The notes under the pieces were generated by a model that saw nothing but the letters and a program-made list of their open reading frames with translations, was not told the DNA's origin and searched no databases. This document shows, piece after piece, positions 1 to 29,092 of a stretch of 29,092 nucleotides of DNA. Position 1 is the stretch's first letter, and each line of letters begins with the position of its first letter. This stretch comes from a virus. The stretch lies in the IMG/VR virus record IMGVR_UViG_3300000101_000103, positions 1 to 29,092 of that record, one strand, 5' to 3'. The position numbers were made by a program, and so were the translations under genes.

Positions 1-121
1 TAGTTACCATTTTAGGCTCGTCGGCAAATTGCGGTAACTCAATACCTACAATGTAAATGTCTTGAATGTCAGTATCTAATACCGCATTCGCAATCTGGTT
101 TTGGAGTTCTTGTTTATTCAT
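1..121 (-). CDS. Partial hypothetical protein, cut by left edge
   Basis: An open frame starts with ATG at 121 and runs off the left edge. About 40 residues are visible, beginning MNKQELQNQIANAV and continuing through IQDIYIVGIELPQF. I do not recognise the family. A TATATTTG promoter lies at 148-141 and leaves a leader of roughly 15-20 nt containing AATGAG before the ATG. The gene is leftward, as is the helix-turn-helix gene just to its right, but it has its own promoter. Start choice is fairly safe because of that promoter; function is unknown. Confidence 0.6.
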   Translation of the reverse strand, partial: MNKQELQNQIANAVLDTDIQDIYIVGIELPQFADEPKMVT

Positions 122-140
122 ATCTCATTGTTTTGAGGTA

Positions 141-148
141 CAAATATA
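141..148 (-). promoter_or_regulatory. TATATTTG -7 element
   Basis: Perfect match to the Bacteroidota TAnnTTTG -7 box, followed by TACC, about 20 nt upstream of the ATG at 121. It lies in the gap between the partial gene and the end of the helix-turn-helix gene. No convincing TTTG -33 box was found. Confidence 0.6.
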
Positions 149-159
149 CAAGCCTTTAT

Positions 160-444
160 TTAACTTACAAGTTTTTCCACATTTTTATATAAAGTTTCTT
201 CTCGGATGTTCGCTATCTTCATAACCTCGTGCTTTGTAAACCCTTCTTCCATCTTCTCTGTTATCAACACTACTACAATAGCATCCCTTATTTTCTTCAA
301 TGTTTTGCGGCTAACAATAGCCTTACCACTTATAGCGTGACTGAATGTAGGTAGTGCCACCCCTGCTATCTTTGCAGCCATACTCTTACCTCCACCTCTA
401 GGTTGTAGCTTTTTAGCCAACTCTTGAACTTCTGTAATTAACAT
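160..444 (-). CDS. Small helix-turn-helix DNA-binding protein
   Basis: 94 residues. Residues about 15-55 (GGGKSMAAKIAGVALPTFSH, then AISGKAIVSRKTLKKI) have the pattern of a helix-turn-helix of the Cro/C1 or XRE type: a short helix, a glycine turn, a recognition helix with TFSHAISGK, then a stabilising helix. A second helical segment near the C-terminus (FTKHEVMKIANIREETLYKN) also looks HTH-like. It is transcribed divergently from the rightward accessory block, with a 56-nt gap holding facing TATATTTG promoters, which suggests a regulator of that block, of itself, or of both. The -7 box ends four bases before the ATG, so the message may be leaderless. The regulatory role is inferred from domain and position. 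Confidence 0.65.
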   Translation of the reverse strand: MLITEVQELAKKLQPRGGGKSMAAKIAGVALPTFSHAISGKAIVSRKTLKKIRDAIVVVLITEKMEEGFTKHEVMKIANIREETLYKNVEKLVS

Positions 445-448
445 AGTA

Positions 449-456
449 CAAATATA
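449..456 (-). promoter_or_regulatory. TATATTTG -7 element of the HTH gene
   Basis: Minus strand reads AATAGATTATATTTG then TACT and the ATG at 444. The same 15-base string occurs at the promoters at 17759 and 27745. The spacing puts the expected transcription start at or next to the ATG, so a leaderless mRNA is likely. Confidence 0.65.
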
Positions 457-488
457 ATCTATTCTATTTTACGTTAAATAAATATGTT

Positions 489-496
489 TATATTTG
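489..496 (+). promoter_or_regulatory. TATATTTG -7 element of the rightward block
   Basis: Perfect TAnnTTTG box, followed by CATC and the GTG start at 501. It faces the promoter at 449-456. The expected transcription start is about at the GTG, which again suggests a leaderless message. The nine bases 500-508 (CGTGAAACA) differ by one base from the CGTGCAACA operators near 27.7 kb, but they also overlap the start codon, so this may be chance. Confidence 0.6.
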
Positions 497-500
497 CATC

Positions 501-794
501 GTGAAACAATTAAAAACAGTAATTATGATTCTGCTATTGTCGGCCCTCGTATTCCTTGCCTTGCTGCTTTTCGGATGCAAAGATCACACGCCACCCATCA
601 ACTATCAAAGCCAACTGGATAGCCTAAGCGGAGTAATTGCCATTAAGGATAAGATTATTGAAAGTATGGTTAATGACTTGGATAGTTTGATTGAGTTAAA
701 AGAAAATGTGAGGTATGTGCAAGGTAAGAAAATAATAATTTACAGAACAACACCAACTCCAGAACGTTTAACACAATTTGCAGAACGATTATGA
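501..794 (+). CDS. Small lipoprotein (possible spanin component)
   Basis: 97 residues starting with GTG. The N-terminus MKQLKT plus a long hydrophobic stretch ending LLFGC is a lipoprotein signal peptide, with Cys26 as the likely lipidated residue. The GTG start is preferred to the ATG at 525 because only it supplies the positive n-region. The mature part (LDSLSGVIAIKDKIIESM and on) is heptad-like, hence coiled coil. It overlaps the next gene by four bases (ATGA). A lipoprotein followed two genes later by a coiled-coil membrane protein resembles o-spanin/i-spanin pairs, but the lysis cassette appears to be at 3.0-4.0 kb, so superinfection exclusion or another envelope role is also possible. 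Confidence 0.65.
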   Translation: MKQLKTVIMILLLSALVFLALLLFGCKDHTPPINYQSQLDSLSGVIAIKDKIIESMVNDLDSLIELKENVRYVQGKKIIIYRTTPTPERLTQFAERL

Positions 795-1012
795 GCCACC
801 TAACAATGCAGCAACTAGAAGATTTAGGGTTTGAAGTTGCCAAATCAAAAAACGAATATTTTAGGATAGTTCAATATCGAAAAAAGGGTAATATATTAGT
901 TGAAACAGTTTGGCGTGAAAGCGGTGAATTTATATCTCAACGTTTATACTTGGAAAAAGTTACCTTAAATATCGAAAAACTCCAACAACTTGATAAACTA
1001 ATAAACAAATGA
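791..1012 (+). CDS. Hypothetical protein, 73 residues
   Basis: Small protein starting MSHLTMQQLEDLGFEVA. The pattern of a short helix, then alternating strand-like segments (YFRIVQYRKKGNILVETVW), then a helix with LNIEKLQQLDKLINK suggests a compact alpha/beta fold. It resembles small proteins common in Bacteroidota phages but I cannot name a function. It overlaps both neighbours by four bases, so the three genes are translationally coupled in one operon from the promoter at 489. Confidence 0.6.
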   Translation: MSHLTMQQLEDLGFEVAKSKNEYFRIVQYRKKGNILVETVWRESGEFISQRLYLEKVTLNIEKLQQLDKLINK

Positions 1013-1452
1013 AACAACTAATAAGAAAATCGGTATTTTCGATAATACTCATATGCAGCCTATCTGCACAAGGGCAAATAATATTTGAGATTAACGATAA
1101 AAAAGCCACAATAGTGCCATCGGTTACTTATGATACTGCCGTTTGCTTATCCCTTAACCAAATGGATAACATTATGATTGAACTATTAAAATGTGATAGC
1201 ATTGCAGAAGTATCCAAAATAAGCGATTTACAGCTATCTAAATACAAAAGCATAGTAAGTATGCAGAATGAGCAAATAAGTGCCGCAAAAGCCGCTATAT
1301 TAACCGCTAAAAACTTTAACAAGGCTTTGCAAATAGATGTACGGGAGCTTACCGCAGAAAACGAAACAACAAAAAGGAAATTAAACCGAAATAGAAAAGG
1401 CTTTATTGCCGCTTCGCTTGTTGCGGTTGTGGAGCTTCTTTTTTTATTATAA
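1009..1452 (+). CDS. Secreted/anchored coiled-coil protein with C-terminal membrane segment
   Basis: 147 residues. The N-terminus MKQLIRKSVFSIILICSLSA is a signal peptide, probably cleaved near AQG. A long coiled coil follows (about residues 60-125; SKISDLQLSKYKSIVSMQNE and the stretch after it). The C-terminus GFIAASLVAVVELLFLL is a membrane segment preceded by basic residues RKLNRNRKG-like. This topology fits an envelope-spanning protein. The last codons (LFLL and stop) lie inside a 27-bp direct repeat that recurs at the end of the Mom-family gene 720 bp downstream, so the original C-terminus may have been altered by cassette insertion. Function unknown; spanin-like is one option. Confidence 0.6.
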   Translation: MKQLIRKSVFSIILICSLSAQGQIIFEINDKKATIVPSVTYDTAVCLSLNQMDNIMIELLKCDSIAEVSKISDLQLSKYKSIVSMQNEQISAAKAAILTAKNFNKALQIDVRELTAENETTKRKLNRNRKGFIAASLVAVVELLFLL

Positions 1453-1463
1453 CGTACAAGTAT
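1437..1463 (+). repeat. 27-bp direct repeat, left copy, flanking the Mom cassette
   Basis: Positions 1437-1463 match 2157-2183 at 26 of 27 bases; the first 22 are identical. Both copies encode the same C-terminal LFLL plus TAA and then enter the attC-like element. The two copies are exactly 720 bp apart and bracket the Mom-family gene, which is the arrangement expected for an inserted or recombined cassette. Confidence 0.8.
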
Positions 1464-1500
1464 AAGGTGCGTTTTAATGCACTTTATACGTTGTTGTGTG
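1450..1500 (+). other. attC-like site A (stop codon plus inverted repeat)
   Basis: Starts with TAACGTACAAG, in which TAA is the stop of the preceding gene. An 11-bp stem follows: GTATAAGGTGC at 1460-1470 pairs with GCACTTTATAC at 1479-1489, with one G-T pair and an 8-nt loop GTTTTAAT. It ends with GTTGTTGTGTG. TAAC at the left and GTT at the right resemble the R-box ends of integron attC sites, and the inner arms resemble L boxes. There is no T-tract, so it is a poor intrinsic terminator. The attC reading is an inference from layout and from comparison with sites C and D. Confidence 0.5.
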
Positions 1501-1527
1501 ACGAAGTGAACAGTTAAAAAAGACAGG

Positions 1528-2172
1528 ATGAGCAAAAGCAAATTTCATATTTTAAGTATTGATAGTTACCAAACTTATGACTGGCTACTACATAAACATT
1601 ATGCCAAACGAATACCAAGTATTTCTTTTGCTTTTGGATTGTATGATGAAAACAACATAATGCAAGGGATAATAACTTATGGAAAACCTGCTTCTCCAAG
1701 TTTATGTGATGGTGTTTGCGGTGTTGAAAATAGGGATTACGTTTATGAGTTGAATAGACTTTGTGTAAATGATGGATTGCCTAAGAATACACTTTCTTTT
1801 TTTGTAGCTCAAAGCTTGAAATCTTTACCACCATTGATAATTGTTTCATATGCTGATACTGCCCAAAATCATAATGGCTACATTTACCAGGCTACAAATT
1901 GGATTTATACAGGTGCAACAAAAGAAAGAACCGACATAGGTAGTGAAGATGGTAGTCATAGTAGACATTATGATAAAAACATAGATTACACAAAAAATAG
2001 AAAGTTTAGAAGTAGTAAACACCGTTATATAAACTTTACTGGAACTAAAAAGCAAAAGAAATACTGGCGTAATTGCTTAAAATATGAAATTTGCGATTAT
2101 CCAAAAGGCGAAAACATTAGGTATGATGCAAGCTATAAACCAAGCGTACAGGCTCGTCTTTTTTTATTATAA
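1528..2172 (+). CDS. Mom-family DNA adenine modification protein (GNAT-like), copy 1
   Basis: 214 residues. The pattern matches the phage Mu Mom family: KHYAKRIPS with His24-Tyr25, ELNRLCV at 74-80, LPKNTLS, SYAD at 107-110, and GYIYQATNWIYTG at 117-129. Mu Mom converts adenine in phage DNA to a methylcarbamoyl form that resists host restriction; that activity is known for Mu and inferred here. The start at 1528 has a purine-rich GACAGG upstream. The gene sits alone between attC-like site A and a half site, bracketed by 27-bp direct repeats, so it looks like a cassette acquired separately from the second Mom-family gene at 21.2-21.9 kb, from which it is strongly diverged. The basic C-terminal half (KKQKKYWRN and around) could contact DNA. 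Confidence 0.75.
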   Translation: MSKSKFHILSIDSYQTYDWLLHKHYAKRIPSISFAFGLYDENNIMQGIITYGKPASPSLCDGVCGVENRDYVYELNRLCVNDGLPKNTLSFFVAQSLKSLPPLIIVSYADTAQNHNGYIYQATNWIYTGATKERTDIGSEDGSHSRHYDKNIDYTKNRKFRSSKHRYINFTGTKKQKKYWRNCLKYEICDYPKGENIRYDASYKPSVQARLFLL

Positions 2173-2183
2173 CGTACAGGTAT
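2157..2183 (+). repeat. 27-bp direct repeat, right copy, with attC-like half site B
   Basis: Second copy of the repeat at 1437-1463. It contains TAACGTACAGGTATA, the left half of an attC-like element, with TAA at 2170-2172 as the stop of the Mom-family gene. Unlike sites A, C and D no matching right arm follows; the sequence diverges after 2183 and the next ATG is at 2207. It may be a truncated site left by recombination. Confidence 0.7.
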
Positions 2184-2206
2184 ATGAATAGTAAAAATTA
2201 CGACTT

Positions 2207-2446
2207 ATGAAAACAAAAGATAATAAATGCGATAAAGGTTGGCACACAGGAAAGTGTTGCTGTAATTGTAAAAACCAAATTGAATTATTTAAACACCCGT
2301 GTAACAAAGTAAATAAAGGTGCAATAAATGAAAGTACAGGAATGTATGCTTGTATAGTTCAATTTGATTTTGATGGAGAACAGAAAGGTGTAATATTTGA
2401 AAAGCAACACGGATTTTGTGAAATGCACGTAAGCCATTGTAGGTAA
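2207..2446 (+). CDS. Small cysteine-rich, probably metal-binding protein
   Basis: 79 residues with Cys at GKCCCNCKNQ, HPCNK, MYACIV, HGFCEMH and a final SHC. The clusters CCxC, HxC and CxMH could bind zinc. Similar cysteine-rich small proteins are widespread in Bacteroidota genomes and phages but have no known function. The start follows CGACTT; its TAA stop (2444-2446) is the first base group of attC-like site C. It forms a one-gene cassette between half site B and site C. Confidence 0.65.
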   Translation: MKTKDNKCDKGWHTGKCCCNCKNQIELFKHPCNKVNKGAINESTGMYACIVQFDFDGEQKGVIFEKQHGFCEMHVSHCR

Positions 2447-2496
2447 TGTTGAGTATAAAAAATCGTTTTAATGTTTTTTATACAATGTTAGCACCC
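2444..2496 (+). other. attC-like site C (stop codon plus inverted repeat)
   Basis: Starts TAATGTTGA with the stop of the preceding gene. A perfect 10-bp stem follows: GTATAAAAAA at 2453-2462 with TTTTTTATAC at 2474-2483. The loop holds CGTTTTAATG, the same ten bases as in site A, where they span the loop and closing pair. It ends AATGTTAGCACC. The shared loop and shared GTATAA...TTATAC arms make common descent of A and C likely. As with site A, a plain terminator is a weaker explanation because no T-tract follows the stem. Confidence 0.5.
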
Positions 2497-2553
2497 GTTT
2501 TTTTGTTTAAGTAGAATTATTTTAAAAATATTTATACTTTTTTTATTAAAAAG

Positions 2554-2584
2554 TTTGTAGGTATAAATATTTGTTGTATCTTTA
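2554..2584 (+). promoter_or_regulatory. Bacteroidota-type promoter inside the cassette block
   Basis: TTTG at 2554-2557, 19 bases, then TATCTTTA at 2577-2584, matching the Bacteroidota TTTG-N19-21-TAnnTTTG consensus in all but the last base. The start codon of the next gene is 26 nt downstream at 2610, with a purine-rich AAACAAAGAAA in between. It gives the last cassette its own promoter. Confidence 0.65.
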
Positions 2585-2609
2585 CACTATAATTAAAAAC
2601 AAAGAAATT

Positions 2610-2807
2610 ATGACAACTCAAGAATTAAAAGAAACAGTAGCTCAACTAAAAGGATATAATGTAGTTGATGTAGATTTTCAAGTAAACACTTTTACAACAG
2701 ACAAAAAATGTGTTTATGCTTTTGATTTAACAAAAAAAGGATTATTAAAAGCTAACTCAATTAAGTTTATGTGGACTGTGGCTAATTTTCAAAACTGCTC
2801 TTACTAA
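2610..2807 (+). CDS. Hypothetical protein, 65 residues
   Basis: Begins MTTQELKETVAQLKGYNVVD. The ATG at 2610 is chosen over an in-frame TTG at 2571 because the TTG lies upstream of the -7 box of the promoter at 2554-2584. The product is a small alpha/beta protein with a strand pattern VVDVDFQVNTF and YAFDLTKKG. Not recognised. The stop TAA shares its last A with the ATG of the following gene, so the two are coupled. Confidence 0.6.
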   Translation: MTTQELKETVAQLKGYNVVDVDFQVNTFTTDKKCVYAFDLTKKGLLKANSIKFMWTVANFQNCSY

Positions 2808-2986
2808 TGAACGAAAACATAATAATACTAACCAACGGAGAATCCTACGAAGCGTGGGGTTCTCTCGTTGAGTTGTGTAAAGTCAAAGGATTTAGTCACA
2901 ATTATTTGAAGCGTTTAAAATATCCGTTTGAGTATAAAGGGTTGAAATTTATTCGTGTGCCGTTTCGGTCTTCAAATGGGTGCTAA
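2807..2986 (+). CDS. Hypothetical small protein, 59 residues
   Basis: ATG at 2807 overlaps the previous stop; TAA at 2984-2986 is embedded in attC-like site D. The protein runs MNENIIILTNGESYEAWGSL to a C-terminus RVPFRSSNGC. The central WGSLVELCKVKGFSHNYLKR has the helix-turn-helix spacing of a small DNA-binding or regulatory protein and is followed by a strand-rich YEYKGLKFIRVPF-like tail, a pattern common in small Bacteroidota phage proteins. The DNA-binding idea is tentative. Confidence 0.6.
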   Translation: MNENIIILTNGESYEAWGSLVELCKVKGFSHNYLKRLKYPFEYKGLKFIRVPFRSSNGC

Positions 2987-3045
2987 CGCCAGTATATGCC
3001 TAAGCTCTGCGACCCGTTAGGGTTAGGTATATACTATGTTATACA
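2984..3045 (+). other. attC-like site D (best example)
   Basis: CTAAC at 2983-2987 (containing the TAA stop) faces GTTATAC at 3038-3044. Inside, AGTATATGCCTAA (2991-3003) pairs with TTAGGTATATACT (3023-3035) over 13 positions with one G-T pair. The spacers between outer and inner boxes are unequal (GCC on the left, AT on the right), leaving an extra unpaired base as in folded attC hairpins. The 19-nt apex contains a small CCC/GGG stem. The right arm overlaps, antisense, the true end of the endolysin reading frame (stop at 3034). Confidence 0.55.
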
Positions 3046-3192
3046 TCGAATATACTTATCCTCTATCAAGTTATTTTTTTCAGCATTGTACCGGCTTAAC
3101 AATACCCTCCAATGTGCTGCACCTTTAATAGTAAAGTGGGGTAAATCCCACTTTTTTCCGTTGGTTATAAATCCGTTTACCCATCCACGCTT
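3034..3192 (-). pseudogene. Endolysin C-terminal part in the -1 frame
   Basis: The frame one base back from the endolysin is open from 3192 to a TAG at 3034. It encodes GWVNGFITNGKKWDLPHFTI and then AHWRVLLSRYNAEKNN. PHF is the missing third zinc-ligand motif of M15 peptidases, and the W-LL-YN tail is typical of Bacteroidota phage endolysins. Joining residues 1-118 of the upstream part to the glycine before WVNG gives 168 residues, the usual length. The simplest reading is a one-base deletion (or read error) near 3181-3192, where both frames are open. Confidence 0.75.
3133..3157 (+). terminator. Probable intrinsic terminator of the rightward block
   Basis: AAAGTGGG (3133-3140), loop GTAAAT, CCCACTTT (3147-3154) and a T-run to 3157. 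This would stop rightward transcription before it enters the leftward structural genes. The same bases on the other strand encode part of the frameshifted endolysin C-terminus (KKWDLPHF), so the hairpin does double duty or is partly fortuitous. Confidence 0.55.
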
Positions 3193-3539
3193 TCAAATAC
3201 TTTGGTTACTTCCAACCAATCGGAAACGCCATCTCTATCTCCATCTCTTTTAGTATCCCAACTCGCCTCCTCAAAAATGCCATCGCCATTTTTATCGTAT
3301 AATAGCACTATGTCAAATGCTGCTCCGTAATTGTGGTAGCTTTGCCCTGCTTTTGCATTGGTTACTTTTGGTCTTTTTAAATAGAGTGCATCCTGCTCTG
3401 CAAATGTCCTTAGCGTGTGGCTAAATCTTAACCTTACCCCTTTACCTAAAACATTATTTGCCGCCGTATAATCCTCTCGCAGCTTATCTCTTAAGCTAGG
3501 GTGCATTAACTCAATTCTTTCTAAACTTATTTTATCCAT
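3177..3539 (-). CDS. M15 peptidase endolysin, frameshifted (N-terminal part)
   Basis: 120 residues as read. RFSHTLRTFAEQDALY followed by KAGQSYHNYGAAFDIVLL is the M15 (D-Ala-D-Ala carboxypeptidase-like / L-Ala-D-Glu peptidase) signature, with zinc ligands His69 and Asp76 in SxHxxGxAxD. The enzyme would cleave peptidoglycan peptides for host lysis. The frame stops after KVFESVDG, before the PHF motif with the third zinc ligand, which is found in the overlapping -1 frame (3034-3192). As annotated the enzyme would be inactive. It is the last gene of the leftward structural run and follows holin-like and coiled-coil membrane genes. Confidence 0.8.
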   Translation of the reverse strand: MDKISLERIELMHPSLRDKLREDYTAANNVLGKGVRLRFSHTLRTFAEQDALYLKRPKVTNAKAGQSYHNYGAAFDIVLLYDKNGDGIFEEASWDTKRDGDRDGVSDWLEVTKVFESVDG

Positions 3540-3543
3540 AAGC

Positions 3544-3819
3544 TTATTTCAACCCACTAAATTTCTTGCAATTTTCAAGTTCTTTTCGAACTGCACTAAG
3601 GTCTATATGTAAAACCTTAATTTCTTCCTTCATTTCTGAAAATTTAACGTTAGCATCCTCGACAAAGGTTTTATAGCTTTCTTGCATTTTCAGAATTGCA
3701 TCACCTTCTGTTACCGATGCGGCTGCATTGCTGTTTCTTCTGCCGAAAAACCAACCCGTACCACCGCCTACTATTGCGGTTACTACGTTATCAATTATAG
3801 AGTTAAAATCAAAAGCCAC
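3544..3819 (-). CDS. Small membrane/coiled-coil protein next to endolysin
   Basis: 91 residues. Residues about 5-26 (SIIDNVVTAIVGGGTGWFFG) form one N-terminal membrane segment followed by basic RR. The rest is a long charged coiled coil (YKTFVEDANVKFSEMKEEIK and on). One membrane segment plus a coiled coil beside an endolysin fits an i-spanin-like or holin-accessory protein. Family not firmly recognised. The gap to the endolysin is 4 nt and to the upstream gene 2 nt. Confidence 0.6.
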   Translation of the reverse strand: MAFDFNSIIDNVVTAIVGGGTGWFFGRRNSNAAASVTEGDAILKMQESYKTFVEDANVKFSEMKEEIKVLHIDLSAVRKELENCKKFSGLK

Positions 3820-3821
3820 TA

Positions 3822-4016
3822 CTAATTACCGTTTCTTTTATTGTATTCTTTATAAGCCAAATAAACACCTCCTGCCATTATAGCAAACAGAAATAACCCA
3901 CCTGCCAATGTACCCTCTACTGGTGTAAAAATTAACACCACTACCAATACTGCAAATAGCACGAATACAAATGCCAAAGCGTTAAGACTAAATAGTTTGT
4001 TAAATAAGTTTTTCAT
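3822..4016 (-). CDS. Holin-like small membrane protein
   Basis: 64 residues from the ATG at 4016 (MKNLFNKLFSLNALAF), which is chosen over an in-frame upstream start at 4046 because it gives a basic N-terminus and smaller overlap with the upstream gene. Two membrane segments are visible: ALAFVFVLFAVLVVVLIF and GTLAGGLFLFAIMAGGVYLA, then a basic tail KEYNKRNGN. Two segments, small size and position before the endolysin fit a class II holin, inferred from context. Confidence 0.55.
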   Translation of the reverse strand: MKNLFNKLFSLNALAFVFVLFAVLVVVLIFTPVEGTLAGGLFLFAIMAGGVYLAYKEYNKRNGN

Positions 4017-4377
4017 AAATTTCAAAATTAATATAAATCGAAGCAAGAAAGGCTATAATCCAAGCCGTCACTCGCAAATTGTTTGGTATCTCCCTGTTTA
4101 TCTTGTCTGTTTCTGAGTCGTCAATTCCGTCACCTAGATAGAAGATGTCACGTTTCGCAAACCACCCATATCCAATATCAAAGAACGCCACTCGCAAACA
4201 AAAATAAGTTACCGCTCCCCAATAGTGTCCTATCAATAAACCTTGTATCTCTGCAAGTAGGAAAACTGCAAGCAGAACCATATCGCTTTTGAAGTCGTGC
4301 TTATTGCCAAACTTCAAGTCGTGAAACAGGTGTGCCGCTAACAAAAGAATAAGTGATATGTATAGTAATAATGTCAT
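4000..4377 (-). CDS. Membrane protein, 125 residues
   Basis: Starts MTLLLYISLILLLAAHLFHD. Hydrophobic segments lie near residues 2-17, 33-50 and 103-118, with a soluble loop FAKRDIFYLGDGIDDSETDK between the second and third. Proteins of this kind are common in Bacteroidota phage late regions but have no assigned role. It overlaps the next gene downstream by 17 nt and the gene upstream by 4 nt, so it is part of one translational chain toward the lysis genes. Confidence 0.55.
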   Translation of the reverse strand: MTLLLYISLILLLAAHLFHDLKFGNKHDFKSDMVLLAVFLLAEIQGLLIGHYWGAVTYFCLRVAFFDIGYGWFAKRDIFYLGDGIDDSETDKINREIPNNLRVTAWIIAFLASIYINFEIYEKLI

Positions 4378-4598
4378 TGTTCTAATACCTCTTGTATTTC
4401 TATTTGCTCAGTTTCACCTAAAATATCTGATATGCTCGCATCTTCTGTTATGTACCAAAAGCTATCGCCTTCATTTATTCCTACCCAATGGAGTGTCGTG
4501 CCACCTTCCTTTGGCAATCCATAAACGTCATCACACTGCTTTTGTGCTGCCTCTGCTGCTTCTAAAGTGTTATATTTATATCCGTTAATAAATGCCAT
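4374..4598 (-). CDS. Hypothetical protein, 74 residues
   Basis: Soluble, acidic protein beginning MAFINGYKYNTLEAAEAAQK. The motif GTTLHWVGINEGDSFWYI has aromatic residues at strand-like spacing. Such small proteins often follow the receptor-binding gene in these phages. No function assigned. It overlaps the lectin-like gene upstream by 14 nt. Confidence 0.55.
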   Translation of the reverse strand: MAFINGYKYNTLEAAEAAQKQCDDVYGLPKEGGTTLHWVGINEGDSFWYITEDASISDILGETEQIEIQEVLEQ

Positions 4599-5448
4599 AG
4601 TAAGAATTTATATTTGTTTCTATTGCCGCACGGTTTGCACTTTGATTTGTGGTGTAAATAATCAATTCTTGCATTTGCCCACCTAAATGCCCATAACTAT
4701 TGCCCGTACCTATTTCACTTGTTCCAGTACTTGTTAAATCTGCCGTTGTAGTTAGTGCAGATAATGTTTCTGGCAAATACATATTTATACCGCTACTGTC
4801 ACGAGCAACACTTATTATTTGTTGTGTTGCATAAGTACTTGATGTGTTTATTATTGCATCACCCGTTCCTGTATCTCTTGTCTGGAATTGGTATTTTCCA
4901 TTTATTACACCTACACCCATATTCCCATCTAAAGCCCCGTTTCTTTTTTGAGTTATACCGCCCGTTTCAGAAGTGTTTACATTTTTAGTTACACAGAAAA
5001 TATTTAAATCCTTTGTACCGTAAAAATCATTAGGCAAACTTTGAGAAAAGCTATCATTTGTCCCATCAAAGACTATTGATGATTTACTATTAAGACTTAA
5101 TACGCTCCCACTACTTACTATTTGAGGTTGATTTGAAGCAGTTGATTGCGTTGCATTTCTCCCAGTGTTTCCGCTTTGGTCATACCAAGTAGTCACAAAA
5201 CCATCACCTACACCGCAAAAAGTTAATAAACTTGCCGTATCTAATGCACCACTTACAAAGCCTATGTCACTCTCTGCATTGTCGCTGCTTCGCCTTACTC
5301 GTATTGCACTCCCAGCATACGCACTCCTAAGCAACCGCAAACTATAAGCAGCCGCAGCACTCGTGTACACGTCGAGAGGTGGAGTAAAGGGTAAACCGCC
5401 TCCACCTCCACCCTTTATAGTTCCGTATTGATAGCCGTATCCGTACAT
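4585..5448 (-). CDS. Putative receptor-binding / lectin-like tail protein
   Basis: 287 residues. A glycine-rich N-terminal linker (GGGGGGLP, residues 14-21) is followed by AAYSLRLLRSAYAGSAIRVR, DIGFVSGALDT, TTWYDQSGNTGRNATQ and QPQIVSSGSV. These are hallmarks of the alpha-L-arabinofuranosidase B catalytic-like / concanavalin-type jelly roll found in many Bacteroidota phage tail and capsid decorations. The C-terminal half (QMQELIIYTTNQSANRAAIE) matches the end of LamG-type folds. A role in binding host surface glycans is inferred; enzymatic activity is not established from sequence. Confidence 0.65.
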   Translation of the reverse strand: MYGYGYQYGTIKGGGGGGLPFTPPLDVYTSAAAAYSLRLLRSAYAGSAIRVRRSSDNAESDIGFVSGALDTASLLTFCGVGDGFVTTWYDQSGNTGRNATQSTASNQPQIVSSGSVLSLNSKSSIVFDGTNDSFSQSLPNDFYGTKDLNIFCVTKNVNTSETGGITQKRNGALDGNMGVGVINGKYQFQTRDTGTGDAIINTSSTYATQQIISVARDSSGINMYLPETLSALTTTADLTSTGTSEIGTGNSYGHLGGQMQELIIYTTNQSANRAAIETNINSYYGIY

Positions 5449-5726
5449 TATCTATTTTTAACCGCAAAACAATCCCCTGCAACTGGCGTAACTTGTGCTA
5501 AGTATGCACCACTTTGTGAGGCTATAATCATCCCCGTTTTAAGCTCAACTGAGCTTGTTAGGTTTGATTGCGTTAACACGTTGTTCCCGTCTGTATCTGT
5601 AATCGCTGAGAACTTAGCCGCTGCGTTTACTACTAAATAACTTATTTTGTCAGCAGCAGTAAATGTTTTAGCACTTGAAACGTAGTACTGACCTCCTTTG
5701 CTTAATTGTAATTCTGATTGTGTCAT
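5448..5726 (-). CDS. Structural-region protein, 92 residues
   Basis: Begins MTQSELQLSKGGQYYVSSAK. The ATG at 5726 is preferred over an upstream in-frame start at 5777 because it lies 8 nt behind the conserved GGTACATT octamer and does not overlap the upstream gene. The sequence is strand-rich with few charged clusters (MIIASQSGAYLAQVTPVAGD), compatible with a small virion or baseplate protein. It abuts the receptor-binding candidate (shared base at 5448), so it may attach or assemble that protein. Not recognised. Confidence 0.55.
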   Translation of the reverse strand: MTQSELQLSKGGQYYVSSAKTFTAADKISYLVVNAAAKFSAITDTDGNNVLTQSNLTSSVELKTGMIIASQSGAYLAQVTPVAGDCFAVKNR

Positions 5727-5734
5727 CTTATATA

Positions 5735-5742
5735 AATGTACC
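5735..5742 (-). promoter_or_regulatory. GGTACATT late motif, copy 1
   Basis: GGTACATT 8 nt before the ATG at 5726, preceded by a run of A. One of five copies with nearly fixed spacing before structural-gene starts. TACATTTA resembles a degenerate TAnnTTTG box, so it may be a late promoter with a leaderless or near-leaderless transcript. Confidence 0.6.
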
Positions 5743-5749
5743 TTTTTTT

Positions 5750-6220
5750 TTAATTTGATATTGTCGGGATTAAACACCGATTATAATTGTAATTTGAATT
5801 TATTGTGAAACTGACAAACGCACCAGAATAAAGAGAATTAAAACGTTCTTCAAATGGTGTAATTAGCCAATTTCTATTAATCTCTATGTTTAGCGTTTTA
5901 TCGTCCGCAAATTGTGAATAGTCATAAGCATTCAAGTAATTAATCAGATCCGAACAAATTAAAATACATTCATTCATTACGTCCTCTGCATTACTTGGTT
6001 TTAGCTCAGTTACTTGCTCCATAAAAAAAGCAGTAAGATTAAACGAAATGCCATTAGGGTCAATCCCTGACAATGTATCTAAACTCCATAACATTTGAAC
6101 TCCGTCAACTTGTTGTGTAGAATCTACATCATAAGGCGTTCCCCTTAGTATCTCCCGAACTTGGCCGTGATTGCTCTGGAACTGGTTTAATACTGATATT
6201 ATGTTTTTTAAAGTAATCAA
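5750..6220 (-). CDS. Probable head-tail connector / neck protein
   Basis: 156 residues if started at the TTG at 6220 (MITLKNIISVLNQFQSNHGQ). The pattern of an N-terminal helix with F-x-x-H-x-Q, then TPYDVDS, and a later NAEDVMNECILICSDLINYL helix resembles a small neck or completion protein that often follows the connector gene in Bacteroidota phages. The TTG start is uncertain, but the N-terminal pattern supports it. Another small frame (6129-6272) overlaps its 5' end. Confidence 0.55.
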   Translation of the reverse strand: MITLKNIISVLNQFQSNHGQVREILRGTPYDVDSTQQVDGVQMLWSLDTLSGIDPNGISFNLTAFFMEQVTELKPSNAEDVMNECILICSDLINYLNAYDYSQFADDKTLNIEINRNWLITPFEERFNSLYSGAFVSFTINSNYNYNRCLIPTISN

Positions 6221-6272
6221 TTAATTTCTGTTTATTCTTATCACTTGGTTTATAAGATGAATCCCGTTTCAT
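6129..6272 (-). CDS. Possible small overlapping gene, 47 residues
   Basis: ATG at 6272 lies inside the end of the connector gene after GACGAGATAATT; the frame MKRDSSYKPSDKNKQKLIDY continues to a TGA at 6129. It is lysine-rich and helical and overlaps the 5' end of the next gene by 92 nt in another frame. It could be real, making the next gene start later, or an artefact of AT-rich sequence. Confidence 0.35.
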   Translation of the reverse strand: MKRDSSYKPSDKNKQKLIDYFKKHNISIKPVPEQSRPSSGDTKGNAL

Positions 6273-6762
6273 AATTATCTCGTCTTGGTTTAATTATATC
6301 TTCACCCTCTGGAGGCGTTTGATAAAGTGGGTAATCCGTTTCATTTTCCATCAAATACAAAGTAGTTCTTTGAGCGTACTCTTCTGCATTATCAAGGTAT
6401 ATTTGAGCAAGTTCAATCAATTCTGATTTGCTTGTTATTGTGGCGTTATCGCCCGACATTGTAACAGTGCCTTTGTTCGTTACCTTATAGCTTCCTTGTC
6501 TTATATAACGAGCTAAAACCCAATTACTAATTACATCGGTTAAATAGTCATTAATCAATGTAATGTTCAAAGGCGTTAATGTTCCTGCCTTGATTTGCGT
6601 TATCAATTCGTCATACAATCCAGTGCCTAAAATTGGCTCGACAAATAACCTTTGACAATCTTTAATAATAGGAGTCAATAATCTATCATCCGTATTCTCG
6701 TGAATTGATGTCGTTGCCTTGATGAAAGCAGGTGTTATAATTGATGTTATCTCGTAGCTCAT
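6250..6762 (-). CDS. Head-tail connector protein (gp6-like)
   Basis: 170 residues. Mostly helical: TPAFIKATTSIHENTDDRLL, then a helix around PIIKDCQRLFVEPILGTGLY, a loop, LINDYLTDVISNWVLARYIR and an acidic C-terminus. This fits the HK97 gp6-like connector family that forms a ring beneath the portal. It starts 4 nt inside the portal stop and so follows the portal directly, as expected for the neck. Confidence 0.65.
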   Translation of the reverse strand: MSYEITSIITPAFIKATTSIHENTDDRLLTPIIKDCQRLFVEPILGTGLYDELITQIKAGTLTPLNITLINDYLTDVISNWVLARYIRQGSYKVTNKGTVTMSGDNATITSKSELIELAQIYLDNAEEYAQRTTLYLMENETDYPLYQTPPEGEDIIKPRRDNYETGFIL

Positions 6763-8600
6763 TTACTTCTTACTATTACTTGTTTCCAAATGTGACGGCA
6801 AAATGGTATTGATATATCCGTATTAGGTTTACGATACCACCCTCCACGTGCCAACCAAACATCAGTTACTTGAGGTGCAAATCCGCTTGACTTCATATCG
6901 TTTCTGATAAAGTCTATTTCCTGACGTGTCCATAATTTGTCAATCGACATCATTGCCCTGCAAAAATCCCTTGATTTTCCATTCTTTAAAGGAGGTGCAT
7001 CATCTCTTAATGTGTACTTGTATCTGATTTGTAGTTTCTCTTTTGTTATTGGCAAATTAAGTATTTTCAAGATGTTTTTACCTGCTTGCATTATACCCCA
7101 ATTAAGCCCGTCACGGGTTATTCGTTTGCCTGCTTGCAGTATGGAAACCCTTTGATTTACTTCTAAGATTGATACACCTAATGCCTTTGCAATCTCACCC
7201 ATTGACATCTTTGCGTTATTCTCAACGAGCTTTAAAATCTTAACATCAAGTTCTTTCAAAGTGTTGTCAAACTCCATCGGCTCACCGCTTGCAGCATAGT
7301 CAATATTAAACTCTAATAGCTCAACAAAGTTTTCACGCTTATCTCCTAACTTTTCAAAGCGTTTTATAAATTCCTTTTCAACATCGTCATCGCTGAACTT
7401 TTGAAAGTTGGCTTTTAATTCCATCCCCGTTTGACGTGAGATTAGTTCCCTTAGTTCTTCAGGTCTTAAATTTGCTACTATCGTTTGTTCGCTCAATTCA
7501 AGTACGTTTTCAACTGGCTCAAATTGGTTAATGGTAACACCACCAAATCCAATATCATCAATCATTCGTCTATTGATAACCCTTAGTAATGTTTGCTGCC
7601 TTTCGCTTATATACGTCTTTTTAAATATTTCATAAGCCGTTGCAATTTCACCACGTCCGCCCAATTGTCCTTCTGTTTTAACCCCGAATAACATCGGACT
7701 TGTTACTCTATGCCCTATGAAGATATTTTGTTGAACCGTCTTTGCAAGTTGGTCATAACGTGCAGGTAAATCATTACCGCTTAAAGATAACAATGTAGGT
7801 TCGTGTTCTTTGTCGGCTGCAAAGTTTATTACTAATTGACCTGCATTCTCTGAACCCGTGTATTTATGTTTGAACCTTCGCTCAATCTCTTTTTGTTTCT
7901 CAGGATTTTGCGGAACACCATTATTAAAAGTAAGTAAATTGCCACCGCTAAAACCATTTTTTATTTCGTTTACCCAATAGTTATTAATTTCTACATCTGT
8001 TTCAATTGCAGCAAGTGAGCCCATATAAACGGGCAAAGGGTAATAATCTAAGTTTGGTCTATATTCTGTATGATAAATAAATGACCTTTTATCAGTCCTA
8101 TAAGGTGAAAATCTTGGCACTACTTCAGTATTAGGTCTGAAATTTCGTTTGCCGTCCTTTACCCAATTGTCGGAGTAGATTAATTCATGATTTAAGCCAA
8201 ATCTTATTCTGCTAAAATCAATGTGATAATATTTTAATCCTTCGTTTGTTCTTAAAACCTCAATACAAAATCCATTGTTTAATTCATAATCTGTGCTTAC
8301 TTTCTTTATTAGCTCAGTCCACGTTTCGCCATCATTCGCCCTATTAAGCCATTTACGGGCTTGAATTGTTTTTGTGGTATCTTCACTTTCAAATGTTAAT
8401 CCATCGCCTACAATGTAGCCTACCTTACCATTAATGATTGCGTTATGTGTCGGGCTTTCGTTGTATAAGTCTACCAACTTTTGAGGAAATATATTATCCT
8501 CACCAAAATAAACAATGCCTTTTGACTTGTTTTCGGTAATCTTTGGCGTTTGATACGCCTCTAAATTTATGAATATTTGTTGATTATTGTCTTGGGTCAT
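6759..8600 (-). CDS. Portal protein with C-terminal winged-helix extension
   Basis: 613 residues. Residues 1-400 fit an HK97/SPP1-type portal: GIVYFGEDNIFPQKLVDLYN, NAIINGKVGYIVGDGL, the stem-like NGFSGGNLLTF and KTVQQNIFIGHRVTSPMLFG with GQLGGRGEIATAYEIF. Portals form the dodecameric DNA gate at the capsid vertex. Beyond about residue 440 there is an extra domain with ILKLVENNAKMSMGEIAKAL and GVSILEVNQRVSILQAGKRI, a winged helix-turn-helix, followed by a KYTLRDDAPPLKNGKSRDFC segment. This extension is longer than a minimal portal and resembles Bacteroidota phage portals. It overlaps both neighbours slightly. Confidence 0.8.
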   Translation of the reverse strand: MTQDNNQQIFINLEAYQTPKITENKSKGIVYFGEDNIFPQKLVDLYNESPTHNAIINGKVGYIVGDGLTFESEDTTKTIQARKWLNRANDGETWTELIKKVSTDYELNNGFCIEVLRTNEGLKYYHIDFSRIRFGLNHELIYSDNWVKDGKRNFRPNTEVVPRFSPYRTDKRSFIYHTEYRPNLDYYPLPVYMGSLAAIETDVEINNYWVNEIKNGFSGGNLLTFNNGVPQNPEKQKEIERRFKHKYTGSENAGQLVINFAADKEHEPTLLSLSGNDLPARYDQLAKTVQQNIFIGHRVTSPMLFGVKTEGQLGGRGEIATAYEIFKKTYISERQQTLLRVINRRMIDDIGFGGVTINQFEPVENVLELSEQTIVANLRPEELRELISRQTGMELKANFQKFSDDDVEKEFIKRFEKLGDKRENFVELLEFNIDYAASGEPMEFDNTLKELDVKILKLVENNAKMSMGEIAKALGVSILEVNQRVSILQAGKRITRDGLNWGIMQAGKNILKILNLPITKEKLQIRYKYTLRDDAPPLKNGKSRDFCRAMMSIDKLWTRQEIDFIRNDMKSSGFAPQVTDVWLARGGWYRKPNTDISIPFCRHIWKQVIVRSK

Positions 8601-8970
8601 AACCTTTATAAGTTATTGAAATTTCATTATCGTTATTAATTACCGTGTCTGTTTTTACTCGCCACAACCCCTTCCAAATAGGCTCAGAACTTGGGATGCT
8701 TAATGTTTGAGTAGCTACATTGTAAATTTTGCAATATAGGTCACTCGCAAACGGTAAACTTACCACACCATTATATAAATCTTCCGTGCTATTTTCTTCA
8801 ATTAAAAAGCTCACAAATCTTGGTGAGCTTGTAAAGTTAGGAGTAGCAAAGAATAGTTTTTGATTTGTCAATCCGTCACCACTCAACGCAAACAAAAAGT
8901 AATCAAGCGTATATTCGTCTGATAAATTCACTTGTAGTTCTTGAGTTGCTTCCTTATTAATAACGAACAT
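8584..8970 (-). CDS. Structural protein upstream of portal
   Basis: 128 residues, strand-rich: MFVINKEATQELQVNLSDEY, PNFTSSPRFVSFLIEEN, DLYCKIYNVATQTLSIP. The sequence suggests a beta-sandwich, as in tail or capsid decoration proteins. It overlaps the portal gene by 17 nt and is preceded by GGTACATT and a bidirectional terminator, so it begins a new transcription unit that carries portal and connectors. Function not recognised. Confidence 0.6.
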   Translation of the reverse strand: MFVINKEATQELQVNLSDEYTLDYFLFALSGDGLTNQKLFFATPNFTSSPRFVSFLIEENSTEDLYNGVVSLPFASDLYCKIYNVATQTLSIPSSEPIWKGLWRVKTDTVINNDNEISITYKGYDPRQ

Positions 8971-8977
8971 CTATATT

Positions 8978-8985
8978 AATGTACC
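8978..8985 (-). promoter_or_regulatory. GGTACATT late motif, copy 2
   Basis: GGTACATT 7 nt before the ATG at 8970, after an AT-rich stretch and immediately downstream of a terminator. Its place between a terminator and a start codon supports a promoter role. Confidence 0.65.
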
Positions 8986-9004
8986 ATTATTTAAAAATTG
9001 ATAT

Positions 9005-9038
9005 AAAAAAACGCCAACCATTACTGATTGACGTTTTT
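9005..9038. terminator. Bidirectional intrinsic terminator
   Basis: AAAAACGCCAA (9007-9017) pairs with TTGACGTTTTT (9028-9038), 11 bp with one G-T pair, loop of 10. Minus-strand transcripts see seven T after the stem. It closes the capsid unit ending at 9060; the plus orientation also has five T. Confidence 0.75.
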
Positions 9039-9059
9039 AACCTATGAACAACCCCTAGT

Positions 9060-9569
9060 TTATGCAAGCAAAGCCGCAATTATCGTACTATCAACCTCTG
9101 GCATTGGCTCTGTTTCCTCTGCCTTGAAGTTTAATGTGTATCCGTTTCTGTCTGCCATAGCAGTACCCCAAGCCACACTTGAAGCATCTAAGCGAACACC
9201 AGCAACTTGACCCATTAACCAATACTTACCGTTTTTGTCTTTAACAATAACAGTTAGTAAAGCCTGAGCCAATAACTTAATTTCGTTTCTCTTATCTTGA
9301 GAAGTTTTATTAAGTATGTAAGCAGCCGTTTGCTCGTAGTATACAGTACCGTTCTCACGGTTGACCATTATGCCTTCATTTACCGTTGATGTAGCTTTCT
9401 CAGCTTCATACGTGTAAGCAAATGCAGAACCACCAATCGCAGTAACCATACCTGATGCATTTTGTGTAATAGCTCCTAAGTCGCCAAAGTTACCGATTAT
9501 AAATTCAGCAACTCCACCGCTTGAGTCATTACATCCAATCTGAAATCCCGTTGTTAAACTGCAAGCCAT
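9060..9569 (-). CDS. Probable major tail tube / structural protein
   Basis: 169 residues starting MACSLTTGFQIGCNDSSGGV. It belongs to a widespread Bacteroidota phage family with EFIIGNF, NGTVYYEQTAAYILNK, RNEIKLLAQALLTVIVKDKN and GKYWLMGQ. The strand pattern and abundance-type composition suit a tail tube or other major virion protein. It lies 4 nt after the capsid gene and is followed by a strong terminator, as expected for a highly expressed late gene. Tail tube is inferred, not shown. Confidence 0.6.
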   Translation of the reverse strand: MACSLTTGFQIGCNDSSGGVAEFIIGNFGDLGAITQNASGMVTAIGGSAFAYTYEAEKATSTVNEGIMVNRENGTVYYEQTAAYILNKTSQDKRNEIKLLAQALLTVIVKDKNGKYWLMGQVAGVRLDASSVAWGTAMADRNGYTLNFKAEETEPMPEVDSTIIAALLA

Positions 9570-9573
9570 ATTC

Positions 9574-10521
9574 TTATGCTAATGTAAATTCTACAACTTG
9601 AGAAGGATATGCAACCTGCACACCTCTTTTAAACTTGATTGAGTATTTCACATTGTCATCATCTTGCGAATACCAAATCTTAAACTCCTCTTCTTCGTTC
9701 ATCATATCAACACCTAATACGAAATTAGATTGATAAGAACCGAATAAGCGATTAGTTCCGACTAATCCATTAACGCCAACTAATTTCACATTGCGGCCCG
9801 GGATTGTCATTTCGTAATTAGCGAATGACGTAGCATCAATATGGAAGTTATTTTTAGCGATTAATGTAGTAATTAGTCCATCAAAGAAATCAGTACCGCA
9901 GAAAATAACATTATCGGCTGCCGTTTTAACTGCCGCAGGTCTTGCGTCGCACATTGCATAAAGTAAAGTATCTGAGTTTCCACTCGCACCCGTAGTTATA
10001 CCCGTGCCGCTTGTAATACCTCCCGTGTTGCCATCTACTGGCGAAGCAGCATCAATCAATTTGATTAATCCGTCATACTTATTCAAGTATGCGTTACCGC
10101 TTGCCGTGTTACCTTGCCAATCCAATACTTCAACTTGCTCTTTTACAAGTTTGATGAGATTGTCTGATACCGATTGTGCCATTTGCTCATTCACTTCCGA
10201 ATCAGCGTTTGAACCTGCTCTCAAAACAATTTGAGTCCAATAAGATCTCAAAGTTTTCATACAAAGAACGTCTTGGTACTTAACCGCACCTACTGTTATG
10301 TTTCTTTGTGTTAATGTAGTAGTTCCACTTGCATTAAATGAGCAAGCAGTATCCGCTTGAGGTACTGCTGCAATAGCTAGTAACTGAATTGCTTCGCTTG
10401 ACTTAATGCCTGCTTGAACTGTAAAATAATCTGCTGACTTCGCCTCGAAGTAAGCCCTTCCGATTAACTCGGTACTTGTTTGATTAACGTATGCCGTTAA
10501 TCCTGATACATCAAATGCCAT
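9574..10521 (-). CDS. Major capsid protein (HK97-fold)
   Basis: 315 residues: MAFDVSGLTAYVNQTSTELI at the N-terminus, then VKYQDVLCMKTLRSYWTQIV, a spine-helix-like region EQMAQSVSDNLIKLVKEQVE, and a C-terminal P-domain pattern with NVKLVGVNGLVGTNRLFG and YSIKFKRGVQVAYP. Length, position after protease and scaffold, and composition all fit the HK97-fold shell protein. It has a 15-nt gap to the scaffold gene and shares its transcript. Confidence 0.75.
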   Translation of the reverse strand: MAFDVSGLTAYVNQTSTELIGRAYFEAKSADYFTVQAGIKSSEAIQLLAIAAVPQADTACSFNASGTTTLTQRNITVGAVKYQDVLCMKTLRSYWTQIVLRAGSNADSEVNEQMAQSVSDNLIKLVKEQVEVLDWQGNTASGNAYLNKYDGLIKLIDAASPVDGNTGGITSGTGITTGASGNSDTLLYAMCDARPAAVKTAADNVIFCGTDFFDGLITTLIAKNNFHIDATSFANYEMTIPGRNVKLVGVNGLVGTNRLFGSYQSNFVLGVDMMNEEEEFKIWYSQDDDNVKYSIKFKRGVQVAYPSQVVEFTLA

Positions 10522-10536
10522 TGTTTATATTCTATT

Positions 10537-11079
10537 TTAATTGTTTGACTTTCTTAATGCAGCCGCCATTTGAATAGCCTTAGCCATTCTATCATCTGCT
10601 TCATTCTTTATTGGCTTAGTTGGTTTTGGCTCTTGACCTTTCTCAAAGGCCGCCATTACTTGCTCTGCCATTACACTCACTTGTTCCGCTAACTTAGATC
10701 CCATTTCTTCAACACTTGCAACGGTTGCAAATCCTTCTTTAAATTCTGCTAATTTAGCATCTATCATTTCTGATATTTCTTGCTTGAATTTATCAGCATC
10801 AAATGCCTCATTCATATCTTCTTCAATTGCAGCCATAGCCGCAACAAGTCCGCCACGTACTTCTAATGTTCTACCATCCTCTAAAACGTGACTACCATCT
10901 TCTAACGATACCTCGCTACCATCTTCTAATACTTTGGTAACTGCAACCCCTTCAACAAGGTCCCCTTCCCATTTAATTATAGTGCCATCTGATAACACCG
11001 CTTCACCAAACACTTGCTCAGTTCCGCCATCATCCTTCAACGCTTCGTTGAAAGCTTGAAATGCTTTTTTTAAGTTCAT
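10537..11079 (-). CDS. Probable capsid scaffolding protein
   Basis: 180 residues, acidic. The N-terminal half has short DG repeats (EAVLSDGTIIKWEGDLVEG, LEDGSEVSLEDGSHVLEDG) forming a small beta domain; the C-terminal half is helical and coiled coil (FKQEISEMIDAKLAEFKEGF, LAEQVSVMAEQVMAAFEKG) with a basic end MAAALRKSNN. This is the classic composition of scaffold proteins located between protease and capsid genes. It overlaps the protease stop by 4 nt. Confidence 0.7.
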   Translation of the reverse strand: MNLKKAFQAFNEALKDDGGTEQVFGEAVLSDGTIIKWEGDLVEGVAVTKVLEDGSEVSLEDGSHVLEDGRTLEVRGGLVAAMAAIEEDMNEAFDADKFKQEISEMIDAKLAEFKEGFATVASVEEMGSKLAEQVSVMAEQVMAAFEKGQEPKPTKPIKNEADDRMAKAIQMAAALRKSNN

Positions 11080-11630
11080 ATATATTTTTGTATAATTTTT
11101 GACATTGTTTGATAAGGTATTACATCGAACATTCCTTCAATACTAAACCCTTTATATTCTCCATCGTTCTTAATCTTAGCCCACACTGCATCATTTTCAA
11201 TTTTAGCAGCTATAAACCAAGTACCGTCCTTTATGTTCTCAAATCCTTTAGGAGCTTGAATGCCCATTTTCTCATCAACTATAAACGACTGAAAAGCGTA
11301 TCCGCCCTCAATCATTTTAGCTCCGTCGTGAGCTTCATTAAATTTACCTTGCTTGTTTTCTTTAAAAAACTTCTCAGCTATTTTGCGTATTGTGTCTTTT
11401 TTAAAGATTGCGTAATACTCACCACGTTCAGCATCCATTCTGTAAATTGGCAATTCTGGAATCATAGCCGCACCCATTACTACACGTTGTTCTTCATCAG
11501 CTATATTAAACTTCATAGCCTTGTTAAACGCTTGATATTCTATGCCTATTGCTGGTTGATTAACAAGTGCAACGGCTTCAACTCCCGTCATCTCACCATC
11601 AATCCGTAATTCGTAAATAGGTAACTCCAT
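11076..11630 (-). CDS. Prohead protease, XkdF-like
   Basis: 184 residues. MELPIYELRIDGEMTGVEAV, then VNQPAIG, a VMGAAMIPELPIYR block, and AHDGAKMIEGGYAFQSFIVD followed by GTWFIAAKIENDAVWAKIKN and KGFSIEGMF. These features match the XkdF-type putative serine protease family of phage heads, which trims scaffold during maturation. Ser and His candidates occur in HDGAKMIEG and GFSIEG. GGTACATT lies 6 nt before the ATG, so it begins the head unit (protease, scaffold, capsid, tube). Confidence 0.7.
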   Translation of the reverse strand: MELPIYELRIDGEMTGVEAVALVNQPAIGIEYQAFNKAMKFNIADEEQRVVMGAAMIPELPIYRMDAERGEYYAIFKKDTIRKIAEKFFKENKQGKFNEAHDGAKMIEGGYAFQSFIVDEKMGIQAPKGFENIKDGTWFIAAKIENDAVWAKIKNDGEYKGFSIEGMFDVIPYQTMSKIIQKYI

Positions 11631-11636
11631 TTATTA

Positions 11637-11644
11637 AATGTACC
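11637..11644 (-). promoter_or_regulatory. GGTACATT late motif, copy 3
   Basis: GGTACATT 6 nt before the ATG at 11630. A TTTG lies 18 nt further upstream, which matches a -33 box at about the right spacing; the other copies lack an obvious -33. Confidence 0.6.
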
Positions 11645-11666
11645 TATTATTTTCAAATGTCAAACT

Positions 11667-13433
11667 TTACTCAGTCACGATAGCTTTTGAATAGATTGAA
11701 GTCATTTTCTTACTTGAGTTTCTTATGTCGGTTTCGGTTACAAAAACTTTAATTAATTGACCTTCTCCACCCGTTTCAATTATTGGAACGTTTGGATTAG
11801 ATTGTATTTGATTTGTTGTTGGTGGTAATCCACCACCTCCATCAGTACTACTTGGAGCAGTTGAATTAAATTGTGTTCTTTGTATTGTTGCCACACGTGC
11901 TAATCCACTTGCAACGGCTAACCCTGCTGCAAGTGTAGCCCTTCCAATGCTTGAAGGGTCGCCAGGTATTAACTGACTTGTATATGCTTTTGACGCTGAT
12001 AAATAAGTTTGAACAATAGCTTCTGCGGTTGATACGGCTTTGTTAAATTCAAACGCTTTCTTCTGGCCTTCTTCTGTGTCTGCAAAGAATGTTTGAGATA
12101 GTGCATTCAAATTATCATATAATGATAATGCTAAATCTACTCTTTGTTGTTTTGCGTTAGCTTCGATTTCAACTAATTTTTTTGCTCTATATTCTTGCCA
12201 CGCAACTTCATCGTCAAAAGCATCTTTTTCAGCTTCCAATTTTAATTTAGCTTGCCAATTTTGAAGGTCTAAAATCGCTTGTCCTTTTTGTATTAAGTAA
12301 TTATACTCAGGGTCATTTTCTATGTCAGCATCTAACATAGCCTCTTCTTTATCCGTTATATCTGCACCGTATTCAATAACCTCATTTGCTGACTTTTGAG
12401 CAGCCGCAAAACCTCTCAATTGCGATGTCAATTCTTTTAGTTTACTATCCCGTTCCGCTTCCAATTCAATTACACGTGCATTCGCTTCTGCCGATGCTCG
12501 CAAATCTTCATTCATTGACTCGCCTAACCCTACATTAGCTTTGATTATTGATGCCCGTTCTTTTGCTATTGATATTTGTTCTGATGCTTGTTTGCGTTCT
12601 AAGTCAATCGCTCGTTGCGTGTATGCAGCCGCTTTGTCTGCATTCTCGAAATTCTCTTGAGCTAATAATTTCATTTTCTCAATTTCGGCACGTCTTTTAG
12701 CTTGAACTTCGATTAGTTGAATTTCCCTTTGCTCTAATTCCTGTAATCTATTCTCTAAAGATACCGCCTCTTTTGCCTCTCGTGAAATCTCGTCTGCAAT
12801 ACCTGATACCGCCTTTTTGAATATATCCCCTGCTTCTGAAAAGTCACCTTTAAATAAAGCAATTAACCCCTCACCTAATGAACTAAATCTATCTACAATA
12901 ACTGCAACGCCTGCTTTTAATCCTGCTAATGCCTTGCTTACTTTGTCCGCCCCTCTTTGGGTATTTGTGAAATAAGATACTAATGAGCCAAGTGCAATTA
13001 TTAATAAACCGATTCCAGTTGATGCAAGTGCTACTTTAAAAATTCTTAATGCCTTAGAACTACCACCGATTGAAGATGTTGAAGATTTGAATACGCCATT
13101 TAAACGTGTCATTTGTTCGCCAACTCCTTTGAGCTGATTAAACAAATCTCCAAACGCATTAGCGAAGATGTCAGTAACACTGCTTAATCCTTGCATTCCA
13201 TTTTTCAATGTTTTGCTTTGGCCGTTTAAATCTTTTACTTTGTCGTTTACCTGCTTGACCTCTTTTGTTGCTTTGTTTGCCGTGTCGGTCAAAATATCAA
13301 ACGCTTCACTACCTTCTTCGACTTGGTCTAATTCTTTATTGATGTCGTTTAAAACATCCTCTAATTCTTGAACGGTATTTGCCCCTTCAAATTTTACTTT
13401 AATATTTAAGGCTATATCCTTTTGAGTTGCCAT
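11667..13433 (-). CDS. Tail tape measure protein
   Basis: 588 residues. The N-terminal 100 residues are coiled coil (VQELEDVLNDINKELDQVEE), followed by hydrophobic LASTGIGLLIIALGSLVSYF and GLKAGVAVIVDRFSSLGEGL, then long charged coiled coils with RLQELEQREIQLIEVQAKRR, and a C-terminal alanine-rich TLAAGLAVASGLARVATIQR with a Gly/Pro tail. This is the layout of tape measure proteins, which set tail length and help DNA entry. At about 588 residues it predicts a short-to-medium tail. The gene abuts the tail-tip gene. Confidence 0.7.
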   Translation of the reverse strand: MATQKDIALNIKVKFEGANTVQELEDVLNDINKELDQVEEGSEAFDILTDTANKATKEVKQVNDKVKDLNGQSKTLKNGMQGLSSVTDIFANAFGDLFNQLKGVGEQMTRLNGVFKSSTSSIGGSSKALRIFKVALASTGIGLLIIALGSLVSYFTNTQRGADKVSKALAGLKAGVAVIVDRFSSLGEGLIALFKGDFSEAGDIFKKAVSGIADEISREAKEAVSLENRLQELEQREIQLIEVQAKRRAEIEKMKLLAQENFENADKAAAYTQRAIDLERKQASEQISIAKERASIIKANVGLGESMNEDLRASAEANARVIELEAERDSKLKELTSQLRGFAAAQKSANEVIEYGADITDKEEAMLDADIENDPEYNYLIQKGQAILDLQNWQAKLKLEAEKDAFDDEVAWQEYRAKKLVEIEANAKQQRVDLALSLYDNLNALSQTFFADTEEGQKKAFEFNKAVSTAEAIVQTYLSASKAYTSQLIPGDPSSIGRATLAAGLAVASGLARVATIQRTQFNSTAPSSTDGGGGLPPTTNQIQSNPNVPIIETGGEGQLIKVFVTETDIRNSSKKMTSIYSKAIVTE

Positions 13434-16316
13434 TTAGAACTTTATTATTTGATAAATTAATTTAATTGTTACGTTGCATCCAGTGCCTTCCATATCTGTA
13501 TTTTTATACAATTCTATACCTTCTGCAAAGTCTGGGACCTCAGTTTGTATTTCCAATATTTCAGCGTTTAAGCTTGTGTTAAAAAATGAAGATGATGTTT
13601 GAGCTAAATTTGAGTTACTTGTTATTGTACGTGCGTACATTCTTGCACCGTTAGTGAAGTGATCACCGTCCATCCTAATATAACCACGTGTTATTCTAAT
13701 ATACTCGTCTGAGTTTGGAGCTTGTATAATTTGAAAAGGTGATGTGTTTAATGCTTTCATTTGAGCAGCAGTCAAAGTAATTTCAACTAACTTTTCTAAA
13801 TAAACCCCATTAACATACATTTCATCAGGTCTTACTATCTCAACGTTTGGTGAATTGATTGCCGCAGTTCTTGGAGCTAATAACCTCGCACCATCTGAAC
13901 CGCTTGTGAAAGTTTGTTTAACTCCCGATCCGCTTAAAATGCCGTCGCTATTCTGGATTGATTGTCTGCCACTCGTAACCCCGTCACCATAATTTAAAAC
14001 TACATTTGCAGGTGTTGAACCGTTGCCCTTTGTTCCAAGCATTCCTTGTTTTGGAGTAATATCTCCGCCATCAAAAACGCCACCACCTCCATAAATTTCT
14101 TTTTGCTCTCCTGTGAAACTATCCTTTTCTGTTAGCTTTAAAAATCTACATTTAACCGTTTGCCCGTCTAATGGATTAAAATCGGTTACATCAAGTAAAC
14201 GCCAATAAACACCGTCAATAAAGTACTGCTTTCTGAATGTTAAAACATCGTATCTATGAGAATCTAAAACCAAATAGCATTCTAAAATCTTACTATCTTT
14301 GTCCGTTATTTCTTCAATGTATTTTTTCCAATACAGATTGTAGCAGTTCTTATCCGTGTAAAGAATATCGAGCAACCCACCTGCACTAAAATCGTAAAAT
14401 AATAGTTTAGGCACACCCCAAGATAAATCAAATGATGGATTGTATGGATTATCTAAATGCCCTGCATACGGGTATGATGTCTTTGTCCATAGCGTTAATC
14501 CATCGTCAATAAACCAATTGTAATTTGTAGAAAGTAAACCACCCCAATATAGCAGCTTAGGTAGTGCCACCTCCTCAGATACTCCACCCAAATCACGAGG
14601 AAAAGCGATTGAACTTATAATCCTATCATTGCCCTCAGATAGTACCAATGGGCAAGCAGCAAAGATTGTTTCTATTACCTTTTCACTCGTTTGGAAGTCA
14701 TTGTCCAATACTATCAACTTGTTACCATAAACATCTCCCTTCCTTGTTTGGTAGGTAACGTTAGCAACATCTTCATCTTCTTTGTCGGTAAATCTATATT
14801 GCCCACTATCCAACGCTCCGAGCGGTTTAATAATGTAGTCTTTTGACCTATCAACCCACGTTTGCAAATCTTCAATTTCGTTTGTCAAATAGTCCTCACG
14901 TGGTTCAATGATTATATTTTTGTCATTGTCTGCATCATATTCTAAGTAAAGATTGAACCGTTTTATGATTGCATTTAATAGGTCTTTTTGTTTAACGTCC
15001 TTTGGCAATGTGTCATTCATTGTCATAGTTTCTCCGACGTTTATTCTTTTCTGTTCAACAGTTATTCCGAGTTGTGAATCAGTTTGTAGTGTAAATGTTG
15101 AGCCAGTCATATAAACCGACATAGTATTTGACCCTCCAATAGTTGAAAAGAAAATATGTATTCTTGATGCTCTTATCGAAACAATATCACCTACCTCAAA
15201 ATCTATTGCAGCACTTTTAAATGAGTCTATGAAGTTTGGAGATGTATATGAGCTTGTAATCGTTTCTCCGTTCATTTCTGCGGTTATGTCTAATTCTACA
15301 ACGTCTACAACGGTTTCAACTGATGCACGTTCTCTAACTATTGGTAGATATATTTTTGCTTCTTGAAATCTCGAAGGAGATAAAGCTGTATTAAAAATTG
15401 TAGTATCGCTTGCACTTATTTCAGTATAAACAAAATTAGATTTAATGTACCCTTTGAATGAATACTTACCTTTTTCCAATACCGTCCATTCGCCCGTTGT
15501 TAGGTTGTAATCGTTACCTGCTGTATTATAAAACGGAGTTCCTACATTATTAAATATCAAAGTCCCCATTCCTGATGGATTTGATAAATCACCGATTGCA
15601 ATTCCAGTTTGATTTGTCGCATCTCTTTCCGCCACAAATTGACGGTCTTTAATCGTTGCATCTGATAAACTAACTACATCAGAACTTTGAGGTATTACAA
15701 GCGATTTAAAACGTGTTGATGTAAAGAAAGTACTTGTATAGGTATAACCTGCATTTGTGAAAATCTTATCTATGTATTCCTTTAAGAATATTGCAGGCTT
15801 AAAATCTTCTATTTGCCAAATGTCGTTTGAGTTCTTAATACCGTAATCAATCATTGGGTAAACATACCCCGTGCCGATTGTAGGAGTCCAACTTGCTTCA
15901 ACATTCGTTCTATTCCAAATATGATTAAGTGAGCTAAAATCTAAGTCTTCTAACTTTGCTTCGCCAATGCTTTGATATAAATCACCTACTGCACCCTTAG
16001 CATTTAATACATAATTTGTTAGTCCGTCAATAACGGTTATGTCAATCAATTGACAATAGCCATTTAACACGCTCACACCGTCAATAATTAACTGATAGCT
16101 TGTTTTAAGGTTTGGATTAAACGTCTGTAAAGCCACCTTAACATCAAACAAGTTCTCAAAGAGTTGATTTGTTTCTGGAGTTGCAGGTACGGTAATTGAC
16201 TTGGTAAAATCTGTTTTTCTGATTTGTGGATTTTCAATGTCATACGACACCTTGTTTAAAGATAGGTCCTCAATCAATGGCACTTTGTAGCCTCCTATTA
16301 TCTGAATGCCTACCAT
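13434..16316 (-). CDS. Large tail-tip / baseplate protein
   Basis: 960 residues. Starts MVGIQIIGGYKVPLIEDLSL and has a mostly beta pattern; residues 20-110 (DFTKSITVPATPETNQLF, SYQLIIDGVSVLNGYCQL) resemble the start of Bacteroidota phage distal tail hub proteins. Middle regions carry VDRSKDYIIKPLGALDSGQY and YRFTDKEDEDVANVTY. A glycine-rich segment with GGGGVFDGGDI near residue 745 separates hub-like and C-terminal parts. The position between tape measure and the 418-residue gene supports a tail-tip hub. Precise family not recognised. Confidence 0.6.
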   Translation of the reverse strand: MVGIQIIGGYKVPLIEDLSLNKVSYDIENPQIRKTDFTKSITVPATPETNQLFENLFDVKVALQTFNPNLKTSYQLIIDGVSVLNGYCQLIDITVIDGLTNYVLNAKGAVGDLYQSIGEAKLEDLDFSSLNHIWNRTNVEASWTPTIGTGYVYPMIDYGIKNSNDIWQIEDFKPAIFLKEYIDKIFTNAGYTYTSTFFTSTRFKSLVIPQSSDVVSLSDATIKDRQFVAERDATNQTGIAIGDLSNPSGMGTLIFNNVGTPFYNTAGNDYNLTTGEWTVLEKGKYSFKGYIKSNFVYTEISASDTTIFNTALSPSRFQEAKIYLPIVRERASVETVVDVVELDITAEMNGETITSSYTSPNFIDSFKSAAIDFEVGDIVSIRASRIHIFFSTIGGSNTMSVYMTGSTFTLQTDSQLGITVEQKRINVGETMTMNDTLPKDVKQKDLLNAIIKRFNLYLEYDADNDKNIIIEPREDYLTNEIEDLQTWVDRSKDYIIKPLGALDSGQYRFTDKEDEDVANVTYQTRKGDVYGNKLIVLDNDFQTSEKVIETIFAACPLVLSEGNDRIISSIAFPRDLGGVSEEVALPKLLYWGGLLSTNYNWFIDDGLTLWTKTSYPYAGHLDNPYNPSFDLSWGVPKLLFYDFSAGGLLDILYTDKNCYNLYWKKYIEEITDKDSKILECYLVLDSHRYDVLTFRKQYFIDGVYWRLLDVTDFNPLDGQTVKCRFLKLTEKDSFTGEQKEIYGGGGVFDGGDITPKQGMLGTKGNGSTPANVVLNYGDGVTSGRQSIQNSDGILSGSGVKQTFTSGSDGARLLAPRTAAINSPNVEIVRPDEMYVNGVYLEKLVEITLTAAQMKALNTSPFQIIQAPNSDEYIRITRGYIRMDGDHFTNGARMYARTITSNSNLAQTSSSFFNTSLNAEILEIQTEVPDFAEGIELYKNTDMEGTGCNVTIKLIYQIIKF

Positions 16317-17566
16317 TGTCTTTGTTCTGAATTATCTATTTTTATTTTTAAATTCATATTGAAAATACCATCACTTGATTTGTAGTTTTGATATGTTTGA
16401 TTTTCTAATACAGTCGCAGACATAAACACGTCATTGACTTTCACATAAACCTCTGGCGAAGTTAACAAGTCTTTTAAGCCATCGTATTCCCACACCTTTA
16501 AGTTGTTAGTGTTCATTTCTAATGTGTCTGCTAATTGCGTAAAATGAGGTTTGACATACCTTTGGGACGTTGTTGGTGTTGGGCTGCTAATGTCAAACGG
16601 ATTGATTTTGTGAGTTACTTGGTTGACTTGCGTTTGTGACTTTGACCTCCTATCAAACACCCAACTATCAAAACCTCCATACCTATTCAACCAATGCACC
16701 TCATAATTATCATAAGCATTGCAAAGAGTCCAATCCAACGCAAAAACATAATTATAACTTTCGGCATAAGTCCCATCAGTCGCACCGATTACAATGTATT
16801 TATCATCGCTATCTAATGTAAATCCAGTTGCCCAACTATGGCTTTCTATTTCATCAGTACCGATTGCAAAATCAAATATTTTAGTGTTTGCAAGGCTTGA
16901 ATAAGTAACATTATCTGAGTGAGTGCGTGTACCTGTTGCATCGTATATTCCAAGCTCAATTTCTAAATCTAATATTAAGGCTTGACTATCTCTTAAAAAC
17001 CTTAGAAAGTACCTTTGCCCATCTTGCAGGCTTAGAATGTTATTTGATAAGGAAATGGAAGCAGGAGCAACTAACGCAATTTTAGCAATTGTATTTTGAA
17101 ATGGAGTAAGAAACTTAAAGTTTGCGTTTGCGGCTAATGCTGCATCAAATTGATATTGCTCAACCTCGCTTGATACTACCTCCTCCAACGTCAAAGCAGC
17201 TCTAAAACAATCTATAACATTTGAACTAATTACCGAACCTTGTAATCCGCCTGAGTAGTATTCTTGGAAGGTCACTTGAACGGTGGGCAATGTTTGTGAA
17301 CCTGCCACACTTGGCGAAGGCTTAACACCTTGATAAACGTCTGTTATGTAGTTCTGAACTATCCGTGCAACATTGCAATAACTTCTTGTTGTGTTTGGGT
17401 AAGTGTAAAGATTAAGAGTTTGTACCGTTGATCCGTTTACTTTTACGTTTGCTATAATCTTAAACCCCGTTTGAGCTGTGTTAGTTGAACTCACAACAAA
17501 ATTAATGTCATTCCAAGATGCTTGTTTATAATCTTCGTTTGGCTGAGTTATAATTGTGATTGCCAT
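16310..17566 (-). CDS. Tail-tip associated structural protein
   Basis: 418 residues. MAITIITQPNEDYKQASWND at the N-terminus, then beta-rich segments (FKIIANVKVNGSTVQTLNLY), a NYEVHWLNRYGGFDSWVFDR motif and SQRYVKPHFTQLADTLEMNT. It overlaps the 960-residue gene by 7 nt, and this pair recurs together in Bacteroidota phages as tail-tip components. GGTACATT lies 6 nt before the ATG, making this the first gene of the tail unit. No enzymatic motif visible. Confidence 0.55.
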   Translation of the reverse strand: MAITIITQPNEDYKQASWNDINFVVSSTNTAQTGFKIIANVKVNGSTVQTLNLYTYPNTTRSYCNVARIVQNYITDVYQGVKPSPSVAGSQTLPTVQVTFQEYYSGGLQGSVISSNVIDCFRAALTLEEVVSSEVEQYQFDAALAANANFKFLTPFQNTIAKIALVAPASISLSNNILSLQDGQRYFLRFLRDSQALILDLEIELGIYDATGTRTHSDNVTYSSLANTKIFDFAIGTDEIESHSWATGFTLDSDDKYIVIGATDGTYAESYNYVFALDWTLCNAYDNYEVHWLNRYGGFDSWVFDRRSKSQTQVNQVTHKINPFDISSPTPTTSQRYVKPHFTQLADTLEMNTNNLKVWEYDGLKDLLTSPEVYVKVNDVFMSATVLENQTYQNYKSSDGIFNMNLKIKIDNSEQRQW

Positions 17567-17572
17567 TTAAAG

Positions 17573-17580
17573 AATGTACC
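17573..17580 (-). promoter_or_regulatory. GGTACATT late motif, copy 4
   Basis: GGTACATT 6 nt before the ATG at 17566 and 22 nt downstream of the terminator at 17602-17639. As with copy 2 it lies between a terminator and a start codon. Confidence 0.65.
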
Positions 17581-17601
17581 AAACGAGCAAAAATGATATT
17601 T

Positions 17602-17639
17602 AAAAAAAAGTCGCTTACTTTACAAGGCAAACGACTTTT
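17602..17639 (-). terminator. Strong intrinsic terminator 2
   Basis: Stem 17606-17618 with 17627-17639 (13 bp with two G-T pairs; AAAAGTCG/CGACTTTT at the base), 8-nt loop, and eight T at 17609-17602 on the minus strand. It ends the second small transcript and insulates the tail unit. Confidence 0.8.
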
Positions 17640-17675
17640 AAAAGCTATATAATGATAAAAATTAAAAAATTTAAA
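17602..17675 (-). ncRNA. Candidate small RNA 2 (about 74 nt)
   Basis: A TATATTTG promoter (17688-17681) followed by TACTG and an AU-rich 35-nt stretch, then the terminator at 17602-17639. No credible reading frame fits between promoter and terminator. The ends are estimates: the start is taken 6 nt after the -7 box. It is the second of two tandem promoter-terminator units. Confidence 0.5.
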
Positions 17676-17680
17676 CAGTA

Positions 17681-17688
17681 CAAATATA
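17681..17688 (-). promoter_or_regulatory. TATATTTG promoter of small RNA 2
   Basis: Perfect TAnnTTTG followed by TAC. Its first T is also the last base of the T-tract of terminator 1, so the two units are packed without any spacer. Confidence 0.65.
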
Positions 17689-17714
17689 AAAAAGCCCTAC
17701 ATCTCTGCAAGGCT
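17688..17714 (-). terminator. Strong intrinsic terminator 1
   Basis: On the minus strand AGCCTTGCA, loop GAGA, TGTAGGGCT: 9 bp with two G-U pairs and a GNRA-type tetraloop, then six T (17693-17688). It ends the first small transcript. Confidence 0.8.
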
Positions 17715-17753
17715 TCTAATAAAATCAAAATTATGAAAGAACAAAAATTTTAC
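17688..17753 (-). ncRNA. Candidate small RNA 1 (about 65 nt)
   Basis: TATATTTG at 17766-17759, directly after the stop of the methyltransferase gene, followed by a U-rich stretch and terminator 1. An ATG two bases after the -7 box opens a 19-codon frame ending in the terminator loop, but it is probably upstream of the transcription start. Alternatively the promoter feeds a short leader that attenuates tail-gene transcription. Confidence 0.45.
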
Positions 17754-17758
17754 CATTG

Positions 17759-17766
17759 CAAATATA
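17759..17766 (-). promoter_or_regulatory. TATATTTG promoter of small RNA 1
   Basis: Embedded in AATAGATTATATTTG, the 15-base string also found at the promoters at 449 and 27745. It begins 3 bases after the methyltransferase stop codon. Confidence 0.65.
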
Positions 17767-17768
17767 AT

Positions 17769-18311
17769 CTATTTCTTTATACCCCAAAAGTATAAATCAT
17801 TCGCTTGACCGTTTACAATGTAGTCAAAATCTTTAAAGTTAGTTCCAGATTTCAATACTAAATCAATTTCTTCTTTTGTTAGGTTCTTGTAATACGTTGC
17901 CCATTCTCCACCCTGAGCGATTGTATTAGGTGATGTATCAGGATGTGCATTAATTGTGCCGTGTTCAATTCTGCCAGTAGTAGCACACGTTAAAAACATT
18001 AACCCGCCTTTGCGTGTTAATTGCACCATCTTTTTCAATGTCTTTTGCCAGTGTATGTCGTGTTCTAAGCATTCAGTAGAGCAAACTACATCATACTTTT
18101 CTTTGGTCTTAAATTCGTGTGCAATGCTAACCACGTCCACGTTCTTACCTTCTGCAATGTCTAACCCCGTATAATCTGAGTTAGTGAATAACACTTTGTT
18201 GTTGCCGTTAATGTCAAGGCTTCCTATGTCTAATACCTTTACATTATCAAAGTGTTTTGGGTGCAATGCTTTAACGTCATTGCAGAACGCTTTCATCTCT
18301 AAATGTGCCAT
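17769..18311 (-). CDS. Class I SAM-dependent methyltransferase
   Basis: 180 residues. VLDIGSLDINGN (residues 26-37) is the SAM-binding motif I, YTGLDIAEG (47-55) motif II with the acidic residue that binds ribose, and YDVVCSTECLEH (73-84) motif IV of a Methyltransf_11-type fold. KGGLMFLTCATTGR follows as motif VI. The C-terminal KDFDYIVNGQANDLYFWGIKK closes the sheet. The substrate is unknown; a small molecule, glycan or protein is as likely as nucleic acid because no DPPY motif is present. It sits inside the structural genes, just after a head-tail gene. Confidence 0.7.
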   Translation of the reverse strand: MAHLEMKAFCNDVKALHPKHFDNVKVLDIGSLDINGNNKVLFTNSDYTGLDIAEGKNVDVVSIAHEFKTKEKYDVVCSTECLEHDIHWQKTLKKMVQLTRKGGLMFLTCATTGRIEHGTINAHPDTSPNTIAQGGEWATYYKNLTKEEIDLVLKSGTNFKDFDYIVNGQANDLYFWGIKK

Positions 18312-18312
18312 A

Positions 18313-18858
18313 TTATTTTAATTTAATTGAATCTATTATTAGTTGTGAATATTCGCTTACTATTTCGTTTTCAAATTTAGTCAAAAGTTTATCATTTACC
18401 ACGTCTGAAAAGAAGTTAGTAGGCTTCAAACCGTCACGCCATATCTTGTAAGCTATCGCATAAGCTACCTTATTCAATGCCTTATCAATGTTTGATTGTC
18501 TGTTTTTGCCCGTTGATTTTCTTGCAGCTCTAAAGTCATCGCCTACGATTGAACGGTTGATCATAAAGGCTCTAATCGCTGATATTGGTGGTCTTTTGTT
18601 GGTGTACTTGAAACGGCTTATTCCTTTGTTATTTACTGCACCACTTACCCCTTCATCCATAAAAATGTAATAACTTGGCATTGCGATTGTAATTTCAAAA
18701 CCTTCGCTTTGCATTGTAACGGGCTGCATATTAAACGCCCCGATTGATTGAGCAGTAACTCCGCTTGCATACCTTCCAACGTCTTTAAGCGATTGCACCA
18801 AGTCATCAATCACTTTCTGCCAAAATCCGTTTATATTGTCGTAAATTTCATCATTCAT
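18313..18858 (-). CDS. HK97 gp10-like minor head-tail protein
   Basis: 181 residues. YASGVTAQSIGAF near residue 31 and YYIFMDEGVSGAVNNKG near 83 form the pattern of HK97 gp10-like / virion morphogenesis proteins (a short beta domain with tyrosine-rich strand and a G-rich turn), followed by basic ARKSTGKNRQSNIDKALNKV and a helical C-terminus. This family completes the neck or joins head and tail. It overlaps the frameshift extension by 4 nt. Confidence 0.6.
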   Translation of the reverse strand: MNDEIYDNINGFWQKVIDDLVQSLKDVGRYASGVTAQSIGAFNMQPVTMQSEGFEITIAMPSYYIFMDEGVSGAVNNKGISRFKYTNKRPPISAIRAFMINRSIVGDDFRAARKSTGKNRQSNIDKALNKVAYAIAYKIWRDGLKPTNFFSDVVNDKLLTKFENEIVSEYSQLIIDSIKLK

Positions 18859-19106
18859 TTGTTGCTCATTTTCGCTTTTAAGTCGTCGTTCTTTTCTTTA
18901 TTATAAGCCCACCAATTCATAAATTCAATAACGCCAATCTCTTGAACTTGCTCAATTGATATGCCTAATGTCTTTGCAACCATTTCAAGAATTATGAACC
19001 AGCTCCATCGTCCTTCAAAAGTTGCTTCGCCTGCTTCACCGTCTTGTTCATCTCCTCCGCTAAATAGTCCTCTGTAATTTTTAAGTATCTCCAGTACAAA
19101 TTCAAA
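18855..19106 (-). CDS. Tail assembly chaperone, -1 frameshift extension (GT-type)
   Basis: The -1 frame continues from the slippery T-run with FEFVLEILKNYRG and ends at 18855. Joined after residue 164 of the upstream frame it adds 83 residues and makes a 247-residue protein. FEGRWSWFIILEMVAKTLGI is a recognisable GT-type pattern. In lambda the G and GT proteins chaperone the tape measure protein; the role here is inferred from that family. The stretch is open as far as 19127 in its own frame, but no good start codon occurs there, which supports expression by frameshifting. Confidence 0.7.
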   Translation of the reverse strand, partial: FEFVLEILKNYRGLFSGGDEQDGEAGEATFEGRWSWFIILEMVAKTLGISIEQVQEIGVIEFMNWWAYNKEKNDDLKAKMSNK

Positions 19107-19597
19107 AAAAAAACAAACACTCCCCAAACTTCGCTCAACTTCAAATCCTTTGCCGCCTCAGCACGTGAGAAAACATCATCTTTGATTTGTCCTTTGAATA
19201 CCTTATGCAATACCTTATCCGCAAATGTAGGCTTAGGAACTGCCATAATAGCAATAACCTTATGAATGTAATTAACTGGATTGCCTTCGCCTTTTATCGC
19301 TTCGCAAATGTCTATAAATTGACCGCTTGACATCTTGGAAGGGTCTTGAACTAACTTACACCTAACGCCACCAATAACCAATGTATTAACCTTTCGTTTT
19401 TCATATTTCCTTAAATCAATGGTAGTGTATTCGTGAAGATACTTTTTGAACTCATTTGTTTTCCATTTCCTTACCTCGTCTAAGGTCTTATCCTCAATAG
19501 TGCAGATAGTCTTTAAACCTTTTGTGATTTCGTTATCGTCATCAAGGTTTACAATTTTTTGATATTTCCCGATTGTTAATTTATCTATTATGGTCAT
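18992..19597 (-). CDS. Tail assembly chaperone (G-type)
   Basis: 201 residues in the zero frame, starting MTIIDKLTIGKYQKIVNLDD. LTIGKYQ and the following helix pattern ITKGLKTICTIEDKTLDEVR match chaperone families placed before tail genes in Bacteroidota phages. WGVFVFFLNLYWRY near residue 155 sits on the slippery site. GGTACATT lies 7 nt before the ATG. Unusually for a chaperone it is separated from the tape measure gene by five genes. Confidence 0.7.
   Translation of the reverse strand: MTIIDKLTIGKYQKIVNLDDDNEITKGLKTICTIEDKTLDEVRKWKTNEFKKYLHEYTTIDLRKYEKRKVNTLVIGGVRCKLVQDPSKMSSGQFIDICEAIKGEGNPVNYIHKVIAIMAVPKPTFADKVLHKVFKGQIKDDVFSRAEAAKDLKLSEVWGVFVFFLNLYWRYLKITEDYLAEEMNKTVKQAKQLLKDDGAGS
19104..19113 (-). 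promoter_or_regulatory. Slippery T-run for -1 frameshifting
   Basis: Ten T on the minus strand, read GTT TTT TTT TTG in the zero frame, so T TTT TTT is correctly phased as an X XXY YYZ heptamer. A -1 slip reads TTT GAA and enters the GT-type frame; a +1 slip gives TGA. A run of ten T could also cause polymerase slippage. Confidence 0.75.
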
Positions 19598-19604
19598 TCA
19601 TAAG

Positions 19605-19612
19605 AATGTACC
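19605..19612 (-). promoter_or_regulatory. GGTACATT late motif, copy 5
   Basis: GGTACATT 7 nt before the ATG at 19597, in the 18-nt gap after the large terminase gene. It starts the chaperone unit. Confidence 0.6.
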
Positions 19613-19615
19613 AAT

Positions 19616-20764
19616 TTAAAGGAATTGATATTCACCGTATCCGCTGCCATTCATATTCGTATAAACGAAATAACGTAAACTGTCAACCCCGTGGTTAAAC
19701 CTATCTACTGGATCATTTGAATAGTTACCGTCTTTGTCTTGTTTGTATTTGTAGTTTTTGAACTCCTTTATTAAGTTTTCGCTTGATGGGTGTATATTGA
19801 TTTTATAACGTCTAAGCAAGTCGATTCCTGCTCTTATACTGTCTGGACCTTTGTTTGCACCTCGCACCAATACGCCACCCCTTGATAACTCTTCAATGCT
19901 CTTAGGTTCGGCACTATCTGCAACTATCTCACCTTGCAATTCTAATTCCTTTATTCGTTCTGCAATGTCTTGGTTTGTCATACCGGTACGCCAGATTAAT
20001 TCACGCAGCCACAATTCACCGTCCATCATTCTAACTTCAATTAATGTAGTAGGGTCATTTGTAAATCCAAAGTCCATTCCGTAGCCTTTCAATTCAATTG
20101 CATTCGGATCAAATGCTTTGACTTCCCAATTAGAGAATACAACCCCTCTAATCATAGCCTTTTGACCTAATCCGTAAACCTGCCAATAGTATTCATCAAC
20201 TTCTTTTAATCGCTCAATTTCGTTAATAGTGCTTGCATCTAAAAAAGGGTTATCCTTGTACGTGGTGACAAAGTAATCGCAATCATCACGGCTCACCACT
20301 TCATCATAAATCCAGAAGTCTTCACTTGGATTGAAGTCGCAAATCATTCGTTCCGTTGTTCTGATGTTGAGCTGAAAGTAATCTTCCTTTGTTAGTTCGT
20401 TTGCCTCGTTGATAAAACAAATGTTTCTTTTACGACCTCTAATCTTTTGCGGTGTGTCTATTGATATAAACTCAAATAAGCAGCCATTCAGCTTGTACGT
20501 ACTTTCAGTCTTGTTGTGGTTCTTCTCTGAATACATACCCATATTATTGAGTATTTCAAAGAAGTCACGCATTACTGATGTACGGAGTGATGGGAACGAT
20601 TTACGCACTATTGAAAATGTTAGCCCTTTACGTCTTAAAGATGTAACAATTAACCAGATTAAGATGTTATATGTTTTTGCCGACCTTGTGCCGCCCTGCT
20701 CAACTATAAAGCGTTTGTCACTTTCTTCTAAGTGTTCAAATATGACGGAGGTTTGTAATTTCAC
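19616..20764 (-). CDS. terL: Terminase large subunit
   Basis: 382 residues. Walker A GGTRSAKT at 24-31, Walker B ICFINEANE at 115-123, and coupling motifs around SVMRDFFEIL. The nuclease domain follows with YGMDFGFTNDPTTLIE (first acidic residue), IVADSAEPKSIEEL (second) and DRFNHGVDSLRYF (third), the RNase H-like metal site. It cleaves concatemeric DNA and pumps it into the prohead through the portal. It is short, as in PBSX-type (Terminase_3) enzymes. It overlaps the small subunit by 4 nt. Confidence 0.9.
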   Translation of the reverse strand: MKLQTSVIFEHLEESDKRFIVEQGGTRSAKTYNILIWLIVTSLRRKGLTFSIVRKSFPSLRTSVMRDFFEILNNMGMYSEKNHNKTESTYKLNGCLFEFISIDTPQKIRGRKRNICFINEANELTKEDYFQLNIRTTERMICDFNPSEDFWIYDEVVSRDDCDYFVTTYKDNPFLDASTINEIERLKEVDEYYWQVYGLGQKAMIRGVVFSNWEVKAFDPNAIELKGYGMDFGFTNDPTTLIEVRMMDGELWLRELIWRTGMTNQDIAERIKELELQGEIVADSAEPKSIEELSRGGVLVRGANKGPDSIRAGIDLLRRYKINIHPSSENLIKEFKNYKYKQDKDGNYSNDPVDRFNHGVDSLRYFVYTNMNGSGYGEYQFL

Positions 20765-21108
20765 TCACCTTTGATAATTTCTATTTTGAGGTTTAAGTCA
20801 CCACCATCTAAACCAGTTACCTCGTGCCGTTCTATGTATCCACGTTTTTTTGCTTTGGTCTTTAAAAAAAATATAGTGCTGGTTGAATTACCTTCTTTGA
20901 TTTGTTTGTGGAGTTGACTCTCGGCAAAGTCTATTGTCATATCTTCTATTGATAAAACCTTTGCAGCATAGTCCTCGTCTGACTTCATCCAATTGTAATG
21001 CGTACCTCTATCAATGCCAACCGACTTGCAAGCGGTGGTTACTATTCCTAGCGATTTTTCTAATGCTTCAATCATTGCCTTTTTTAATGTTGAATTTTGT
21101 TGATTCAT
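20761..21108 (-). CDS. terS: Terminase small subunit
   Basis: 115 residues. LEKSLGIVTTACKSVGIDRG then THYNWMKSDEDYAAKV is an N-terminal helix-turn-helix that binds the packaging site, and FAESQLHKQIKEGNSTSTIF forms the oligomerisation part, followed by KTKAKKRGYIERHE, typical of PBSX-type small terminases. It delivers DNA to the large subunit encoded next. Its start is 27 nt from the tRNA gene on the other strand. Confidence 0.75.
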   Translation of the reverse strand: MNQQNSTLKKAMIEALEKSLGIVTTACKSVGIDRGTHYNWMKSDEDYAAKVLSIEDMTIDFAESQLHKQIKEGNSTSTIFFLKTKAKKRGYIERHEVTGLDGGDLNLKIEIIKGE

Positions 21109-21114
21109 TTTGTT

Positions 21115-21122
21115 TATATTTG
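21115..21122 (+). promoter_or_regulatory. TATATTTG promoter of the tRNA gene
   Basis: Perfect TAnnTTTG on the plus strand followed by TAC, with a TTG 22 nt upstream as a weak -33. The expected start is about 6 nt before the first base of the tRNA. It lies in the gap between the terminase small subunit start and the tRNA. Confidence 0.6.
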
Positions 21123-21134
21123 TACTTCAATTAA

Positions 21135-21205
21135 GCGGTATTGGTGTAACGGTTGCACGCTTGACATTCCAGTCAAGAGGTAAAGTTCGAATCTATTATA
21201 CCGCT
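21135..21205 (+). tRNA. tRNA-Gly(TCC)-like gene, divergent arms
   Basis: A 71-nt cloverleaf. The acceptor stem GCGGTAT/ATACCGC is perfect (7 bp), followed by T as discriminator. D arm GTGT/GCAC with an AACGGTT loop. Anticodon arm CTTGAC/GTCAAG gives loop ATTCCA with U33, anticodon TCC and A37, one base short of the usual loop (or eight bases if the last pair opens). G1-C72, C35, C36 and U73 are glycine identity elements. The T arm TTCGAAT loop is normal but its stem has only 3 of 5 pairs unless an A is bulged. No CCA is encoded. It overlaps the 3' end of the Mom-family gene antisense by 33 nt. Confidence 0.75.
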
Positions 21206-21862
21206 CTTTTTTCTTTCGGCTAAACTTATTTTTTTGCCCTTATACATTCCTGCACCTTGTTTATCTATTTCGCTAAATGGTAATATTGGAACAGTTATTT
21301 TGCAAGTTTTGTCAATTAGGTAAATGTATTTTAATTGCTTTCCTTTAAATGGTTTCCAATTTTTAAACTCGATACTCATTTTTAAATGGTGTGCTTGTAT
21401 AACGTGCATTGCATCTCCAGTTTCTGGATTCATTCTTAAAGCGGTATTGTCTACAATTCCAACTAATTTAAAACCACTTGCTCTATAAATAGTACCATCC
21501 CCGCACTGAGTGCCGTCAGCAAAACTTATTATCCATTTTATTTGTGGTGCATTCTTTTTAATTAATTTAATACTAATTGCAATACATCTACTTTCTGAAT
21601 ATTTTGGTAGGTAATCATCAAAAGCCATTCTGTTTAATTCAATAAACTCATTCCAACCCGTACCATCTACAAGATTAATAGTTCCTTTTTTATTTATGCT
21701 TGGACCATATTGCATAACACCGTGCAATTTATTATCTAAAAAACAACCAAAATGCAATGTGCTATTTGGAACTACTTTACCGCTATAATGATGCTTTTTT
21801 ACAAACTCATTAGCAACCTTAGCTGGTATTACTTTTACTATTATATCTTTTGCTCTGCCCAT
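21173..21862 (-). CDS. Mom-family DNA adenine modification protein, copy 2
   Basis: 229 residues. KKHHYSGKVVPNS (His24/His25-Tyr26), FGCFLDNKLHGVMQYG, ELNRMAFDDYLPKYS at 75-89, SFADGTQCGDGTIYRASGF at 113-131 and the basic C-terminus follow the same order as Mu Mom. The role is probably to modify adenines in phage DNA against restriction. It overlaps the ParB-like gene upstream by 22 nt, so the two are co-translated, just before packaging genes. The last ten codons (SGIIDSNFTS) are antisense to the tRNA and are probably not conserved. It differs strongly from the copy at 1.5-2.2 kb. Confidence 0.75.
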   Translation of the reverse strand: MGRAKDIIVKVIPAKVANEFVKKHHYSGKVVPNSTLHFGCFLDNKLHGVMQYGPSINKKGTINLVDGTGWNEFIELNRMAFDDYLPKYSESRCIAISIKLIKKNAPQIKWIISFADGTQCGDGTIYRASGFKLVGIVDNTALRMNPETGDAMHVIQAHHLKMSIEFKNWKPFKGKQLKYIYLIDKTCKITVPILPFSEIDKQGAGMYKGKKISLAERKKSGIIDSNFTS

Positions 21863-22434
21863 TGCATTACGATTAAATATAAAGCGTTGCCGTTGCTGTT
21901 TTCGTTACCCATAGTTTCGCAGTATTTATATTCCTCTGTTTGTTTAATATCCGCTATTCCGTTTTTTATTTGCTCTGCTTGCTCATCTGCAAGAGTGAAA
22001 GTCATTTGTTGAAAGGGTGATTTATCCCCATCAGGCAAACTAAACTCTTCGCTTGTATCTATATCATCAATGTTTTGCCAACTATCCAAACCCCAATCTT
22101 CCAACTCTTGGCTATTCCATTCATTACCCAAAATATCCCAATCCCACTCGCCAAAGCCAACATTATCCTTAATGATAAATTGTCGTTGTTGTTCTTCTGT
22201 TAATTCAGATGCAATCAATACTGGAACTTCTTGCACTCCTAAATCTTGCAATGCTCTTAATCTCATATTGCCACCAAGTACCATCATATCAGCATCCACC
22301 ACTATTGGTCTAAGTTCTAACATTTCAGGAAATTCAGAAACAGAACGCTTCAGCTTCTCAAACTTTTCATCCTTTAAAACTCTTGGGTTTTTTAGGTTTG
22401 GTTTTATGTCTTTGATTTTAACGTATTTCATCAA
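21841..22434 (-). CDS. ParB-like N-terminal domain protein
   Basis: 197 residues. VKIKDIKPNLKNPRVLKDEK then a helix, LRPIVVDADMMVLGGNMRLR with GGNMRLRA at 54-61 as the ParB box that binds CTP in ParB family members, and ERQFIIKDNVGFGEWDWDIL-like text at 82-101. The C-terminal LTFTLADEQAEQIKNGIAD-type segment is a second small domain. In phages such proteins often accompany DNA-modification enzymes and terminases; overlap with a Mom-family gene is consistent with that. Nuclease or partition roles are both possible. Confidence 0.7.
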   Translation of the reverse strand: MMKYVKIKDIKPNLKNPRVLKDEKFEKLKRSVSEFPEMLELRPIVVDADMMVLGGNMRLRALQDLGVQEVPVLIASELTEEQQRQFIIKDNVGFGEWDWDILGNEWNSQELEDWGLDSWQNIDDIDTSEEFSLPDGDKSPFQQMTFTLADEQAEQIKNGIADIKQTEEYKYCETMGNENSNGNALYLIVMQWAEQKI

Positions 22435-22621
22435 GTGCTTTCTTAATACTTGGATTGCTTTCTGCTAACTCATTCAACATTTCCTTAGCGTGTCGCTTGA
22501 TTGCATTATTAGCAGCATCAAAGATTGGTTCTTTGCTCACTACATCATTAATATCTTCTTTGCTCCAGGTAGGGTCAAGTTTAGATATTTCATCAATCAG
22601 GATTTCTTTTGATTTATCCAT
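22418..22621 (-). CDS. Hypothetical helical protein, 67 residues
   Basis: Starts MDKSKEILIDEISKLDPTWS. Mainly helical with DAANNAIKRHAKEMLNELAE. It overlaps the ParB-like gene by 17 nt and lies 9 nt downstream of the 71-residue gene. Not recognised; probably part of the same early-to-packaging transcript. Confidence 0.55.
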   Translation of the reverse strand: MDKSKEILIDEISKLDPTWSKEDINDVVSKEPIFDAANNAIKRHAKEMLNELAESNPSIKKALDEIR

Positions 22622-22630
22622 TCTACAAAT

Positions 22631-22846
22631 TTAACTATTTTCTTTTAAATACTTTATAACCTTGTTAGCGTTACGAGCTATGCAATCACCGCAACTTAAA
22701 TCAACTCTAAACTGGAACATTGATTGACACCACTTTTGAAATTCCTTAGCTTCGTGAGGTTCAAACCTTAGTTCTTGAGATTTGTCAAACTCCATTAGTT
22801 TGTTTATTACTTCCTTAGATAGTTTCAAATCTTGTTCGGTTTTCAT
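22631..22846 (-). CDS. Hypothetical protein with CGDC motif, 71 residues
   Basis: Begins MKTEQDLKLSKEVINKLMEF. The C-terminal FRVDLSCGDCIARNANKVIK has a CxxC pair that may bind metal. Related small proteins occur near the terminase in Bacteroidota phages. Its start overlaps the end of the fusion gene by 32 nt, a long overlap for this genome, so the ATG at 22846 is likely but not certain. Confidence 0.55.
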   Translation of the reverse strand: MKTEQDLKLSKEVINKLMEFDKSQELRFEPHEAKEFQKWCQSMFQFRVDLSCGDCIARNANKVIKYLKENS

Positions 22847-24248
22847 TTTTAAGTCTGTAATTCTTGGTTATATACTCGTGCAAACTTGCTGCCGTGTCAT
22901 TGACTGCATTTTGATTTTTAGCGAAGTACTTTATCATTTTATGCCATTCGGTATTGTTCGCTTTCAATCCGTTTTCTAAATGTTTGATGTGTTGCTTGTA
23001 TGGAAATACATTGGAAACTATAACCGCTTTCCCTTTTTGCCCTGCTTCGATTATCTTTAATTCAGATTTAAATGAGTTAAATTTATTATCAATTAGAGGC
23101 ACTAATACAATACCGTGATTATTAAATGTGTTGCCGTACTCTGTTAATGGCTCAAAAGGCTTTAAATTAGCTTTTGGAAACATCTTAGGCATATAATGTG
23201 ATTTTGGTATGTAACAATAAATAGTAAAGTCAACATCTTGTATCGCATCTTTTAATATTGATAAGTCACGCTTATGAGTTATACCTCCAGCCCACATAAA
23301 ACTATTTGTGTTTTCTGTTTTGTTCCACTGATCTTCATCTGAATCTAAGCAATTTTTAACCACGTGGACATTAGGATTAATCTTCATTATTTCGTCTTGC
23401 AGTCGCTTAGTTGCACACCATACAACATCAGCTAATTGAATGTTAGATTGAATGCAATTATTAAAATTTGTTTTCAAATGAAAATTGTATAAAAGATGAT
23501 TTTTTGGAACTTCCCAGTAATCATCAATGTCGCAGATTATTCTTATCCCACGTTTACGGAGTAAAGATATAACCAACTCAGGCTGCATCTTGCTCGATAT
23601 GTTACGGTTGAAGATAACGTGAGTTGTGTCTTTTGGCAGTTTGTCAATCCATTTATCAGCTTCGTTTCCTTCTGTTTGCGTGCCTATAATCTTAACATCT
23701 GATCCGTAAGCATTGGCAAAGTGGTGCATAGGAATAAACAGTCTGTGGTATTCAACAGCTTCAAAATTTGGCAATAATACAACTATATTCATTTGATTGT
23801 ATATCTTTTTAAACTCCTCCTTTGCTGCATTTATTCCATTTGCTACGCTCATATAGTTAATATTTGTTTTTGTTGCTATCCCTCTGTAACTGTCATTCTT
23901 GTAAAGCTCTAATAATCCACGTGAGTAGAAGTGCATTTTATCAAGTGTCCATTGCACTCGGTCTTTTCGCTCTTCAAAAGTAAAATCATTTTCTTCATCA
24001 AATAAATCATCTGGCAATTCTTGAAATGTTTTTGCGTTTCGTTGCTCTTTGAAATAGGTAAACTTCATCATTACAAAAAAGTATTGTCGGAGTTTGCCCA
24101 TTTGGATAATTTTTTCTATTTTGTCCTTCTTACTTAAACATTCTACCACGCACTTTGATATTAACTCCTCAGCATCGTTTCTATCTCCCGTTACCTTTTC
24201 AGCGTAACGCAATAGACCATCATCAGAATAAACATCTTCTAACCTCAA
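22815..24248 (-). CDS. Sigma-70-like domain fused to GT-B glycosyltransferase
   Basis: 477 residues with two unrelated parts. Residues 1-152 resemble an ECF-type sigma factor: region 2 with LLRYAEKVTGDRNDAEELIS, then YFFVMMKFTYFKEQRN, and region 4 with VQWTLDKMHFYSRGLLELYK and YRGIATKTNINYMSVANGIN followed by a basic helix. Residues 153-477 start at an internal Met (ATG at 23792) with MNIVVLLPNFEAVEYHRLF and run through RIICDIDDYWEVP, ADVVWCATKRLQDEI, MWAGGITHKRDLSI and HGIVLVPLIDNKFNSFKSEL, a group-1 type GT-B glycosyltransferase. The sigma part could direct phage promoters; the transferase could sugar-modify DNA, virion or host surface. Internal initiation at 23792 could also give the transferase alone. 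Confidence 0.7.
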   Translation of the reverse strand: MRLEDVYSDDGLLRYAEKVTGDRNDAEELISKCVVECLSKKDKIEKIIQMGKLRQYFFVMMKFTYFKEQRNAKTFQELPDDLFDEENDFTFEERKDRVQWTLDKMHFYSRGLLELYKNDSYRGIATKTNINYMSVANGINAAKEEFKKIYNQMNIVVLLPNFEAVEYHRLFIPMHHFANAYGSDVKIIGTQTEGNEADKWIDKLPKDTTHVIFNRNISSKMQPELVISLLRKRGIRIICDIDDYWEVPKNHLLYNFHLKTNFNNCIQSNIQLADVVWCATKRLQDEIMKINPNVHVVKNCLDSDEDQWNKTENTNSFMWAGGITHKRDLSILKDAIQDVDFTIYCYIPKSHYMPKMFPKANLKPFEPLTEYGNTFNNHGIVLVPLIDNKFNSFKSELKIIEAGQKGKAVIVSNVFPYKQHIKHLENGLKANNTEWHKMIKYFAKNQNAVNDTAASLHEYITKNYRLKNENRTRFETI

Positions 24249-24439
24249 TTTACTTCTATGCCATCATCCTCTAGTTCCAACCAATGCTTTACGGAGTACT
24301 GCTTGTATGGTTTAAGGTTGTTGTAAGTTACATCGTAGTTGCTATTAAGTAGCTCTAACTGCTCCTTGTATTCCTTTGGATAAGCCAACAATCTATCTAT
24401 TACTTGTTGGATTAGTTCTTTTCTTTCTTGTACGGTCAT
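24245..24439 (-). CDS. Hypothetical protein, 64 residues
   Basis: MTVQERKELIQQVIDRLLAY at the N-terminus, then YKEQLELLNSNYDVTYNNLK and a C-terminal KHWLELEDDGIEVN. Helical and acidic at the end. It overlaps both neighbours by 4 nt (ATGA), part of a tightly coupled chain of small early genes leading to the fusion gene. Not recognised. Confidence 0.55.
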   Translation of the reverse strand: MTVQERKELIQQVIDRLLAYPKEYKEQLELLNSNYDVTYNNLKPYKQYSVKHWLELEDDGIEVN

Positions 24440-24645
24440 TCTGTAATCACTGCTTTTAATTTTTCAAATTCAATAGGTTGTATATCTCTGTCGCTAAATA
24501 GTTGGAAACCCCAATCATTAAAAGTATTAACTACCATTATTACGTGGTAATCTTTTAATTTTTCCTTAATGCCATCTAAAGCATAATCGCATTTTTCTTT
24601 TGTAAATGTGATTGGTACTTTAACTATAAATATTGGTTTGCTCAT
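24436..24645 (-). CDS. Hypothetical protein, 69 residues
   Basis: MSKPIFIVKVPITFTKEKCD opens an alternating strand/helix pattern with YHVIMVVNTFNDWGFQLFSD, so it is a small alpha/beta protein. It overlaps both neighbours by 4 nt. No known function. Confidence 0.55.
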   Translation of the reverse strand: MSKPIFIVKVPITFTKEKCDYALDGIKEKLKDYHVIMVVNTFNDWGFQLFSDRDIQPIEFEKLKAVITE

Positions 24646-24821
24646 AATTTTCTTTTTTTATCATTCTGTAATTGTCCTGCGTGTTGTCCATTTTCTTGTT
24701 TTGCTTGTAGTGAATATTCTTGGTAATCTTCGTATTGCTTTAGTCGGTTAGTAAGTTCTCTGAATGTATCAACTACACCAGATTCAGTTAGTTTGCCTGC
24801 TTTGATTTCATATCTAATCAT
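24642..24821 (-). CDS. Hypothetical protein, 59 residues
   Basis: ATG at 24821 and TGA at 24642 overlapping the next ATG. The product MIRYEIKAGKLTESGVVDTF ends with a charged tail NDKKRKL. FRELTNRLKQYEDYQEYSLQ is a helix. The start overlaps the 56-residue gene upstream by 8 nt, which fits the coupled layout of this region and supports the reading as a real gene. Confidence 0.55.
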   Translation of the reverse strand: MIRYEIKAGKLTESGVVDTFRELTNRLKQYEDYQEYSLQAKQENGQHAGQLQNDKKRKL

Positions 24822-24984
24822 TTACTTTAGTGTTGGTTAATCTCCACCCATCGCGGCTTAATCCGTTGGGTATTCTGTGAGCGTTCAAAGTTAATTCAAT
24901 TAATCTTTGTTTGTCGGCTAGTGAGCCTGCTACATCAGCTTCTAATGTTCGGCCTTGTTTTGATATTGTTGTTGTTATTTTCAT
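24814..24984 (-). CDS. Hypothetical protein, 56 residues
   Basis: ATG at 24984 overlaps the HNH gene stop (ATGA); TAG at 24814-24816. MKITTTISKQGRTLEADVAG is followed by LNAHRIPNGLSRDGWRLTNT. Compact, basic. With the previous entry it fills the 335-bp stretch between the HNH gene and the 69-residue gene completely. Confidence 0.55.
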   Translation of the reverse strand: MKITTTISKQGRTLEADVAGSLADKQRLIELTLNAHRIPNGLSRDGWRLTNTKVND

Positions 24985-25286
24985 ATTTCTGTTTCATTAT
25001 GCCATAGGTTAAGTTTATCTCTCTTTTGGTGATGCTCACGACAAAGGATGTCTATGTTGTTTACATCCCAAGCTAATTCTGTTCTCCTTGTCTTTTGGGC
25101 CATATCAACGCTTACTCGGTGGGAGCAGTCAAGTCTTACACCTCCGCTTCGTTTACACTCCACGCAGAAGTTATATCCAAACTCATCACGCTGCAAAGAT
25201 AACGCCTTTTCTTTTGCGTTCCTTACAAGTGCATCTATCCTGCTCTTGCTTACTCTTTCTCCTTTGGATGTGTAGTAGTGGTTCAT
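24981..25286 (-). CDS. HNH endonuclease-like protein
   Basis: 101 residues. NFCVECKRSGGVRLDCSHRV holds a CxxC pair (41, 44) and DCSH; AWDVNNIDILCREHHQKRD holds the asparagine (Asn76/77) and C-x-x-HH end of the HNH (ββα-metal) fold. It nicks or cuts DNA; phage HNH proteins act in packaging or as homing nucleases. It overlaps by 4 nt the AP2-like gene upstream, which could supply DNA binding. Its place in the early region, far from the terminase, argues against a packaging role. Confidence 0.7.
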   Translation of the reverse strand: MNHYYTSKGERVSKSRIDALVRNAKEKALSLQRDEFGYNFCVECKRSGGVRLDCSHRVSVDMAQKTRRTELAWDVNNIDILCREHHQKRDKLNLWHNETEI

Positions 25287-25498
25287 AATTTTACCAATAC
25301 ATTTACTGGTTCTTTGCCTCTTTCTATCATTTTTAAATCAACAAACTTAGCTGCTTCACGCTCATTTTTAAATGTTTTAGATATCCCAAAAACCTTTGCA
25401 GCAAACCTTTCTTCTTTACTTTCTGTTAAGTATTTTTGAACATACTTAAATGAGCTACCATTTTTTATAAATCCCGTTTTACTCCAACCAGATGCCAT
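25283..25498 (-). CDS. AP2-like DNA-binding protein, 71 residues
   Basis: KVFGISKTFKNEREAAKFVD followed by LKMIERGKEPVNVL has the strand-helix pattern of AP2 domains, which in phages are usually fused to HNH homing nucleases (the helix with AAKFVDLKMIERG corresponds to AAKAYDLAAI-type text). Here it is a separate protein directly upstream of, and overlapping, an HNH gene. Binding DNA as a partner of that nuclease is inferred. Confidence 0.55.
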   Translation of the reverse strand: MASGWSKTGFIKNGSSFKYVQKYLTESKEERFAAKVFGISKTFKNEREAAKFVDLKMIERGKEPVNVLVKL

Positions 25499-25501
25499 AG
25501 T

Positions 25502-25684
25502 TCACGCAGCGTTAATAGCTTTTAAAATATCATTAATTGCTGTTCTAACTCCTATCTCTCTATCCCTGCAAGTGATAGCATTTCTTACATCTCCTAACTT
25601 TTCAAACTCTTTTGATTGGTCGCTAAATGACTGAGCCGTTTTTTCAGCTATCTGGATTAGTTCTTGGTTTATTAATTCTTTCAT
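25502..25684 (-). CDS. Hypothetical helical protein, 60 residues
   Basis: MKELINQELIQIAEKTAQSF and then SKEFEKLGDVRNAITCRDRE are helical, with a C-terminal GVRTAINDILKAINAA. Not recognised. A TATATTTG promoter ends 5 nt before the ATG, so this gene appears to start a new transcript, perhaps without a leader, that carries the AP2, HNH and small genes. Confidence 0.6.
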   Translation of the reverse strand: MKELINQELIQIAEKTAQSFSDQSKEFEKLGDVRNAITCRDREIGVRTAINDILKAINAA

Positions 25685-25689
25685 TGGTA

Positions 25690-25697
25690 CAAATATA
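25690..25697 (-). promoter_or_regulatory. TATATTTG promoter of the middle early unit
   Basis: Perfect TAnnTTTG, then TACCA and ATG at 25684. Spacing predicts a transcription start at or next to the ATG. Confidence 0.65.
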
Positions 25698-25704
25698 GTT
25701 ATCT

Positions 25705-26028
25705 TTATTTAATCTTACTTATTTCCTCAAAAAATTCTTTATTCACTTGTTGTACGCTCTTTTCGTTTACTTGCTCGGAGATGTAATACAGTTCTTCCAT
25801 ATCCTTCAACTTGCTTTGCATTTCACCTATTTTCATAATCAGCTTTGCATTCTCTTGTTCAAGCATATTTATTTCAACCTCTTTTAAGACCGTATAAGCC
25901 ACTAATTCTTCCAAAGTGGATATTCTATACTCTTGGTCGGTCTTATCGCCTTTAAACTTGCTTAAAATGGCTCTCATATCGTTTAATACGGTTCTTGCCT
26001 TCTTTGTTTTGTCGCTAAAATGGTTCAT
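25705..26028 (-). CDS. Coiled-coil protein, 107 residues
   Basis: Starts MNHFSDKTKKARTVLNDMRA and continues as almost uninterrupted helix with heptads (LEELVAYTVLKEVEINMLEQ; LIMKIGEMQSKLKDMEELYY). Probably a dimer or a binding partner. Located directly downstream of the helicase gene (14-nt overlap), so a role in replication is possible, but no specific family is recognised. Confidence 0.55.
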   Translation of the reverse strand: MNHFSDKTKKARTVLNDMRAILSKFKGDKTDQEYRISTLEELVAYTVLKEVEINMLEQENAKLIMKIGEMQSKLKDMEELYYISEQVNEKSVQQVNKEFFEEISKIK

Positions 26029-26935
26029 CGTCTGTTATTTGTTCAAATCCTAAATCGTTAATCGGGTCTTGCACTTGCTCTGGATTGCCGTATGCAAATA
26101 TCTTGTTTTGGTTGTAATTGTCCATCTCATAGAACTTTTGCTTTGCCCAATCAAAGTGCAGTAAGCATTCACCAATCTGCCCTGCGTGTTTTGGCTTAAT
26201 CTTATCTACTGAAACCGCATAAGGCTCATTGTAGTTGCTTTTGTCGTTCTTGTGGACTACTATTATGTTTCTACCATTGTTATTCCACTCACTACCTCCC
26301 ATTATGTGATACACGGTAGGTTTTTTAACATTCCCTTCCTTCACTTGCATTGGGTCTGGATTCTTTGGATGAATAATGATAAATGAGTGCATATTGTTGT
26401 CTTGGAAAAAGCTATTACGGTAGCTTAGTACTTGTCTAAGATAGTCTGGTCTTGTCGGATCTCCATTGTGAGCCATATAATTCCAACTATCAATTACCGC
26501 ACTATTGCATTTATGCTCTTTTGCAAAGCTCCAGAATGCTTTAGGTTCTTGTACACCTTTGGCAAACACAAAGTAATGGCAAACCTCGTTAATGTATCTA
26601 TGCACTTCTTGTTCTGTTATGCTATTCTGATAACCCTTTGTAAATGTTTTACCGTACATCTTATGGATTATATTAGATACAACCTCTACTTCTGTTCCAT
26701 CATCGGGCATATAGATTGCGTGTTTCCAATTATGGTTTACCGTTAGTGATACAATAATTTCTTTTAGGAGAAGTGATTTACCTCCAAATGGATAACCAGT
26801 AATGTCTGTACACCCACCTTGAATAAAAGTAATGTTCTCATCCATAGATTTCAGATTTGTTCCATAACCATTCGGTGGACCATTCTTTTGCAGATGCAGA
26901 AGTTCTTGCAGTATTTCATCTTGTGTTTTAATCAT
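26015..26935 (-). CDS. DnaB-like replicative helicase (RecA-fold)
   Basis: 306 residues. Walker A GYPFGGKS at 47-54, Walker B around CNSAVIDSWNYMAHNG, a QVLSYRNSFFQDNNMHSFII segment and HPKNPDPM near motif H3, and HIMGGSEWNNNGRNIIVVHK at the C-terminus, as in DnaB/Twinkle-like helicase cores. The DnaB N-terminal domain and any primase domain are absent, so it is a core-only enzyme. It is downstream of, and overlaps by 4 nt, the replication initiator, which may load it on the origin. Confidence 0.75.
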   Translation of the reverse strand: MIKTQDEILQELLHLQKNGPPNGYGTNLKSMDENITFIQGGCTDITGYPFGGKSLLLKEIIVSLTVNHNWKHAIYMPDDGTEVEVVSNIIHKMYGKTFTKGYQNSITEQEVHRYINEVCHYFVFAKGVQEPKAFWSFAKEHKCNSAVIDSWNYMAHNGDPTRPDYLRQVLSYRNSFFQDNNMHSFIIIHPKNPDPMQVKEGNVKKPTVYHIMGGSEWNNNGRNIIVVHKNDKSNYNEPYAVSVDKIKPKHAGQIGECLLHFDWAKQKFYEMDNYNQNKIFAYGNPEQVQDPINDLGFEQITDDEPF

Positions 26936-27621
26936 AGGATTGATTTAGCTTTTTTATGGTCTAATAATTGGCCTATGTAATCTACTGGTTGCCCTTTTGT
27001 ATCTTTTGTTCTAAATAACCATTGAGGATTAATCTTATCAGCCCAAAATGAATCATCGTGATTTTTTACTGCTTGTATTATTTCAGAAGGAGAATAAGTT
27101 TTAAGCCAAAATGTAAAATTGTTAAGGTCATTATCGCTCCCTCTATATTGGCCTCCTTTTATCTTTTTATATTCATCGATAAATTTATAATATCTTTCTT
27201 TTATTAGCTTCTTATCTTCTTTAATAGTTGTTAGTCGTTTGTTAGCCGTTTGTTGGTCGTTTGTTGGTCGTTTGTTAGTTGCTTGTTGGTTGGTTTCTCC
27301 AAACTGATAATCTGCAAACTTAACTATCTGAATTATAGTACCTTGATTATTTGTTTTGCTTGTTATTTCGTTTGTTAGTTGCAATTTTTTTAGTGCAGTT
27401 CTAATGTTTTGAGGACTTAACCCCGTTTCCATTGATAGCTTTGAGATACCAGTTATAATAGAACCTTTTTTTAGGTCTATACCTCGCCACCTTTTATCTT
27501 CGTAATTGGCTATAAGTAATAAGTGTAAAAATAGCACTTTTACATTAATATCACTATACCATTCCCATTCAGTAAGTTTTCGATGGAGCTTAACCCATCC
27601 TATTTTTTCTGTAAATTCCAT
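26932..27621 (-). CDS. Replication initiator / replisome organiser-like protein
   Basis: 229 residues. GWVKLHRKLTEWEWYSDINV then LFLHLLLIANYEDKRWRGID and a winged helix around SKLSMETGLSPQNIRTALKK match the N-terminal domain of phage replisome organisers (DnaD/DnaT-like). A low-complexity hinge at about 113-132 (NQQATNKRPTNDQQTANKRL) is encoded by six 11-bp DNA repeats, probably the origin. The C-terminal half resembles DnaD-like domains (FTFWLKTYSPSEIIQAVKNH, FWADKINPQWLF). It would bind the iterons and recruit the helicase encoded next. Confidence 0.75.
   Translation of the reverse strand: MEFTEKIGWVKLHRKLTEWEWYSDINVKVLFLHLLLIANYEDKRWRGIDLKKGSIITGISKLSMETGLSPQNIRTALKKLQLTNEITSKTNNQGTIIQIVKFADYQFGETNQQATNKRPTNDQQTANKRLTTIKEDKKLIKERYYKFIDEYKKIKGGQYRGSDNDLNNFTFWLKTYSPSEIIQAVKNHDDSFWADKINPQWLFRTKDTKGQPVDYIGQLLDHKKAKSIL
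27230..27295. repeat. Iteron array (6 x 11 bp), probable replication origin
   Basis: Six tandem 11-bp units on the plus strand, consensus GTTRGYCGTTT; the first four (27230-27273) are nearly perfect and the last two degenerate. They lie within the initiator gene. Eleven is not a multiple of three, so the repeats are conserved as DNA, not as protein. The same layout occurs in lambda O and many other phage initiator genes. Confidence 0.75.
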
Positions 27622-27623
27622 TT

Positions 27624-27632
27624 TGTTGCACG
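27624..27632 (-). promoter_or_regulatory. Operator-like site 1 (CGTGCAACA)
   Basis: CGTGCAACA between a second -7-like box TATATTTA (27644-27637) and the ATG at 27621. AAGA separates box and operator (4 nt), the same spacing as at the other two sites. Confidence 0.55.
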
Positions 27633-27646
27633 TCTTTAAATATAAT

Positions 27647-27703
27647 GGGCAAGGAGTAGTATTTGAATGCGTGCAACATATAGGATACTACCCCTTTTTG
27701 CCC
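27647..27703. other. Large hairpin in the leader, operator at its apex
   Basis: GTAGTAT (27656-27662) pairs with ATACTAC (27685-27691) and GGGCAA (27647-27652) with TTGCCC (27698-27703), with a small internal loop between. The apex holds operator site 2. In the leftward leader the hairpin ends 26 nt before the start codon and could affect translation or transcription. Confidence 0.55.
27670..27678 (+). promoter_or_regulatory. Operator-like site 2 (CGTGCAACA), opposite orientation
   Basis: Plus-strand CGTGCAACA preceded by TTTG and AATG (4-nt spacing), so it repeats the promoter-operator layout in the other direction. The -7 part (AGTATTTG) is a weak match, so rightward antisense transcription is only a possibility. 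Confidence 0.5.
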
Positions 27704-27731
27704 AATGTTTTTAATGTTAAAATTTGTAATA

Positions 27732-27740
27732 TGCTGCACG
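27732..27740 (-). promoter_or_regulatory. Operator-like site 3 (CGTGCAGCA)
   Basis: Follows TATATTTG (27752-27745) after TAAA, so it would cover the transcription start of the replication operon. Confidence 0.55.
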
Positions 27741-27744
27741 TTTA

Positions 27745-27752
27745 CAAATATA
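27745..27752 (-). promoter_or_regulatory. TATATTTG promoter of the replication operon
   Basis: Perfect TAnnTTTG box in AATAGATTATATTTG, 3 nt after the end of the upstream membrane gene. The leader to the ATG at 27621 is about 120 nt and holds the operators and hairpin. Confidence 0.65.
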
Positions 27753-27754
27753 AT

Positions 27755-27991
27755 CTATTTCACTAAATTTTTAGCAATTATAAGCCCAATTAATCCACCA
27801 GATGCAGCACCAAAAGAATAAATAAACCTATCTTTTTGACTTCCAAATGCTACCTTTTTGACGTTAAACGACCAAATAAAAGAGATTAAAAATGAGCAAA
27901 TGAAAACTAACTCAAATCTGCTTTTGCTGATAAAGTAAGTGTTCAATGCTACAAAAAACACTTGCATAAATCCAGTTAGAAATAAATTCAT
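27755..27991 (-). CDS. Small membrane protein, 78 residues
   Basis: Starts MNLFLTGFMQVFFVALNTYF from the ATG at 27991, 2 nt after the lipoprotein stop; an in-frame TTG three codons further upstream is less likely. Three hydrophobic segments: FLTGFMQVFFVALNTYF, LVFICSFLISFIWSF and IYSFGAASGGLIGLIIA. The pattern SKSRFELVF and NVKKVAFGSQKDRFIYSFGA is shared by many Bacteroidota phage proteins of this size. Function unknown, probably in the early unit with the lipoprotein. Confidence 0.65.
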   Translation of the reverse strand: MNLFLTGFMQVFFVALNTYFISKSRFELVFICSFLISFIWSFNVKKVAFGSQKDRFIYSFGAASGGLIGLIIAKNLVK

Positions 27992-27993
27992 AA

Positions 27994-28239
27994 TTACCAA
28001 CTATCTACATTTGTTATACAAACTTTCTCGCCTATGTAGGCTTGCATCCAGACATCGCCATCAATGCAGAAGTAGTCCTTGTTCTTGGAGCAGTTGTTAC
28101 GGAGTTCTACCCAATAACAATTTCCATCAATTCCATCACTTACTACCGTACCGCAGTTGCAATCTCGGTTATAGTTAACCGTTTCCTTTTCGCAGCTCAT
28201 TAATCCAAGTAGGAAGGCTGCTATTATTAGTTTTTTCAT
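27994..28239 (-). CDS. Small cysteine-rich lipoprotein
   Basis: 81 residues. MKKLIIAAFLLGLMSCEKET is a lipoprotein signal with Cys16. The mature part has paired cysteines in RDCNCGTVV, GNCYWVELRNNCSK, DYFCIDG and KVCITN, so disulphide bonds in the periplasm or on the surface are likely. Phage-encoded lipoproteins expressed early often block superinfection; that role is inferred only from type and position, together with the adjacent membrane protein. Confidence 0.65.
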   Translation of the reverse strand: MKKLIIAAFLLGLMSCEKETVNYNRDCNCGTVVSDGIDGNCYWVELRNNCSKNKDYFCIDGDVWMQAYIGEKVCITNVDSW

Positions 28240-28905
28240 TTAAAATAATTTAAGTTGTTTTTTATGGTCTTCAAGTCTTTTCATTGCGGCATCGTAGTAC
28301 TCCTTATCTAACTCGCAAGCGGTAAGGTCAAAGCCTAAGTTGTGACAAGCAATGGCTATGCTACCGCTGCCTAAATGTGTATCGAGTATTTTGTCGCCAT
28401 CTTTGGCGTAGTTAATTAAAAGCCATTCGTATAGTTTAACAGGTTTTTCTGTTGGATGTATTTTCTTTTGTTTTTGTGGATTGTTTAAATATCCGAAGCC
28501 AATCCAATCGTATGTAAATTTTCTCAATATACAATCAAAAGAAGTATAAGCTAATTCGCCATCGGAATAGTTTTTATTATTCGCATTTGTTATTTTTTTA
28601 TCCCAATATATCCAACCCTTTTTTGCAGGTAATAAATCAGCAAAATAATTACCACCCCAAATTACTTGATTTTTAGACACTCTTTGCAATTCTGTAAAGT
28701 ATTCTAAAGACGGTCTTTCACTATCCCATTCTTTCTTAATATGATGTTGTTTATTAGAAAATGTACTTGCTTTTCCACTTTTCCCTTTTACGGTTGTATT
28801 ACCGTCAAAACCAATCCCATAAGGAGGGTCTACAATAGCCAAGTCAAAATACCCATCGGGGTAGCGTGCCATCAGCTCCATATTGTCCTCATTGGTTATT
28901 GTCAT
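28240..28905 (-). CDS. DNA adenine-N6 / cytosine-N4 methyltransferase
   Basis: 221 residues. DLAIVDPPYGIGFDGN has catalytic motif IV DPPY at 26-29; KNQVIWGGNYFADLLP and GWIYWDK follow; HPTEKPVKLYEWLL (150-163) is motif X/I-adjacent; ILDTHLGSGSIAIACHNLGF (173-192) is the SAM-binding motif I. Motif IV before motif I is the beta-class order. DPPY usually methylates adenine. It probably protects phage DNA from restriction and with two Mom-family genes gives three DNA-modification candidates. It overlaps the upstream gene by 4 nt. Confidence 0.8.
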   Translation of the reverse strand: MTITNEDNMELMARYPDGYFDLAIVDPPYGIGFDGNTTVKGKSGKASTFSNKQHHIKKEWDSERPSLEYFTELQRVSKNQVIWGGNYFADLLPAKKGWIYWDKKITNANNKNYSDGELAYTSFDCILRKFTYDWIGFGYLNNPQKQKKIHPTEKPVKLYEWLLINYAKDGDKILDTHLGSGSIAIACHNLGFDLTACELDKEYYDAAMKRLEDHKKQLKLF

Positions 28906-29092
28906 TTCTTTAATTCTTCTATTTCAATGTTGTCTATTAGTTTGCTGAACTGCTGCACCATCTCGTCATTCACAACTGGAGCTAGTTCTTTGTGCTTCTC
29001 AATCTCTTTAAATGAGTTTTGTGCAAAGCCTTCAATGGTTCTTACCGCTTTCTTAATGGAGTTGGTTGCGTTCATCTCGTCTAGTAACGGGA
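28902..29092 (-). CDS. Partial hypothetical protein, cut by right edge
   Basis: TGA at 28902-28904 overlaps the methyltransferase ATG. The frame is open to the right edge. An ATG at 29075 gives 58 residues (MNATNSIKKAVRTIEGFAQN at the start; NIEIEELKK at the end), but the frame stays open upstream (PLLDE), so the true start may be outside. Helical, not recognised. Confidence 0.55.
   Translation of the reverse strand, partial: PLLDEMNATNSIKKAVRTIEGFAQNSFKEIEKHKELAPVVNDEMVQQFSKLIDNIEIEELKK

Follow-up and report, generated by a model that had tools for sequence, protein, structure and literature searches.

Integron gene cassettes closed by compact attC sites in a phage of probable Flavobacteriia hosts

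The window, that is, the whole 29,092-base stretch of viral DNA analysed here (identical with IMG/VR record IMGVR_UViG_3300000101_000103), very probably carries integron gene cassettes that form a CALIN, a group of at least two close attC sites with no integrase; the phage would infect Flavobacteriia-like hosts, and the recombinase would be supplied in trans. The genomic evidence demonstrates that the sites are attC, where the cassette ends lie, that cassettes are exchanged among related phages, and that in the hosts this attC type is physically linked to a recombinase. Three sites (A, C, and D) lie within 1.6 kb, and a Phage_integrase search of the record gave no match and no tyrosine recombinase (the record may be incomplete), so that the definition of a CALIN is fulfilled, in keeping with the sequence-only reading, which had seen no integrase. 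A complete integron, with intI and attI in the phage, is not found by these data, the record containing no integrase and attI not having been identified; it is inferred from the missing integrase that recombination must occur in trans. Genes for terminase, portal, tape measure, helicase loader, and methyltransferase are all present in the record, and its portal most closely resembles that of the Nonlabens phages P12024S/L, from which we infer a probable host within the Flavobacteriia. An Rfam scan found one tRNA only and matched no attC family. A 477-aa ORF (22815-24248, minus strand) has an N-terminal match to a sigma-factor family (E 4e-6) and a C-terminal match to a phage glycosyltransferase family (E 1e-56).

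The motifs from which the attC reading started were found where the sequence-only reading had placed them. By direct reading and in the ORFs, the stop codons at 1450, 2170, 2444, and 2984 lie within TAAYG-N-RGTATA; the decamer CGTTTTAATG common to sites A and C occurs exactly twice (1470-1479 and 2464-2473); and the GTT-type boxes are GTTGTGTG (1493-1500), GTTAGCAC (2487-2494), and GTTATACA (3038-3045). Site A (1447-1500, plus strand) overlaps the stop codon of a backbone gene of unknown function (1009-1452, plus strand, 147 aa), the only viral relative of which in our scan belongs to the sister phage L491 (74% amino-acid identity), and consists of R'' (TTATAAC, 1447-1453), L'' (1460-1470), the apex CGTTTTAATG, L' (1479-1489), and the R' box GTTGTGTG. 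Site C (2441-2494, plus strand) ends in the R' box GTTAGCAC, with an inferred crossover at G2487/T2488, and site D (2978-3045, plus strand) comprises R'' GGGTGCTAAC (2978-2987), the stem AGTATATGCCTAA / TTAGGTATATACT, and the R' box GTTATACA. The order R''(...AAC)-L''-L'-R'(GTT...), with the stop codon at R'', is realized in full in A and D, and C has AAT in its R''. The R' consensus GTTRRRY is not met by the three boxes (GTTGTGT, GTTAGCA, and GTTATAC), the element family fitting GTTRNNN instead, and the L stems of A, C, and D contain no extrahelical base, asymmetry being confined to the parts between R and L boxes. Thus, the attC form recognized in the sequence-only reading holds, not as the textbook attC but as a compact Bacteroidota type with apex CGTTTTAATG; by strict textbook criteria, they are variants of attC that fall outside the narrow consensus but that, on the genomic evidence and without a recombination assay, behave like attC.

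A covariance model (R1), built from 38 dissimilar ungapped elements all lying outside the window, provided the check by which the attC identity was to be judged. Over all 29 kb, it matched exactly A (48.7 bits, E 4e-11), C (63.7 bits, E 2e-15), and D (22.3 bits, E 1e-3), on the plus strand only, the next match having an E value of about 1.6-2; the modest score of site D counts against the attC reading. In the L stem, 98.7% of cells are paired and five pairs show double changes, and the element stems contain 72 double-change cells versus 35 after shuffling. A test that separates attC from other hairpins follows from the arrangement of integrons, in which the sequence 3' of the crossover G is already part of the following cassette and is complementary to the R'' of that same cassette. 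R' should therefore match the R'' of the following site and not its own. In 48 neighbouring same-strand pairs of sites, the summed run of R'(n)/R''(n+1) pairing was 128 versus 40 after shuffling (0 of 5000 shuffles as high), and the pairing of R'' with R' within one site, outside AAC/GTT, was barely above chance. Sites C and D obey this rule over ten bases (GTTAGCACCC / GGGTGCTAAC); R' of site A does not pair with R'' of site C and matches no R'' nearby.

Between C and D lies the one clean cassette of the window (2488-3038, plus strand, 551 bp), the 5' end of which (G/TTAGCACCC) is complementary to its own R'' GGGTGCTAAC, a property that the A-to-C stretch does not have. Its leader contains, by direct reading, a promoter-like TTTG-N19-TATCTTTAC (2554-2585, plus strand), resembling the -33/-7 promoter consensus of Bacteroidota, followed by a 65-aa ORF (2610-2807, plus strand, direct reading) and by a 59-aa ORF (2807-2986, plus strand) with ten viral relatives of up to 100% identity, which is the conserved last gene. 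Five further phage contigs of IMG/VR (L593, L594, L595, L596, and L602) contain the same cassette; in all of them it starts at TTAGCACCC and stops at GGGTGCTAAC and the upstream attC is a different one with apex TTTTAATG, and mean identity is 0.92 and 0.89 inside these ends and 0.72 and 0.59 outside them. Most of the five carry a different middle gene, in the slot of the 65-aa ORF, between the constant leader with its promoter and the 59-aa gene, so that the cassette is itself modular and, judged from the sequence, may be likened to a docking frame for variable genes. In L491, homology to the window runs to 1451, is interrupted, and resumes at 2984, both points being R'' boxes, with 80-87% identity outside the differing segment. 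Between the equivalents of these points, L491 contains one other small cassette, the first ten bases of which (GTTATAGGGC) pair at 10/10 positions with its own R'' (GCCCTATAAC), while the hairpin and R' of site D are conserved. The search for other genes between the same elements in related phages was therefore successful, and together with the R1 matches and the occurrence of C-D between other elements in five contigs it supports the attC identity that the sequence-only reading had merely inferred; in all six phages, the breakpoints of the exchange fall at the recombination core. The DNA of cassette C-D has no match in the collection of isolate phages searched, so that the evidence for exchange rests on metagenomic contigs. 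The empty site in sister phages is predicted to read ...TTTTG/TTATACATC.

The stretch from A to C is of a different nature. It contains a gene for a Mom-like DNA modification protein (1528-2172, plus strand, 214 aa; Pfam Mom, E 2.7e-34; phrog_1384, E 1e-57) and a 79-aa ORF of unknown function (2207-2446, plus strand) with one viral relative (L592, 77%), separated by the half site B (2170-2184, plus strand), which by direct reading consists only of R'' and GTATA, was missed by R1, lacks a returning arm, and is nearly identical over about 26 bases (26-30) to the left half of site A. A blastn search of window positions 1-6000 against isolate phages returned relatives of Mom only. The idea that Mom is a general cassette gene was rejected, an attC-like element lying downstream in only three of the 51 Mom relatives examined. 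A second Mom-like gene occurs in the phage backbone (21173-21862, minus strand; phrog_1384, E 1.5e-47), and a tRNA-like gene of unclear anticodon on the opposite strand (21135-21206, plus strand) overlaps its end. From A to C, Mom, the 79-aa gene, and half site B make up an older composite that has partly decayed and that the cassette reading does not explain; from the half site, and from the R' of A having no nearby R'' match, the Mom stretch has probably been rebuilt by homologous recombination and decay. Hence, the four-gene cassette series of the sequence-only reading is reduced to C-D, and four intact cassettes are not present. A left half attC with a similar short leader (around ACGAYTTA) also follows the cassettes in L594, L595, and L602, as at window positions 2170-2206, as if the right halves of attC were repeatedly lost after cassettes.

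Such decay, seen in half site B, in the AAT of site C, and in the failed pairing between A and C, together with the missing integrase, is what would be expected if the sites were fixed relics, an old integron fragment still carried in the phage after exchange had ceased. We regard this as improbable, although it cannot be put aside lightly, since L491 differs at exactly this locus and intact C-D cassettes lie behind a different upstream attC in other phages.

It is far less likely that the hairpins serve as transcription terminators or mark gene ends in some other way, with the genes between them shuffled by homologous or illegitimate recombination. They do come after stop codons, and the A/B repeat of about 26-30 bases suggests some homologous recombination. 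The folding of single-stranded DNA is also compatible with such structures, the top strand being no less stable than the bottom one: in comparison with shuffled sequences, the top strand folds better for A, C, and D, and the bottom strand better for A and C and weakly for D, no bottom-strand preference being shown for these three sites. However, no T-run is found 3' of the stems, and terminators would leave unexplained both the pairing of each previous R' with the next R'' and the homology that starts exactly at G/TT and ends at R'' in several phages.

The CALIN reading is further strengthened by the distribution of the elements. A search pattern derived from sites A and C matched at least 120 stretches in IMG/VR and at least 117 in GTDB genomes, the cellular matches listed with a full element being mostly from Bacteroidota; the element is thus common among Bacteroidota phages and genomes. 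A few pattern matches in Staphylococcus and Clostridia were discarded as chance, the element layout there being different. For 15 genomes to which element-bearing loci had led, the best matches to integron integrases fit the XerA/integron-integrase model NF040815, the cut-off of which was passed by five of six recombinases tested, and remain below the TIGR02249 cut-off. In these best matches, profile positions of about 180-240, corresponding to the IntI-specific domain, are unmatched, and the recombinase has about 22 residues where IntI4 (PDB 2a3v) has about 65, indicating that it lacks the additional domain named as defining for IntI (Ghaly et al. 2022, PMC9668308). By a simple attC scan made for this analysis, 84 attC sites were counted near 32 recombinase genes, 78 of them on the 3' side, in convergent orientation; the scanned loci contained 93 sites versus 5 in shuffled sequence, only 6 were counted over 362 kb around other Xer-like genes of these genomes, and neighbour pairing at the recombinase loci was 228 versus 41 shuffled. 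On a finished Flavobacteriales chromosome (CP051243; L265:7543-16127), about ten attC sites, most with long terminal loops, form a tandem array with the recombinase, at L265:15027-16127, convergent at its 3' end, 0.5 kb from the last site, and one CGTTTTAATG site lies inside the array, which is the strongest reason for calling the phage elements attC. The role of this recombinase as the enzyme acting on the phage sites is an inference that rests on linkage alone. A reading of the elements as palindromic repeats or small transposons (REP/MITE-like) of Bacteroidota with no relation to integrons, suggested by the many copies and the conserved core, merits the least credence of all, because R'' and R' of one site mismatch and instead match those of neighbours as in cassette junctions, and because the sites occur between genes as arrays, next to a recombinase and in the company of long attC with the same boxes.

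The nearest relatives of the recombinase in IMG/VR are likewise at the 3' end of arrays, here codirectional (220 of 232 sites; 52 of the 62 loci with room), with a neighbour pairing of 856 versus 248 shuffled. A T4-type portal is encoded in five of 20 such records, a portal family absent from 14 control genomes, and a terminase match was found in seven of the 20; Portal_T4 together with terminase phrog_2 settled five large contigs, and Terminase_6 alone left large contigs undecided. The records with a T4-type portal (L632, which is IMGVR_UViG_3300027816_000052 of 256 kb, and L633, L642, L643, and L667) have 3-9 attC-like sites by the recombinase, which is IntI-like, 3' of the array, and in the same direction. 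Judging from the T4-type portal, some large phages appear to carry complete systems and may possess phage-borne integrons, the viral status not being settled for all contigs. We lean towards the view that Bacteroidota and many of their phages share a distinct integron lineage, with an XerA-related, IntI-like recombinase without the IntI-specific domain at the 3' end of the array, complete versions in large T4-portal phages, and cassettes only in smaller ones, phages being a main route of cassette movement.

In the predicted mechanism, a cassette would consist of one or two genes followed by the attC hairpin that closes it, and the initial bases of the cassette (TTRNNN...) would pair with its own R''. 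A tyrosine recombinase, provided in trans by a chromosomal integron of the host or by a co-infecting large phage carrying one, would cut the single-stranded hairpin between G and TT, and the cassette could then be excised as a circle or another inserted. In this manner the phage may draw accessory genes from the integron cassette pool, the A-to-C stretch presumably being an older, partly decayed part. Recombination of single strands and a benefit for the phage are, like the action of the recombinase, inferences in the absence of a recombination assay. If the recombinase is indeed the working enzyme, integron recombination of folded sites does not need the IntI-specific domain, and searches that depend on this domain would have overlooked a large population of integrons. 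For phage biology, this would be a defined and precise route for swapping accessory genes (e.g., for DNA modification) among phages and hosts, and genome pairs ready for testing such swaps exist.

These cassettes are worth comparing with known systems. The sequence-only reading had thought an array without an integrase in a phage unusual; yet integrons or attC clusters have been reported in 21 of 10,705 phages (Qi et al. 2023, PMC9892861), so that a phage attC cluster as such is already known. In that study, IntI1 recombined five of six phage attC sites, including one of Polaribacter phage P12002L. This phage contains at least five elements of the family described here, several of them directly downstream of genes, DNA methylase genes among these; the IntI1-active site was not matched to individual elements of the family. 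Those CALIN phages, P12002L included, likewise have attC-closed cassettes without an integrase, and the P12002L elements are of the same family, whereas the present case adds exchange between related phages, one cassette in six contigs, and the compact type with apex CGTTTTAATG. The IntI integrons (TIGR02249; IntI4, PDB 2a3v) share the R''/L''/L'/R' sites, the G/TT crossover, the tandem arrays, and the recombinase superfamily; the present recombinase, in contrast, lacks the IntI-specific domain, scores below the TIGR02249 cut-off, and stands at the 3' end of the array. Complete integrons are nearly absent from Bacteroidetes, Salinibacter ruber being named, according to IntegronFinder 2.0 (PMC9024848). 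The integrase orientation is likewise atypical in Treponema integrons, in which intI precedes attI and the array (PMC3607928). Here, in contrast, the recombinase comes after the array, being convergent with it in Flavobacteriales but codirectional in large phages. XerA is a chromosome-dimer resolvase, and the present recombinases differ from XerA-type proteins (NF040815) in adjoining attC arrays and, mostly, in having an extra N-terminal region. No paper on the compact attC type, on a domain-less recombinase 3' of Bacteroidota arrays, or on such large-phage systems was found in the open-access literature searched, which is no proof of novelty. Within that literature, three points are new: the compact attC type of Bacteroidota; the exchange of cassettes between related phages; and the association of this type with a domain-less IntI-like recombinase at the 3' end of arrays, on chromosomes of Flavobacteriales as well as in large phages with a T4-type portal.

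Follow-up and report, generated by a model that had tools for sequence, protein, structure and literature searches.

A probable integron-type cassette array without an integrase and with a Mom-family gene as cargo in a Bacteroidota phage

How did a Mom-family gene come to lie between two copies of a 27-bp direct repeat in a viral genome? The locus belongs to the IMG/VR record IMGVR_UViG_3300000101_000103, and the whole stretch analyzed (positions 1–29,092; a linear virus record of 29,092 bases, which may be incomplete) is referred to as the window. We read bases 1445–3045, between ORF 1009–1452 and an endolysin gene, as an integron-type cassette array without an integrase (CALIN) in a Bacteroidota phage and assign this reading a probability of about 0.8. 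The sites, the geometry of the array, the complementarity of cassette ends, the differing cargo at the same locus of a relative, and the breakpoints at G|TT in other phages support it directly. The 27-bp repeat would then be a secondary feature, copy 1 of which combines the T-rich end of the backbone gene with the left half of an attC-like site. The features are listed by position and strand.

1009–1452 (+): backbone gene of 147 aa, function not assigned, with a C-terminal segment that is hydrophobic; the final codons make up repeat copy 1, and the stop lies inside the R'' box of site A
1437–1464 (+): repeat copy 1; end of ORF 1009–1452 plus R'' box, spacer, and first stem bases of site A
1445–1500 (+): attC-like site A; R'' box 1447–1453, stem 1460–1470/1479–1489, presumed crossover 1493|1494; 61 bits, E 4.4e-12; folds, z −2.45
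1494–2156 (+): Mom cassette body, from its start TTGTGTGACG, which follows the G|TT of site A, up to the point where Mom-derived sequence stops; lacks a downstream attC of its own
1528–2172 (+): Mom-family DNA modification gene, 214 aa, C-terminus lengthened by LL (Pfam, PHROG, and comparison with the C-termini of relatives)
2157–2184 (+): repeat copy 2; apparently repeats only the 5' half of site A, fused within a T-run to the 3' end of Mom; no stem with its surroundings, z −0.43
2207–2446 (+): Cys-rich gene of 79 aa, second cassette; its homologue in record L140 has complementary cassette-type ends
2439–2494 (+): attC-like site C, with AAT for AAC; presumed crossover 2487|2488; E 1.2e-6
2488–3038 (+): third cassette, ORFs 2571/2613–2807 and 2807–2986; complementary ends 2487–2500/2974–2987 (inverted repeat I21, 13/14)
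2979–3045 (+): attC-like site D; presumed crossover 3038|3039; E 1.5e-4; a near-identical hairpin closes a different cassette in the relative L139
3039–3539 (no strand): right backbone flank, common to L139, with an endolysin-like gene at 3177–3539 (−)

The repeat and the enclosed Mom gene

The repeat reads TCTTTTTTTATTATAACGTACA[A/G]GTATA at 1437–1464 and 2157–2184. The copies share 27 of 28 bases, including all of the first 22, at a spacing of 720 bp; the identity of 26 of 27 bases given in the initial annotation for 1437–1463 and 2157–2183, 720 bp apart, holds for that shorter extent. Exact direct repeats of at least 18 nt were absent from all 300 first-order shuffles of the 4.5-kb region, and a chance origin of the repeat was therefore rejected. 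The pattern TATTATAACGTACANGTATA found no match in viral contigs; the exact repeat is thus known from the window alone. Both ORFs end in LFLL-stop within the repeat, as had been noted before. The earlier observation that the right half is absent at the second copy was likewise correct: copy 1 runs into the hairpin GTATAAGGTGC gttttaat GCACTTTATAC, followed by GTT and GTTGTGTG, whereas copy 2 does not.

The assignment of the enclosed gene to the Mom family was confirmed by profile searches (Pfam PF25680, 2.7e-34 and 119 bits compared with a curated cut-off of 27.1; PHROG 1384, 1.2e-57). Adenine modification of phage DNA is its predicted activity. Copy 2 alters the C-terminus of the protein, as previously proposed: most relatives end in ...LF-stop, the window protein in ...RLFLL-stop. 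A BLASTN search of the region against phages yielded distant Mom genes only. Two models of integration by other elements were considered and not retained, namely, a composite transposon or target-site duplication (neither a transposase nor a single-copy site was found) and a homing-type insertion, to which nothing in the cassettes points.

A second Mom-family gene is located at 21173–21862 on the minus strand (Pfam 3.4e-50) beside a gene with a ParB_N domain (21841–22434); the covariance model described below placed no attC-like site near it. A tRNA-like sequence at 21135–21205 on the plus strand (RF00005, 40.5 bits) overlaps the end of this gene on the opposite strand. Apart from tRNA, Rfam gave no match at the gathering threshold.

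attC-like sites, cassette borders, and the recombining enzyme

Integron attC sites follow the plan AAC, spacer, stem-loop, spacer, GTT. The nature of the repeat was explained by the recognition of two further sites of this plan, C and D, which the initial annotation had missed; sites A, C, and D all lie on the plus strand within 1.6 kb. The canonical boxes (RYYYAAC and GTTRRRY around an imperfect stem-loop) are recovered loosely, with TTATAAC and GTTGTGT in site A, the latter departing from GTTRRRY, and TGCTAAC and GTTATAC in site D. For the pattern GTATA-N{5,35}-TATAC-NNN-GTT, the window has three occurrences, always on the plus strand and between 1460 and 3040, where 0.08 would be expected. 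The departing GTTGTGT of site A and the AAT of site C count against the array reading. So does the R'' box TTATAAC of site A: the window holds no cassette start that matches it, and site A thus closes no ordinary gene-bearing cassette. Record L118 (1164–1261) contains a gene-less cassette, with just 62 bases between two attC-like hairpins; site A may be a similar unit.

The hairpin pattern of site A matched 47 viral contigs and eight bacterial genome records, nearly all of them carrying Bacteroidota names. In these records, (pyrimidine-rich) AACG stands before the hairpin and GTT behind it. A covariance model was trained on 26 sites from other records, none from the window and two from the flavobacterial phage P12002L. 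Besides A, C, and D, the only hit it gave in the window at E < 1 was the antisense of A. C and D test the model more independently than A, whose hairpin recurs unchanged in many training sites. In the 26 sites, 97.8% of the pair cells are standard, and 29 cells show double changes compared with 6.8 in shuffles; versions of the stem slid along the alignment all scored low. Stem pair 7 is G.T in 23 of the sites and A-T in the other three, never G-C. On the bottom strand, which is the recombining strand in known integrons, this G.T becomes a C.A mismatch; the mismatch may stand in for the extrahelical bases of classical attC sites. Attention is also drawn to attC-like sites with long loops reaching into ORFs (L004, 3899–4636), a type that short-loop models miss.

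In integrons, a cassette begins with a sequence complementary to its terminal R'' box. The third cassette has such ends (GTTAGCACCCGTTT at 2487 and AAATGGGTGCTAAC at 2974; 13/14), and so does the cassette of L139 (GTTATAGGGCGTTT/AAATGCCCTATAAC). Among 20 pairs of neighboring sites, nearly all from other records, nine matched at 9–10 of 11 positions, whereas 3.7% of random pairings reached 8; in most of the remaining 11, the scanner probably overlooked a site lying in between. The complementarity extends over about 14 nt, and a constant G/A difference was found at position 11 in the well-matched pairs as well as in cassette 3 and in L139. Together with the G.T/A-T state of pair 7, this difference is a possible strand mark of this class of attC sites. 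For the Mom and 2207 cassettes, complementary ends were sought and not found, their common junction being replaced by copy 2. The homologue of the 2207–2446 gene in L140 shows the cassette-type ends GTTAGCAGTAGTAA ... TTATTACTGCTAAC (read by eye).

Three Mom cassettes in L102, L075, and L077 are about 92% identical over 760 nt and stand behind three unrelated attC-like sites. To their left, identity drops to 29%–35% over 100 nt, and the break falls exactly at G|TT. L139 agrees with this border at the locus of the window, for whose own Mom cassette the same border is predicted. At the other end, the three cassettes (L102 1431, L075 4755, L077 1343) diverge abruptly as soon as the R'' box ends instead of beyond the hairpin, so that the downstream half of the attC is lost (L102, L077) or degenerate (L075).

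These data also bear on the possibility that the hairpins are transcription terminators or other gene-end structures, near which ordinary homologous or illegitimate recombination took place. The hairpins are indeed located after genes, and attC sites themselves are thought to be weak terminators (PMC9892861). However, three features would not be expected of such structures: complementary cassette ends beyond the hairpin, AAC and GTT that are invariant outside the stem in 26 of 26 sites, and breaks that coincide with G|TT where the preceding stems are unrelated. The stems are not followed by a T-run. We therefore regard this explanation as improbable.

With three attC-like sites and no match to TIGR02249 (IntI family) in the possibly incomplete record, the locus corresponds to a CALIN (at least two attC sites, no adjacent integron integrase) and not to a complete integron with intI and attI, as the record holds no intI match. 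In the proposed mechanism, each cassette would run from a TTRRRY start to an end of the form RYYYAAC–hairpin–G, and an integrase provided in trans by the host or a co-resident element would insert or remove cassettes at G|TT. Recombination of the window's sites as folded bottom strands by an integron integrase is a prediction from their sequence.

Neither 52 related phage records nor seven bacterial genomes in which such sites occur contained IntI above the cut-off, which counts against the array reading. A mobile array would accordingly need an enzyme from outside the phage. The bacterial genomes contain several tyrosine recombinases scoring below the IntI cut-off, but 14 of 14 control genomes gave sub-cut-off matches as well, which renders these scores uninformative. 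In Labilibacter sediminis (L132, L142), four attC-like sites and three well-matched cassettes lie near a gene for a tyrosine recombinase of 574 aa, a possible integrase of this class that scores below the IntI cut-off; its best score is XerA-like, also below the cut-offs. This neighborhood and the lack of over-cut-off IntI in the searched genomes and phages would fit an exchange of the sites by a non-integron recombinase, such as an atypical Bacteroidota tyrosine recombinase. Against this, the sites have the anatomy of attC, and IntI1 uses sites of this kind in P12002L: this integrase recombined five of six phage attC sites into attI1, including attC2 of P12002L (Qi et al., 2023; PMC9892861), a site not matched by coordinate in our analysis. 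A non-integron recombinase thus appears doubtful, though it deserves to be kept in mind, and an integron integrase acting in trans is preferred.

The locus in a relative and the origin of the second repeat copy

L139 is the only close relative found at this locus, with a homologue of ORF 1009–1452 of 75% identity. Its backbone gene ends in VELVILL-stop instead of VELLFLL-stop. At the end of this gene L139 reads TTTTG|TTATAG. A different single gene comes next, then CCCTATAACG, an almost identical site D, TACTATG|TTATACATC, and the endolysin flank that the window also has. Neither a Mom gene nor a copy of the repeat is present at the homologous place. A search with the endolysin flank returned the contig of L139 again (L149) and more distant phages, in which no convincing sites were seen. 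The locus exchanges cargo, as one close relative carries a different cassette between the same flanks. The first cassette may have entered the backbone by an attG-type insertion, as L139 would suggest.

The initial annotation had concluded that the Mom gene was inserted, or that the two gene ends were joined by recombination at a shared sequence. The first part agrees with the absence of the gene from the homologous place in L139; an insertion by the 27-bp repeats is not supported. As a mechanism, a circle or a second phage carrying Mom and one repeat copy would have recombined homologously with a resident copy. The repeat and its spacing are real, and the sequence after copy 2 is unlike that after copy 1, as if resident DNA continued there. 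On the other hand, L139 is devoid of any copy, and Mom begins at a proper cassette start behind the complete site A, with a presumed crossover (1493|1494) contained in neither copy. Moreover, other Mom cassettes stand behind unrelated sites without such repeats, and the CGTCTTTTTT part of copy 2 comes from the Mom family's own end. We consider insertion through the repeats improbable. The predicted relative, in which ORF 1009–1452 is followed by the 2207 gene with one repeat copy between them, was not found. A target-site duplication would leave the repeat once in an unoccupied site; the comparison covers L139, which lacks the repeat but is a single relative at 75% protein identity whose locus is filled by another cassette.

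The preferred reading as a cassette array leaves copy 2 to be explained. Since relatives of Mom end in ...LF, the LL-stop was gained at copy 2, with the junction in the T-run. The nearest relative, L004, has the DNA sequence CGCCTTTTTTAA followed by the R''-like CCTACAACGG, where the window reads CGTCTTTTTTTATTATAACG. Because the Mom cassette starts with GTTGTGTGACGAAG, its R'' box should resemble CTTCGTCACACAAC; this sequence was not found downstream of Mom, and the start of the 2207 cassette expected from site C is also absent. Accordingly, a piece similar to the left half of site A has taken the place of the cassette junction. Copy 2 would thus be a partial copy of the stretch around copy 1, joined in the T-run at the Mom end, most simply through gene conversion or an exchange at short homology. 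Another phage may have acted as the donor, one in which the end of ORF 1009–1452 precedes a different attC (GTATATGAATAG instead of GTATAAGGTGCG). The unequal exchange suggested earlier is therefore retained as the best guess for the origin of copy 2, although it would have taken place within an already existing array. Such an exchange would have removed the attC of Mom and the start of the next cassette and probably locks the Mom cassette in place.

The opposite order of events would make copy 1 the derived one, the repeat being the original attC end of the Mom cassette copied onto ORF 1009–1452. In favor of this order, the end of the gene differs in L139 at six of the last 18 bases, compared with one of the preceding 15. 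However, the start of the Mom cassette requires the R'' box CACACAAC, not TTATAAC, relatives of Mom lack LL, and the L139 homologue ends in ILL-stop. This order seems rather unlikely to us, and copy 1 is slightly favored as the source of copy 2; the evidence for this direction comes from one relative and from AT-rich sequence coding for hydrophobic residues, which limits its weight.

Cassette cargo and comparison with known systems

Mom genes recur next to such sites. In L088, the Mom gene has intact attC-like sites on both sides with the matching ends GTTAGGTG/CACCTAAC, and in P12002L a site directly precedes the Mom-like gene gp53. By inspection, the attC downstream of Mom is missing or degenerate in L102, L075, L077, L091, and P12002L and intact in L088, from which it follows that hairpin loss after Mom cassettes is recurrent.

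Where a strong site occurs in a viral record, the ORF next to follow it matched a DNA methyltransferase or Mom family in Pfam in 26 of 41 cases, compared with six of 55 controls (Fisher p ~7e-8). The 26 matches comprise 14 N6_N4_Mtase, five Mom, four D12, two C5, and one MT-A70, counted by family, so that a protein of two families would count twice. Other ORFs of 120–400 aa on the same contigs, called mechanically, served as controls after five that visibly followed a site had been removed by hand. The control set is imperfect in that a few cassette genes may be left in it, which would tend to reduce the contrast. Near the end of the window, an N6_N4 DNA methyltransferase gene (28240–28905, minus strand) encodes first residues that resemble those of a cassette-borne methyltransferase in L085.

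Integrons, whose cassettes bacteria exchange through site-specific recombination, are known as collectors of bacterial genes, chiefly of antibiotic resistance genes. In the window, the Mom gene would be the cargo of the first gene-bearing cassette and would protect the phage DNA from host restriction by modification. We give even odds to the wider proposal that anti-restriction cassettes with Mom or DNA methyltransferase genes form a mobile pool common to aquatic Bacteroidota phages; the cassettes would be swapped at attC sites by integrases acting in trans and become fixed when the attC hairpin is lost, as at copy 2. If this is true, phages use integron recombination to their own advantage in the arms race over restriction, and they have a modular route to swap anti-restriction genes, provided that integrases in trans move the cassettes. 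The 27-bp repeat would then exemplify how a cassette may be locked by the loss of its own attC. The cargo bias and the site features (pair 7, end position 11) are worth following.

The Mom protein of phage Mu (methylcarbamoylase mom, PDB 8bv8) belongs to the same family (PF25680) and aligns with an E value of 5.8e-8 over residues 19–133; the window gene differs from it as a cassette gene with an extended C-terminus and a predicted activity. Bacterial integrons share with the window the order AAC, spacer, stem-loop, spacer, GTT, complementary cassette ends, and small genes of the same orientation between the sites. In contrast to them, sites of the window type were found without an integrase, with G.T at pair 7 in 23 of 26 sites and about 14 nt of end complementarity with G/A at position 11. 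Cassette insertion at genomic sites other than attC (attG) was described by Loot et al. (2024), as cited in PMC12901181. The first cassette of L139, which begins TTTTG|TTATAG without an upstream attC, resembles this process but concerns a phage locus and is deduced from its sequence only.

Clusters of phage-borne cassettes entered the literature only in 2023, with 21 phages (Qi et al., 2023; PMC9892861). On the preferred reading, the locus is a phage CALIN carrying Mom as cargo, and phage CALINs as such are already published (Qi et al., 2023; PMC9892861). The text of that paper does not mention Mom, and our literature search yielded no description of a Mom cassette or of a cassette bias toward DNA modification genes. 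The isolated flavobacterial Tenacibaculum phage JQ (MT002873) likewise has sites matched by the model, with two DNA methyltransferase genes among them; it differs in that the 9-kb stretch read contains no Mom gene and two of its four sites are weak matches. The CALIN of P12002L (NC_028924; PMC9892861), in which the covariance model recognized five sites, also belongs to a flavobacterial phage and combines attC sites without an integrase with DNA methyltransferase cassette genes. The window differs from it in the phage, in the locus beside an endolysin gene, in the cargo, and in the duplication of a half-site.

Follow-up and report, generated by a model that had tools for sequence, protein, structure and literature searches.

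A sigma-like domain fused to a GT-B glycosyltransferase in a phage protein, and its relatives in which the two are separate neighbouring genes

Introduction

The N-terminal half of the phage protein described here is closest to the ECF (group 4) sigma factors, especially those of families TIGR02985 and TIGR02937, with which it shares its length and the order sigma2-linker-sigma4, and whose models it matches almost throughout. It differs from them in scoring far below the curated cut-offs, in being carried by a phage, in its attached enzyme and in an altered region 2.2 signature. ECF sigma factors with extensions also carry an extra folded domain after sigma2-sigma4 in one chain, and those named in the available text of PMC3426412 and PMC8999054 are SnoaL-like, TPR, Cys-rich or membrane parts, with no glycosyltransferase among them. 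The extension of ECF41, ECF42 and ECF56 is SnoaL-like or TPR, whereas that of the fusion is a GT-B glycosyltransferase. In ECF248, glycosyltransferase genes are merely neighbours of the sigma gene, according to the available part of PMC8999054.

The C-terminal half has its counterpart in the phage glycosyltransferases of phrog_7162, such as phi92 gp164, which are complete, homologous GT-B enzymes. Unlike the fusion, enzymes of the gp164 type stand alone, lie amid other glycosyltransferase genes and have no annotated adjoining sigma-like partner.

Phage-coded, sigma-like redirection of host RNA polymerase to late genes is the work of late transcription factors of the T4 gp55/gp33 type, and the early/late boundary of many phages is the place of late regulators. 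The fusion resembles gp55/gp33 in its proposed role; it has both sigma2- and sigma4-like parts and an attached enzyme. Phage sigma factors and gp33 are among the subjects discussed in the available text of PMC7824862. According to a preliminary description of this DNA, the join is not known from any described protein; the open-licence literature, as far as searched, likewise yielded no account of a sigma factor fused to a glycosyltransferase, which is not proof of absence.

Results

Architecture of the fusion ORF

The stretch of DNA analysed (the window; 29,092 bases) spans an entire virus record of IMG/VR. The features of the fusion and its immediate upstream neighbour are as follows.

22815..24248, minus strand: sigma-like/glycosyltransferase fusion ORF, 477 aa; the TTG start overlaps the upstream TGA, and the uninterrupted architecture also occurs in relatives
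24039..24248, minus strand: sigma2-like region, about residues 1-70 (TIGR02985/TIGR02937, Sigma70_r2, PDB profile search, SigL structural match)
23799..23957, minus strand: sigma4-like helix-turn-helix region, about residues 98-150 (TIGR02985 match to residue 148, HHalign, helices in a homologue model)
22818..23792, minus strand: GT-B glycosyltransferase domain, residues 153-477 (phrog_7162, E 1e-56; Z about 25 against GT4-type enzymes for the model of a homologue)
23790..23792, minus strand: internal ATG (residue 153) at the domain junction, a possible internal start on reading the sequence
24245..24439, minus strand: small ORF upstream of the fusion, its TGA overlapping the TTG start of the fusion

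The fusion ORF opens with TTG at 24248 and contains zero internal stops across its 477 codons, and consists of a compact sigma2-sigma4 (ECF-like) domain (residues 1-150) followed by a complete GT-B glycosyltransferase (residues 153-477). The existence of this fused ORF is confirmed. The overlap with the small upstream ORF is compatible with possible translational coupling of the two. The preliminary description had read the halves as an ECF-type sigma factor and a complete GT-B enzyme and had proposed a domain search of each; both calls proved right, residues 1-152 matching sigma profiles (TIGR02985, TIGR02937 and phrog_1740) and the C-terminal half matching the phrog_7162 glycosyltransferases.

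The sigma-like half

Among NCBIfam models, the window protein matched TIGR02985 (Bacteroides-type sigma-70 factor) at E 1e-7 over model positions 13-160 of 162, and TIGR02937 (sigma70-ECF) at E 1.7e-6 over positions 14-163 of 165. All twelve NCBIfam families listed for the protein were sigma factors, every score falling below the curated cut-off (32.3 vs 126.4 bits for TIGR02985; 27.8 vs 42.9 bits for TIGR02937). No Pfam sigma family scored above its cut-off with the window protein, and Sigma70_r2 was detected with weak scores (best E 0.0045) in five of six members of the fused family. The N-terminal half also matched phrog_1740 (RNA polymerase sigma factor; E 4e-6), and the top matches in a profile search of PDB sequences were to ECF sigma region 2 (E 0.02-0.04). 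DUF1912 matched one member only and was dropped.

Alignment of the fused family by HHalign with the ECF sigma factors of one Pseudomonas genome paired sigma2 and then sigma4 over 134 columns, at 74% probability and E 3e-6 with the corrected set (n = 20) and at 90% and E 2e-7 with an earlier set that included wrongly oriented sequences, each E-value referring to a single pairwise comparison. Since no control, whether one of nine neighbour families unrelated to it or one of 30 shuffles of the columns, exceeded 0.2% probability against these values of 74-90%, and since 74 distinct sequences repeat the arrangement (see below), the pairing of sigma-like domain and glycosyltransferase lies beyond chance.

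A weak structural model of the window protein (pLDDT 58.7) could be superimposed on M. tuberculosis SigL with Z 8.6 over 69 residues at 3.1 A; Foldseek matched this model to glycosyltransferases and to unrelated proteins, none of them informative on the sigma half. The model of a homologue, L042, was good (pLDDT 88.5, pTM 0.76) and placed helices at the positions expected for sigma2, linker and sigma4, while its list of structural matches was taken up by glycosyltransferases. Sigma2- and sigma4-like regions are present in order and joined by a linker, as judged from the nearly full-length TIGR02985 and TIGR02937 matches, HHalign and the L042 helices. Taken from several profile comparisons, with scores below the curated cut-offs where such exist, the evidence points to a sigma-like, more precisely ECF-like, N-terminal half. 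In the region 2.2 signature, a QE pair kept in many stand-alone forms of the domain (DDLRQEV) is replaced in the fused forms (EELISIA), and core binding may therefore be altered or lost.

The glycosyltransferase half

Membership of phrog_7162 was clear for the window protein and for two relatives (E 1e-56 for the window, 3e-50 for L016 and 4e-59 for L163). The double Rossmann GT-B fold was seen in the L042 model, residues 135-450 of which matched GT-B, GT4-type enzymes with Z about 25 over about 290 residues at an rmsd of about 3 A. The unfused L016 enzyme shares the motifs YHR, CDxD, GxxxHxxD, FN, KS and LKxxE with the fused enzymes, unchanged or almost unchanged. Inspection of the glycosyltransferase alignments by eye showed F-N, K-S and L-K-x-x-E to be invariant, and the classical EX7E motif to be incomplete, its second Glu being invariant and its first position not Glu.

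The glycosyltransferase domain could instead be a regulatory extension of the sigma domain that senses a nucleotide-sugar, comparable to the SnoaL-like or TPR extensions of some ECF groups; N- or C-terminal extensions predicted to be regulatory occur in at least 26 ECF groups, according to the available text of PMC8999054. However, fused and separate enzymes do not differ in these motifs, and the same enzyme also exists alone, phi92 gp164 being an example, which favours retained catalysis; we hold a regulatory extension to be very unlikely.

The preliminary description had raised an internal start, and one gene might yield two proteins, the full-length fusion and a stand-alone glycosyltransferase made by an internal start (or by cleavage) at the junction. 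Codon 153 of the window protein is an ATG, where stand-alone glycosyltransferases begin, and all 14 members checked have ATG or TTG two to seven codons ahead of the first glycosyltransferase strand. Synonymous variation, however, shows no dip at the junction, and the place of the start-like codon varies between subgroups; we consider two products unlikely.

Sigma-like and glycosyltransferase genes as separate neighbours

Unfused relatives of the glycosyltransferase were recovered by a broader scan with this domain. In 34 of the 37 unfused loci that had at least 4.5 kb of upstream sequence, the glycosyltransferase gene was preceded on its own strand by a stand-alone sigma-like gene, at distances from 0.2 kb upwards, some of these being near-copies, so that the cases are not all independent. 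The two genes were about 0.2 kb apart in L016/L158 and L159. In the group L161-L186 the distance was about 0.5 kb, with a membrane-protein-like small ORF and a CxxC protein between, and in a third group it was 1.7-3.9 kb. Several unfused glycosyltransferases adjoin genes that, by eye, resemble sugar-modification genes. Examples of the small stand-alone sigma-like proteins near terminase and glycosyltransferase genes are given by locus.

L163, 4986-5489: stand-alone sigma-like protein
L159, 1122-1673: stand-alone sigma-like protein
L016, 4247-4801: stand-alone sigma-like protein
L224, 2980-3483: stand-alone sigma-like protein

The stand-alone family aligned with the fused N-terminal domain at 97% probability in HHalign (E 5.6e-11) and with ECF sigma factors at 82%, and an HMM of the fused domain directly found 22 stand-alone proteins at E <= 1e-5. 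The L163 protein matched TIGR02937 at E 0.007; no convincing Pfam or PHROG family match was obtained for the stand-alone proteins. The separate-gene state is linked to the fusion, and the suggestion in the preliminary description that two adjacent genes had been joined agrees with the neighbours found in these relatives. We infer the intermediate steps: genes between the sigma-like gene and the glycosyltransferase would have been lost or moved, and an in-frame join would have followed, which is the likely path.

Age and conservation of the join

Independently assembled contigs of IMG/VR contained 74 distinct sequences of the fused ORF. Contigs recovered by scanning IMG/VR, with identities of 71%, 50% and about 35%, all carried the join without interruption, and among fused relatives the identity of the sigma part falls as low as about 30%. 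All close relatives of the glycosyltransferase whose contigs reached far enough upstream were fused. In a maximum-likelihood tree of the glycosyltransferase domain, the 15 fused rows were set apart from all others by a branch with support 100/100. Because all sampled fused glycosyltransferases make one clade, which includes divergent members, the tree points to a single old fusion event among the sampled sequences. Within one subgroup of close relatives, the sigma part had a dN/dS of 0.060 and the glycosyltransferase part one of 0.066; purifying selection acts on the two halves to a similar degree there.

The preliminary description had also raised a recent loss of the stop between the two genes. 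That the relatives have separate neighbouring genes would fit such an event, or a frameshift or an error of assembly confined to this genome, but the uninterrupted join is common to divergent, independently assembled phages, is repeated in the 74 distinct sequences of one old clade, and has purifying selection acting on both its halves. A recent stop loss is thereby refuted, and we regard an artefact or accident of this kind as ruled out, with practically no chance of being correct.

One scan of bacterial genome contigs (genome_contigs) yielded no fused relatives and two Pseudomonas matches to the glycosyltransferase only. In tblastn searches of cultured phages, the N-terminal domain and the stand-alone sigma-like proteins gave nothing meaningful; the glycosyltransferase alone gave matches.

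Genomic neighbourhood

The best cultured matches of the window terminase and primase/helicase were largely to phages of Bacteroidota (Flavobacterium, Riemerella and Cellulophaga) at 35-40% identity, and the host is therefore probably a member of the Bacteroidota. In the order usual among 20 mapped loci, replication genes come first, followed by HNH and small genes and then by the fusion, a small CxxC protein, a ParB-like protein whose C-terminal part is often longer, the small and large terminase subunits and head-tail genes; contig ends and single loci show departures from it. The corresponding features of the window are listed.

26015..26935, minus strand: primase/helicase-like replication protein, conserved upstream
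24981..25286, minus strand: HNH endonuclease, conserved upstream neighbour
22631..22846, minus strand: CxxC protein of 71 aa whose ORF overlaps that of the fusion at the 3' end of the latter; homologue downstream in 19 of the 20 loci drawn, L091 being the exception
21841..22434, minus strand: ParB_N-domain protein, conserved downstream neighbour
20761..21108, minus strand: terminase small subunit-like protein, conserved cluster C6 adjoining TerL, its putative role assigned from position
19616..20764, minus strand: terminase large subunit
21173..21862, minus strand: Mom-family gene (PF25680, phage Mu DNA-modification type), E 3e-50
1528..2172, plus strand: second Mom-family gene (PF25680), E 3e-34

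The CxxC protein is possibly a partner of the sigma-like domain; by eye, it lacks the HxxxCxxC spacing of zinc anti-sigma factors. CxxC proteins accompany the sigma/glycosyltransferase cassette in fused loci and also occur near the separate genes.

Other features of the window were recorded. The ParB_N gene encodes 197 aa, and the proteins of several relatives in this position are longer, at about 360-420 aa, and apparently end in a DNA methyltransferase domain; the ParB_N gene of the window is instead followed by an overlapping Mom gene, as if a module had been exchanged. Two ORFs overlap at about 18855-19597 (minus strand), where a T run (T_TTT_TTT type) near 19101-19112 is conserved in relatives; this is a candidate site of programmed -1 frameshifting of the kind known from tail assembly chaperones. 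ARAGORN reported a tRNA-like structure with an undefined anticodon at 21135-21206 (plus strand).

The Mom genes and the altered region 2.2 signature speak for the idea that the sigma-like domain is no longer a sigma factor, and has become a DNA- or RNA-polymerase-docking module which brings the glycosyltransferase to its target, either modified phage DNA or the polymerase. Such a role is consistent with the invariance of the glycosyltransferase motifs in fused and separate forms and with the occurrence of T4 alpha-glucosyltransferase, a DNA glycosyltransferase, among the GT-B fold matches of the weak window model, though not specifically. On the other hand, stand-alone sigma-like relatives occur without an attached enzyme, the window ORFs showed no pathway for hydroxymethylated bases, and the sugar-modification-like genes beside several unfused glycosyltransferases (judged by eye) point to glycan targets. 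We hold this role to be rather improbable. A more specific form, in which the sigma-like domain would dock the enzyme on RNA polymerase or promoter DNA and the glycosyltransferase would glycosylate the transcription machinery or DNA there, seems to us quite unlikely; if true, such docked glycosylation would be a form of phage transcription take-over undescribed as far as we have seen.

Discussion

We interpret the window protein as a two-domain phage protein that arose by one old fusion of neighbouring ECF-like sigma and GT-B genes and in which both parts may be functional, a reading we hold with roughly even confidence. The architecture, its conservation, its single origin among the sampled sequences and the linked separate genes are observed; the functions are proposed. 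The sigma-like half would bind the core RNA polymerase of the host at about the time when replication gives way to packaging, and would steer the polymerase to phage genes, and the glycosyltransferase half would use a nucleotide-sugar as donor and attach its sugar to an acceptor, a glycan or another molecule. Fusion would co-express and tether two parts already working within one gene cassette. The late sigma role is proposed mainly because the fusion sits at the boundary between replication and terminase genes, that is, the early/late boundary. A conserved gap before cluster C10 was considered as the site of a late promoter and turned out to be coding; a consensus promoter search gave matches at chance level, and no late promoter was recognised.

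A phage lineage has joined a transcription-factor-like domain to a sugar-transferring enzyme, and selection has continued to act on both; this suggests a functional link between gene switching and glycosylation in infection. The occurrence of separate and fused states together provides a clear test case for the origin of a fusion. The small phage sigma-like family that travels with the glycosyltransferase near terminase genes may be a late transcription switch of many uncultured phages.
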